Positions 1-64,000 of a stretch of 64,000 nt of DNA are shown in pieces (position 1 is the stretch's first letter; each line of letters opens with the position of its first letter). The notes beneath the pieces were generated by a model. That model was not told the DNA's origin and made no database searches. It saw only the letters and a list, made by a program, of their open reading frames with translations. The stretch covers positions 21,881,542-21,945,541 of the forward strand of contig NC_057924.1 in assembly GCF_018873765.1 (NCBI RefSeq), given 5' to 3'. The position numbers were made by a program, and so were the translations under genes. Origin of the DNA: Telopea speciosissima (taxonomy: Eukaryota > Streptophyta > Magnoliopsida > Proteales > Proteaceae).

Positions 1-88
1 GTAAATCTATGGGTTACTGCGCTCAGACACAAAGAAGCTTCTAGTCCACCAATACGTTCCTAATGAGAGCTTGGACAAATTCCCTTAA
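1..88 (+). pseudogene. Receptor-like kinase exon fragment (decayed)
   Basis: Read in the third and then the second frame, the first 88 bases give a GYCAQT stretch followed by KKLLVHQYVPNESLDKF. This matches the subdomain IV-V region of plant receptor-like kinases, where the family usually has LLVYEYVPN and then SLD. A one-base frame change separates the two halves. A GTGAGT donor-like sequence follows at about position 89, where an exon could have ended. The fragment is cut by the window edge, so the rest of the domain may lie upstream. Family assignment rests on this one motif only. The stop after KFP and the frame change make it a pseudogene piece rather than a working exon. Confidence 0.42.
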
Positions 89-766
89 GTGAGTTTCTTC
101 ATTTCCCTCTTCTTTTTTTCTCTCGATTAATTCAAAAAATTAACGGAAAAAAGAAGAAGAATAGGAGTGGCTTCTAGAAAGTTTGGGGGCAGTTGGTGTT
201 ACAGAAGAAGTAGAAGAAGAAGAAAAAGAAAAGGGGCGGGAGAATGGGGATGGGCGGGGATAGGCAGGTTTGGGCTGGGCGGGGCATTGAAGCAGGTTTG
301 GGCTGGGCGGGGCACTGAAGCAGGTTTGGGAGGAACACAAAGGTAGGGGAGGGCTGGCGGCAGGGAAGGGCGGGTGAAGGCAGGGAAGAAGAAGAAGAAA
401 AACTGGTAGTAAAGCGTCACTGGGGTTGGGTTTCAAAGAAGGATAGGGAAGGGTGAACATAAAGACAAGAGAGGAAAGTGAAGAACTCAGGGTATAAAGG
501 TCCATAAACATACATGGGTAGAAAGAATCAGTGTTTTAGATAGTTTTGTAAATCCAAACAGTGAATGTCTAGTTTTGTAAGGGAAAGCTCAATGTGGGTA
601 ATTAGATAGTTTTTTCGATATTTTTTCTATTTTAATAAATCTAGTGGGTCCGACCAAATGGCATGATGGGCTAAAAATTGGAGGGGATTCACTGTCAGGC
701 TGAGTGCCCCTACCAGTGCGGGGGTCAATGAGAGCGTGTGAGGGGCATCCAATAGGGGTAGGATCT
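89..766. other. Intergenic stretch, no gene seen
   Basis: The sequence runs from a pyrimidine-rich segment (100-125) through a GA-rich and G-rich block (200-400) into AT-rich DNA. Open frames here are Ser/Pro-rich low-complexity translations of the G-rich block on the opposite strand. No start context, domain or splice pattern supports a gene. Confidence 0.6.
265..327 (+). repeat. GC-rich 28-bp tandem repeat
   Basis: Two consecutive 28-bp units start at the CAGGTTT copies at 265 and 293, with a third partial start at 321. They contain GGGCTGGGCGGGGC. The neighbouring 230-262 carries further GGGCGGG runs. The four-G spacing could allow G-quadruplex formation on the plus strand, which is an inference. 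Confidence 0.7.
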
Positions 767-1424
767 TGTTAATGGTTGCGGAAGCGAAACGATACGAATA
801 GCATTACCAAATTTTAGTAGAAACAGGATCTTGATGAACACACGTAATAAAATGAATCAATGCTAGGTTGAAGGTTACTTAGAACACACTATTGGTACGT
901 TCCTCCAAAGGATTGTAGCATGTGCACTCGATCGATGTCTATAGATTCCCTTCAAACCCAAATCTCCTTTGTTCTATGTTTTTAAGGAAGACGAAGACTC
1001 TCTTTCTCTTGCTCTCAAGTTTTTTAATTCAAAAACAACTAAATTTTGAGGTTAGGCTTCTCTTTTATATAAAAATCTAACTTTGAAGATTTTAAATAGA
1101 TTAACGATATCAAACCATGTGGTGGATCTGAAAGGGTGACCATTAAGTTGTCCTTAATTGTACAAGAGGACAATCCTACCAATGGTGTAACCTGAAAACC
1201 CCTTGTAATAAATAATTCAATTACAATTTACCCCGCACTTCTAACATCCACAATACATGCTCACAAGTATGGAATAAAATAATCCACCAACAAAGCAAAC
1301 GCAATGTCAATTAAACCATGAGTGTCAGGACCTATGATTAATCAAAATATTTAAAACTCCTTTCAAATAATAATATTAAAACTAATATTATTGAGGCCTG
1401 GATCCTGATCAATCATATCTAACA
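767..1424 (-). mobile_element. Ty1/copia-type LTR with adjoining 3' internal remnant
   Basis: A 658-bp segment begins TGTTAATGG and ends ATCTAACA, the TG..CA pattern of an LTR. Read on the minus strand, the bases just outside its right end (1425-1445) are a purine-rich tract ending GTATGTGAGT, directly abutting TGTTAGAT. That is where a polypurine tract precedes a 3' LTR in copia elements. The segment is therefore best read as the 3' LTR of a minus-strand copia element whose body is lost apart from a few hundred bases to the right. The flanking 5-mers do not match, so this is not a clean solo LTR. Clade not determined. Confidence 0.55.
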
Positions 1425-2597
1425 ACTCACATACTTGGATGTTCACCTTTTCGGGATACAAAAACCTTATTGAGGATCACCACATTCATGCATACACCCC
1501 ACACAATGAGCGTCCGGTGTGTAGTCAGTCCTATACTCCTATCGATAGACATCAACCATTGGAACACTAGATTGCATGAAATGTAAACGCAACAGTAAGT
1601 GCTTCTCAGGTACCAAAAAAAAATAACTACCAAAAATTTTCATTGTGAATACAATGACGGTAAACCAAATCGAGAATTCCGATGGATCAACGTTTTACTC
1701 GATTAAGTGCCTGCATTTATATTTTCGCACTAATATTTATACACTAATATTTATTATGGAAATATACAATGGGGCAACTCTTGAACAGAGTACACAATTT
1801 TATCCGAAGTTGTGAACGAATAATGATAAAATTGTGCAATTTCATCTTATCGAACTAATCACAACAAGCACATGAATAAGAAATATAATAATAAATTTAA
1901 TCAAATTAAATTGGGTTTGATAGATACGCACATCAGATGTAAATAATCCAACAAGATCTTTCATTTCCTATGTCTGGTCGCTAACTCCACATATCCTAAC
2001 AGCCTTTTTTTCCCTAGATTTTTTTTTAAATCTTCTCTCTCATATGTTTGAATATATGGATCCTATACAAATGATACATTTTTCAAGATAGCCATTGCGG
2101 TGGACTGTATATTCCTTCCCATAGTGGTAACATGGGAAACCCTTTCCCAATATTTATAAACAATTTTCCCTCGTAGGAACCTCTAGGTATTTATGCCATT
2201 AGAATTTAGAAAGGTTGATTTGACCACTGACCAATCTGACTAATGGATGTATAAACATTCATGGGGCTGTTAGCATGTCACGTTTGATAATATATTCTTA
2301 CCAAAAAAAAAAAAAGTTTGATAGTATATCTCAACTGGAAATTTCTTTTGCTTTCTTCAATCAATGAAATTTTATTAAGTATACTTCTAACTGGAAAAAT
2401 GAGATTGGAATAAACCACTAAGACTGAATGAGATCAAAATAAATCTAATACTTGAATAAAAATATAAATTTTATACTTTATTACAATTATTCATTGCCAA
2501 TCGACAAGTTATCTATAAAAGAACGTATAACTTATACGTTCTATTTTATATGGCAAGCATTACCCGTCCTCCCAACTTTCTTATTATACAAGGGAAT
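1425..2597. other. Copia 3' internal remnant grading into AT-rich DNA
   Basis: About the first 250 bases, read on the minus strand, look like the untranslated 3' end of a copia element leading to the LTR at 767-1424. From about 1680 to 2597 the DNA is AT-rich with short A and T runs (for example 2302-2318). No open frame, gene motif or clear repeat was found there. Confidence 0.45.
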
Positions 2598-3510
2598 TGT
2601 TGGGTAATTGTATTGCAATTCGTGTTGTTTCAATACAATAGATTAAGCAATAGAAACTAGGCTTGACCTTTGGCTGAAATGAGAAGACCAAAGCTTGGAT
2701 TTGATGTAGAAGCACACCCGCAACAACTTGAACAAACTTGAGGTTGAGTCACGCTTGTGGTGCTGCCTTTAAGGTAATTGATGCATCCTACTGCCAATGA
2801 GTGTTCTACACCACTACCCCAAGATAAAACAACCACCAACTAGAAGATGAAACAGTCTTTCTAGTCCCTTGAAGGAGCCAAGAGCTTCAACACAACAACC
2901 CTCTAACACACTTAGAAGAAAAGAGAGAGAGAGAGAATAATACTCTTAGTGATTGCTAAGTATGGGCATGAACATGTATCCAAGGATGTCTCTTACAAAG
3001 CAATTGGTTGGGTTTATATAGGCCCAAGACCAATCCTTGCACTCCCTTGGAATTCCCAAGAATAACCATCCACTTAAGACCAAATTGAAGAATAAGATTT
3101 ATGGACATGAATATGGACATGAATTGGAGGTTAATTCCAAATTCATGGTCATTCTCCACTAAGGGTCATGAATGACCTTAAAATTCATTCATTCTCTACT
3201 AAGACCATAAAGGCCTTAAAACCTCATAAAGAGTCATTCTCCACTAAGGACCATAAAGGCCTTAATACCCCATAAAGGGAGAGACATCACCTATGACCAT
3301 GAATTGAGAAATCAATCTCATTCAATATCCTTGACCCACCTTCCCACTCATGATAGTGACCATGAATAGACTTTAGGGTACCCATAGAATGTTACAACCT
3401 TTGGAATTACTTTTTTGATCACATGGGTCCCACACCATAACAAAGCAATCAAAACATTTTGAAACTTAAAATAAAATAAAATATATATTAGATATATTTT
3501 AAATCTAACA
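2598..3510 (-). repeat. Copia 3' LTR
   Basis: This 913-bp LTR is the left copy on the plus strand and the 3' LTR of the minus-strand element. It differs from the 5' copy by a few substitutions and small indels. One is a 12-bp duplication of a GACATGAATATG-type unit near 3100-3120 that is absent from the right copy. Both LTRs contain tandem subrepeats built on a CCATAAAGGCCTTAA core (about 3205-3270 here). The TATATAAA box on the minus strand lies at 3013-3020. Confidence 0.93.
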
Positions 3511-3520
3511 ATCCCCACAA
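3511..3520 (-). promoter_or_regulatory. Copia polypurine tract
   Basis: On the minus strand TTGTGGGGAT abuts the first base of the 3' LTR. This is the position and composition expected of the primer for plus-strand DNA synthesis in a copia element. Confidence 0.75.
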
Positions 3521-4091
3521 GTTTCAAAACGACACGAGACACACATACTGTGACTGAATTAGACACTATAGGACACATCGTTGTAGGTGTCTTCCGAACT
3601 TGAACCTACACTAGGTCTAATGGACCGCGCTACAGAGTAGAGGTGGAGTCAGACTCCTTAAATCTTTTTCCATTGGTGTACCTAACCGTCCCATCAACCA
3701 TATCCCATAGGTCGACTCTTGCGGTACCCATCATAAAATCACTTTGGACTTTTAAACCGGTCATATCCCTTATCTTGAACTCGTGAATATTTTAGAGAAC
3801 TCGCCTATAAGTTCTCATCCACGGCGGCCACACCCCCTACATTCACTTAGGTTAGTCCCTGGTGTCCACCACAACTGACATACCCCCATATTTCTTGGGA
3901 TTAGACTAATTAAGAGCTTTACCGCTCAACCTCTTTCTTTGTGGTAGTACTACTTTCACCATTGACAGCTTGGAATGAATATTTATACAAGTAGTAGTAC
4001 AAAATTGGTCAACCGATGATTTCGTTTGTACCCCTTGAACCTAATTCAGGCATTTAGCCTCTTCACATAGGTAGGGTATCCATCACATGAC

Positions 4092-7000
4092 CTATAGATT
4101 AGGCATTAACCCCATTCCTGTAGATGCACTACACAAGTTCTTGATAGACATAGGCTTTGTAAACATGTCAGCTTGGTTACTTTCTGACTTCACATAATCG
4201 ATAGCTATCATTCCTTCATCTATGTACTGTCTCATAAGGTTGTGTCTGAGACGTATGTGCCTCCTTTTACCATTGTATATCCGGTGCTTGGCTAGATGTA
4301 TAGCCGCTTGGTTATCACAATGTAGTGATACCGATGATGCCGATTTTTGCCACAATGGAATACCCACCATTAAGTTTCTAAGCCATTCGGCTTCCGTTCC
4401 TGTCTTTTCCAAGGCTATGAACTCAGCTTCCATGGTAGAGCATGTCCCACAAGATTGCTTTATGGATTTCCATGAGATTGCACCGCCTGCTAGTGTAAAC
4501 ACATATCCACTAGTAGCTAAGGACTCGTTTGTATTCGAAATCCAATTTGCATCACAATATCCTTCCAAAACCGTTGGTTTACCACTATAGTGTAAACTAT
4601 AGTTTATAGTGCCTTTTAGGTACCTTAGTAACCTATCAATTGCGCTCTAATGTTTCTTACTTAAATTGTGAGTATGTTGACTCAACTTTCCTACCACAAG
4701 GACAATATCTGGACGTGTACAATTCATTAGATATGTGACCGAACCAATAATTTGAGCATATCTTTTTTGATTCACTGGTTCACCTAGGTTCCTTTTCAAG
4801 TGACATCCCATATCAAAAGGTGTTTTAACTGCTGAAACTTCATGGTACCCATACTTTTTAAGTATGTTTTCTGCATAACGGGCTTGGGATAATGAAATAT
4901 GATTTTCTTGCTTGGTGATTTTGATCCCAAGGATCATATCAGCCTCTCCTAAGTCTTTTGTGTCGAAACTAGACATCAAAAGTTTCTTAGCTTGATTAAC
5001 CATTTCCAAGTTTGTTCCCATTATGAGCATATCATCTACATATAGTAGTATGAATACATCCCTACCACCATGAAACCTGCTATATAAGCATCTTTCAGCG
5101 TCGTTTACAACAAACCCATTTGAAATTAGAATCTTGTTCAATTTTTCATGCCATTGCTTCGGTGCTTGCTTCAATCCATATAAAGATTTCTGAATTTTGC
5201 AAACCTTTCGCTCTTGGCCAATTACAACACAACCTTCTGGTTGCTTTATGTAAATTTTCTCCTCTAAGTCCCCATTAAGAAATGCCATTTTCACATCCAT
5301 TTGATGGATGACCAGGTTATATATTGACACCATTACCAATATAACCCTTATCGTGACAATTCTAGACACCGGGACAAATGTGTCAAAGTAATCAATATTA
5401 GGCTTTTGTCTAAAACCTTTGACAACAAGTCTGGCCTTGAAACGATCAAGTGACCCATCACTTTTTAATTTCTTTCAAAATATCCACTTGGTTTCCAAAG
5501 TTTTGGACCCGAATGATAAATCCATCAATTCCCAAGTGTTATTCGCCAAGATTGAATCTAGTTCACTCTTGATTGCCTCTTTCCAAAAGACGGCATCCAA
5601 TGATGTAATAGCCTCTTTGTATGTAAGAGGATCATTGTCTACTAAATAGACAAGCCACTCATCATCTGTATATTTAGGTCTTTTGAGTCGCTTGCTCATC
5701 CTAGGTCAACTTTCGTCATCATTACTCAATTCTTGATTGGTAACCCTTTCATTTGACTCCATTTTCCCATTAGTCAATTGACTATCCTTACTTATAGGTA
5801 AGATGGACTTAAAGGGAAATAAATTTTTAAAAAACTCAACGTCTCTTGATTCTATGATGCTATTTGGTTCAATAACATCATCCATGGCTTTGATCACCAT
5901 GAACCGGTATGCCATACTATTTGTAGCATAACCCAAAAACACACAATCACATGTTTTTTGTCCCAATTTTTTTTTCTTGGAATCCGGTAACAACACCTTA
6001 GCCAAACAACCCCAAACCCGTAGATGTTTTAGACTTGGTTTCCTACCAAACCATTTCTCAAATGGAACCATACCAGTCTTGCTATGTGGGATTCTATTTG
6101 ATAGATAACATGCCGATAGCATGGCTTCCCCCCACATATCAAGTGGTACACCTGAACTCAATAACATAGAGTTCATCATCTCTTTAAGAGACCTATTTTT
6201 CCTTTCGGCAACCCCATTTGATTTTGGTTGGTATGACGCGGTTGTTTCATGGATAATTCCCTTTTTCTCACAAAACTTATTAAGGTTAAAGTTCTCAGCC
6301 CCTCTATCAGTTCTAAGTCTTTTAACCTTCTTACTAAGTTGATTTTCAACTTCCATTTTGTAAGATATGAACGCCTTTTCGGTCTCATCCTTTGATTTGA
6401 GTAAATACACCATGGTATATCTAGAGTGGTCATCAATGAAAGTTATGACATAGTTGTTTCCTCCCCTAGACTCATATGACTTGTAGTTACATAAGTCACT
6501 ATAGATTAATTCCAAGAGATTACTCTTCCTATCCATAGTCTTGTGAGGTTTTTTGGTTAACTTTACCTCTACACAAGTTATGCACTTGTTCACGAGGGGT
6601 TCCACCTTATCGGTGATCATGCCTAACTTGCATAGTTTGGTGATATATTTTACACTACTATGACCCAACCTACCATACCACAAATCAAAAAAGTTAGAAG
6701 AGACAATCATGTAAGCAGAAGAAGTACTAATTTTCTCAATTATAATATTTTCAACACTTAGTACAAACAACCTCTCACTAAGGTATCCCTTCTCCATAAA
6801 AACATTGTTTTTAGTGATAATCGCCTTATCACTTTCAAAAGCCAATTTCATTCCTACTTTATTAAGCAAAGGAACTGAAATTAAATTGCGCCTAATATCT
6901 GACACATGAAGAACATTGGTGAGAACCATAGTCTTCCCTGAAGTGAGTTTCAAAGTCACTTTTTCTTTTTCCATAACAGGAGCACTTTGGGAATTCCTCA

Positions 7001-8183
7001 TAAATACCTTTTCATCCTCTGTATTCATGGAATAAGAGAAAAATATCTTCAGATCACCACAAATATGTCTTGTAGCACCGGTATCCAATACCCAATCTTT
7101 TGGTTTTTCAATCAAATTTGCTTCCGTGACCATAGCAATAAAGACGTTGTCTTCAACTAGATTCACCTTTTCAGAGTTTTTCTTCCTGAATCGATAATCT
7201 TTCTTGAAGTGTCCTAACTTACCACACACAAAACAAGTAAGTTTCTTCTTCTTGAAAGAAGGCTCATCATTGTCTTGACGATTCTTCCTTTTCTTGTTTT
7301 GTTTGTTGGTCTCTTCCAAGTTTGCTTTTAGGCGTCTTTCCCCAAGGTCTTTTTTACCCTTGTCCTTGTGCCGGTTCTTCTTCTTAATTTTGATCCTTAC
7401 AATCAATTGGTCTAGAGTCAATTCCATCTTCTTGTGTTTCATAGACGCTTTAAAGGCATCCCAAGAAGATGGAAGCTTTTCAATCAAGGCACCGGTCATA
7501 ATTTCTTCCGGTAGAATCATCTTTTCCTTTGCTAGCTTTCCAACCAAAATTTGAAATTGATCAATTTGGTTTGAGACGATGTCACTATCTTTCATAGCAA
7601 AGTTTAGAAAGTTAGCCACCAAGTACTTCCTTGAACCAGCATCCTCAAGAGAGTACTTTTTTACCAACGCATTCCAAATCGAACATGCATACTCCAAAGA
7701 ACTATACACATGGTATAGGTCATTTGATAATGCATTCAAAATTCGATTCTTGCACTGATAATCCGCTTAAATCCAAGCCACCATTTTGCCCTCCTTTTCA
7801 GGATCATTATTTTTTTTCGGTATGGGTTCAGTCAAGGTAAATACCACCCCAATTTGGGTTAATGCAAACAACATCATTTGCCTCCATCGTTTGAAATTTT
7901 GACCTCCAAACTGTTCGATCTTGTCAAATTCAGAGATAATCTTCATCTTACCCAAATTCGGGATAAGCTCCGTCACCGACGGGATAATATTGGTGGGAAT
8001 TAAGTCAACGGTAGGAAAAAGAGGAATCTCCTTACCATTGCGGCTAACAGGAACTCCGCCTTCTTGGTTGTTGATTGCTCCTTCAATATTTGTGTTTGAA
8101 GGATTTCCTTCATTGGCAGCTCCATCAGCGGTGTTGTTGTTCGAAGCATCACCCTTGTTGTTTACAACTCCAAGATCAGCCAT
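4092..8183 (-). pseudogene. Copia gag-pol polyprotein, one frame with four stops
   Basis: From the ATG at 8183 to the stop at 4092 the minus strand keeps a single frame of 1,364 codons. Domains in order: gag of the UBN2 type (about 8180-7350); a CCHC knuckle (about 7200-7240) whose final Cys is Tyr; protease with WVLDTGA (about 7090); integrase zinc region with LWYGRLGH (about 6670); integrase core with FIDDHSRY, RTDRGAEN and NGVAERKNR; reverse transcriptase with LLYVDDM (about 5030); and RNase H with GYCDANW and HCDNQAAI. In-frame stops lie at 7769-7767 (TAA), 5708-5706 (TGA), 5477-5475 (TGA) and 4649-4647 (TAG). The last replaces the Trp expected after KKH. No frameshift was needed to read the whole protein. 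Enzyme active-site residues are present, so the defects are the stops and the altered knuckle. Confidence 0.93.
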
Positions 8184-8213
8184 GAGATCTTATAATATCA
8201 ATTACCTTAAACT

Positions 8214-9136
8214 TGTTGGGTAATTGTATTACAATTCCTTACAAATAATTGAAACAATACGAATTGCAATACAATAGATTAAGCAGTAGAAACTAGGCTT
8301 GACCTTTGGCTGAAATGAGAAGACCAAAGCTTGGATTTGATGTAGAAGCACACCTGCAACAACTTGAACAAGCTTGAGGTTGAGTCACACTTGTGGTGCT
8401 GCCTTTAAGGTAATTGATGCCTCCTACTGCCAAGGAGTGTTCTACACCACTACCCCAAGATAAAACAACCTCCAACTAGAAGATGAAGCAGTCCTTCTAG
8501 TCCCTTGAAGGAGCTAAGAGCTTCAACACAGCAACCCTCTAACACACTTAGAAAAAGAGAGAGAGAGAGGGAGAATAATACTCTTAGTGATTGCTAAGTA
8601 TGGGCATGAACATGTATCCAAGGATGTCTCTTACAAAGCAATTGGTTGGGTTTATATAGGCCCAAGACCAATCCTTGCACTCCTTTGGAATTCTCAAGAA
8701 TAACCATCCACTTATGACCAAATTGAAGAATAAGATTTATGGACATGAATTGGAGGTTAATTCCAAATTCATGGTCATTCCCCACTAAGGGTCATGAATG
8801 ATCTTAAAATTCATTCATTCTCCACTAAGACCATAAAGGCCTTAAAACCCCATAAAGGGTCATTCTCCACTAAGGACCATAAAGGCCTTAATACCCCATA
8901 AAGGGAGAGACATCACCTATGGTCATGAATTGAGAAATCAATCTCATTCAATATCCTTGACCCACCTTCCCACTCATGATAATGACCATGAATAGACTTT
9001 AGGGTACCCATAGAATGTTACAACCTTTGGAATTACTTTTTTGATCACATAGGTCCCACACCATAACAAAGCAATCAAAATATTTTGAAACTTAAAATAA
9101 AATAAAATATATATTAGATATATTTTAAATCTAACA
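8214..9136 (-). repeat. Copia 5' LTR
   Basis: This 923-bp right copy acts as the 5' LTR of the minus-strand element. It starts TGTTGGGTAATTG and ends ATCTAACA on the plus strand. It has a short extra segment near its left end (about 8238-8262) relative to the other LTR. Confidence 0.93.
8651..8658 (-). promoter_or_regulatory. TATA box of the copia 5' LTR
   Basis: The minus strand reads CCTATATAAACCC here, a canonical TATATAAA inside the 5' LTR. It lies about 470 bp upstream of the gag ATG, in the same orientation as gag-pol. Confidence 0.6.
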
Positions 9137-11100
9137 AGAATCTTCACACCTTAAAATCTCTCTCTATCTAGTTCAATGGTTTGGTTCTTATAAAATGCTC
9201 TCAACCTCGATGCAAGCAAGTGCAGACACAAGATCGAGAAAATAATAACTTTAGTGGGTAAAATAAAATACAATTAAGTAAGAAGAAATTAAAAATAAAT
9301 TTTTGATTATTTAAATTAAAAATAAAGTTGATACAAAGTGATATGAAAAATAGATTTACAATTCTTTTTTTAATGCAAATCGATGGTGGAGAGAGGGGAC
9401 TCACCATATATAAGAGGTTAAAGCTGGATAAAAAAATTCAATACTATTTTCATGTAAAAGTGAAGTAGAATTGTACTTGCCATGTTCAATATATTTTTGA
9501 GTTTGTTATACAAATGTGATCCATGGCCATTACAAAAAAGTATGATTTTGTATTTGGTTAGATTATATTTCATTATACTCCACGTCCAACAGTACGGGGC
9601 AAAAATATGACGCTATAGGTGGAAAACCAGGTATTTTTTTGGTGTTCACTTTTGAGTCTTCTGCCTAACCCAATCCAACCAGCTCATGTGTCCAAATTTT
9701 AAAACAATTGCTGAGACAAACAAATCAAACAATTACTAGTTTACAATCCACCTCCTCCCAGCCCACCCTTAAATGGGAGAAAAGAAAAAAGAAAATAAAA
9801 TATTTTGCAAATCTATTAATTTCTCTCCTTTCCTTTCTCCTCTTAAAAAAAAATGGAATTTCCACTATGATGTTATTAAAATAAAATATTTAAAAAAAAA
9901 TAGTTTCAAAGTAAAATAACATTCATAGGTGTTGGAATTTTCAAGATATTGATGTGGGATTGTGAAGGAGTTTGTTTGGCTTATTTGTGTGAGTAGTCAT
10001 TTATCACATGTTATGTTTAGAAGATATTCTAAAGTGCATTTGTGAGGACGGGGACCGTCCGAGCGCGTCCTCGTGCATGAGACGCAATGTGGCATTCTTT
10101 GCACTTCGCACTGAGGCGCCTTAACCTTTTCTGGATCAACTGTCAGTGGACCAGTGCGATGGCTCGAATCCGACCGTTGGATCGGTGTCTGATCAAAGGG
10201 GTGCATCCCTTGAGTATACGTTGAACCCAATGGTTGTAGCTCATCCGTACAAACATGTGAGCCCAATGGTGATGACCCATACGAACAGCCATGTCCAAGT
10301 CCATAGGTAGCCCACGAATTCAGTCAGTCAAATATAACAATTCTTATAGTTTTAAATGATTACTGTCTCTGCAAATCAGTAATCAGTCAAACCTGATTTA
10401 TCTTGGGAGGCAGGTTTGCTGTAACCCTTTGCAGTAATAGGGTGCAAATACTATCTTAAGCACAGACATTTTTCAACTCAGGCAGTCTTACCGTGCTCTC
10501 CAATTTTGTTCTTATTTTCTAATAATAGGTGGGTTGGGATTGAAACCCTACTTCTGCAAGCTTGCAGAAGGTTTCCTAGTCTATCGAATCAAGATAGACC
10601 AAGTGTCAAATTTCATATCTAAATTCAATCAATATCCTCTTTGCTATGAGAAGTATGCCCACAGACCCTTCCTGTAGTTTATGCACATTTTTTGTAATCC
10701 CGGATTTTACATTGCTTTGTTTTGTACTTGATCAACTTTGATTGGATTGAAACTCAATGTACGAAGAGAAGACCTATGCATAGAGTTAGTTCCATCCAAC
10801 ATACTATTTAGCAAATGGGAAAAATACTTCTACACTACACTGTCATCGTAAAGATTCTTTTACACCCGCCTCACATATTAAACAATGTGGTCCATACTAA
10901 CATTTCTCTATCCTGTTCTGACCATTTGGCCCCATGTTGGCCCATGTAGATGATATCATTTTCTAACCTTCATTGGTTGTAGTGTATGGATTCCTTTTTA
11001 CACCATCCTTGTAGGAAACCCTCTCATTTAACAAATATAGATTTGCTAGACCATAAATTTTCCTACACCCACTTGACAATCCCTCACCTAACAAATATAT
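9137..11100. other. Intergenic DNA without recognisable gene
   Basis: Mostly AT-rich sequence. A GC-richer block at about 10035-10300 includes a GAGGAC / GTCCTC hairpin at about 10045-10073 and a CCGACCGTTGGATC motif, and looks like a decayed repeat. The stretch 10370-10800 resembles an LTR leader in composition but has no paired LTR. Open frames here lack any domain signal. Confidence 0.5.
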
Positions 11101-12215
11101 GGGAAACCGTTCTCCGCATGGGAGCGCAAGGGGCATGCGCATGGGGCAACCAATGAGAGCGTTGTGGCACATTAGGAGCAAAAATTCCGCAATTCATGGG
11201 GGCGGGACTGTCATTTCTGCCCCCAATGTGTGGGCGTGACCCCTGCGTTCAATGTAGGGAACTTTTCTCCTAAACATATTATTAATTAATATAAAATAAA
11301 TATAAATAAGAAATGGATATTCTATTCTAATTTTATTCTAAATTCTCTCAATTCTAAAGAAATTTTCTATTTTTTATTCGATAACCGGTGATGTGTGTGG
11401 GCGTGTACTTGCGCCTAGACACAACCCAATGCAAAAAGACCGCCGCACCCCCTGGAAGAGTGGAATGGTCGAGGGGTGCCACAGTCATGCCAACTCAATG
11501 CCCTTTTTTTTTAGGAAAAAAATATCTTGCCCACCCACTTCAAGGAAGCAATCTCTCTATATGATATTAAAAGGAACCTCACAACACAATTTCTAGTAAA
11601 ATTATTTTTTGAGTTTTAATTGGTTAATTCCAGTTTTATATATTCTATATTTAATTTGAAATTAGATTCCTTCCGTATTTAGTTTCCTTATTCACCTCCT
11701 AAGTGATAGGAATTAAATAAAATATCATAATGGAAAGAGAACGGTGCCTGGATGCTTGCGTTGTGCTGACCCTGTGCCAGATACAAGGGTGTGAGAAATG
11801 ACCACCGCACCCCCGGGAAATTCTGCTTTTCCATGGGGGGGTGGCGGTCATTTTGTACGCTCCTATGTCTGGGCATAGAGGTAATGCACCACACCCTCCC
11901 AAGTATTTTTTTTCTCCCATATCATAAATATATTTATTTAATATACTAGGAATCTTCAATCTCTCAGACTTTCTTTAGATACCAATCTAACACCTTGAAA
12001 TCATTATCTGAATATCTTCACAATCCCCTCTCATGCAATGCAAAGTGTCTTTAAAATTATATGGGAGATGGTTCCCAATGGGAGCGTGAGTGAAACCATC
12101 AACAGAGGTATGATTTCAACCTTTCATGGGGGTGGGGCATTCATTTCGCACCCCTTTATGTCTAGGCGCAGGGGCCACACTATCATTCAGGACTCTTTTC
12201 CCCAAATTATATCAT
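11101..12215. repeat. Cluster of degenerate MITE-like segments
   Basis: At least four GC-rich islands in AT-rich DNA (about 11101-11275, 11385-11480, 11740-11905 and 12055-12215) share words such as GGGAGCG, TGGGGGGTGGCGGTCATTT, GTCTGGGC and CGCAGGGG. In the first and last the two ends are partly inverted: GTTCTCCGCATGGGAGCGC opposes GTTCCCTACATTGAACGC. They look like diverged copies of one short inverted-repeat element. No target duplications were fixed with confidence. Confidence 0.45.
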
Positions 12216-12518
12216 CTTCTTAGGAAAGAGAATTTACATGCCATCCATGTATATTGACATCTTTCACACCAAGCCAATGTGTTTACAGGAGAAAGTGCCT
12301 CACGATTTGTATAAAAATAAACCCACATGGTTGAGGAGAGAGAATGTGGGGGTGTGCACTACCAATAATATGTACATCATTTTCCCATCTTCCTATTACA
12401 TGATTACGTCTCCCTGATGCTTCATGATGTCTTTAATTTACTAATTATTTCTAACTAATTAATTATCTTTTATATATTAATTTTTCTACTAATGATATTT
12501 TTCCCTACATGTTTAATA

Positions 12519-12520
<2 letters not shown>

Positions 12521-12557
<37 letters not shown>
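12521..12557. repeat. (CT)n microsatellite, left part
   Basis: An uninterrupted CT run is broken at 12558 by the start of an LTR and resumes at 15164-15204. The original microsatellite was about 75 bp and was split by the insertion. Confidence 0.9.
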
Positions 12558-12561
<4 letters not shown>

Positions 12562-15161
12562 ATACCCGCACCCCGAGAGTATAATTAATTATTAATTCTT
12601 CCCTGTGACGTGTAGTTATCACTGCCACATATGCCGGTGAGTTGTTCTCACTGGTGGTCAAACCCAGCTATATTGACCATAGTACGAGGTTGCCTGTGGA
12701 AACTAGTCGGGACCACGGAGGTTGCACCTTGACGTGTCAGGGGTAAGTAGTTGACCAAATTTTATTGTGTGCTTACTGCCCTCTCAAAGCCCTCGAAGTG
12801 TGGTCCAAAGGCCCTGACCTCTTATGGTGGGAACCACCTTCCTACTCGCATCGGATGCAAGGTTACTGGCTGCCTCCGACCCTGCATCCAATGCTGCTGA
12901 CAAGGACTCTTGTGAGTGAGACCCTGTGGCTAAGGTGCTATGGGTGTCTTGCCATGTTTGACCCTACCCAAATAGACCCTAGGTTACACTTATGAGGTCT
13001 TATCCAAACAGGCCATTAAAAGTGATTTTCTATATGAGGGAGATGGGTAAGACTATTCCTTAGTCTTTCTTTTTTTTCTTTCCTAACCTAATCGTGAAAG
13101 GAGAGGAGAGCTTTGAAGAGAGGAGGAGAAGAAGGAGAAGAAGGTGGGATCGGCTGCTTGAGCTTGGATCTACAAGGAGGACCTCCTGTGTACCTCAAAT
13201 CAGGTAAGCCAAGTGCCCCTTTTTCTCTCTTTCCCCCTTGCTCGTTTGAGCTTGGGTGGTTCTTTGGTTGCAGCCCCAAGATGGGGATTTCTTTTTTTGA
13301 AAACCCAAAGGGTTAGCTCGAGCCATGTGTAGTTTCCCCTTGTAGGATGCTATCCCATTTTCATTACAATCCTATAAAGACCTCTATTTGACCTCTTGTT
13401 GAATCTATTTGATTCTAAAGCTTCAACCACCAAAGAAAACCCCAAATCTGGATTTTTGAGCTTTTGATCCTTTAAACCTCCCTTAAATCTTTGGATGTTG
13501 GGTGTTTCTAAGACCCAAATAGACTCTAAGACACCCCCTCCCTAGTCCCTTGAGGCTTAGAGAACCAAATGGGACAACCCTGGGCTTTTAAAGACCTTGA
13601 AATCACACTTGGGTTGCATCGGAGGCGAGTCTGCGTGAGTCCGATGTTGCCTCCGATGTGTCCCGAGCCTGCAGGGAAGGTCGGAGGCAAGGTCGGAGGC
13701 AAGACTGCGTGAGTCTGATGTTTGCCTCCGATGTGGCCTGAGCTTGCAGGAAGGTCGGAGGCCGCAGGAAGGTCAGAGGCAAGGTCGGAGGCAAGCCTGC
13801 TGAGTCCGACGTTGCCTCCGATGCAGTTTTTAAGGCTTATAACTTATGTAAACTGTGGGGTTTCTCTATGAGGCCTCCCCTACACTCTCTCACACTCTTA
13901 TTCACTTCCATAGGCGCCAACATATGTGCAATGGGGTGATTTTGAGCGGGAATCGTTGCGCTTATATAAATTCCATTTGAAGTAATTGGTGAGTGGGTTT
14001 GGGTGACTGTTTGAGCTTGTTTACTATTGCTTATTCATGCATTTATGAATTATATTGTGACATTATCATTAAAGCATGATTGCATATTTGCATTTATTCT
14101 TATTCGATGATGATGATTTGGATGATATGGATTTGTGTTGGGTTACGGTGCCGGGAAGTACTGGCACCGGAACCCCCGGATTACGTGGAATTGTATATTG
14201 CATCTCATTCTTACCTGTATGCGCTATGTTGTGCTGGTACCCGGGGGTTAGATGGAATGGGACGTTGACACACCCGCATGTACCTGAAACATGATAGGAT
14301 TCATGTAGTATATCTGTGGTTAGGCTCAGTTCCTTATGCTACGACCCTTACCAACAGGGGTTTAGGTGTTGGGTAGCCAGAGCACCTGCTGCCTGTGGAG
14401 AGTTAGAGAGGCCAAGCCAGGGGTAGTAATGGTTATCGGGGTCTGCCTCTGGGTGGTGATGACTACGACCGGCGCGGGCTCCATTGTAATAATTGAGGTT
14501 GCATTGTGGTGAGAATGGAAGGATCCACAGTGTCTTCCCGAGTTATTGCAGTAGCATTTACCCATTGACTTAGAATTGTGTGTTAGGTGGTAAATGAATT
14601 AATAATGGCATTCACCATAGACTTTTTGTGATTGTGTGACTATGCATCCCCTTTTCTCTCTCACTAGCTCGATGGAGCTAACCCCCGTGTACACATTCTT
14701 TTTAGATTTTGATGCAGATGATTACTGTGGAGCCAGAGACCGTGACTGAGGATCATGGTGATGGTTGCCCATGATGATTGTGCCTACGGGCTGTATTGAT
14801 ACTTGGGACTTGTTCCCTTCTTTTGTTTTTTTTGGGGCCACGTGCCTTGTATAAATATATTGTTATACTTGTTTTGGGGTAGTTATGCTATGGTCATTCG
14901 GGATATTCATCCAAACTATTTATGTATCACTTAGCCGTGTGAACATGAGGTAACTACTGTAAACGCTTCTGCTTATTTTATGATCGTTGGAAATGTAATA
15001 TTCCTTTGTCTTTCGCACTCTGATATTATTGTATTGTAATATTGGTTTATGACTGTGAGTTGGCCACTGCATCGAGATCCTGGCGGTGAGGTGGGATGAC
15101 GCGTGTCACCCCAATCATACCCTGATATTGTATTTTATCCCTTGTCGGGATAGGGGTGTGA

Positions 15162-15163
<2 letters not shown>
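12558..15163 (+). mobile_element. Solo LTR, Tekay/Del-like Ty3/gypsy (LTR A)
   Basis: The 2,606-bp segment starts TGTTATACCCGCACC and ends GGGGTGTGACA. It is flanked on both sides by CTCTC, consistent with a 5-bp target duplication but ambiguous because the site is a CT repeat. Its 3' part shares an ordered set of blocks with the LTRs at 33100 and 55625: a CTACGACCCTTACCAACAGG block, then TTATCGGGGTC, then CCCGAGTT plus a short spacer and TAGCA, then TTGACTTAG. The copy at 55625 is followed by gag-pol, which identifies the family. No internal region is present, so this is a solo LTR. Confidence 0.85.
13615..13830 (+). repeat. Dyad repeat array in LTR A
   Basis: Repeated GGTCGGAGGCAAG words alternate with inverted GTTGCCTCCGATG words, so the stretch can fold into several alternative hairpins. 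CGTGAGTCCGATG-type spacers recur between them. The array sits about 1.05-1.27 kb from the LTR start. Confidence 0.75.

Positions 15164-15204
<41 letters not shown>
15164..15204. repeat. (CT)n microsatellite, right part
   Basis: Continuation of the CT run interrupted by the solo LTR at 12558-15163. Confidence 0.9.
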
Positions 15205-15207
<3 letters not shown>

Positions 15208-15225
15208 GATGGTAAAGTAGTAAAC

Positions 15226-15855
15226 TGATACGTCAAGGAACGTTAGCCAATGAGGAGCTGACATTTGTATCGGGATGAGCTGAGGTCGTGTTGGATGAGC
15301 ACGAGCCGTCCCCTACCCAAAAGGACAAAACTCATGCGAGTACCTGACCTCGAGGTTCATACGCGCGAGCCCAGACATTGACGAATAACGAGGGGTAGAC
15401 GAGCCGAGCCTTCCTAAAGGCGTGACTAGGCTAGAACCTTAACCACCCTGTGAGGGGCAGAAACGACCTTCTCAGGATGACCCGAGTACCACACTCTACG
15501 AGAAGAGAACAAGCCACGGGCCCTAATAGCCCAAGATTATCGCCCATACGTCGCCTAATAAAGCGCAAAGGGATCAGGGGATTAACCCTATCCCTAGAAT
15601 TACTCCTAAATTCTCTCACTCCATGCCCAGGACTCTCCTTTCCTAATAGGGCATGATTCTACCCACCATGCCTCACTCATCGCCTATAAATAACTGGGTA
15701 AATTCCTCCCACGATCATCTGAATTCAATTATTCTTATCTATTGCTAAGAGTTCTGACTTAGGCATCGGAGTGCACAAACTGGCATAGCCCGGTCCTCTC
15801 TTGCTAACCCTGTGTTGTAGGAACAGGTCGCTTCGACATAGTTCTTGACGCAACA
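15226..15855 (+). repeat. Tat 5' LTR
   Basis: The 630-bp LTR starts TGATACGTC and ends GACGCAACA. The 3' copy is 637 bp and differs by a 7-bp insertion near the CGCGCGAG motif plus scattered substitutions, which are densest in the first 100 bp. A CTATAAATA box lies at 15684-15692. Confidence 0.93.
15684..15692 (+). promoter_or_regulatory. TATA box of the Tat LTR
   Basis: CTATAAATA occurs here and at the matching place in the 3' LTR (25625-25633). It is oriented with gag-pol and suits the LTR promoter. Confidence 0.6.
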
Positions 15856-15858
15856 GAT

Positions 15859-15874
15859 TGGCGCCGTCTGTGGG
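15859..15874 (+). promoter_or_regulatory. Tat primer-binding site
   Basis: TGGCGCCGTCTGTGGG starts three bases after the LTR end. This sequence is typical of Tat-lineage elements at the minus-strand primer position. Confidence 0.8.
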
Positions 15875-15921
15875 AACGACAACTTACAAGCCCTACTAAG
15901 CTCTAAACCAACTAAAGGATC

Positions 15922-17715
15922 ATGGCCGGTGAGCAAAACGTTGTTTCCACCAATCCCGAGATCCCCCAGCTAGAGGGAAACCCAGTAGCCAGCCGTGCAA
16001 CAAGAGCACCCGCGCCGGAGGGCAAGCCTGGAAACAAACTGTACACTAGATAGCGGCTGTTTCCCTGCCATCGGCGGTAGCGATCGAGACAACTAGGTCT
16101 CAGCCACCACCCACAATCACGGCTAGACCAAGCGCAATCCAAGAAAGCGCTCAAGGCACCCAGGGTGTGGGATCTCTCCCCCTGCCACCTTCGCTACCGG
16201 AGGGATTTGTCCCGATAAACATGAATCCTGACGCACCGGCCCCAGTTGGTTAAATCAATGATCTGCAACAGCAAGTACTCCAGCAGAATGCCCTCTTCAG
16301 GGATATGCATAGGGAGTTACAGGCAGCGAGGATGACCAATCCGGCACCTATCACGACATGGGCACCACCCTCGCTACCAGCTCTCCTGAGGCAAGCGCGA
16401 GGAGAAGAAAGAGCTCTGAGGGAGGGGGAAGTGCATAGAACCAGGAGCCATGCCGGGTCATCTCACCCTTCTCGGAGAAACATTCCCCCTCAAGGGGTCG
16501 TTCGGACCGGAGACCTGCCACCCGAGTTAACCCTTCTTGTGTAATTGAACCATCGGTCTCAACACCCAGAGAGACCCGTGGCCGGACAGAGCAGAGCCGT
16601 ACCAGGCACTCAGACTCATGTACCCCGTGGGCCAACCTTCAGAGGTCGGTTAGACAAGAGAATTGGCAAGGACTAAATGGGCATAACGGCCAGGTCAAAC
16701 CAGGCGCAGATTGGATCGTAGAAAACAAGCTTGACTGTAAGCTCAAGGAGATTAACGACAAGCTAGAAGCCCTAGAAAAAGGGGCCACCCCAGAAGAGAA
16801 TTACAGGCCCAGCCTGCATCCCTTCACACCAAAGATCATGAGAGCGGAGCTTCCCCGAGGTTTCAAACCCCCCTCCTTTGAAGCTTATGACAGGAAGACC
16901 GACCCCAACGACCACATAAGTTACTTTAATGCAATGATGACAGTATACGGCAGGTCAGATGTCATGTCATGTCGGTCCTTCCCGACCTCGCTGAAGGGAC
17001 CAGCAGCGCTCTGGTTCGCCAAGCTAAACCTAACTCCATAAGGAGCTTCACAGAGTTGGCCATAGCTTTCGTAAGCCGATTCCAAAGTAGTGTCAAACAA
17101 AAGAAGATGGCTGCGAACTTGCTGGTAGTGAGACAGCGACCTGATGAGTCCATACGGGACTACATCACTCGCTTTAATGGGGAGGCCCTGGAGATCAAGG
17201 ATCTAGATGACGGCATGGCTTTTAATGCCCTGCACAACGGGGTGACCAACCATGACCTGGTGAAATCGCTCACCCTCGAACCAGTATCCACCATGGCTCA
17301 ACTGCTAGACCGATGCTATCAGTATGCCAATATGTTTGACATTATGAAGGCCCAGAGGACAGCTGATCCCAAGGTGACAGAGAAGAAAAGGACGGGCGAG
17401 AAAGAAGAAAAGAAGGACAGCAAGAAGCAGAAATCGGATTGGTGCCAGGACCGAGACCAAAGTCCAGATTACACGCCTCTGAACACCTCCAGAATGAACA
17501 TCCTTATGGAGATCTATGATCGAGACCTACTGCAGTGGCCCAGACCAATGTTCTCAAAGCCCGAGGATAAGAACAAGAAGAAATACTACAAGTTCCACAG
17601 GGATGTCAGACATGACACAGAGGACTGTCGACAACTAAAGAGAGAAATTGAGGACGTGATCCAAAAGGGGCACCTCCAGCGATACGTCAAGGAAGATAGG
17701 AAAGATAACCCCTGA
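15922..17715 (+). pseudogene. Tat gag (broken)
   Basis: The frame opens with an ATG at 15922 but meets a TAG at about 16053 and further stops, so the N-terminal part is badly eroded. The conserved gag core is clear from 16838. It includes GFKPPSFEAYDRKTDP, a GPAALWFAKL stretch and then SFTELAIAFVSRF, the usual Retrotrans_gag pattern of Tat elements. A one-base frame change near 17030 separates the ALWF part from the SFTEL part. The C-terminal part is lysine-rich and ends in a YYKFHRDVRHDTEDCRQLK region, the Cys/His-like motif of this lineage. The TGA at 17713-17715 sits at a CGA-like position, and the frame continues unshifted into protease. Confidence 0.88.
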
Positions 17716-20700
17716 GGTTGGGACTGCACAAATAGTGACCCCAAAAGAGATGACCGACCCCAAGGAAGAGACGATCGAGACCACCGAGACGATTGCGGGG
17801 AAGACGGTAGAGAAAATTGGGGAACAGGCGCTGAGGCAACACCTCCAATGCCCCAGACATCCTCACCATCCTGGGAGGCCCTGGACAGGAATCATCCAGA
17901 AAGGCGAAGTCCAAAGCACGGTTCGATAGCAGAAGTACCCAAAAAGAAAGTGCAAACCGACTCAATCATTTCCTTTTCGGATGAAGATTTGGAAGGGCTA
18001 AGTTCGCCACACGGCAACGAGGTCGTGGTTCAGGAAGTGATAGCCAACAGACCGGTGCACAGAATATTGGTGGACACCGAGGCGTCAGTAGACATGCTGT
18101 CATACGATGCCTACCTGTAGTTCGGGTTTGAGCCGAGAATGCTGAAGCCTGAGTTCGCACCGCTATACGGGTTCTCAGGAGCACCCACCCCGATCGAGGG
18201 GTCGGTCGAACTCCTGATGATGGTAGGGACAACCGCCTGCTAGAAGACCATAAAGGTCAACTTTATGGTAATTTGGGTCGCGACTGCCTACAATGTCATA
18301 CTAGGAAGGCCGGGCTTGAACGAGTTAGGGGCAGTAGTCTCCACAAAACATCTGAAGGTGAAGTTCACCACCCCTGACGGCATAGGAGAATGTCGTATCG
18401 ACCAGAAAAAGGCATGAGAGTGCCATGCTGCCTTCCTAAAGCAGACCAAGGGCAACTGCAAAGGGACGGCCTTCACTATTGAAGTCAGCGACAACCATGA
18501 AGGAGACTAGCAATATCAACGGGGCGAACCTGCAGAGGAACTCATCGAGATACCAATCGATGACAAGGACCCCACGAGAACTGTGAAAATCGGGACCCTG
18601 TTAAAAGAAGAGGAAGCAAGGGAGCTCGGTTCCTTCCTCTGGGAGTACGTCGACTTGTTTTCCTAGATGGCTGCCGATATGTCGGGCATTCCACGTCACA
18701 TAGCAGAGCAAGCCCTGCACATGGACCCTGCCAAGAAACCGATCCAATAGAAAAGAAGAAGCTTTTCCCCAGAACGACAGGCGGCGATGACAGAAGAAAT
18801 AAAGAAACTAGTATCGGGCTTCATCCGAGAAGAGCAGTTCCCGACCTGGCTGGCTCACATGGTGATGGTACCAAAGCCGAATGAGAAGTGGAGGATGTGT
18901 GTAGACTACACCAACCTCAACAAAGCTTGCCCAAAGGATGAGTATCCCCTTCCTAGGATAGACCTCTTGATAGAAGCCATAGCAGGACATGAAAGGCTAA
19001 GTTTCATGGGCGCATACTCAGGATACAACCAGATCCTGATGAAAGAAGGGGACGAGAAGTACACAACGTTCTGATCTGACAAGGAGAACTTTTGCTATCG
19101 GGTTATTCCCTTTGGATTGAAGAATGCAGGCGCGACCTATCAGAGGATGGTCAATAGGATGTTTAAGGCCCAAATCGGCCAAAATATGGAGGTATACGTG
19201 GACGACATGCTCGTGAAGAGCGTGTGAGTCGAAGACCACCTGGTCGACCTCAAAGAAGTATTCCAAGTGCTGCGCACCCACCAAATGAAGCTGAACCCTT
19301 CGAAATGCGCCTTTGGAGTAAGTTTGGGTAAGTTCCTTGGGTACATGGTATCCCAACGGGGAATTGAGGCGAATCCCGCCAAGATATGAGCCATACAAAA
19401 GATGAGTTCACCAAAAATGGTCCGAGAAATGTAGAGACTGAATGGAAGAATAGAGGCCCTGGCTAGGTTCATGTCGCGATCAGGAGATAAGTGCTTACCT
19501 TTCTTCAAGACCCTGAAAAACCTCAGGGAAACCAAGGACTTCACTTGGACCGACACCTGCCAGAAAGCATTCGAAGATTTAAAGGAGTACCTGGCCAATC
19601 CACCATTGTTGACGCTCCTCGAGCCAAAGGGAGAACTTTTGGTTTATCTGGCAACCTCGCCCTTGGCCGTAAGCGCGGCCTTGGTGAAAGAAGAGAACGA
19701 GTCACAAAAACTGGTCTACTACGTTAGCCATGTCCTCCTCAAGGCAGAAAGCCACTACCCAAGATCGAGAAGCTCGCGTTTGCACTAGTCAAAGCAGCCC
19801 AAAAATTGAGGCCTTATTTCCAAGCCTACCCCATCGCGGTAATGACAGACCAGCCCTTGAAGAAGGTGTTACACAAACTGGATGTATTAGGCAGGCTTAT
19901 AGCCTAGGCAGTGGAGCTGAGTGAATACCAGATCGAGTATAAGCCTCGTACAGCCATAAGGGGATAAGCCCTCACCAATTTCATAGTCAAATGCACACCG
20001 GGAGAAGCCGAGCAAGATCAAGAAGATCGAGTGGCCGAAGAAACCAAGCCCAAAGCATCTTGGACGATGTTCGTAGATGGCTCGAGCAACTCTAGAGGAA
20101 GCGGGGCTGGTTTTATGTTAACTAGCCTAGAAGGCTTCAAAATACAGTTCGCGCTCTGTTTTGGATTCTCAGCATCCAATAACAAGGCCGAGTATGAGGC
20201 GCTGTTAGCAGGGCTGAAGATAGCTAAAGCCATCAAGGTCGAGGGACTGATCGTGAAAAGTGACTCTTAGCTGGTCGTAAACTAGGTGAATGGTGACTAC
20301 AAAGCGAAAGACGATCGGATGGTAGCCTACTTGACCAAAGCAAAGGAGCTAATAAAAGCATTTGAAGCATTCGACATGCACAGAGTGCCGAGGGACAAAA
20401 ATGCCCCAGCCAATGTGCTCTCACGCCTCTCAAACGATGGGTTGGCACAATTGGACGAGTCAGTATACATAGAAAATTTGCACGAACCGTCCTACCAAGA
20501 GAAAGAGATCGCACCGATCGAAATGGAACCGAGCTGGATGGACCCAATAGTCGCTTACCTAAGGGACAACATCTTGCCCGAGGATGGAACTGAGACTTGA
20601 AAGGTACGAGGATGAGCAGCAAGATATACCCTGATCGAAGGGGAGTTGTACAAGAGATCGGTGTCAGCGCCTTTGCTCAAATGCTTACCGCCCAGTCACG

Positions 20701-21767
20701 CCCATTACACCCTGGCAAAGGTACATGAAGGAGTCTATGGAAGTCACATGGGAGGTCGTGCTTTAGCCTACAAAATACTCCGATTGGGGTTCTGCTGGCC
20801 AAACATGCAAAAAGATGTGATCCAGTACGTGAAAACGTGCGAGCAATGCTAGAAATTCGCACCCATACCTCGTCAACCAGCAACCGAGCTGACCTCAGTA
20901 CTCAGCCCTATCCCATTTGCCATGTGGGGAATGGACATACTAGGTGACTTCACCCCAGCCCCTGGAGGAAGAAAGTACCTGGTGGTCGCGATAGATTACT
21001 TCACCAAATGGATGGAGGTAGAACCACTGGCAAAGATCACACGACAACAAATGGAAAAATTCTTCAGAGATAAAGTGATTTACCGATTCGGGCTACCCAA
21101 GATCCTGGTAACAAATAACGGGACCCAGATCAACAACCTAAAGTTTTGAGGATTCTGTGAACACTACCATATAGACCTTAGAACGGTGTCAGTATCGTAC
21201 CCACAAGAGAACGGTCAAGTAGAGGTCACGAACCGGACTCTGTTGGCAGGAATAAAAAGAAGACTGACCGAGGCAAAAGGAAAATGGGTGGATGAGCTGT
21301 TAAGTGTCTTGTGGTCGTACCAAACTACAGTTCAAATGCCAACGGGGGAGAGCCTGTTCTGGTTAATGTACGGAACAGAGGCCCTAGCACCAGTCGAGGT
21401 GTAGGAAGGTTCACTCAGAAGCCTCAATTTCAATGACAGAACATATCAGGATGGCCTAAGAGCAAACCTAGATCTCCTGGACGAAGTAAGAGAGGACGCC
21501 CTGATGAGAAACGTGGCTTATCAACAGAGAACAACCTGCTTTTATAACTCAAAAGTAAAGGAAAGAGTGTTCAGAGCAGGAGACCTGGTCTTAAGGAAGA
21601 CCAGTGCATCACAGCCACAAAACCAAGGAAAGCAGGAAGTAAATTGGGAAGGTCTGTATGTGGTCTCCAGACAGATAAGGCCAGGTACATATCGCTTGAA
21701 GACCCCAGGAGGCAACAAAATACCCCGACCCTGGAACTCAAAAAATTTAAGGAAATTTTTTCAATAA
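17716..21767 (+). pseudogene. Tat protease-RT-RNase H-integrase (broken)
   Basis: Protease has ILVDTEASVDML (about 18067), where the active site should read DTG. Reverse transcriptase shows VPKPNEKWRMCVDYTNLN, then FMGAYSGYNQI with Gly at 19009-19011 where Asp is expected, and an intact YVDDM at about 19196. RNase H shows FVDGSSNSRGSGAGF and NNKAEYEALLAGL. Integrase has its His/Cys zinc region (about 20690-20850), GMDILGDF, then VTNNGTQ with Asn replacing the catalytic Asp at 21114-21116, and NGQVEVTNRTL. Ten in-frame TGA/TAG stops fall between 18118 and 19434 without a frameshift. A one-base loss at about 19757 then changes frame before further stops. Three enzyme active sites are damaged, so this copy cannot be active. 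Confidence 0.92.
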
Positions 21768-21839
21768 AGTCGTTGTAAGAACGACGTTCTTTAATAAAGA
21801 GCTATGGTTCGAGCTAAAACCTCTGTCCAAGTTCAAACT

Positions 21840-22200
21840 TTTTACAACTTTAGTGGTTGGCACTAAAGACGGACCTCAGAAGTCGGTATGAAAGACCCTA
21901 CGAGGCACTAAAGACTAACTCTAGTGGTCGGCACTAAAGATCGACCTCAGAGGTCGGCATGAAAGACCCTACAGGGCACTAAAGACCAACTTTAGTGGTT
22001 GGCACTAAAAGACCAACCTCAGTGATCGGCATGAAAGACCTTAAAGGGCACTAAAGACCGACGTCAGTGGTCGGCACAAAAGACCTTAAAGGAAACACCA
22101 AAGACCAACCCCAATGGTTGGCACCAAAGATTGACCTAAGAGGTTGGCATAAAAGGTCCAACCCAAATGGTTAGCATGAAGAACCCTAGACAACTACCTG
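21840..22200 (+). repeat. 3' UTR minisatellite of the Tat element, about 71-bp unit
   Basis: Roughly five diverged units run head to tail. Each alternates GGTCGGCACTAAAGAC-like and CGGCATGAAAGACC-like words; the first clear period, from 21850 to 21921, is 71 bp. Later units shorten and drift. Satellite-like arrays in this place are a known feature of Tat elements. Confidence 0.8.
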
Positions 22201-22396
22201 ACCTCCATAGTTAGCCTGAGAATTCTTAAGTTGCGGCAAGTGCAAGCCCTGACCCCGCGATGGCAAAGGAAAAATGACCTACGGAGTTGAAGCAAAGTCA
22301 AAAGAAAAGTACACTCGCGACACCAAAACTGATATAAGGGATTTCATTAAAAAGGTCCAAATATTTACATTCAAGGAAAAAAAAAAAGAGGGATTA

Positions 22397-24585
22397 TCAT
22401 TGTTTAGCTAGTAGATCTGTGGGGGCAACAACATCGGCAGCAGGAGCGGAGTCATGACTGGGAGGGTCGACCGGAGCTGGAGGAGCGACGATGGTAGGGA
22501 TGAGCTGTTCCGGAGGAGCGACGTTGGTAGGAGCGGCCAAAGCTGGAGACATGGGCGGAGGAGGGACATAGTACTCAAACTTATCAAAATTAAAGCCCGG
22601 ACTCTTGTCAAGGACGTAACCGACCGTGTCGCTTACACCGAAGTCATAGGCCTCCCGGGTCTTCAATTTAAGAAAGTCGTCCAACTCCTCCAACTTCTTA
22701 AACTCCTCCATGGCAATGGAGCAGGCTGCCTCCTCCAACGCCTTCTGATCTGCCACGGTCTTCTGGAGGGCCCTAATTTTCTTATCAGCAGCAATGGCCT
22801 CCTTTTCTAGCTCGTCCTTCCATTCAGGCAGCATTTTGAGCATCCCCTCTATATCCTTGACTTTAAAGTCAAGGGCAGAGATCTGGGTCACCGTGTCCAG
22901 CGATAGCTCCTCCGTGGCCTTGCGCTTCTTCTTCTCCTCATGATTGAGATCATGATAGAACTCCAACCTCTGGTGGATCTCGCTAGCCTTAACGACACCT
23001 GAAAGAAAAACACCGCATCAGAAAAAGCATACAAGACGAAAAGGGGAAAGGAACAACCCACAAAGTACTACTGACTACTCACCGGGGCGACATCAGAGGG
23101 GAAGGAGGTAGTCAGATGCTCGTCTGACATTCCTCGAATTGTTGTGAGATCATGGGGGAGGCCGTGGTCCATCCACTCTTTGGCGACCGCCGGATCCTCA
23201 AAGGCTGAGTCGCCCTAAAAAATGTTCCACCTAAAATTTATTTGTCGCCTCGCCTCCTTCCCTGTAGCTTGGGCCGAGCTGCTCACGCTCGTGCCCTGGG
23301 AAAGGGTGACCTTCTTCAGAGGCCCCTTTGCTCGAGATCGATGACCTCATCCCGATTCCTCTTGGGGGGGGTAGAGGGGGAGGACTGCACGACCTTTCCC
23401 AGAAGGTGGAGGCTCCTTGGGAGGGACCTGGGAGGCACCGCCAGTAGCTGGGGCCTTGGAGTGCTGTGTCTGCTCCTCAGTTGTCTTCTTCTTCGGCTCT
23501 GACGCGGACAATCTGAGCGCTCAGCGGTCCACCTTGAAGTCCACTATAAAAGAAAAATACATATAAGTTAGAAACACGAGCGATGCAAACATATAGGGGA
23601 AGACTGGTACCAAAGACTGAGAACACTCACCTTGAGCCGAGGTCAAGCCGTAGCGATCCAGCAAACCCTCGTCCTTCAGCTTGAGCACGTCGAAGGGCAC
23701 ACCTTTCAAGCACAAGCCAAGAGATTCCTGATCGTACTAGCTCAACTCGGGAGTGAGGTTCACGGTCCTCAGCCGAATCTTCTCCCACTTCGGTTTGAAG
23801 GGGCTCCCGAGTATCCGCGAGAAGAAGTAGCGGTCCTTCCACTTCTTGGCAGACTGGGGAAGTTGGCTGATAAATTGGACCGACTTCAATGACCCCTTCA
23901 GGCCGTAGAACGCCAAACAGTACCACCCACCCGAAGACCTCTTCAACATGAAGAAGTAGGCGAAAAGGGCCGCAGTCGGTTCGCGGCTGAGCTGAGCAAA
24001 GAAAAGAAAGAAACTGACTATTTGTCGCCACGAGTTCGCCACTAGCTGACCCGGAGAAAGGGTGAAGTGACGGAGGGTCTCGGTTATGAAATCCCGGATA
24101 GGCAAACGGAGGCCACAGATGAACGCAACCTCATACAAGCACACCGCACCCTCACGCGGGTGATTCGCCTTCTCCCTAGGGTTTGGCACCCAGGCGCGTA
24201 CCTCCTTGGGGAACCCATACCAGTTCCGCAGAATGGACAGAGACCGATCTGTCAGGACACTATCATAGGTGTCGACCCCTTGATAGCCTCGCCGACGGGC
24301 TCGGAGTCCGATTCATTGTCATCATCCTCCTCTTCGTCCTGAGCCTCACCACCTTCAGCCACCCGCTCCTCTAGAACTTGGGCAGGGGCTGGGTCACTCC
24401 TCCTCGGGGGGTCAGAAGAAGAAACGACCAAATGGCCATAATGGGCAGTGAAACGCATGCACCCAAAGAAGGCAGGATGGTTGTCATGAGTTCTCTCAGA
24501 ACTCACTTCAGGGTCAGAACCCCCACTCATCCCAGAAATAATGCCGGAGCCCCTACTGAGCTCCTGCAAAGATGAAGACGAAGAC
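22397..24585 (-). pseudogene. Tat antisense gene (aORF) with two introns
   Basis: This gene runs against gag-pol. Exon 1 (24585-23631) starts MSSSSSLQEL, then an acidic EEEDDDNESDSE tract, then a globular region with RNWYGFPKEVRAWVP, FICGLRLPIRDF and SPGQLVANSWRQI. That region resembles the 'putative gypsy-type transposon' (Transposase_28-like) domain. Intron 1 is 23630-23544 (GTGAGT..TTATAG). Exon 2 is 23543-23093. Intron 2 is 23092-22999 (GTGAGT..TTTCAG). Exon 3 (22998-22397) encodes a likely coiled coil (residues about 10-100 of 200) and a Pro/Ala-rich tail. The exons join in phase. Defects: a one-base frame change near 24265, a TAG at a Trp-like position near 23737 and a TGA at a CGA-like position near 23521. 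Extra antisense frames are known in Tat elements; their role is unknown. Confidence 0.78.
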
Positions 24586-24816
24586 ATGGGAGTTGGAAGA
24601 CTTACTGTGAAAGGCTGGATCGGAGAGAAGGATGAAACTGAAATGCCTAGGAAGTGAAAATAAGACGAACAGGAACTGCTGAAGCCGCTACAGGACTGAG
24701 GCACCAACAGAGTGAGCAGACAAGCAAAGAAAGAAAGGAGAAGAACAAGAATGGCAAAGAGAGCAAACGTAGGGAGCACAAATCAGCAATAAAAGAGACA
24801 AAGGAGCAGGAACTCC

Positions 24817-24826
24817 AAATATATAG
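24817..24826 (-). promoter_or_regulatory. Possible TATA box of the antisense gene
   Basis: CTATATATTT on the minus strand lies about 235 bp upstream of the antisense ATG at 24585. It suggests that this gene has its own promoter rather than depending on the LTR. Confidence 0.45.
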
Positions 24827-24894
24827 ATGAAGGAAGGAGATGAACCACCAAGATCCAACGGTCGTGGGCAAAGAGCATCAAAGGCCAAGAACGA

Positions 24895-25070
24895 GCGACC
24901 GTAGCCCTGCTCGAGATGTCATAATGACCAACGCCACGCGTCAACTAATAAATGGAACATCAGACGTCGCTTAGCTCGAGTTACGGTAGCCCTGCTTGAA
25001 GCACCATCATGACCCCTGCCACGCGTCGATTAGAGGGTGAAACGTCAAAAAGACTACCAACTACCAACCG
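24895..25070 (+). repeat. Imperfect duplication upstream of the Tat 3' LTR
   Basis: Two diverged units begin GTAGCCCTGCT at about 24901 and 24988. Each carries a GCCACGCGTC word 44-47 bp in. They lie in the presumed upstream region of the antisense gene. Confidence 0.6.
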
Positions 25071-25142
25071 TCACATCCACACGTGCGAAGGAAGACATTA
25101 GAACTAGATAAGTCGATTCAGCTCCCCTGAGCAAGAACGCCC

Positions 25143-25159
25143 AAGGAGTGGGGGGCTCG
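25143..25159 (+). promoter_or_regulatory. Tat polypurine tract
   Basis: AAGGAGTGGGGGGCTCG abuts the 3' LTR start at 25160, in the position of the plus-strand primer. Confidence 0.75.
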
Positions 25160-25796
25160 TGATACATCATGGAACGTCAGCCAATGAGGAGGTGACGTGT
25201 GCATTGGGACGAGTTGAGGTCGTGTTGGATGAGCACGAGCCGTCCCCTACCCAGAAGGACAAAACTCATGCAAGTACCCGACCTCGAGGGTCATACGCGC
25301 TACGCGCGAGCCCAGACATTGACGAATAACGAGGGGTCGACGAGCCGAGCCTTCCTAAAGGCGCAACCAGGCCAGAACCTTAATCACCCTATGAGGGGCA
25401 GGAACGACCTTCTCAGGATGACCTGAGTACCACACTCTACGAGAAGAGAACATGCCGTGGGCCCTAATAGCCCGAGATTATCGCCCATACGTCGCCTAAT
25501 AAAGCGCAAAGGGATCAGGGGATCAACCCTATCCCTAGAATTACTCCTAAATTCTCTCACTCCATGCCCAGGACTCTCCTTTCCTAATAGGACACGATTC
25601 TACCCACCATGCCTCACTCATCGCCTATAAATAACTGGGAAAATTCCTCCCACAATTATCTAAATTCAATTATTCTTCTCTGTTGCTAAGAGTTCTGATT
25701 TAGGCATCGGAGTGGACAAATCGGCATAGTCGGGTCCTCTCTTATTAACTCTTTGTTGCAGGAACAGGTCGCTCCGACACAGTTCTTGACGCAACA
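25160..25796 (+). repeat. Tat 3' LTR
   Basis: The 637-bp LTR starts TGATACATC and ends GACGCAACA. It pairs with 15226-15855 and is followed directly by the TAAAC duplication. Confidence 0.93.
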
Positions 25797-25801
25797 TAAA
25801 C

Positions 25802-26183
25802 CAATAAGCATTTAGCTACCACAAATTGAATTTAATCTCACGTGGTGGATATATAATATTTGCCTTTTGCAAGAAATAATAATAAGGTTGATAGTTGCTG
25901 TCATCCATTTCCCTCCTTTCCCTTGAAATGACCTTTGTACAACCGAAATGATTTATTTTTTGGGGAAATTATTGGATGTTTCGTGCCAAGAATCACTCTT
26001 CCTTAACTTCTTACCCCTCTTCAATGTTTTACCCAATGTTATTCATTGTAACAAAAATACCATTTTGTGAGGCCATGATTGGTTCAAATGTTTATATATG
26101 GTGATTGACCATATTTTCCAAATGCCTTGGAGTGTTATTTATTTATTTATTTTTTGATAAAGTCTGGGAGTGTTATCATAGCA
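25802..26183. other. AT-rich intergenic DNA
   Basis: Nothing recognisable was seen apart from short T and A runs, including ATTTATTTATTTATTTTTT near 26138-26156. Confidence 0.5.
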
Positions 26184-26397
26184 CCCCCCAATATTGCGGA
26201 TTGGGTTCCTCTCCTTGGAGGGTATCGTCCAATGACTGGCCAATGAGGCATCCAACGATTGGGTTATGTCGCACACATCCCGATGCGCACCCAATCAATA
26301 ATAGGAATGTGTGGTATAACCCAGTCTTTGGATACCTCATTGGGCACTCATTTGGGGATGCTCCCAAGGAGAGGAGCCAAATCCCAATATTGTTGGG
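26184..26397. mobile_element. Foldback MITE-like element 1
   Basis: The two halves are inverted copies. The left arm, from CCCAATATTG through CTCCTTGGAGG, CCAATGAGGCATCCAA and TGGGTTAT, pairs with the right arm read backwards (CAATATTG, CTCCTTGGGAG, CCAATGAGGTATCCAA, TGGGTTAT). Only a short spacer of about 20 bp near 26290 is unpaired, so the whole unit could form one long hairpin. No coding frame of its own. Superfamily unknown because the flanking duplication is unclear. Confidence 0.8.
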
Positions 26398-27846
26398 TTG
26401 ATTTTTATGAGGATGTCATTGATTATGAAAAGTAACATTTGAGACACATTTGACTTCTAGTTATTATCGTGAATCACCCTTTCTCATTCGTCCATTAGCT
26501 TGGCATTAAAAATGTCATTACATGCAAGTTGTGTGTAGATGTCTTGCCCATAAAACAAATAATTCCCAATGTTGTAGTAGAGTATGTCCAAATTTTTATT
26601 TGCAATTCTCACGAGTCCCATCACATTGCTGACCTAATATTTATAAAGATGCCATAAAATATGAAAAATAATATTTATGAGGTGAGACTTGCTTATTAAT
26701 TTATAGTAATTGAAAGTTTATTTATACCAAAATTGAGCTTTATATATTATAATAATATTAAAATTTCACAAATAAAACATGTATATAAAGAAAATCTTGT
26801 CATTCTATATCATATATGGTTGTTCAACATAGCAATTCCAATCAATTCAACTTTAGGTACCACACTCTTTACATACTCAATTGTTTCTCAAACTCAGTAC
26901 AAAAGTTAGAAAATCGAATACGCAATTGATGTAAACCAAGAACTGACTTAGATGATTCAATATTTCTCTGGAACAAAATACTAGGTTTGTATCACACTTG
27001 CATCATCGTTAAAAGTGTAAAGGTTACACCTTGATGCATTTTCTATGAGTCTCACGTCAAAGTTAACGTTAATCAAATCAAGGAATCCTATGGCCTTTAA
27101 AATATAAGATAGAACATACACCATGCAATTATATATAGAGAAAAAGGGATTCGACAAGTCGAATTAATGATCTTAGAGTGCCCAAAATTTACTATCTTTA
27201 TATAGTTTTTCATAAAAAGGTAGGCATTGAAATGATGTTGTTCTTTTTCAATATCTTTGTATGATAAGATTTCCTTTTTTTTTTTTTTAGGTAGAAAGTA
27301 TGATAAGATTTCACATCCTTTAAATGTGCAGTATTAAAGGGAAAAATACAACAAGATTGTAATTTTACTTTTTTGCCCCTTATTTATTTATACACTATTT
27401 AATGTGAGGTAAAAATGTCTTTTAAAATGTTGAAAATCATTTAATACAATATTTAATAAAGTTAATATGTAAAATGACATATTTTACTCTTGTATTAAAT
27501 AACTTTTAGGAATAAGACAAGGGACAAAAAGTAAGGTTACAACTTCTTAGTTCACTTACTTGGTGACAACAAGATACACTCAATATTAAAACAAGGGAAA
27601 TAATCTCTACTAGATTGTGTTTTTGGGTTTGAGGGAGATTGAAGGCTGAATGTGCTAGTGTTTATGAGAAAACACTCCAAAGTGATCAGTAAATCAATAG
27701 GAAATTTTTTGTGCATATGTGTTCTTACTATAATAAGTCTATTTGAACTGGCCATCCATTTAAGATTGAGAGATGAAGCCATGAATGAAACCACCATTTT
27801 GGCATGAAAAGAATTGGGAGAAAAGTTAAAAGTTCTCCAGCCCCCA
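26398..27846. other. AT-rich intergenic DNA
   Basis: Long AT-rich stretch with A/T runs, for example a T11 run near 27278. No ORF with a domain, no LTR pair and no tandem array were found. Confidence 0.55.
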
Positions 27847-28023
27847 GAATCGTTATCATCTACGGTTCTCTGACCGGTGTGGTTCCCTAGTGTCTCTCAC
27901 AAGAGGGGGTGGGATCCACCCGAGGCACCTGACCTAACACTCTGCCCGGATGGGGTCCATCCTCCTCTTGTGAGAGGCACTAGAGAACCGTACCGGTCAA
28001 GAAACCGTATACGATAAAAATTC
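27847..28023. mobile_element. Foldback MITE-like element 2
   Basis: Inverted arms: GAATCGTTATCATCTACGG then TCTCTGACCGG, CCCTAGTG and CTCTCACAAGAGG on the left. On the right, read backwards, are AATTTTTATCGTATACGG, TTCTTGACCGG, CTCTAGTG and CTCTCACAAGAGG. The central spacer holds GGTGGGATCC-type words. Non-coding, about 177 bp. Confidence 0.82.
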
Positions 28024-28605
28024 CACCCCCCCATCATAAAAAAATCATCAGATCTTACATGTTGTATGGCTTATATGGATCTACCATTGTAATTATGACA
28101 TACAAATTCTTGGGTTGGCACAGATTATTTGTCATTATTAGCATAATGATCAAACACTTGCCTGCATGGTTGAATATTTTTTGCAAGTGGACCTTATTAG
28201 AAATGCAAGTTCTATCTCTCAGTCTCTTAGTCACAATGTTCCTTTCTTAATTCAAAATCATAATGAACTCTTAATATTAACAAATAGTGTTATTTGACAA
28301 TTATTTGCCTTCCCCCCTCCCCCCTTTTTTAACTCAAAATTTCCAAATATTTTCTCACACATTGATCGGATTAAACACTGGTATTTCAATAAAAATTGAT
28401 AGATTTTATGTGCACACATCAGACAACTCCAAACAAACCGACACACATTGAAAGATGATCGATCATCAACTCTGCACACAAATCTTCTCGAGAACCCTAG
28501 ATCTCATCGAGTATATGAGCGAGACATGGAGAGAGAGCTCCATTTTTGAAGACTGAAGCTCCTATTCATCAATCGGATACTAACGGCTTGATCTTTTGCA
28601 AATTG

Positions 28606-28641
<36 letters not shown>

Positions 28642-28958
28642 CCCTAAACGCTTTAAACTCAAAAAAAGGAAAAATTTTAAGTTGCAGGTTTTGGGGAAAC
28701 AATTTGGGGAAGATTAGGGCATTTTGGTCAATTAAAACACAATTTTAATGTTTTAACGTCTGCAGTTAACGGACTGGGTGTTTTTGTTACTTAGTTTAGA
28801 AAGCAGGGGAGGTACGTGAAAATTTTCAAACGTCACACGTGAAAAAATAATTAATGCAAACCTCAAGAGAGGTAAGTGAAGTTTACCATAAAACAAAAAC
28901 CGTGATGACACAATGATTGATTTATGTGGCTCTCTCTCCTCAAATTCAATTTTTTTAA
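28024..28958. other. AT-rich DNA with GA microsatellite
   Basis: No gene. A (GA)n run occupies 28608-28635 within otherwise unremarkable AT-rich sequence. Confidence 0.6.
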
Positions 28959-29089
28959 GGGAGAATGTTTTTTGTGCCGGCGGCATAGGTTGCGCCCAGA
29001 CACATGGGCGAATGACTACCTTGCCCCCCTGAATGGTAGGCCCATGTGTCTGAGTGCAGGCTACGCTGCGACACAGAGAACATCACCCC
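28959..29089. mobile_element. Foldback MITE-like element 3
   Basis: Inverted arms pair GAATGTTTTTTGTG, GCGGCATAGG and CCCAGACACATGGGC on the left with TGATGTTCTCTGTG, GCAGCGTAGCC and CTCAGACACATGGGC read backwards from the right. Length about 131 bp, with a short G/C spacer. It shares words with the islands at 11101-12215, so it may belong to the same family. Confidence 0.78.
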
Positions 29090-29602
29090 TTTTTTTAATT
29101 TCTCTTTTCTTTTCTTGACAACTAAAATAGTCTAAATCTAACCTTCTTTTTATTGCCAATTTGGAGGCTATTACGGGTATGTAGTCTGTAGATCCAAGGT
29201 TTAAAAATGCGCTTTTACCAAAAAAAAAAATTTGTTTTAACATGCAAAATCGGAGACAGAATCGGACAGTGACAATTCCGATCTGGGATCGGATCAGAAT
29301 CGACTTCAAGAACCCTAGAATCGGTCCACATATCCAATAACAGTGAAATTTCTAGGGTCTTGGGTGTGAATCGGTCAAAATTGGGATCGATCATGACTTA
29401 ATTCCAATACGAATCAACCGATTCAACTATCCAATTCCTAATTTCTAAACCATGTGTAGATCGGACAAACGATCCCTCTCCTCCCCGAGTTTGAAACACA
29501 AAAGATGAACAATGAAGTCTTGGGTTTGTAATTTTGCATTGCAAATTTTTATAGTTGCAAGGGTAAATCCAGGGAATCAGATCAGATCAACGTATTCAGT
29601 TC
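29090..29602. other. Intergenic DNA, no gene seen
   Basis: AT-rich sequence with recurrent GATCGGA / TCGG words around 29255-29470. An A10 run lies at 29220-29229. No supported feature. Confidence 0.5.
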
Positions 29603-30253
29603 GGCCCCATTTGTTTAGAGGGGTTTATGGGGTGGGAGAGTTGTTAAGATGGGACCTATGTGTTGGTGGGGTGATCAACAGGGGTGGGAAACTAAAAATC
29701 CCAAAAATGGAATTTCCCAACTTTCCTGATTCTATATGCGTTTGGGAATTCTTGGAGACCTCATCTTCTTCATTGTTTCAGAAAAGGGTTTTCGGAAATG
29801 GACTACAGCAATTGGTCATCAAAAGCAAGAAAAACACTCTCAGCAACATAAATATCCACATCAGAATTCCGAAACAAATTGAAGACAAGCCTAATCAATA
29901 ATCAATTCTAGTATACCTTGCTATGATTGAGAAATCCCTAAACCGAGAGCTTCACAAAATTAAATTGAACATGTAAAGCTGAAATTGGACAATTATAGTT
30001 GAGGTTGCAGGAGAGTGGGGTGTGGATGGGGGGAGCACTCAATCACAAAGAGAGAGAGAGAGAGATTTCTTCTTTTGCTTTTTTGGCTGGAGTAGTGTTT
30101 GCGATGATGGAGCAGGGGGGCTTGCGAATATGCCAAGGAGGAGCTACAGCAGCAGTGGTGACGCGAGTAGGCCAAGGGGAGGAAGGAAGAAACGGTTTCA
30201 ACTTTCCCTCGAAAATCCCACCGAATTTGCATGACTTTGTGAGGGGGTGGGGG

Positions 30254-30439
30254 GATCTGACTCTTCTACTTCCGCCTGCCTGGTATTGCCGTATGCCCCA
30301 CACACAAGCAAGGCGAAAAGTACCGCTTTACCCCCACTCGGACCAGGCATTCGGGCAAGGGTAAGGTTGTACATTCCACCTTACTTGTGTGTGGGGCGCA
30401 CACGACAGTAGGGGTAGGCAGAAATAGAAGAGTCGGACG
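30254..30439. mobile_element. Foldback MITE-like element 4 (nested)
   Basis: Inverted arms: GATCTGACTCTTCTACTTC, GCCTGCC and GCCCCACACACAAGCAAGG on the left pair with CGTCCGACTCTTCTATTTC, GCCTACC and GCCCCACACACAAGTAAGG read backwards from the right. Length about 186 bp, non-coding, nested inside the element at 29603-31239. Confidence 0.82.
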
Positions 30440-30565
30440 CGGGGTGGGGTGGGGTGGGAGAATTGGTTTGCCACCTCAGCCGACAAGAAAAATATGACAA
30501 CTTTTTAGTTGTCTGCCCAAGATCCTACCCCAGTCAAACTTGTCATTTTATATGATTTGTAAGGA

Positions 30566-31160
30566 ACAACATTATTATGCGTAGTGCTACAGCTGACCCC
30601 TTATTGGTTATTAAAAGTGTTTTAAAATGGGTAAAGGATCTTCATATCACACCACCTACAATAAATTCATCTATGATGGACTCACCATATTATGGATCTC
30701 CTACAATATATCATAGCTCTTTTTCTAATACTATAATGAACCTGCCCGGTTTAATTGTTACAGGAGTTTCTGAACCCGCTACTAAATTAGCCCACTGGAA
30801 CTTTAACATTTTAATAGATGGACAGAGTTTCTAACAGTTGCAGGTAGCGTAGGCGTACAGGATTCCATGGAGGCAGAGCTTTTTGGTCTTCTACAAGGAT
30901 GGGAAAGAGCTAACAAGGAGAAGATCCCCATAAGACATGTCTGGTTATGCAACAAAGACCTCTTTTAGCTTTTTATTTATAACAACCAACAACCTATACC
31001 CTGAAACCTTATACATAATTTTTGTTGTTTTAATTGAAAAAACTAATAACTTTGAAAACATTACTTTTCATCTTTGTAAGCATGCTGCCTGGTCCAAGGC
31101 TCCTCCACCGTTGTACTTACTCCTTTAAGTTATATATATGTTCCTTTTCATTTAAAAAAA
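30566..31160 (+). pseudogene. LINE 3' end with RNase H-like domain (truncated)
   Basis: An 85-codon frame (30577-30834) is followed, after a stop or shift at about 30834, by a readable VAGSVGVQDSMEAELFGLL stretch. A terminal FHLCKHAAWSKAPPPLYLLL follows near 31067-31126. The AGS..G..MEAEL.GLL and KHAA.SK pattern matches the RNase H-like domain at the end of plant non-LTR retrotransposon ORFs. An A8 run at 31155-31162 could be the tail remnant. The 5' part of the LINE, including reverse transcriptase, is absent, as expected for 5' truncation. A captured host RNase H-like domain is the alternative. Confidence 0.5.
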
Positions 31161-31239
31161 ATCCCAAATCCCATGATTTTGTTCCACAGAACAATCCCAC
31201 CCTATCAAAACCTCTCTCTAAACAAACACAAACGGGGCC

Positions 31240-31452
31240 TTCTTCTTGACTTGAAGATTCGGGTAGAATCGGAATTGGGGTCCACCGATTTGGATTTGAA
31301 TCTATGGATCCCACCATTTCTAGTTCGATTTATAAATCCATTCTTAAACTTGCTCTTTCTCTGCAAATTGGTTATGAATTATTAAGATACAGTGAAAAGA
31401 AAATTTCTCCATCCTCTTTTTAAGAAACGTGCTTGTGATAAGATAAAAATTC
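31240..31452. other. Spacer to the Reina nest
   Basis: AT-rich, with no recognisable feature. It ends in AATTC immediately before the left LTR of the chromovirus. Confidence 0.5.
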
Positions 31453-31646
31453 TGTGGGGGAAGGGATAAGGCTATCTTCGAGGGTAGCTCCTCCTAGAAC
31501 AGGATAAGAAAAGAGATTTCTATTCATCAATGCCATTCTCTTCTAATGACAGATATTTATAAACCCTTAAAGATTCCCTTCTACTAACCCCTATCCTTTC
31601 AAAAGCACTTAATGGAAATATTCCCCTCTCTAACGAGTTTGTTACA
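31453..31646 (-). repeat. Reina 3' LTR
   Basis: It starts TGTGGGGGAAGGG and ends GAGTTTGTTACA on the plus strand. The first 110 bp match 40987-41096 and the rest matches 54040-54133. Confidence 0.9.
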
Positions 31647-31662
31647 ATTATTCCCTCCCTTT
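31647..31662 (-). promoter_or_regulatory. Reina polypurine tract
   Basis: On the minus strand AAAGGGAGGGAATAAT directly precedes the TGTAACAAAC start of the 3' LTR. Confidence 0.7.
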
Positions 31663-33099
31663 ACACGTAATCCTCTAAGGCGGTGGGTCTTTTGGCTCTT
31701 CTGGTGGTCCTCCATGGGCTTGTTGTGGCTGAAGGGATGTTATCCATGTGGCTAGTATCCCCCTCACTGGGTTCTGCTATCATATCATTGCCATCTCCTA
31801 CGAGAGGAACCTTGTCCTCAAGGTTCAGCTCTGGAAACTCGTGCCTTAAAAGAGAGATGTCCTCCCACGTTGCATCTTCAAGAGGTAGATGGTCCCACTG
31901 AACCAAGGCTTGAGACACCAATCTTCCTGTGCGATGAAGTGTATGAAAGTCCAATATGGCAGCAGGGGTTGGAGTAGGACCTTCAGACGAAACCATGGGA
32001 GGTAAGGTAGCCGTTTGATCAGGTGGATCACCCACGTAGCGCTTGAGCAGTGAGACATGGAAGACGGGATGAAGGCGGGCTGCAGGTGGTAATGTGAGCT
32101 TGTAGGCAACCTGGCCTACACGAGCCACAATTTGGAAAGGTCCAAAGTAGCATTTTCCCAGCTTCTGATGTGCATGTAATGCCACTGATCTCTGTCCGTA
32201 GGGCCTTAGCTTTACAAGCACCCAGTCATTCACCTCAAATTCCCTATCTGTACATCCTTTATCTGCTTGCGACTTCATTCGAGCCTGAGCCCGAGACAAA
32301 TTAAGTTTGAGGGTGCGACGAACTTCGTCTCGAGCGCATAGATCTTGGTCCACTGCTGCATTCTCGGATCCATCAGGTACATAGCGAGGTAGTGCAAGGG
32401 GTTCTCGGCCATAGACTGCCTGGAATGGTGTCATACCATTAGCAGAATGGAAGGATGAATATTCGGCCGAGTGTATACTTCACCCATGAAGAAGGCATAT
32501 CGGACACGAAGCTGCAGAGGTGCATCTCGAGACATCGGTTGACAAATTCAGTTTGTCCGGCCGATTTAGGATGATAAGCTGTGCTCATGGCCAATGTTGT
32601 GCCCTGTAATCGGAATAGCTCGCGCAAAAAATTACTAACGAAAAGTGGGTCTCGATCACTAACAATAGAATGGGGTAGACTATGGAGTTTGGTGATCTGT
32701 GATGCAAAGATTCCAGCAATCTGTGTGCTAATGAAATTACTTGCAAGGGCACAGAAGTGTGCGCTTTTGGATCACCGATCCACCAAAACTAGGATGGCAG
32801 TTTGGCCCAATGAAGGAGGGAACCCAGTGATGAAATCCATCGATAGATCTTCCCAAATTTGAGAAGGTATGGGTAATGGCTGAAGAAGGCCAGCTGGAGA
32901 TGTAGTTAGAACTTTCATCTATTGGCAAACTAAGCAAGAGGCGACAAACTGTTTGACATATTGGCGCATGCCTTTCCAATAAAAATTAGTCGTCACGCGT
33001 TTAAACGTCCTGAGATAACCTGCATACCCACCCACAGGAGAAGAATGGAACTCCTTAAGGAAGGTTTCTCTACGTGGAGAATCAAGGGCTAGCACCAAT
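31661..33099 (-). pseudogene. Reina integrase and chromodomain part
   Basis: Read from 33099 downward: an integrase zinc-binding end with TNFYWKGMRQYVKQFVASC, the core with [15 protein letters not shown] and LVLVDR, the motif TAYHPKSAGQTEFVNRCLE, then after a frameshift near 32440 MTPFQAVYGREPLALPRY. The C-terminal 258-codon frame (32434-31661) covers the GPF(Q)IVARVGQVAYKL..HPVFHVSLL module. A chromodomain-like segment follows at about 31960-31820 with VQWDHLPLEDATWED. In chromoviruses this tail directs integration to marked chromatin. Stops at several points (for example after SFVASCLVCQ and VLVDR) and the frameshift inactivate it. The upstream end is cut at 33099 by the LTR insertion and resumes at 36120. 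Confidence 0.88.
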
Positions 33100-33489
33100 T
33101 GTTACACTCGTAATCAAATCATTACTAACTTAAACCTTTGTGTAGGGGCGGAACTCTATTATGTTGGTGACCTCTGGAACATTATCGTGGAGCTGACCTT
33201 TAAGATCTTTGACATGTCGAGTGGCGAGCCAGTCGATGAGAGGTTTCTCGATAGGGATCGAGGAAGGTTCATCGATGATTCTACATATGTCAACCTTCCC
33301 CCGAGACCACCCCTCCCGCCTGAAAGATGAAGGTACGTACCATTCACATTGTCGAGTCCCAATTAAACCCCTTGGGTAAATGGTGTGCCAACTGCCAACC
33401 CATAGATATGACCCTTAATATCCCCTCAGTAGTCGGGACCCACACTAGAAGCCTAGGCATTTTGGGGGCCCTGAATTGCCAAGTCTGAG

Positions 33490-33565
33490 ACTAGCGGATC
33501 ATGCAACAGGGAACTGGCGGATCATGCATGAGCCACCAGCCCATGATCCGCCAGAGTATGGGATT
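33490..33565 (+). repeat. GATCCGCC dyad repeats in LTR B, first cluster
   Basis: GCGGATCATGCA at about 33493 and TGGCGGATCATGCATGA at about 33514 face CCCATGATCCGCCAG at about 33540. Paired, they form an imperfect hairpin. Confidence 0.75.
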
Positions 33566-34430
33566 GTCTCTGTGAGGCTAATAGCTATTGGGTTCACCAT
33601 TGCCTTGACCCAAGGCTTAGCCAAGGATTGAGTCTAGGTATTTGGGACCCCAAGGACTCTTTATGGGTTATAAGTCATGAACCTATGGACCACTTGGGTT
33701 ACACCTTAAAGGTAAACCCAATATTGAGCCTTAAACTCACCCCCAAGCCAATCAAGACTTAGACCACTTATATAACCCAACCAAACCCTATTCCCCTTCA
33801 TTTCCACTCATCTCCAGCCCTTGAGGGAGAGCTAAAAACGTGGAGAGCAAGCTTGGGTGGGAGAAGGAAGAAGAAAGAGAAAGAGAAGGAGGCCTCCATC
33901 CCCATTGGAGCTATTCTTGAGCTCACCTCTCTTCCCCAACCAGCTTATCACTCACCAATGGAGTAGGAGTCCGTGGAGAGGCTGTTTTGGAGCCCAAGCT
34001 CAGCTTAGGAACTTCTCTTGTTGCTGTTCTTGCCTAGAACTCATTGTAACCCATCTCTTCCACCTTATTTCTATGCAAATCTATGTGGAATTCATGTATA
34101 GATGCCCAATCCATGCTCCTATCAAGGGACTTTTCATTTCTAAAGACCTAGCCCACTGATTACTACTTGTTTGAGCCAATTGATGCTCAAGGAGGGGCCA
34201 ATCTCTCAGCTATTAGCTTAGGTAGCTTGGAAACCCCAATTGGGCACCATATCCATGGATGTTGGGAGCTTGGATCAAGCTCCAACCTATTGGGTACAAA
34301 CCGGGTCTCAACCACCGACCTAGTTGCTCCATTTGGAACTCTCAGTACCCCCTTGCTGTCCCTGAAGAGCCCCTGACCACTGGCCCCAATTTGGGAGCCA
34401 TTGGAGCTAAAGAAAGCTCTCTCGGACTCT

Positions 34431-34482
34431 GGCGGATGATGCATGATCCGCCAGGTACTACAGTACATCGTCCGCCAAGACC
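34431..34482 (+). repeat. Near-perfect 26-bp palindrome in LTR B
   Basis: CTGGCGGATGATG is followed directly by CATGATCCGCCAG, a palindrome with one mismatched pair. A further CATCGTCCGCCAAG copy lies 12 bp downstream. The words match those in the first cluster about 0.9 kb upstream. Confidence 0.8.
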
Positions 34483-35296
34483 TGAATGCCCTATTTTTTT
34501 GGTTTCAGCCATGAGACTTCATTGGGGTCGCTTCTCATGCGTTGTACATTATTAATATGATATGATAGGCTGACGTACTCGTGTGGGAGGGACGTACATT
34601 ACACGGGAACCCTTATTCTCCTATGCGTGGAACTCGGTGAGTGGATTAAACACTTGAACTATTTTATGGAGTATTTCTCATTAGGCATTTGGTTAGTTGT
34701 GCATGTTGAATTAATTATGTGCCATAAGTATGACTGTCTCTCCTATGTTTTGTGTAATGACTGGGGGCGGGTTCATTCATGTGTGGAAAGTGATGGACTT
34801 TACATATTGATCATGCTATTATAGGGAGGTGTATATTATAGGATGCTTTACTTATAATTCTTTATTATGATGGATTGTGGAATTGATTCAGGTGTGATCG
34901 ATCGACCGTTATTTCGGTATCACACCCATTGTACTGCAACTTTGGTGTGGATGTGAGTTGGAGAATGAGAAGGTAGTGACCTCCGAATTAGGTACTGTGG
35001 ACTCAATCTCCGGATTACACTCGCACGGTGTAGGATTGTATTTATGATCATTGCATCCATTGGTTGTCTGTTGGCTAGGAAGGGATGTACCCAGTTCTAC
35101 GACCCTTCCGACAGAGTGCAGGTGTCGGGCAAACCCATGGGTCCCGACCGTATTTCAGGGTAGCCCACCGTGAAGTCATCGCCGTACTTCGGTGACACTA
35201 GGATGGGGTTTGTATTGGGGGCTCATGGACAACTCGGTGAGTGGGTCCAGTCTTATGGGTTTCCTTGGTAACATGGGGTTGACATGGTCGGAATAC

Positions 35297-35396
35297 CATC
35301 CGTTTATGACACCGTTATTGTCATCCGTTTATGGAACCGTTCTTGCCATCCGTTTATGACACCGTTATTTGCCATCCGTTTATGGTACCGTTGGTC
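35297..35396 (+). repeat. 25-bp tandem repeat, four copies, in LTR B
   Basis: CATCCGTTTATG followed by an ACCGTT word recurs at 35297, 35322, 35347 and 35373, with 1-3 changes between units. Confidence 0.85.
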
Positions 35397-36119
35397 GACG
35401 ATGCTGCCCGAGTTATTGTAGTACTCGACCTGACTTAGAGTCTCAATGCTAGGGGGAGGGAAAGGTATCGATGAAGAACATTCATGCATCATGTGTGGTG
35501 AACATTCTTTAGCATGCATTGATGATATATCTATTTTATATACTGTGATTGGTTTGATGGCTCGCTGGGCTTTGTAAGCTCATCCATCGGGAACCTTGTT
35601 TTTAGATGTGGACACAGGGACTGCCGATACTATTGGAGGAGACTCGACGTTGCCCTCGGGCGAGGACTTTGAGGCTTGGGGCGCTCAGCCAGAAGTAGAG
35701 CCGACGTCGGATTATCTTTGTGATGACTGTACCCAGGAAGGTTACTAGTTTGGACTTGTGTATCGAACTTGGTTTGACTATTTGGCATTTAGGGATCCGT
35801 GGGTGTTTGTAATAATGATTTACACCTATTACTTCTCTCTTACCCTTCGGTATTTAGTACTGGTTAACTCTTTAAATGCTTTGTTGGTGTATGACTGAAA
35901 TCATTATATTACTTATATTGTATCACCTAGAGTTCCTTATTTAAAGTGATCATTATATGTAAGTCCTTCCGCCAATCTCTGTTCTCTTCTTATTTTCCGA
36001 ATAAGCAGAAATCGGGTTCATGTACATGTCATAGCAAAGGATGTCAATCCTGTTGGATGGTTTGGGATGCGGAGGTATTCCCGTCATATTTCCCTTGGTC
36101 AAGAATTAGGGATGTGACA

Positions 36120-37324
36120 TCAATCGATGGTCATAATACAATAATCCATCACGAAAGCTGTAATGAGGATAAGCAGTAGGGTCACTTTGTAAACCAACAA
36201 CAATGACACAAAGATCTGAGTGAGAGGAAAACCTCCTATTTTAACTGAGTCAAAAAATCCAGAATTGGTGCGCTGAGTGCCAAGAGCATTGGTTCAGTGG
36301 AAGGAGCCCTTGATAACGCATCGGCTGCGGCATTATCCTTACCTGGGCGGTAAGTGATGTCAAAAACAAATTCCAATAGTTTAGACAGCTAGTGTTGCTG
36401 TTCAGGGGTTTGGATAATTTGATCTACCAATTCTTTGAGGCTTCGTTGGTCAGTCTTGATAATAAATTTCCTCCCCAATAGATACTGTCGCCACTTCATA
36501 ATGGATTGCATTATAGTGTACATCTCTCGTACGTACATAGATGCGGCTTGCATATGTGGAGAGAGATTTTTGCTAAAGAACGCCACTGGGTGAGATTCCT
36601 GGGAGAGAATCGTCGATTCCCACTCCTGATGCATCAGCCTCCATTGTAAAGGGTAGCGAAAAATCTGTAATCGCAAACAGGAGCTGAAGTCATGGCACGT
36701 CACAGGGCTTCGAAAGCAAATTGGGTTGTAGGCGTCCATAGGAATGCTCCCTTTTTTAGTAAATTTGTGAGTGGGGCTGCTATCTGAGCATAACCACGTA
36801 CAGAGCGTCGATAATACCAGGTCAGTCCTAAAAATCCTCGTAGAGATTTCAGAGAAGTGGGAACTAGCCAATTGAGTATAGCTGAGATCCTAGTGGGTCC
36901 ATTCTAACCCCTTGGGTAGACACGATGTGTCCCAAATATTCTATCGATTGTTGCCCAAAAGCACACTTTGATTCCTTAGTATATAATTTATGGAACCGTA
37001 GGGTAGTAAGGACCTCATCTAAATGTTGGAGATGCATTGACCATGATGGGCTATAGATTAAAAGATCTCATAGTGGCCTGGAATGTGGATGGGGCGTTTG
37101 TGAGCCCAAACGGCATCACCAGAAATTCGAACCGCCCATCATGTGTTCGAAACGCCATTTTGTGGACATCATTTGTCTGGATCCGAATCTGATGATAGCC
37201 AGACCTTAAGTCTAGTTTGGAAAAATAGTGTGCTTCATGTAACTCATCTAGCAGCTCATCGATGGTTGGAATAGGGAACCGATCCTTCACAGTGGCGGCA
37301 TTGAGTGTCCTATAATCAACACAA
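36120..37324 (-). pseudogene. Reina reverse transcriptase C-terminal part and RNase H
   Basis: Minus strand from 37324: [19 protein letters not shown], then [34 protein letters not shown] at about 37067, then almost at once a [20 protein letters not shown] frame. The usual spacing between these is about 20 residues more, so a small deletion has removed the segment that carries the first Asp of the catalytic pair. SKCAFGQQSIEYLGH follows. RNase H is read at 36871-36389 with PVAFFSKNLSPHMQAASMYV and LLGRKFIIKTDQRSLKEL. The enzyme is inactive. The part between RNase H and integrase is cut by LTR B. Confidence 0.85.
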
Positions 37325-39096
37325 TGATGAGCACATTTATGTGTGAAATCTTAGGGCATAAAGCATACAGTTTACCACATTGGACGGAATTACTCGGTGC
37401 TTTCTTGTGCTTTTCAGGTTTTAGGTGAATTCTTGTGAAAATGGAGGAGATGATGCTAAGGAAATATTTTTAATCTGTTTAGAGGTGTTAATGGCTTGGA
37501 TGCATAGCCCATCGAGTCAGCTTCGCAACGGTTCAAACGGCACTTGATTCTGAGTTGAAACGAAGAAGTTACGGTCGTTTCCGTAACGAAGCGCGAAAAT
37601 GGTCTATAGGGGTTTATTTGTAATTATTGACAGTCGGCCGGGGACAAAGTGAAGCGGAAGTTCGGATTTTAGGAGCCTTAACCCAATTACCAGAAGTTAT
37701 ATTTCCTGTACCCGAAAGATTCCATTTGGAGAGCTCTGGACAGTCCAACTTCAACTTGAGATATCTTGGGTTCCCGAACTCCAAATTGGACGAAATTTGG
37801 GTCTATTTTGGATAATTTTTCGTAAGGAACACAATGGTGAAGCCTATATAAGCACCCCATGCTCCACGTTTTCTAAAAGACAATGGGTATTTTATTTATT
37901 CTTGAAGGAATCCTAGTCATCACCATTACTCTCTCTCTCCTCCAACTTCTCAAGGGCACTTCTGAAATTCTAATTGGGATAGATTTATATTTTCTCATCT
38001 ATGGAAGGTTAAAAAATCAAAGCATCTTTGATTTTATTGCTTGGAGAAGATATCTACAAAGAAAATGAAGCACTTATTAGAATTTGAAGTTTTCTTTTAT
38101 AGAAATAGAAGGTCTATGTAAACAATCTTCTCTTCTTCTTCTTTCTATTTTTTTCTTTTTTCTTAAGATTCAAGGTATTGTAAAAGAGGAAGGAGAAGAG
38201 AATATTCTCTTTTCTTAGGGAATATTTCTCCTACACTTCCCTCTTCTCTCTTCTCTTCTCTTCCTCCTATAAATACCCTTTGCCCTTTGGGTTGTAAGAA
38301 GTTAGTTTTTTAGTTCAGTTTTTAATTAGTTTCTAGTTCAATTTTAATTCAGTTTTTAGTGTAATTTTTAGTTCATTCACTTAGTGAAATTTTCTCTTCT
38401 TCTCCTATTTTTGACTTTAGTTCATAGTTTGATTTCATAAGATTAAGTTCTTTCAAGTTCTTAATTTTACTTTCATAAGATTAGTTAATGGTTGTAATAG
38501 GATTAGTTTATGCTTTAATGTCTTCAATATGGTTGTAATAGTTTTAGTTTAAAGCTTCCTAGTCTAAGCTCCTTTGTTGATGACAAGACTTGGAGATTTA
38601 GAAGAGGAGGCCATGGTAAGTTCATGCAAGTATTCATTCAAGCTTCTTCAATTAATCCAGTTCAAGTACATCTAGGTTTGCATTCTCTAAACTCTCAATC
38701 TCATTCTCCCTCTCCTCTATCTCATTCTTTCTTTCTTCTTCTTCTTCTCCCTCTATTTCTTTTATTTCTTTTTTTTTATGTGGTTATTTTGTTTATGTGG
38801 TTGTGGATGTGTGGCTGCATTCTATTTTTATTCCTTCTAATTCGTTCCAATTTGCGTTAGTTTGATAGGTTAGATGCTCATGTGTTAGGACGTCAATTTA
38901 ATCCCTTAATTTTGTTAGATACTTATGAGTTAGGATGCATTAATTTTCATTAGTTTAATTAGTTTAATTTAACATTTTAATCTGGTTCACTTTGCATTAC
39001 TTTTAAGTTAGTTAAATAGAATGACGTATATCTCCTCGTGTTCGACCTGTAGCTACGATTGACCCGTACGCTTGCGGTAATTTTTTAACTCAAAAA
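37325..39096 (+). mobile_element. Solo LTR-like insertion of 1.77 kb in the Reina RT
   Basis: A foreign segment separates the KKIGR part of reverse transcriptase from its CVDYRTLN part. It starts TGATGAGCACA and is flanked by CACAA on both sides (37320-37324 and 39097-39101). That duplication restores the expected spacing of the reverse transcriptase motif. The right end, near AACTCAAAAA, lacks a clean CA, so it is slightly degenerate. It has no coding frame. Pyrimidine-rich runs and a TATAAATA box (38270-38277) suit an LTR. The start and the GACCCGTACGCTTGCGG segment near the right end recall long gypsy LTRs, but the clade is not fixed. Confidence 0.65.
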
Positions 39097-39101
39097 CACA
39101 A

Positions 39102-40943
39102 CAATGCCATCTACCGTCCTATTTTTTTAACAAGTAATACAAGTGAAGAAAAGGAGATGCTTGGGCGAATGATACCGTCCGACAACATCTCTACAACCAA
39201 CCGTTCAATTTCACCCTTTTGGAAATGAGGGTATCTGTAGGGATGAATGTTGACTGGATAAGTTCCTAGCAGTAGGTGAATGGCATGGTCATGGGGTCTG
39301 GAAGGGGGTAGATGATGTGGCGTGCTAAAGGCAGTGGCATGTCGGTGTAAGAGCTCCTGGAATTCCTCATTTTGACAGATAGTCGTTGGAACATTGAGGG
39401 GTTGTGCTTCCAGGTGGAACAGAACTGCTAAGGCATTTGTATCGACAAGCCTACACACATCCTGGTACTGTAGCTGTGTTGGGCAGGCGTTTGGATCTCC
39501 AGTTAACACCACTCGTTTCTCTCCTTCAGAAAACTCCAGCGTGGGCTTTCTATAATCGAAAAGGACTGGCCAAGCTGAGTGAGCCACTGCACTTCGAGAA
39601 AGAGATTTGCGCCAAACAACGGTAAAACATACGCATCAACAGTAAAGGAATAATGTGGTAACTTAATGGGGATTTGTTTGACCAAAGCCTCGCATATCAA
39701 CTTATTCCCACTTCCAACAACCACATTTATATTGGGTGTTGCAGTTATTGGCATACCAAGGTACTGTGCCACTCTGCTCTTTAAGAAATTATACGTGCTC
39801 CCTCCATCGACCAAGACCTGGATCGGTGAACCAGCAACATAGCCCGTGAAGCGTAACGTCGAGGGAGCTTGGTTTCCTATAAGCGAGTTATAGGAGAGGT
39901 CGGTGGTGATCTCAATCTCAGGTAGAGCTGCGTCGTTCACTTCCTACACACAAACTTTGCCTGGTGGTTCCTCTGTATTGCCACCATCATATTCTAATAG
40001 GTAGAGCTGCCATGTTTTACATCTATGACCACGAGAGAATTTATCATCACAGTTGTAGCATAATCCCTTCTCACAATGTTGTTGCATCTCGGCTGGAGAG
40101 AGATGCTTAATAGGAATTCGATTAGTTGATGCCGGAAGAGCAAGAAGGTTTGATGGAGTTGGTAGCAGACCACGGGTGGATGGTCGATAGGTTGAATGGC
40201 GGATCTCGGCAATCTTGGCCTCTTGAAACCTGGCTATTCTCACAGCCTGTGACATGATTGTTGATTCGGAAGGCCATAACCTCGTTCTTGATATCTGAGC
40301 GTAAACCTGAAACAAAACAACTCAATAAGAACGAAGGAGATACTGCGGTGGTCCTATTGGCGAGCGTTTCAAAACGGCTCTGGTAATTAGAGACTGTCGA
40401 TGTGGAAGCTTGTGGATCATCGAACTCTGTTGGTTCGAAGCGCACCTCAAGGGCTCGGGTGAATGCCATCCAGTTTGTGAGCTGGGCTGAACAGAACATC
40501 CACTGAAACCACTGGAGAGCAGCTCCATCCATGTGAAATGACAAAACTAGCAGACGTTCATCAGGGGTGTTAAGGTAGTCAAAGAATCTCTCCGCTTTGA
40601 AGATCCACCCTCTAGAATCTTCTCCATCAAAACGGGGAAATTCTAGTCGCACCATTCGTGTCTGGATGGCGACAGAGAAAGGCTGACTGGAAGCACTAGG
40701 AGATGACGCAGAAATGGGTGATGGGCTCGCAGCCGTAAGACGAAGTGCCTGCTCGAGTCTTCTGTCGATAGCCGTTAGCCTCACCATCATATCTGAGAGT
40801 GACTGCTGCTGCTCAGTGATGGATTGTTATTGCACCAACATGCTGGTCTACAACATTCCCAACTGTTCTCCTTGTACCATAGCCATCGCACCCAAGGCCT
40901 TGATCGACTCATCCAACTGCCGGAGGTAAGTTCAATCTGCCAT
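39102..40943 (-). pseudogene. Reina gag, protease and RT N-terminal part
   Basis: The ATG at 40943 opens a frame with an immediate TGA at codon 4 and more stops before 40790. From there the gag core is readable: RLEFPRFDGEDSRGWIFKAE, LVLSFHMDGAALQWFQWM, then a frame change near 40300. The knuckle GLCYNCDDKFSRGHRCK lies at about 40070-40020. After a TAG at about 39944 the same frame continues into protease (39940-39503) with VLVDGGSTYNFL, where Gly replaces the Ser usual in DSGS. Reverse transcriptase starts with FHLEAQPLNVPTT, VNIHPYRYPHFQKGEIERLV and SSLVLLVKK at about 39130, next to the insertion at 39096. Confidence 0.87.
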
Positions 40944-40986
40944 TAAAACTTCTTAATGAAAGCACCAAATGAAAACATAAAAGTTC

Positions 40987-41096
40987 CATGGGGGAAGGGA
41001 TAAGGCTATCTTCGAGGATAGCTCCTCCTAGAACAGGATAAGAAAAGAGATTTCTATTCATCAATGCCATTCTCTTCAGATTACAAATATTTATAA
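40987..41096 (-). repeat. Reina 5' LTR, first piece
   Basis: These 110 bp match the left LTR base for base with few changes. The end dinucleotide is CA where the other LTR has TG. It stops at 41096 at the Mutator-like insertion. Confidence 0.85.
41088..41096. repeat. 9-bp target duplication of the MULE, left
   Basis: TATTTATAA here is repeated at 54040-54048. The uninterrupted LTR copy has one ATATTTATAAACCC at this place, showing that the nine bases were duplicated by insertion. Confidence 0.9.
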
Positions 41097-41249
41097 GGGA
41101 AAAAGATCGCCCCTAAACGCAATGGATTAATCTAATCCGTTCGATATATACGACACATCCTAACCATTCAGAATACTTACCTCCTTACCGGTTAAGAGTT
41201 TCCCATAGCCGGTAATCGAGCAAACGAATTTTAAAAAAGAAAAAACTTA

Positions 41250-41460
41250 AAAATTAAAAATTCTAGTCTCGTCTGTGTTTCCTTTTGGGGAAAACCCTAT
41301 TTTCGGCGAACTCCTCCTTCTCAACATTCTTCGATCGTAAACTCCTGGTTATAGATCATCGAAGAAATCTGTGATCGTGGTGGGAAAAACCCTTATTTCT
41401 CCAACTGATATTAAGGGAGAATCTTTCCTCTGTTTCTCTATTTCTCTATCTCGTTCTCAC
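41250..41460 (+). promoter_or_regulatory. Leader-like sequence near the left MULE end
   Basis: A CT-rich stretch with GGAAAACCCTATTTTCGGCG and CTCCTCCTTCTC words resembles a plant 5' leader. It could belong to the GRF gene transcript that starts from the left end. No clear TATA box. Confidence 0.25.
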
Positions 41461-41589
41461 TTTATAAATATTTGCATTATGAATTTTTTGTTGAATAGTT
41501 GGATTGGATTAGATGGTGATTTTTATTTATTTTTTTGCATTATTGGCTTTATAGAAGAGGGAATAGCATCCGGCAAAGGGATTTATCAG

Positions 41590-41755
41590 CATTTGTCAAC
41601 GATTTTGTAGTGAGCATTTTGCCGAAGCCCTAGATTTGCATTAAGCATCGTTCGTTCACATGTTTGAACACCTCAACGATTTTGCAATGAGCATTTTGGC
41701 AAAGCCCTGGAATTGCATTCACCATCGATCTTTAAAATGTTTGAAGTCCTTGCAT
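41590..41755 (+). repeat. Tandem duplication, about 80 bp
   Basis: Two units contain CAACGATTTTG, GTGAGCATTTTG or ATGAGCATTTTGG, a GAAGCCCT or AAAGCCCT word and CATGTTTGAA. They start near 41598 and 41679. Confidence 0.7.
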
Positions 41756-42633
41756 TTACCTGTGATGTGTTGTTAATTTGATTTATCTATAAATTATGAT
41801 AGTTGGAATCCAAAAAATTCTTTGACCGTTGTCTCTGAAATGCACATTGCACACACACAAGTAGAGTTGGTCACAACACTCCATTGTTCCATTGAATTGG
41901 GAAGGTGATGTTCTGATCACTAAATCCGAAGTTTCTAAACTCTTTCAACTCCATACAAAAAACCCAAAACATCCCAATTTCAGGGTTTGAAGATTCAATG
42001 GCATACTAAATCCGAAGTTTCTAAACTATTTGAACTCCATTTTGAGGCACTATGGCTTACTAAAATGTGTAGAAGAGAGATGGGCATCTCCTTCACACAC
42101 ACACACAAACTAAAATAAGGAGAATTCATGGTAAAAGGAATGGTCAGTAGATAAAATCAATGTTGATCATCATTTTGTTTTTCATTATAATTGTCATTTC
42201 TTGTTTACATTTATATGGTGACCAGTCATAGCAATTCTGGAATTTTGAATTGGTGAAATTTTGTAGCAATGTAAGGGATCCTTCATTTTTCTCCTTTCTA
42301 CTGATATCATGATATCGTGATGGAATGATTGTATGTTCCCATGATTTCGAGTTAACTGACTTCTCATTTCTGATTAGGACTCATGTCGTCATATCTACAT
42401 TAATCAAAATTTTGAAACTGATTTGCTAATCTTGATTAAGCAATATGACAATTAGATGCACCTAACCCGTTCGTTGTTTTGAGATGTTTTCATAATTTCT
42501 TAATGTTGAAGCTTATCCATGATCTGCCTGTGTGAAGGTACATCCATGATTCCTCATAATGTATGAATGAGAGAACATGATTATTGTTGTCATGTTCATT
42601 AATAAGGTTACATAATTATTACTGTCTTCAAGT

Positions 42634-43090
42634 GACCACACTTGACTAAGCATTGCTTAATTCTCAGCATTTTTCAAATATTAATACATGTGTTGCTGTC
42701 TTGAATAAGACCTCAATTGATTAACCATTACTTGATTCTCAAATTATTTTTCATATGAATACATGTTGTCTTGTAGTGACCACACTTGATTAACCATTGC
42801 TTGATTCTTCAAATATTTTTTTCACATTAATACCTGTCTTGCTGTCTTGCAGTGACCACACTTGATAAACCATTGCTTGATTCGCTATTTTGGTATCATA
42901 TGAATACATGTGTAGCTACCCTGTAGTGACCACAGTATATAAACCATTGCTTGATTTAATTTCTTATATGAATACATATGTTGTTGTCCGACAGTGACTG
43001 TATTTGATAGGACATTGTTTGATTCTTATATGAAGACATGTGTGGCTATCCTACAGTGGTTGCACTTGATAAGCTTCTGTTTGAATTGTT
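42634..43090 (+). repeat. Degenerate tandem repeats, about 70-85 bp
   Basis: About six units each carry AGTGACCACACTTGAT, ACCATTGCTTGATTC and TATGAATACATG-like words in that order, with drift increasing to the right. They lie between the left MULE end and the GRF gene. Confidence 0.8.
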
Positions 43091-43528
43091 TTTCAACTTT
43101 ACATGAACACTTACCTTTTGGCTATGGTTTTCAGAATTTTGTTTAAAAATATTTCTTTTGGTCTAGTCATTGGTGAATATTTGAGATCATTCTTGATCTT
43201 CTACCCAAGCACTTGGCATACAACAAATTTTGTGTACGAAGTTCTTTATAGATGAGGAAAAGCCATATCTCCAAGGTATTAATAGGTGCCAAACAAATTT
43301 CATTTGTCCTATACCATTTATGAAGTTCACAAACCTTATCTGTGCCATACACTTGACATATTTGGTTGATTGTAGTAAAATCTACTAATTTTGAATGTTC
43401 TAATTTAGTAGGATGAATTCAGTCTTCTATGTCTACAGCATCCCATGATTTTGGTTGCAACTTACAAATTTGAATCTCCTTTGAGCTTACTTGATATTAT
43501 GCTACCGTTTGTTGGTATAATTGACCAG

Positions 43529-44056
43529 ATGACTACTTGTGAACTTTGTGGTATAAGTTGTAAGAAAAACATTGCTAGGTCAGTCAAAAATAATGGTCGA
43601 GAATATTACAATTGTCTATGACGAGGATGTGAGTTCTTCATGTGGATTGATCAGTTCAGGTTATGTGACTGTGAAAATGGACAATGTAGGGTTAGAACTT
43701 CTAAATCCGATAAAAGCAAAGGTCGGCCGTTCTGGTGCTGCCTAAACTCAATTTCGGTATGACTACCATACCAACATTTACATTATTATGTCATTTATAG
43801 CAAACGATCATGGAATTGATTCTCTGATTTTACTAACAATTGTTGAATTCAAAAATAGGCTGAACGTAAAGGGTGTGGAATGTTCAAATGGATAGAAGAT
43901 GAAGGACAATGCTCTTCTACCCAACATTCCCCAACTTTAGCTGAGGGTGTGGAAACCTCCATTACTGAAGCTCCGACGCCTTCATCTGAGTTCATGAAAG
44001 GGTATTTCATGGTAGCTATTAAAGGCTCGAAGAATCAAACAAGAGCATTAAAATAA
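43529..44056 (+). pseudogene. Tandem GRF zinc-finger gene (one premature stop)
   Basis: Exon 1 (43529-43756) reads MTTCELCGISCKKN, then NNGREYYNC, RGCEFFMWIDQ, then CDCENGQC and GRPFWCCLNSIS. Intron 43757-43858 begins GTATGA and ends AAATAG, in phase 0. Exon 2 (43859-44056) continues ERKGCGMFKWIEDEGQC and a Ser/Thr/Glu-rich tail to TAA. GRF fingers have the form C..C, then GR.F..C, then C.FF.W.D. Here there are two in tandem, the second split by the intron. The only defect seen is TGA at 43619-43621, where the family pattern suggests a Trp or Arg. GRF fingers are known as nucleic-acid-binding modules. The gene lies in the MULE opposite the transposase. It may be a second element protein or a captured host gene. 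Confidence 0.75.
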
Positions 44057-44690
44057 GTCTTTGATACCTTCAGTGGGATTGACTTAAATAAGAAGAATGA
44101 GTAATAGCTGATTTTGATGTTCAGAACGCAAGGAGGAAAGCATGCATGAGTAAAAGTTGAGAACTGAGAGATGGTGATGGTACATAAGTTAAGAAGAAGA
44201 AGATGGTGGCCTGTACTAGAATACATGGTGTTGATATTTATTTTTGTTCTATCATGGGGTGAATACAAACCGTTGTAATATTGTTATTTTAAGGTGTTTG
44301 AAAGAATGACTTGAAGTGTATTTGGTTGGGATTGATTTGGATAACTATTTCATTGTTGGTATGCTAATGGGATTGAATTACGTTTGAATGGATTTCAGTT
44401 GAATGATGTTGGATGTTAGATATTTCTGTTAAGATTATTAGTGTCTTATTTACAGGTAAGCAATATTGTATTGTATGTACCGAAATGCTGCCAACTTGAA
44501 AAATAAAATGATGTTCAATTTAAGGACTTTGTTAGGTTGTATTATTTATAGGTCTGCATTATTATATTGTATGTACTGAAATGCTGTCCAATTAAAAAAT
44601 AGAATCATGTTCGATATTAAGTATTCGGATATTTTTTCGGAATACCTCTATACAAATGGTAATCATTTATCCATTTAAACCCTACAAATA
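44057..44690. other. 3' flank of the GRF gene
   Basis: AT-rich DNA with no gene. A diverged pair of CTGCATTATTATATTG / GCAATATTGTATTGTATGTAC segments at about 44455 and 44555 forms a local duplication. Confidence 0.5.
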
Positions 44691-44694
44691 CCCT

Positions 44695-47665
44695 AATCCT
44701 TGTACCTTGTACACAAACACATCCTGAAATTAGAGATATCGGATATTAAATTATATCTCGGGATTTAGACTAGGGATCTTAAATGGATTACCAAATTATC
44801 GAATTCGATCCGTATCAAGATACTTAATAATAAAAAATAAATTAAATAACGATATTCAAGGTTTTTTAAGATCCAATAGGATCAAAATGCATTTAATAAT
44901 TTGGGCAGATTGTGTCGAGTAGTATGTCGGTATCTCTATCTAAAAGGATTGACTCATCAGGATATATTTGTGTATGCCTCTATACAATCCTTGTACCTCG
45001 TACACAAACACACCCTGAAATTAGTGATATCGGATATTAAATTATATCTTGGGATTTAGACTAGAGATCTTAAGTGGATTGTCAAATTACCGAATTCGAT
45101 CTGTATCAAGATACTTAATAATAAAAAATAAATTAAATAACGATAGTCAAGGTTTTTTAAGATCCAACAGGATCAAAATGAATTTAATAATTTAGGTAGA
45201 TTGTGTCGAGCAGTATGCCGGTATCTCTATCTAAAAGGATTGACTCATTAGGATATGTCTGTGTATGCCTCTATACAATCCTTGTACCTCGTACACAAAC
45301 ACACCCTGAAATTAGTGATATCGGATATTAAATTATATCTTGGGATTTAGACTAGAGATCTTAAGTGGATTGCCAAATTACCGAATTCGATCTGTATCAA
45401 GATACTTAATAATAAAAAATAAATTAAATAACGATATTCAGGGTTTTTTAAGATCCAACCGGATCAAAATGAATTTAATAATTTGGGTAGATTGTATTAG
45501 AACGGTATCGGTATCTCTATCTAAAAGGATTGACTCATCAGGATATATCTGTGTATGCCTCTATAGAATCCTTGTACATCGTACACAAACACACCCTGAA
45601 ATTAGTGATATCGGATATTAAATTATATCTCCAGATTTAGACTAGAGATCTTAAGTGGATTGTCAAATTATCGAATTCGATCCGTATCAAGATACGTAAT
45701 AATAAAAAATAAATTAAATAACGATTTCAGGGTTTTTTAAGATCCAACCGGATCAAAATGCATTTAATAATTTGGGTAGATTGTATCGAGCAGTATGTCG
45801 GTATCTCTATCTAAAAGGATTGACTCATCAGGATATATCTATGTATGCCTCTATACAATCCTTGTACCTCGTACACAAACACACCCTGAAATTAGCGATA
45901 TCGGATATTAAATTATATCTCGGGATTTAGACTAGAGATCTTAAGTGGATTGTCAAATTATCAAATTCGATCCGTATCAAGATACTTAATAATAAAAACT
46001 AAATTAAATAACGTTATTCAGGATTTTTTAAGATCCAACCGGATCAAAATGCATTTAATAATTTGGTTAGATTGTATCGAGCAATATGCCGGGATCTCTA
46101 TCTAAAAAGATTGACTCATCAGAATATATCTATGTATGCCTCTATACAATCCTTGTACCTCGTACACAAACACACCCTGAAATTAGTGATATCGGATATT
46201 AAATTATATCTCGGGATTTAGACTAGAGATTTTAAGTGGATTGCCAAATTACCGAATTCGATTCGTATCAAGATACTTAATAATAAAAAATAAATTAAAT
46301 AACAATATTTAGGGGTTTTTAAGATTCAACCGGATCAAAATGCATTTAATAATTTGGGTAGATTGTATCGAGCAGTATGCCGGTATCTTTATCTAAAAGG
46401 ATTGACTCATCAGGACATATCTGTGTATGCCTCTATACAATCCTTGTACCTCGTACACAAACACACCCTAAAATTAATGATATCGGATATTAAATTATAT
46501 CTCGGGATTTAGACTAGAGATCTTAAGTGGATTGCCAAATTACCGAATTCGATCCGTATCAAGATACTTAATAATAAAAAATAAATTAAATAACGATATT
46601 CAAGGTTTTTTAAGATCCAACCGGATGAAAATGCATTTAATAATTTGGGTAAATTGTATCGAGCAGTATGCCGGTATCTCTGTCTAAAAGAATTGATTCA
46701 TCAGGATATATCTGTGAATGTCTCTATACAATCCTTGTACCTCGTACACAAACACACCCTGAAATTAGTGATATCGGATATTAAATTATATCTCGGGATT
46801 TAGACTAGAGATCTTAAGTGGATTGCCAAATTACCGAATTCGATCCGTATCAAGATATTTAATAATAACAAATAAATTAAATAACGATATTCAGGGATTT
46901 TGAAGATCTAACCGGATCAAAATGCATTTAATAATTTGGGTAGATTGTATCGAGCAGTATGTCGGTATCTCTATCTAAAAGGATTGACTCATCAGGATAT
47001 ATCTGTGTATGCCTCTATACAATCCTTGTACCTCGTACACAAACACACCCTGAAATTAGTGATATCGGATATTAAATTATATCTTGGGATTTAGACTAGA
47101 GATCTTAAGTGGATTGCCAAATTATCGAATTCAATCCGTATCAAGATACTTAATAATAAAAAATAAATTAAATAACGATATTCAGGGTTTTTTAAGATCC
47201 AACCGGATCAAAATGCATTTAATAATTTGGGTAGATTGTATTGAGCAGTATGCCGGTATATCTATCTAAAAGGATTGACTCATCAGGATATATCTGTGTA
47301 TGCCTCTATAGAATCCTTGTACCTCGTACACAAACACACCCTAAAATTAGTGATATCGGATATTAAATTATATCTCGAGATTTTAAGTGGATTGCCAAAT
47401 TACCGAATTCGATCCGTATCAAGATACTTAATAATAAAAAATAAATTAAATAACGATATTCAGGGTTTTTTAAGATCCAACCAGATGAAAATGCATTTAA
47501 TAATTTGGGTAGATTGTATTGAGCAGTATGCCAGTATCTTTATCTAGAAGGATTGACTCATCAGGATATATCTATGTATGCCTCTATACAATTCTTGTAC
47601 CTCGTACACAAACACACCCTGAAATTAGTGATATCGGATATTAAATTTGATTGCCAAATTACAGA
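44695..47665 (+). repeat. 291-bp tandem repeat array, ten units plus a partial
   Basis: Units begin at an AATCCTTGTACC word at 44695, 44986, 45277, 45567, 45857, 46148, 46439, 46730, 47021, 47312 and 47590. Spacing is 290-291 bp except the tenth unit, which lacks about 13 bp near 47375. Units are very similar, with a few substitutions each. Every unit holds GATATCGGATATTAAATTATATC, CGAATTCGATCCGTATC and ACTCATCAGGATATATCTG. The array ends in a truncated unit that merges into diverged related sequence (47640-47700). Frames running through units repeat the same peptide with stops and are not genes. Confidence 0.95.
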
Positions 47666-47699
47666 ATTCGATCCGAATCTGAAAATCCAAATACACCTA

Positions 47700-48166
47700 A
47701 TATAAAGAATAACCAAATACACCTTATTTAAAGAATACTATATACTTAATATTTTTTAATTTACATATAGACCACTATATAAGAATAAAGATCCAAAAAT
47801 TAATAAAATACCAATATGTAAATAGGATTTATAATAGAAGATGGCAATCAAGTAAAATCATCAACCACAACTATTCTTTCTACCAAAAAAAAAAAAAAAA
47901 CCACAACTATTCGGATAAAGTAACCGGATACACCATATTCGTATCCGATTGCTTTGGTGGCGTAAAGTTGTATTATCCAAGGGGTGCCCTTGATTATTCC
48001 ACCTTACTCTGACTGTCCATTACCCATTAATTAAACCGGAAATTAGGGAACCTGTCAGACTTTTTTACATCACTAACCTGTCTAAATCACTTTTAATTTA
48101 CAGGTTCAAGAAGGGATAATAGCCCCTAAAAGCTTTACCGTATGGAACCCTAGCCGACCTTCCTGC

Positions 48167-48197
<31 letters not shown>

Positions 48198-48200
48198 CCG
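47700..48200. other. Spacer right of the array
   Basis: AT-rich DNA. A (GA)n run lies at about 48173-48197. A run of A's is at 47887-47900. ACCGGATACACC and ATATTCGTATCCG words echo the array edge. Confidence 0.5.
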
Positions 48201-48329
48201 AGATAGAGAGGCGATGAAAATGGAGATGAGATACCAAGAAAACTGGTAAATAACGGCGATGGATGGATAAAGATCTAGACTGATAGATCTTACAACTTGG
48301 ATGCGGCTACATCTAGGTTATAGAACAAG

Positions 48330-48825
48330 GAAATGGGTTTGAAGAGACTGTGCGGCTACACCCAAACGCTCTGCTAAAGGTGTGATGCCAACTAAGGTGA
48401 AGAGGAAGACCCATCCCTGAGATAAAACACTAACTGTTAAAGGACTAGACCAGCAGTAAGAGCGATATACACCACTGAAATTTGATCCAAGTAAAACTTT
48501 AAAAGAAATGAGAGTTGAAAACTTATACTCTTCCAACACAATCATACAAATAGCCACAGGTCAATATTCTGAATTTCCCTTGAAACATATAAGGGCTATC
48601 AATGGGACCAAAAGATAACAACATATTAATCTTGGCTTTGATCAAGACGGCATTATTACTCTTGAATGCAACTTTATAAGGTAAACGCTTAGGGATCCAA
48701 GTGTGAGAGACATCTGCTAAAGCCTGAGATGTTTCAAAGGCATGGATCTTTCTCGAGGATTGTGATGCAAGAAACGGGATCTCCTCTTCAAGTTCAAGGC
48801 CTGTCTTCTCCTCTATGGATCCCAT
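48330..48825 (-). pseudogene. Captured CAX vacuolar cation/proton exchanger fragment
   Basis: The minus strand reads MGSIEEKTGLELEEEIPFLA from 48825, then AKINMLLSFGP at about 48610. After an intron that ends TTATCTCAG it reads WVFLFTLVGITPLAERLGVA (about 48405-48346). GITPLAERLG after a first transmembrane entry, with KIN.LL.FGP before it, is the N-terminal signature of plant CAX proteins, which exchange Ca2+ or other cations for protons at the vacuole. Only the N-terminal cytosolic part and the first membrane segment are present, and a frame change follows FGP. The retained intron shows capture from genomic DNA and not from a retrocopy. It lies wholly inside the MULE. Confidence 0.78.
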
Positions 48826-48859
48826 CTGCAAGACAAGATAATTTAATCTATCAACCAAA

Positions 48860-50070
48860 GCATCATTGCAGAAAAAAGAGAGCTAAAACTAGAAGACACA
48901 AATCAAAATTACACACCAAAACCTCTGCAACTGTCAAAGAGATGTGTTCAAGATCTGCACAGTTTGGTTCGGGAAAGGTTGGTACCATGTTGTTATGCAT
49001 GCAAAAAAGGAGGGAGGTACCAGTAAAACAAAAATGTGACTGAAAAATAAAATGATGTGAATAGTTGTTCAGTCAAAGTAACAAATGCAATTATATCTAT
49101 TTTTCTGTTACCTGATTTGTTTTAATCGGATGCATTCCTACTGTTATGATCTCAAAGGGAGAGATAAATTTGAACGTGTAGGTCCAACTACAACTCAGTG
49201 TACAGACAAGTTCTTTCTAGGATGATTGTATTATTGATAACTCTCTAAATCCATTTATAAAAATTAAGGTGAAGGACATAGTGACTGTACATCAGCTATT
49301 GTAGGTCCTGCAATATGGAGAAAAAAAAATAAGTAGGTTATTTGACGCAAGCAAATGAACCAATATGGATTCAACTCAAATCATAGACTAAATGAAATAA
49401 AACCAACTAGATAAAAAAGAACTAATGGTTGAAATAAATCAGTTGATGGCAATATATCCATTCATTGCAATAATTTAGTTGTTGTACCAAGAGAGGTACC
49501 TTAGTCATCTCTAACCTGTAATAATGGAGGTTTTTTGTTTGTAATAGGGGATGAGGGATGGCCAGCAGAGTTTGTTTGTCTAATCACAATGAGGATGTAG
49601 TTGTCCAATTTATTAGAACTGGTAGAAGCACATACATGTTCATTCCTTAGGGGTTCAATCTCAACAAGATATAATTATTTTAAAATTTATGGGTTTGAAG
49701 GACATACCAAAAAGGTAAATTTACCTAGGATGTTGATGTTGGTATTCGCAGGTACAAAATACAAGTGAGCACCTTCTCTTCACTCATATTCTAGGAGGTG
49801 CTGCATCACAATGTACCTATTAGTACGCTACTAAGATAAAAGTATTATAAAACAAAACTAAATCAACAAATAAACCAATCAATTAGAGATTATTTACCAT
49901 TCAAATCAATTTGGAGATTGGTAGGGTGGCCAGCTTGTGTATTATCATCCAAGGGCAAACCATAAACCTATAATTAAATTATGCGAAAAAAAAATTTATC
50001 TATCAATTGAGTGAATTTAAAAATACAAAGTTGATGACCCAATATAATTACCAAAACAAAGAGAAATATC
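48860..50070. other. Non-coding interior of the MULE
   Basis: AT-rich DNA between the CAX fragment and the transposase 3' end. No open frame with a domain was seen. Confidence 0.5.
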
Positions 50071-50074
50071 ATTA

Positions 50075-52507
50075 CCAAAGGACAATTTGTAATGTTGTGC
50101 CCTGTACCGCCACAACTAGAACAATGGTAAGCCCTTCTGTTGTTTACAGATTCAGTTCAATCAAACAAATGGCGCAAGTTCGGTCTCCCTCGTGTCATAG
50201 AGGTACGTAACGGATCAGGTATGTGTTGTCTGACTATAGGTGAACGACTCAAATGACCAATAGCATTTACTCTAACAGTTGGTTGTAATCTCAACACCTT
50301 CTCTAGCCCTTCATTTAATAATTTTACAGCTAGTTCATACCTCTGTTGGGAAAGAGATCCTTCTCTTGCAAACCTGTTGACAAGGTCTTTAGAATCCACA
50401 CAGGTTGTTGTTATTGTTCTTGAGATGAACCTAAGGCAGCTCCAGAACCTAAATTACCATATCTGGCAGCTTTGGTCTATCTAGGCAATATATACCTAGT
50501 AGGAATCTGGGATCTATTGGTTATCACGTAAATCTAAAGTATCCCTTTCTGATCAAACAAATTGCACCCACAGATAGTGATATCAGTCTGCTGATTGTCC
50601 AATACATACTGCACATCAATATCTCCATCACCAATCCTTTTAAAGACCTTGTACCTCTTCTCAATAATTTCTTCATCGCATCGATTGGCCTCAAGACCAA
50701 AACATGTATACCATTCTTCAAAGAAAACTTTAAACACTTTTGCCGTATAAACATGACCAGCTTGATGCTCGATCTTGTGAGCTGTAGCACAAGGAGGGGA
50801 TGAAGTGATGCAGCCAACATCTGCTTTGTCTTCCTTTTCTCTTTTTTTTTTGACAGCCTCTTCATATTAAGTCACAAACTCATTTAGAGGCGTTGATGAT
50901 GTGAAAAAACCCTTAAAATATTTATTCATTGACTCTCCTCTCTACGTCGTACTCATACTAGCCAAAAAGGTACAATGATAATAACACGGCACCTAATGTT
51001 GGCGTATCCTGAAGTGCTTCTTAAGCTACTTGTGGTCCTGTAAATTAAATCTATGTAACATGTTGGTCCAACTCTCCTCAAATTCACTGGATGTATTTGA
51101 ATCATTAATACAACTCCTATAAACTGCCCTCAAAGTCAGAAAATTTCCTATACAATGGTCTTATGTGGTTGCCCTTGTGTTTCTCTAAGTGCCATCCACA
51201 GAGCCGATGGACAGTCAATGGAAATACTTGTCTCATTGCTCTCATTATTCCTAGGTCTTGATCAGTAAAGATTTCCTTAGGTTGGATATCTTGTATTGCT
51301 TGCAACCATGTGCTAAATAGCCATATAAATGATTCTTGCTATTAGGCCACATCCAAACAAAGTAGACTGCATATGGTGATTAACACCAGTAAAGGGAGCA
51401 AATGGAAACTTATACTTATTTTTTTTATAAGTCGTGTCAAACACAACAACATCACCAAAAATCTTGTATTGTTTCCGTGCATGACTATCCATCCAAAAAA
51501 TCCCTGTAAATTACTGCTCTTCATTGATACGGACTGCATAAAAAAAACCTGGATCTGCTTGCCTCTTCCTGTCCAAATAGTTGATTGCTTGTTGACAATC
51601 AACTCCTATGCAATTCCTTCGCTTAGCCCTCAATAGATTCGTACAGAAATCATCATTTATACCAGCATACTGTGCGCCACCAGCAAAATCTTTAACAACT
51701 CTCATAATTTGGGTTGGTGTTATCCCACATGTACGCAGTCGTTCTATAAGTTGAATAGTACTTCTATCACTTTTTTTTATGTGATTGAAATCTAAATGAC
51801 TCACTCTTATCCACCAATGGATGGTTGTGCTCCTTTTCAAAATCATCAACCACCCACACCCCATTATTACACTTGATCTTCATTGACGCCCCACATTTAG
51901 TTTTCTTTGACACACGAGGCTGATAATCAACTTTTCTTCGTTTATCATATTTTTTCTCGCCTTCATTTGAACATACATAGTATCTTGATACTATGTGTTT
52001 ATCTACCGTTGATCGTTCCACCCTGTTTTTCTTGACTGAAAAACCCTTCTCCTTAGCATAGATGTTATAATGTTCATATGCGTCCTCCTCAGTCAGAAAT
52101 ACCATGCCAACAGTTGGTTCCAATTCATTACCATTACTACACCCTTTGTGTGGCATGTTGTCATCCCCATCTAAGCTCAAATTCATAATTTCTTTCTCAT
52201 TAATAACATCAACTATATTATTATCATCGTTGTCCTCACTTTCACAATCATTACTGTCTTCTTCATCTATACTACTCCTACCACCATCATGACTATCATT
52301 TTCTTGTCTATTCCATGTACTGTCACTATCACTATCACTATGACAATCATCATTTAGAACATCACTGGACCCAGTTTCATTTTCATGGGACAGAGCATTT
52401 TCCAGATCAATGAATCCATTGTATGTATCCTCTATTTCATTCAAATCTATTGCAACACAATAATTGAATGATCCTGCAACATGTAACCATATGTAGAACA
52501 TTAACAA
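50075..52507 (-). pseudogene. FAR1-type MULE transposase (broken)
   Basis: Minus strand, in order. An acidic N-terminal region (52480-52110). A FAR1 DNA-binding domain (about 52105-51800) with VGMVFLTEEDAYEHYNIYA, YYVCSNEG, TKCGASMKIK and EHNHPL. A linker with TIQLIERLRTCGITPTQIM. A transposase core with FWMDSHARKQY, VVVFDTTYKKNKY (Asp at 51438-51436), PFAPFTGVNHH, FTDQDLGIMRAM (about 51270-51236) and HRLCGWHLEKH. A late region with YTAKVFKVFFEEW and a SWIM-like CGCNLFDQKGIL. Finally a YHCSSCGGTGHNITNCP knuckle at about 50130-50080. Defects: a shift at an A8 run (about 51770-51777), TAA just before the core (about 51511), and stops in or after the SWIM part and before the knuckle. The true start may lie in an upstream exon, since TTGCAG precedes the coding stretch at about 52473. 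Confidence 0.9.
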
Positions 52508-53187
52508 TGGATTTATATCCTGCCTATCAACTAACTAGAAATCATACATTTATTCTAACACAAAATAAATCTGTGAAAAATAAATAGATCTGCTATAGAT
52601 CTAATCATAACTGCCGCAAGGTAGCAACTGAATCTGATTTCAGAAAAATAGATAACTAAACTGAAAGACTATTGAATCAATTGCATCAAATGGCTTCCAC
52701 AATAAGTCTTCAATGTAGCAGCATGAGTAAGTAACTGATTGTATAGAAAGCTTAAACCGATTACATCAAATGCCTTCCAGATTAAGTCTTCAATTTCATC
52801 TTACTCATGCTGCTACTTACTAAATGTAGTATCACGAGTAACATCCAGATCTTAAGATCTTCATCAGTTGCAAGTAGGTAATATAAACTCTACTTTTATC
52901 TCTAAATCTTATCAAACTAAGGGCATCATGTACCATATATGCAGCACAGCCTGCTATAAACAAGAACTGAGAGAACCTTGAAGACCAATCAAACCAGAGT
53001 TCAGTTGGATCAATCACTAGTTCGGCTAGTGCTCTGACACAATGTAACAGTTGTTAACTAAAGAAACCAAACACAATAACCCTCTTATTGAACAGTGTCA
53101 TACTACAATTAACCCTCTCATGGACAATTTAGAAGTTAGATACATATATAGAGTTCAAGTATGAACAACCAAACATTTGTTTCATTT
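52508..53187. other. Upstream region of the MULE transposase, no ORF
   Basis: AT-rich. A local inverted duplication pairs CAGCATGAGTAAGTAAC at about 52719 with TTACTCATGCTGCTAC at about 52802, and ATCAAATGGCTTCCA / ATCAAATGCCTTCCA repeat at 52684 and 52764. Probably intron or leader of the transposase. Confidence 0.45.
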
Positions 53188-53523
53188 AATCTGAATTTAC
53201 CAATTTTTAAGTGTTCCAACCATTTCTATAGGTGGATCTATCCACCTCAAGAGTGTAATGCCAATTTAATTTCCATTTAAAATACATAGTCTTTCATATA
53301 ATCTGAATATATCAATTTTAAATTGTTCCAACCATTTCTATAGGTGGATATATCCACTTCAAGAGTGTAATGCCAATTTAATTTCCCTTAAACATATAAA
53401 GTCTTTCATATAATCTGAATTTATCAAATTTAAGGTGTTCCAACCATTTCTTTAAGTAGACCCATCCAGCTCAAGAGTGTAATACAGTAATGCCATTTTC
53501 ATTTCTCTTAAAAATATAAAGAG
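53188..53523 (-). repeat. 112-bp tandem repeat, three copies
   Basis: Units begin at AATCTGAAT at 53188, 53300 and 53412. Each carries GTTCCAACCATTTCT and CAAGAGTGTAAT. They lie between the right end of the MULE and the transposase gene. Confidence 0.88.
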
Positions 53524-53539
53524 ATAGAGAGCCAAACAG

Positions 53540-53830
53540 AGAACAAATGGAGTACACTTGCTCTTCAGAGCTCTGGATCTCGAAATGGGGGATATTGGGT
53601 CTTCTCGCTGCACGAAGAAACAAATCTGCAACCAGCAATTGGGGTTATTTCACTTAAAAACCCCAAAAAATTAGAGATAAAGAGAGCGAGAACAGCAAAT
53701 GGAGAATAGTGGATACCTGCTATTGAGACCTCTCGATCTCCACCAACAGTGGTTAAAATCGATCAACCACCACCTCTATAAATGGTCTTCTCGCTAGCTG
53801 AAGAACGTCTTCCCAGCAAAAGCATAACGA
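53540..53830 (-). promoter_or_regulatory. Possible transposase leader and promoter near the right MULE end
   Basis: On the minus strand a CATTTATAGAGG TATA-like word at about 53787-53776 is followed by leader-like sequence with possible short exons (for example donor-like GGTATCC at about 53720). It is oriented toward the transposase and lies about 250 bp from the right end, as in MuDR where promoters are near the ends. Confidence 0.3.
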
Positions 53831-54039
53831 AGGTCAAAAGTTGTTTTCATTTCCTCATTACCCTTAAGTCATTTTCATTACTGGAGATAAGGAGGTGGCA
53901 CCGGTATCATTAGACTAATCAGGTACAATTAGTACCAACGGCTCAGATTGCAGACACAAGAAATCAACGGCTCACATTGATATGTTGTGCTTAATGCTGC
54001 GTTTAATTCAAATAAGGGTCGCGCTGCGACTAGTCACCC

Positions 54040-54048
54040 TATTTATAA
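54040..54048. repeat. 9-bp target duplication of the MULE, right
   Basis: TATTTATAA, the partner of 41088-41096. It is followed by the rest of the Reina LTR. Confidence 0.9.
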
Positions 54049-54133
54049 ACCCTTAAAGATTCCCTTTTACTAACCACTATCCTTTCAAAAGCAACCGAAC
54101 AGAAATATTCCCCTCTCTGACGAGTTTGTTACA
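54049..54133 (-). repeat. Reina 5' LTR, second piece
   Basis: ACCCTTAAAGATTCCC through GAGTTTGTTACA matches the second part of the left LTR (31562-31646). Confidence 0.88.
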
Positions 54134-55090
54134 ATTATTCCCGGGTTAAATACACGTACCCCCCTGTAATGCACCCAATATTCCTCGTACCCCCCTAAGC
54201 TTCTGATAAGTCCACGTACCACCCCTCAATATTCCACGTACCACCCCTGCTTTACCCCCTAATGCCATTTAAGTCCACACCAAGTGTTAAATGCTAAAAA
54301 ATGACCAAACTACCCTTTCTTCTATCTTTTCTAAAATTTGAAAAGACCTAATTGCCCTAACCTATTTGTTAAAATTTGAAAATACCAATGCCCTCTTCTT
54401 TTACATACCCATCGCCACCACCACTACCACCAACATCACCACCACCACCACCACCACTACCGCCGCCACCCAAAAATAAAAGGTGGAGAGAGGAGCAACG
54501 AATATTACATTCTTCTTCTCTTCTACTCTTTTTTTGCCCTCTTCGTTAGGGTTTCTGCTTTTCTTGATGATCTTTGAAGGAATTCAATTTCTGTAAATGC
54601 ATTCGGTTGTTATTGGACTGTATCAAGTTATTTGCGTCTTGTTCTTGGTTGATTCTATCTTTTTTGCTCTCAATCGAGGGTCTTCTTTTGAAAAGCTTTG
54701 CAATTTCGGATCTTTGTTCCCATGCCTGCTCTCGTCAACTATAGTGGTATGTTTTGGTTTTCCTTTCTTTGCTTTTATTTTGAATCCCGGTCCTCCAAGG
54801 ATAATGATTTGTAATCTTTGTTTCAGCTGGGAATTTTGGGTAAGGGTTAGGAGATGTTTGTATGCATGCTTTAATTCATGAGGTCTGAGTTACCCTTGAT
54901 TGCGATTGTGTTGGGTTTTTAGAATTTTTGTGGTCTGGTAGTTATTTCTGTAGGCCAAACTACGGTCCAGGGATCAAACCATGGTTCCCTAGGGAAACCA
55001 ATTAACTGAAAATTAGGGTTTTGCACACCTTGGGTTATCCCATGGTGTCCCATGGGTGCCCCATTTTAATTTTAGGGTTTCCCATGATTT
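54134..55090. other. Unclassified repeat-like DNA with a CCA microsatellite
   Basis: GGTTAAATACACGTACCCCCC at 54144 with two further CACGTACC(A)CCCC words by 54247 looks like the subterminal end of an unidentified DNA transposon. A (CCA/CCG)n run lies at 54413-54470, then a CT-rich leader-like stretch with CGTTAGGGTTTCTGC at 54545. The 94-codon frame from 54597 has no recognisable domain and probably lies in a non-coding leader or intron. Confidence 0.4.
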
Positions 55091-55179
55091 TCCATGGGAA
55101 CCCTAGTGCATCCCTATCAGTGTTTCTCCTTCCCTCATGTGTCCCATGCAATTTTAAAACATATTAGGGACAGAGAAAA

Positions 55180-55624
55180 ATACATCTCTAGTCATCACAT
55201 GGCAAGAGGGATCCATCCCATACTCGAATGCGCAGCAGAAATAAATCAATTCGAGTTTCTTTCGCATCCTATAAATATTAATAATCAATAAATTGAAGGA
55301 ATTAATAAAGAACTGCTAACCTGGTGAGCTTCAAGTGTTGCTCCTCCAATAGACAGTGGTTCTTCCTCCAGTGAGCGCTCCAAGCAAACAGATCTGAACC
55401 TCCAATGGTGCTACCAAGGTTCTTCAAGCCAATCCCAGATGCTCTCAAATCCTTCAGCACAGCTCTAGGATTTCACAAACCCTAACTCTTAAACACAGAT
55501 CAAAGAAACTAGAAGAAGAAGAAGATCTCAAAGAGGAGAGAGAGAGACCAAAATGCGAAGACGGGGCCGGCAAAAACGTGGAGCACTACCCCCCCTCTGC
55601 TTTTCGATCCTTTTATAGATCTAG
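55180..55624 (-). other. LTR promoter-like fragment (minus strand)
   Basis: On the minus strand CTATAAAAGGATCG at about 55617 is followed by leader-like GAGAGAGAG, CTTCTTCTTCTTCTAG and AGAGTTAGGGTTTGTG. This resembles the promoter-to-leader part of an LTR or gene. It is cut at 55624 by the Tekay-like 5' LTR, so its upstream half would be beyond this window. Confidence 0.35.
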
Positions 55625-58460
55625 TGTTATACCGTGCACGGATATAATTAAATATCATTTCTTCTCGTGACGTGTAGATACTGCCATGTATCTTGGTGAC
55701 TGTTCTCCATGATGGTCAAACCTAGCTACAAAATCGTTGACCACAAGACGGGTTTGCCTGTGGAGGAAAGATTCCTCAACCGCCGAGTGGGGAAAGTTCG
55801 TTGTGGCGACTTCGTCGATTACCCTCCAAGTACTAGCACTGGGAAGCGAGGAGTTCAGGAGAGAGCATCCCGGACCGTCACCTCGATTGGATATTTCGTT
55901 CGGTGATGAGCTTAGCATTGCCGTGGCGAAGCTGTTCGGGGTCATGGGTGATAAACCATGACAGGGGGAAAGGTAAGTTCTAGCCTCAAGACTTATTAAT
56001 TATTCTTCCCTTGGTAACCTCGAAGTGCGGGTCCGGGCTTGAACCGCTCGAGCTATTTCATGAGAGAAGGGAATAATTTAAGTTCGGGTCCCGCGTACCT
56101 TTAGGAAGTACATTGGGGACTTATACCCATCTCTTATGAACCCATCTAAGAATGGGCTTTTCCCTAATTAAGGTTGTGGGCAGGCCCATTTAACCTATTG
56201 ACCCAATGATGGGTTATTCCATCCACTTACCCACATAGGACTAATGGGTTGACCCATTAGGCCTCATGACCCATTTGACTAGAGGTACCCATATACCCAT
56301 TTATTATAAATGAGTCCATGAGGGAGAGAGAGAACATCACTTCTCCTTCATCACCCTCTTCTACCCTAAATCGTGGAGGAGAGAAAGAGGAGAGAAAGAG
56401 GAGAGGAAGAGAAAGAGGAAGGAGAGAGAGGCTTGGAGGAAGGTGGAGACCCCATCTCTTGGGCCATAAATCGTGGAGCTCTCATCTTGGGGGAAGGTAA
56501 GCTATTGAATCTTCTTCCTTCTTCTATTTTGGATTTTAAAAGGGGTTGGGTAATGGGAGAGATTGACCTAGATCTCTCTTGGAACCTAGGGAGTAGATGG
56601 AGCTTTAAAGCCAAGCTATGGTGGAGTTAGTTCACTCCATTATGTGAGCTCTAATGTGAGGGTTCTCATTGCCATTTGGGAGATTTAAGGTTGGACCCTA
56701 ATGAGCTTAGGATGGAGTTTTCTAGAAGTCCTTGTGCTTTAAAACCACTTGAAATGGGGTCCTTGGAGGGAATCCTTCGGATTTTGGACCTGAAGGTGTG
56801 AGGGTTTACATGTGGTTTGACACTGCAAGAAACCACCCCTGAAATTACCTTCCCGAGAAGGATTCGTGAAGGTCGGATTTACACTTCGATTGAGTTTTAG
56901 AAACCACATCGCATCCGACCTTGACAAAAATTGTCCGAGCCCCGTGAAGCTCGGATTTACACTCGGATTCAATTTTCTGAAACCACATCCGCATCCGACC
57001 TTGACTAAAACTGTCCGAACCCCGGTTTCCTAGGATTTACATGTGGTTGCGAATTTGGGCATGAAACCACTCCTGCAACCACTTCGTCTCGAAACCTTAT
57101 ACTTAAGTGTTTATGGGAGACCTTTTGGGGATCCGTTCCTTTCGCTCGTGTAACCTTATTCCACTCTTTGTATAGGTTAATATATTCACTTTTGTGGCTT
57201 ATTGCTTGATCGAGGCGACAAGCGATAATCGTGGTGCTTGGCGTATACGTTGTGAGTGGGTTTGGTTGTTTGGGCTTGTTATTATTATTGCACTATATAT
57301 TATGTACTCATTATAATTAATAAGCATGTTTGCGCATATTGCATAATTTTATATCTATTTGTTATAATGTTGATTGGTAATGTTGTATCTTGATGGGTCT
57401 GGTGCCGGTGGGTCGGATAAGTCAGACCCGAACTCTATAAACATTTATGAAGAAATTATGTTGAATGTCATGTTGAATCAGATGCGCCGTGCCGTCTTGT
57501 AACCGGGCACTAAACCGATGAAAAGTTGATGCGCCCGGATTACCTCTCGGGACGATAGGAGTTGCATGTAGTATATTGTTGCTAGAATTTCACACCCTTA
57601 TGCTACGACCCTTACCAACAGGGGTTTAGGTGTTGGGTAATCGCAAACCGGATTCGTGGAGGTGGGAGAGGCCAGTCATGGTAGTATTGGTTATCGGGGT
57701 CCCACCGAGTGGTCTTGGAGGCTTTCGATCGGCGTAGGTCCCACGTGACAATTGAGGTTTCATTGTGGCGATAAGTTAAGTGACCCACAGTGTCTCCCGA
57801 GTTGTCACAGTAGCATATGCCATTGACTTAGTTTGTTTGTTAGGTGGAAAAATGGACTTAACATGTGCATGCATCATTGGACTATGTGAATTGCGTGTTT
57901 GTGCATCCCCATCCCCTCACTCGGCTCTGGAGCTAACCCCTCGTGCGCACACTTTTTAGATTATGGTGGGTGACAGATATCTCGGACTTGGAGTTCAGCC
58001 TCTGGGATACGATGAGATCGGTGAGGAGGAACCGGAGGCCGTGTTTGAGGAACATGGCGACGGGTGTCCTTGCGATGATTGTGCCTACGGGCCGTGAGGA
58101 TATTCGGGACTCGATCCCTTTTTGATTACTTTTGAGGCTAAGGCCTATGGTGAAATACTTCTGTAATACCATTTTTGATAGTTATTAGATGGTCATTGGA
58201 AATGTAACTAATTATCTGTATTTATCATCTAGTTTTGAACATCTTGTAACTATTCGATTTATACGCTTAGCAATACTACCGATCCTTGGAATGTAATATT
58301 CCTCTTTTCTCGCATTCTAATGTTATATTGTGTTAATATTGGATATGATCATGCGTTGGGACACGTGGTCGGTGATCCGGCGGTTTAGTAGGATGACACG
58401 CGTCGTCCTAGTCACCCTTTATATGATATTATATTCCTTATGCGGAATAGGGCGTGAGGC
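55625..58460 (+). repeat. Tekay-like 5' LTR (LTR C)
   Basis: The 2,836-bp LTR starts TGTTATACCGTGC. Its last bases, GGGCGTGAGGC, align with GGGGTGTGACA of LTR A, so the CA end is mutated. It shares the CTACGACCCTTACCAACAGG, TTATCGGGGTC, CACAGTGTC and CCCGAGTTGTCACAGTAGCA blocks with LTR A. Confidence 0.88.
56830..57070 (+). repeat. Dyad repeat array in LTR C
   Basis: AGGTCGGATTTACACTTCG and GCTCGGATTTACACTCGGAT alternate with GAAACCACATCGCATCCGACC and GAAACCACATCCGCATCCGACC. The direct and inverted GTCGGAT / ATCCGAC words allow several hairpins. The array is about 1.2 kb from the LTR start. Related words recur at 61010-61140. Confidence 0.78.
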
Positions 58461-58461
58461 G

Positions 58462-58473
58462 TGGTATCGAGCG
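58462..58473 (+). promoter_or_regulatory. Tekay primer-binding site
   Basis: TGGTATCGAGCG differs slightly from the plant initiator-Met primer site TGGTATCAGAGC and sits directly after the LTR. Confidence 0.7.
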
Positions 58474-58715
58474 AGATGCTCGCACCACCTGATCTAGCGG
58501 AATTGTGATTTACTCTACACAATAGGTTGCTAAAGTAAAAGCTTCTAACAATGCATAATTGGAATGTGTGCGAATGTTAGGAGAAAGCCGAAGACAATAG
58601 CAAATAATAGACAACATATATTCCTTAATTCCATTGTGAATACATTTTCCATAAGCCAAATGAGTGATTACAACAAAATTGAGCTGAATGTAGACTTCAA
58701 ATTCTTACAACCAAG

Positions 58716-58746
<31 letters not shown>

Positions 58747-58869
58747 CATGGTAAGATAAATAGCTAGGAGTCCATAGAGAGCATGGTGGGAATGGATAGG
58801 AGGTCTCTGCTCCATCTCATCATCACTACGGGCTCATCCTCGTGCCCTCATCATGGAGGTAGGAGTGCA

Positions 58870-59936
58870 GGTCCTCCATCTGCTGCTCGAAGCTCTCCAT
58901 GCGTCTGCCTCGATGCATCGAGCCTAGAGTTCACCCCTTCAAACCCCGAGCCATGCCGGTGCTCATCGGCTCAAAGTCGCAAGAATCTGTCGATGTCGGA
59001 CCCACTAGGAGCAAGACGGATGAAGAGGCCGCATGCACGCCGGCGAGGAGGAGACTCCTGCACTGAGGCTCAGGCCCGTGGCCTCTGTTGGGACCAATGG
59101 CTCCCCATCACTATATGCATCCATCGCACTCGCATCCTCGCCTCGCTTGCGTTACGATCTAGAGGTGGATCTTCGGTTAAGTCTTGATCCTCCTCACTCA
59201 AGTCAACTCCAAAATGCTGGAAAATAGTAGTGAGCAACCTCCCATAGGGTAAATCTAAGTTCCTCCCGGGATTTCGCCCGCATGATCCATGGTCCGCATG
59301 ATAATGTAGGGCGGCGGATGGGAATGCCTTTGTAGAGGTGATAGGCCACATAGCCTACGAAGATGGAAGGCATGGTGCGGTGACTGCTATAGGCACGATG
59401 TTGTCTTGCACAATCCGGCTCAATATCACGGGAGAATTAGCAAAAGAAGTCTCAGCACTTTCTTCTCGAATGCCCCACGTGTAAGCTCCCGTATAATTCC
59501 TGTATGCCTCTCTCCCGAGAAAGGAGTAGGGATTCTTCCATGGTGCGAGAGGTCTTCTCTCCCTAGATAGCTACATTGAGGATGCCCGCAACCGTGCCCC
59601 TTTGTGAAGGATATGGTGACTCCTTGACATAAGAGAGGATCCAGTAATCTCGCGTGCCTAGGTTCTCGGTGTGCAGGTTGGCGTAGAAGTGACGAATGAG
59701 CTTGGGATAGAATGGCTCGGAAGGTTGAGGAGGTTGGACCACCCCAGTGCTTAAATCTCGGCCCTACTTTGTAGGCCTTGAGGTCTTCCATGCACCACAT
59801 CTCTCCCCTCCAAGATACTCTTAAAGCGAAAGTGGTCTTGGTACATCTCCTGTTTCTCTAGGTCTTGGAACCATAGTGCATCCAAAGCAGCTGGGGCAGC
59901 TTGTTCGGCCCGTGCACGCCTTGTTCTAGGAGCCAT
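58870..59936 (-). pseudogene. Antisense 'plant transposon protein' gene in the Tekay leader
   Basis: The minus strand starts MAPRTRRARAEQAAPAALDA at 59936. After frame changes it shows FYPKLIRHFYANLHTENLG (about 59707-59651), YWILSYVKESPYPS, GREAYRNYTGAYTWGIREE and FPSAALHYHADHG. A PKLIRHFYANL core near the middle of such proteins fits the 'putative plant transposon protein' (Transposase_32-like) family found in plant LTR elements. Several frameshifts and stops break it. A likely 5' UTR intron precedes the ATG: donor GTATGC at 60830 and acceptor GGTTGCAG ending at 59951, so the mRNA would start near or above 60900. It runs against gag-pol. Function unknown. Confidence 0.65.
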
Positions 59937-59950
59937 TTAGATTCCCTAAC

Positions 59951-60830
59951 CTGCAACCAAGGAAGACCAAGAATACAGAAACATATTAAGTCCATGCTTG
60001 GATATTAAGGTCTAAGCAGATATACAGTGAAAGGAGATAAGGAATTAGAACCTAGACCTCGATTCCTACAACAGATCAACCAAATTATAGTAGGAAATTT
60101 ACTAGAAAAATTTGGTTGTGAATGGTCTAAGGAGTTAGGAAAAAGGGGAATGCATGGCCACTATGTAGATGCAATCATAGAGAATAAATGTACATGGCCA
60201 CATTATGCTTGGAGAGCATTATATCATACAAGCAATTAGTTCAAACAAAGTTGGACTGAATTGATAGATAATATACTAAGAAATCCAAAGAGGAAATTTT
60301 CAGAATTTGGTGGAAGTTGAATAACATAGTAAACAATATACATACATGGCCATAGTATACCTAGAACATGAAGTTTATACTAAATACCTAGTTCAAGCAA
60401 TATATGGAGCTAATTTATAGTAAATAATGCTTGAATCTCTAAAAGAAAATTTCAGATGTGATTCTTGAAGTTCCAATTTGCAAGAAATAAATAAGTAATG
60501 GCTTGAGACAACCCCAAATTATATACACCAAGCCTACCTAGCAAAACCGAGCCTGATTTGGGCAAAAAGGAAGTAGAATTTCGGTTAGGGTTTTGGGATT
60601 TCTCCAAAATCCAACCCAAACCCATGGTGAAGGTGCAAAATTGGGGGAAATACCTCAACTAGGTTGCATATGATGGGAAACGAATGGAGAATGGACAATA
60701 ATCCATCTATTTAGCTAGGAGAAAACAAAAAAACCCAAATCTTGTAAACCCGAAATCAATTTTGGGGTTTCTCCATAAGAGAAGTCGAAAGGAGAAAGAG
60801 ATAGATCGATAGAGAGGGAAGAGGGCATAC
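59951..60830 (-). other. Predicted 5' UTR intron of the antisense gene
   Basis: On the minus strand TTCAG|GTATGC opens and TTGGTTGCAG|GTTAGG closes an 880-bp AT-rich segment just upstream of the ATG at 59936. Within it are intron-like T-rich stretches and no domain-bearing frame. The flanking 60831-61000 looks like a leader exon. Confidence 0.45.
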
Positions 60831-61009
60831 CTGAACTCGATCGGATCTGTTGATGAATGGGATTGAGTGCCAAAAATCCACCTAGAAGGGTAAGAGAGCA
60901 AGGAACGAATGCGGTTTTGGGTTCTCCAGAGCGTAGGGGGTGTTTAGAAATAGGAATTTGGGTTTTGGAAGTGGAGTTTCGAGTTAGAAATTCTGTTTTG
61001 GACCATGCG

Positions 61010-61145
61010 GTGTTACACTCGGATGCACAATTTTGAAACCGACCGTGAATCCGCGGTTTCCCGAGACCAGGCTTTGGTCCGTGAATGTCGGATTTACACT
61101 CGGATGCAGCCTAGTGAAACCGCATGTAAATCCGACCCGCCGTAA
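61010..61145 (+). repeat. Copy of the LTR C dyad motif upstream of gag
   Basis: GTTACACTCGGATGCA, GAATGTCGGATTTACACTCG and GAAACCGCATG plus TAAATCCGACC are the same kind of words as in LTR C (56830-57070). Here they lie near the 5' end of the antisense gene, about 200 bp before gag. Confidence 0.65.
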
Positions 61146-61324
61146 AGGGTTTTTGACCCTGTTTTGCTTAACCAACTTGTTTCTAATGCTTATTACCCTC
61201 ATTATTGCTTCCCTTACCCCTCGTGTAACCTATGTTTACCTTTTGCAAATCGATTTTTGATTGGTTTGCTTAATATTGCTATTGTGCCTATAATCGTAGG
61301 TGTTGATGTAACCGGTGTGAACCA

Positions 61325-62560
61325 TGGTTAATACACGGTCAAATGCCAACCGTTCTCCCTGCTAGGGAAGAGGCGGTGAGGCTTGAATACGGTTCTACAG
61401 TAGCACCGTAATTAGTAATAATGCGGATGTCGCGCGTTGTTGAGCAATAGGTTGCAATCCATGGAACGAGAGCATAGGGAGGCGCAACAAGAGCAGCGCC
61501 AATTCATGCAAAACATGACGGCTATGTTCCAAGCCTTTGTTAGGAAAGGCGGCCGGTCCTCCTCTGTGCAAGTCAATCCTCCCCACCGCCCTCGTGGGTT
61601 CCGCCGTACCTAGTGTTCTCTGGCTCAAGCCACTCCGGAATTCCTTTGACACAAGAGGTGCCAACACCTATTCTACCTTCCACTTGTGGCTCCTTCGGTC
61701 CAAGCGGTGACTCGGCTTGGGTGGATTTGCTAGGTTATCGGAGAGATTTCGAAACATCGTCCTCCAACCTTCTACAAGATGGCCCATGATTCCTTTTTCC
61801 GGCAACATTTATAAGGGATCTTGAGAGGATCTTTGAAGTGATACAAAGGCAATGACACGACAAGACCCGGTGTGCTACCTACCAGCTCCGGGGTGATTCG
61901 ATGCGTGGTGGCTCTCCTCTAAAGACCATTTTTGGGCAACTCACCCAGAGGCAACTTGGGCTCAATTCAAGGAAGTCTTCTTCAAAAATTTCTTCCCTCA
62001 AAACTTCCGTGATAGGAAGGAGTCTCGAGTTTATGAGCTTCTTTCAAGGATCCAAATCGGTCCTTGAGTACCACAAAGCTTTTGAGGAGCTGTTTTACTT
62101 CGCCCCGATACACATGAAGGCCGAGAATGTGAAGGCTAGGAAGTTTGAAAAGGGGCTTAGACCTAGCATTAGTACTACGTGGTGCTACACAAGTACCCTA
62201 CTTATGCCGAGACGGTCCCAGCCGCTAAGGTGATTGAGGACCAGAGAGAGAGAATTACAGGCCATTCAGCGGTAAAAGACCCATGACCCTCTCACGAACC
62301 TAGGGGATCCACAAAATTCCAAAAGAGAGGATCCTACACTCACGCTTCCGGTCCCGCCCGGGAGGTTAGATGCAAGGCAAGCGCCCTGTGCCTACCTCAA
62401 CTCCTCACTATGGTTCCCGAGACTCTTATATGTTACAATTGCAAGGAGTCCGGGCATATGGTTCGAGACTGTCCTCATCCTCGGATGATAGGTCCTCCAG
62501 TGCAGCTACACAAAAGGCACCCCAAGCCAAGGCGTTGTGCGTTCTCTTCTTCCTGCTCCA
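61325..62560 (+). pseudogene. Tekay gag (broken)
   Basis: The ATG at 61325 (MVNTRSNANRSPC) is a likely start, typical of this clade, but a TAG follows at once and the frame shifts several times. The core can be read piecewise: AWWLSSKDHFWATHPEATW at about 61906, FKEVFFKNFFPQNFRDRKE, LLSR(F)QGSKSVLEYHKAFEEL, FAPIHMKAENVKARKFEKGL (to about 62160). The knuckle CYNCKESGHMVRDC at about 62428-62475 is intact (CX2CX4HX4C). Gag would form the particle and bind element RNA. Confidence 0.82.
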
Positions 62561-62599
62561 GCCCATAGATCTCAAGGTCGGGTGTATTCTCGTGACAAA

Positions 62600-64000
62600 T
62601 GAAGAGGCCGGGCCGATCCGGTGTTATTACAGGTATTGCACTCTACTCTTAAGATGTGCATATTATAGCTTTTATTTCTATGATTGGTTGCTACTGTTGC
62701 TTGTCAGTGTCGTTCTTGTTTGCTCTCGACGCTTATGCTTTATTTGATTCGGGGCATCACACTCTTTTGTGTCCCCTAGTTTTGCTAAGAAGATGTCCAT
62801 TGAACCAAAGCTAATGGCCCAAACCGATAGTCGTACACCAACGGGTAGCAAGGTTGAACTTAACTCGGTTTGTGATCCTTGCCGGTATGCGTGGTGGTCA
62901 CGGACTCGAAGCAAGCTTAGTCTTGCTGGATATGAAAGACTTTGATGTGATTTTGGGAATGGATTGGCTATCAACTCACAAAGCCATCCTAATGCATTGA
63001 GAGAGGAAGGTTCTATTCAAACCAGTGAAGGTGAAGAGTTTGTGTTTATGGGTACTAGGCGGGAGAGACCCAAGAAAGTTATCATCTCGCCCTCCAAGTA
63101 CAAGTTGTTGGCAGAGGGATGTCGGTGTTATCTAGCATCCGTGATAGATCAAGCCAAAGCGTGCCTTTGGAAGAGTTGTGCGTGGTGAAAGACTTTCCAG
63201 ATGTCTTTCACGAGGATCTAACGCGGTTGCCACCGGATCGCGAGACGAGTTCATGATAGATCTAATTCCTGGTGCAGCCCCAAGTATTCAAGGCACCTTA
63301 CGGGATGGCCCCAATGAGCTAAAGGAGCTACAAGAGCGATTGAATGACCGTTGAAGAAGGGTTTCATTAGACCCAGTGTATCTCCTTGGGGAGCACCGTG
63401 TTGTTTGTGAAAAGAAGGACGGTAGTATGCGTCTCGTGCATTGACTACCGTGAGCTCAACAAATTGACAATCAAGAACGGTATCCTTTGCCTAGGATCGA
63501 TGACCTATTCGATCAACTACGGTGCGAAGGTGTTCTCAAAAATTGATCTCCGGTCGGGTACCATCGAGTTGAAGATCGAAATAGTGATATCAAGAAGACA
63601 AGCATTCAGATCTCGCTATGGTCATTATGAGTTCTTGGTCATGTCCTTCGGGCTGACCAATGCCCCGGCCGCTTTTATGGAGTTGATGAACCGGGTGTTC
63701 CACGATGTTCTAGACAAGTATGTCATTATCTTCATTGATGACATCTTGGTCTATTCCAAGAGCGAGGAGGAGCATGCGAGACCATCTCCGCCTAGTATTG
63801 CAACGCCTAAGGGAGAAGCGTTGTACGCCAAATTCGGTAAGTGTGAGTTTTGGCTACAACAGTGGCATTTCGGGACACCTTGTTTCGGTAAGGGTATAGA
63901 GGTTGACCCTGGCAAGGTGAAGTCGTAGTTGATAGGCGATACCCAAGAATGTGGCAAACATTCGTAGTTTCCTGGGACTAGCTGGCTATTACGGAGATTT
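62600..64000 (+). pseudogene. Tekay protease and reverse transcriptase (partial, broken)
   Basis: Protease is read around 62725-62830 with DAYALFDSG, then after a one-base loss SHSFVSPSFAKKMSIEPKL; DSG is the active-site triad. A link with GLAINSQSHPNA follows. Reverse transcriptase has CIDYRELNKLTIKN (about 63436), FSKIDLRSGTIEL, YGHYEFLVMSFGLTNAPAAF, then VIIFIDDILVYSKSEEEH with the catalytic pair intact (about 63727-63770). FGKCEFWLQQ comes next, and FLGLAGYYGDF at the window edge. Compensating small indels break the frame near 63385, 63480 and 63790. RNase H and integrase would follow outside the window. Confidence 0.85.

Follow-up and report, generated by a model that had tools for sequence, protein, structure and literature searches.

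The Insertion and Its Genes

The window, the whole 64,000-nucleotide stretch of Telopea speciosissima DNA that was analysed, contains a single transposon insertion at positions 41097–54039, with a perfect 9-bp duplication on both sides. The duplicated letters, TATTTATAA, occupy 41088–41096 and 54040–54048 and occur once, at position 31554, in a paralogous empty site; when the flanks are joined without the element they align with this site (window 31436–31655) at 203 of 221 positions (92%, one gap). The duplication proposed around this interval by the first-pass annotation is thus confirmed. Mutator-like elements (MULEs) make target duplications of about 9 bp (8–10).

The transposase is encoded on the minus strand. 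Its FAR1 exon, a 255-residue open frame at 51767–52534 found by Pfam and by genome search, carries a FAR1 domain (PF03101, E = 4.4e-20, stops read as X in the region 48001–54039). The MULE transposase domain (51180–51450) is split near 51340 over two minus-strand frames, in each of which PF10551 exceeds its cutoff, so that the gene suffers a frame change inside this domain in addition to stops. The transposase had been described beforehand as a FAR1/MULE/SWIM/CCHC protein. The first two components stand; a knuckle-like motif, C-x2-C-x4-H-x4-C, can be seen by eye at the C-terminus (50079–50148, minus strand), where tblastn matches 50055–50357 to another copy, C4b, and Pfam reports neither SWIM nor zinc knuckle at E 0.1 within 48001–54039.

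The tandem GRF zinc-finger gene on the plus strand, also proposed earlier, is borne out by Pfam, which finds the finger in two stretches within 41097–50000 (stops read as X). Exon 1 (43529–43756; PF06839) is kept in six copies and is recovered by protein search, and is interrupted here by an in-frame TGA. A phase-0 intron is predicted at 43757–43858 from GT/AG splice sites and the reading frame. Exon 2 (43859–44101), supported by the copies and by protein search, encodes the end of the second finger and a C-terminal tail, and has an in-frame TAA.

Between the two genes lies an 11-copy array of an approximately 291-bp repeat (44564–47758) that is also matched in copies C4a, C4b, C7a, C5a, and C2a; repeat analysis of the window reveals in addition three copies of a 112-bp repeat (53180–53515) upstream of the transposase. 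The segment 48360–49291 is a captured piece of a chromosome-7 locus (C7:67429718–67430810; 95% and 98% identical, with about 160 bp of the locus missing). It occupies the place of a third gene, ORF3, which in other copies of the window's family encodes a small basic-acidic protein on the GRF strand, and which a protein search detects at four more loci, one of them weakly. An open reading frame at 48523–48882 was rejected as a gene because it lies within the captured fragment and Pfam finds nothing in its product. Thus the earlier two-gene reading of the interval holds as regards the convergent pair, and is to be amended by the third gene of other copies, the captured fragment, and the defects of this copy. 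The element in the window is a broken, dead one.

Ends and Copies of the Family

The left end (41097–41330, plus strand) begins GGGAAAAAGATCGC, with a subterminal AAACGCAATGGATTAATCTAATCCGTT; a search of the genome with it gives 12 matches, the window included. In 10 of the 11 other copies the alignment starts only at base 18 or 19 of the window's left end, because about 20 bp are missing from the window there. The right end (53840–54039, minus strand), which reads GGGTGACTAGTCGCAGCGCGACCC from outside, aligns with the right ends of C4a, C7a, and C5a. The outcome that the first-pass annotation had named as contrary to its reading, copies whose ends do not coincide with 41097 and 54039, is absent: GGGAAAAA is outermost in 8 of the 11 others, and a near form of it in the remaining 3.

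Nine of the left-end matches outside the window were taken as 20-kb stretches, making ten with the window. Both ends and their own perfect 9-bp duplications are present in four of the nine (18,283, 16,407, 7,883, and 1,039 bp), so that the proposed search for same-ended copies, run with the left end, was productive; the patterns used found no end pair with a duplication in the other five. A tandem-GRF gene is present in six of the ten stretches (five of nine without the window), and the facing FAR1-MULE transposase is matched in four of those six. In the window, C4a, and C7a, one end pair and one 9-bp duplication surround both genes. At further loci the duplications match at 8 of 9 bp (L020) or were not seen (L019, L018). 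None of the copies examined combines an uninterrupted GRF gene with an uninterrupted transposase.

Long terminal inverted repeats, a common but not universal feature of the MULE superfamily, are lacking in the window's family. The outer ends of C7a (about 50 bp) align with each other no better than chance (877 of 1000 shuffles reach the score), and short subterminal inverted matches occur in some copies. Inside C4a the left end recurs in inverted form, which raised the possibility of element fusion; this was set aside because C7a and C4b have no such match.

Pairing of the FAR1 and GRF Genes across the Genome

The FAR1 search yielded 350 candidates and 149 scored rows, reduced to 142 loci when seven extra pieces of counted loci were dropped. 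The GRF search yielded 185 matches, not all of them listed, and 668 candidates; 150 were scored, and merging of second rows left 126 loci. Within 40 kb of the 142 listed FAR1 loci, the nearest GRF match is convergent in 32 cases, divergent in 1, and on the same strand in none; counting every pair within that distance among the matches listed gives 32, 2, and 1, respectively. Random placement, repeated 2000 times, gives a mean of 0.47 convergent pairs and a maximum of 4, and twelve fixed shifts of 0.1–2 Mb give 0 to 2 each. Four of the 32 convergent pairs belong to the window's family and 28 lie outside it, L041 being the one among these 28 whose ends were inspected. The initial suggestion of a FAR1-lineage MULE with a GRF-finger partner in a MuDR-like plan is supported by this recurrence at 32 loci.

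Many FAR1 relatives have no GRF match within 40 kb. Among the matches listed, this is so for 7 of 10 loci at 65–75% identity, 14 of 34 at 55–65%, 10 of 12 at 50–55%, all 19 at 43–50%, and 59 of 63 below 43%; likewise 91 of the 126 GRF loci have no FAR1 match among those listed. A FAR1 relative at 66% identity contains no GRF match in the 20 kb that were read, and may be a remnant, since it has no MULE or SWIM match either. Generic Pfam lists (150 MULE and 149 GRF matches listed) give five pairs no more than 15 kb apart, where 0.8 would be expected: one is convergent, one divergent, and three are same-strand. These are not convincing, and it is the lineage-specific searches that are decisive for the pairing.

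The two genes also diverge together. For 12 of the 28 convergent pairs outside the window's family, chosen among high FAR1 scores and compared over GRF exon 1 only, the correlation is 0.80 (0/5000); versions with 14 and 15 sequences add the window, C7a (a 48-residue piece of exon 1), and L041. The pN/pS ratio of the GRF gene, 0.57, is near that of the transposase, 0.62. Within the window's family the signal of selection is weak and mixed, with dN/dS from 0.36 to 1.11. Gene orientation is kept between elements with 37% identity in their FAR1 regions and 49% in their GRF exons.

L041 is a distant FAR1 element (PF03101, 5.8e-22) in which a single pair of inverted repeats of about 650 bp surrounds the same convergent genes, the GRF gene being uninterrupted; no 9-bp duplication was seen there. 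Among 24 hand-picked GRF loci of its subfamily (at least 63% identity), a transposase match is convergent at nine and in the other orientation at none; two of the nine share one transposase match, and three are already counted among the 32 pairs. At a further locus, L042, the GRF gene is uninterrupted, and the 8.3 kb that face it contain nothing matching the family transposase.

The GRF Protein and Its Possible Role

In fuller members the GRF product has about 155–165 residues, with tandem fingers and a conserved C-terminal tail. Pfam finds PF06839 in two stretches in the C2a copy (2.9e-18) and in a Macadamia protein, P0001 (4.6e-16), and in one stretch in L041 (1.1e-7). Tandem-GRF homologues are present in Macadamia and Protea, and many cysteines as well as the tail are retained between Telopea and Macadamia. 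The AlphaFold model of the Macadamia protein is poor (pLDDT 46.9), and the GRF structures of NEIL3 (PDB 7jl5, 7omk) match both fingers, with a best E of 6.4e-7. Like the element's protein, the NEIL3 domain has two consecutive fingers, and the two align over their length; in NEIL3 the pair is part of a glycosylase, whereas here it forms a free, transposon-encoded protein. The NEIL3 repeats are described as binding shorter single-stranded DNA with high affinity, unlike single fingers (PMC9737245).

By this likeness the GRF protein is probably a helper that binds single-stranded DNA. The transposase would cut and join the element ends, and the GRF protein would bind single strands at transposition intermediates and aid integration or repair, taking the part that mudrB has for MuDR. 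Its C-terminal tail may dimerise or bind the transposase, and ORF3 may encode a DNA-binding or silencing-related helper.

VANDAL MULEs encode anti-silencing proteins such as VANC, and the GRF protein could conceivably be a factor of that kind instead of a cut-and-join helper. The repeats inside the element could serve as targets, and GRF fingers occur in DNA-repair enzymes too. We consider this unlikely, given that the matched tandem domains are reported to bind single-stranded DNA in the source cited above. It is distinctly less probable that the GRF gene is a host gene captured in the manner of Pack-MULEs, a passenger that multiplied with the elements without contributing to transposition. 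The window copy did capture a chromosome-7 fragment, purifying selection is weak within its family, and many FAR1 relatives lack a GRF match among those listed; but a neutral passenger would be expected to be lost or scrambled over the time implied by the divergence at which orientation is kept, and co-divergence, a pN/pS close to that of the transposase, and the cysteines and tail kept from Telopea to Macadamia likewise speak against it. Plant genomes abound in transposon nests and the paired genes lie 1.9 to 40 kb apart, but a chance nesting or neighbourhood of two separate transposons is already contradicted for these elements by the common ends and duplication in the window, C4a, and C7a, the convergence of 32 of 33 nearest pairs among the matches listed, the array shared between the genes in the window's family, and the enclosing repeats of L041.

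We therefore read the window as containing a decayed FAR1-lineage MULE whose fuller members carry a transposase, a convergent tandem-GRF gene, and, in some of them, ORF3, the GRF product being a probable single-strand-binding helper (probability about 0.85). A broader proposal is more tentative, its chances being slightly below even: that a lineage of FAR1-type MULEs, with or without long inverted repeats, has a dedicated tandem-GRF accessory protein, and often a third small protein beside it, the accessory acting with the transposase on single-stranded intermediates. Such an accessory would be a MULE helper of a new class, analogous to MURB without being related to it, and transposons would then be one source from which Proteaceae obtain free tandem-GRF proteins. 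With related structures solved and single-strand binding reported, such a domain offers a concrete, testable role for an antisense MULE gene; it may also account for where annotated "uncharacterized" GRF proteins of Proteaceae come from. The pairing suggests that elements other than MuDR have the convergent two-gene plan too, with another partner.

Comparison with Known Systems

A literature search found no publication that joins GRF with a FAR1 Mutator-like transposase; the few other papers matched do not, judged by title, deal with MULEs, and no GRF term appears among the papers listed from a further, larger set. The terms "GRF zinc finger" and "mule" do appear together in a NEIL review.

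Jittery and the plant FAR1 MULEs of group 36, as described in PMC6446971, share with the present elements the FAR1 N-terminus and occurrence in flowering plants. That description gives group 36 a SWIM or CCHC C-terminus and some members without inverted repeats; the window has the CCHC-like motif seen by eye, and L041 a SWIM match of 18.0 bits against a cutoff of 19.6. The group 36 entry lists one ORF and duplications of 8 bp or unstated length, whereas the present elements have two or three genes and duplications of 9 bp. Hop (group 35) is a further candidate, since half of its plant members have FAR1 as well. Jitvine-1 and Jitvine-2 of grapevine are Jittery-related and of similar size (11.9 and 14.4 kb), a likeness drawn from their descriptions in PMC2528002, which name no second gene. 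In the Abermu MULEs of grasses, a second ORF, ORFR, is opposite to the transposase and adjoins the 3′ inverted repeat; these are set apart by description, the term GRF being absent from the main text of PMC9168764.

MuDR, with mudrA and mudrB, resembles the present elements in having a MULE transposase and a second gene in opposite orientation. It makes 9-bp target duplications, and we know of no tandem GRF finger in MURB. The opposite orientation of its second gene is noted in PMC9168764, and mudrB is apparently required for integration, as summarised in PMC6446971. Compared with MuDR, the element described here has a FAR1 N-terminus, a second protein with tandem fingers that match the Pfam GRF families, and, in other copies, a third gene; the window's family is without long inverted repeats and reaches 12.9–18.3 kb, inserts included.

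Results

The element at 41097–54039 of the window, a decayed MULE of the FAR1 lineage, has the architecture proposed for it in the first-pass annotation. The 9-mer TATTTATAA lies on both sides, at 41088–41096 and 54040–54048, as expected of a target duplication. When the flanks are joined without the insert, they match a paralogous site at window 31436–31655 in 203 of 221 positions; because that site carries the 9-mer once, both insertion points are exact, as had been claimed. The two opposing genes were likewise recovered: minus-strand frames carry the Pfam FAR1 and MULE transposase domains, and plus-strand frames carry two GRF stretches. Both genes contain stops and the MULE domain a frame change; thus this copy cannot be autonomous. 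An array lies between the convergent genes (44564–47758); its ~291-bp unit occurs eleven times here, and five related copies match it as well.

Convergent pairing of a tandem-GRF gene with FAR1, the DNA-binding N-terminal exon of the transposase, recurs across the genome. The 142 FAR1 loci listed were compared with the 126 GRF loci listed; the genome may hold more of either, so all pairing counts are lower bounds. Among the matches listed, the nearest GRF locus within 40 kb of FAR1 was convergent in at least 32 cases, divergent in at least one, and on the same strand in none; counting every pair within 40 kb gives at least 32, 2, and 1, respectively. Random placement (2000 trials) yielded a mean of 0.47 convergent pairs and a maximum of 4, and twelve uniform displacements of the GRF loci, of 0.1 to 2 Mb, left 0 to 2 convergent pairs each. 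Four of the 32 convergent pairs belong to the window's own family, which shares its left end; among the 28 outside pairs, L041 is the one locus whose ends were inspected.

The convergent share varies with FAR1 identity to the window: among the matches listed, it is 4/4 at ≥75%, 3/10 at 65–75%, 20/34 at 55–65%, 2/12 at 50–55%, and 0/19 at 43–50%, and below 43% three of 63 are convergent and one divergent. Pairing is therefore strong but not universal. Also among the matches listed, 91 of the 126 GRF loci lack a FAR1 match inside 40 kb. In the 20 kb read around a 66%-identical FAR1 relative there was no GRF match, nor any MULE or SWIM match. At L042 (C10:62531500–62541499) a stop-free tandem-GRF gene lies near 8871–8316 on the minus strand, and the family's transposase is unmatched in the 8.3 kb facing it. 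At least eleven GRF loci, L042 among them, have a stop-free 91-aa open frame, and these eleven may be non-autonomous or domesticated.

On sequence evidence, the GRF and FAR1 genes have descended together. Amino-acid distances for the FAR1 exon and GRF exon 1 are correlated across 12 convergent pairs outside the window's family (r = 0.80; reached in 0 of 5000 permutations, the largest being 0.73), and the correlation is 0.81 with the window and copy C7a added and 0.82 with L041 added. GRF has a pairwise pN/pS of 0.57 and FAR1 one of 0.62, decayed copies included in both.

L041 (C4:23223000–23232999) represents an element type with inverted repeats of ~650 bp, near 882–1543 and 8413–9231, the longest arm being 441 bp at 95%. 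Its FAR1-MULE transposase, on the plus strand, has one in-frame stop and two frame changes, introns being possible. The tandem-GRF gene adjoins the right repeat on the minus strand; its inferred exons are stop-free, and of the two fingers Pfam picks up one. L041 is 37% identical to the window in FAR1 and 49% in GRF. A 9-bp duplication was sought at L041 and not found. Nine of 24 L041-type GRF loci have a convergent transposase match within 40 kb (0.7 expected), 15 have no transposase match in that distance, and no locus shows any other orientation.

A search of the 823-Mb assembly (1287 contigs) returned 12 left-end matches, the window included; nine of the other 11 were taken as 20-kb stretches and two, L019 and L020, as 3-kb loci. 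The proposed check, whether other copies share these ends and carry their own 9-bp duplications, was positive for four of the nine stretches, in which perfect, AT-rich duplications bound C4a (18,283 bp; TAAATGTAA), C7a (16,407 bp; TATCTTTTT), C5a (7,883 bp; AATAAATAT), and C2b (1,039 bp; TAAGAATTA). With the patterns used, none was detected in the other five (C4b, C2a, C1a, C7b, and C5b) or at L019; at L020, 8 of 9 positions agree. L019 and L020, each with two related ends ~1.3 kb apart, are probably short non-autonomous relatives.

The left end reads GGGAAAAAGATCGC... and the right, from outside, GRGTGACTGGTCGCAGCGCGACCC..., both with variation. The two ends of C7a, aligned with each other, score no better than shuffles, and some copies have short subterminal inverted matches; the family lacks a long inverted repeat. 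Part of the left end recurs, inverted, inside C4a (L021/L022) at 10520–10565 (46 bp, 87%); similar GATCG...TTTTCCC motifs are seen by eye in C5a, and C7a and C4b have no match. C4b (L025/L026) has a retrotransposon-like insert between left end and GRF gene.

Co-occurrence of the two genes, the other point put forward for testing, was found in part. Four stretches (window, C4a, C7a, and C4b) match both GRF and transposase; for C4b, the FAR1 exon falls just outside the fetched sequence. C5a, which lacks the transposase part, and C2a, whose right half was not found within 20 kb, have GRF alone, making six GRF-bearing stretches of ten; C1a, C2b, C7b, and C5b have no GRF match. The GRF gene model has two inferred exons and an inferred phase-0 intron; in C2a both exons are stop-free, with ATA where the window has ATG. 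Codon evidence for selection on GRF within the family is weak: dN/dS ranges from 0.36 to 1.11, and variability at third sites (0.24) only modestly exceeds that at first (0.19) and second (0.17) sites and in the intron (0.21).

Between the array and the transposase side, C7a, C4b, C4a, and C5a share a stretch with an ORF of ~84 codons on the GRF strand (ORF3). C4a keeps this frame open, and in the other three it is broken or shifted. Its product, Arg-rich and then acidic, has no Pfam match. A protein search gave nine matches at eight places, these four copies and four further loci. The further loci are 37–51% identical, the last of them a weak match (E 0.004); two lie between FAR1 and GRF matches in the expected orientation, one beside a FAR1 match, and one downstream of a GRF match. 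At G000:C8:22535748–22544185 an ORF3 relative with an open 149-aa frame comes after a GRF gene, and the MULE match is divergent, not convergent.

In the window this third-gene position is occupied by 48360–49291, which looks like a Pack-MULE-style capture of a gene fragment. The single other place found for it in the genome, C7:67429718–67430810, is 95% and 98% identical, with ~160 bp of that locus absent from the window. Since C4a, C7a, C4b, and C5a lack the fragment, copying would have run from the C7 locus to the window.

Discussion

The tandem GRF fingers match the NEIL3 GRF domains 7jl5 and 7omk across both fingers. According to a review (PMC9737245), NEIL3 GRF repeats, not single fingers, have high affinity for shorter ssDNA. 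The second protein of the maize element MuDR is apparently required for integration (PMC6446971). From these observations we infer that the GRF protein is probably an ssDNA-binding helper for transposition. It is conceivable that the protein instead has an anti-silencing role, or that GRF is a passenger gene.

Named homologues of the GRF protein are all from Proteaceae, in a search reaching only proteins with shared short exact words. Among the papers listed in searches of the open-access literature, none connected GRF fingers to MULEs. A table in PMC6446971 gives one ORF for its plant FAR1 subgroup of group 36. Other MULEs have a second ORF opposite the transposase, described in PMC9168764 as of unknown function, and a grapevine study (PMC2528002) reports long Jittery-related elements.
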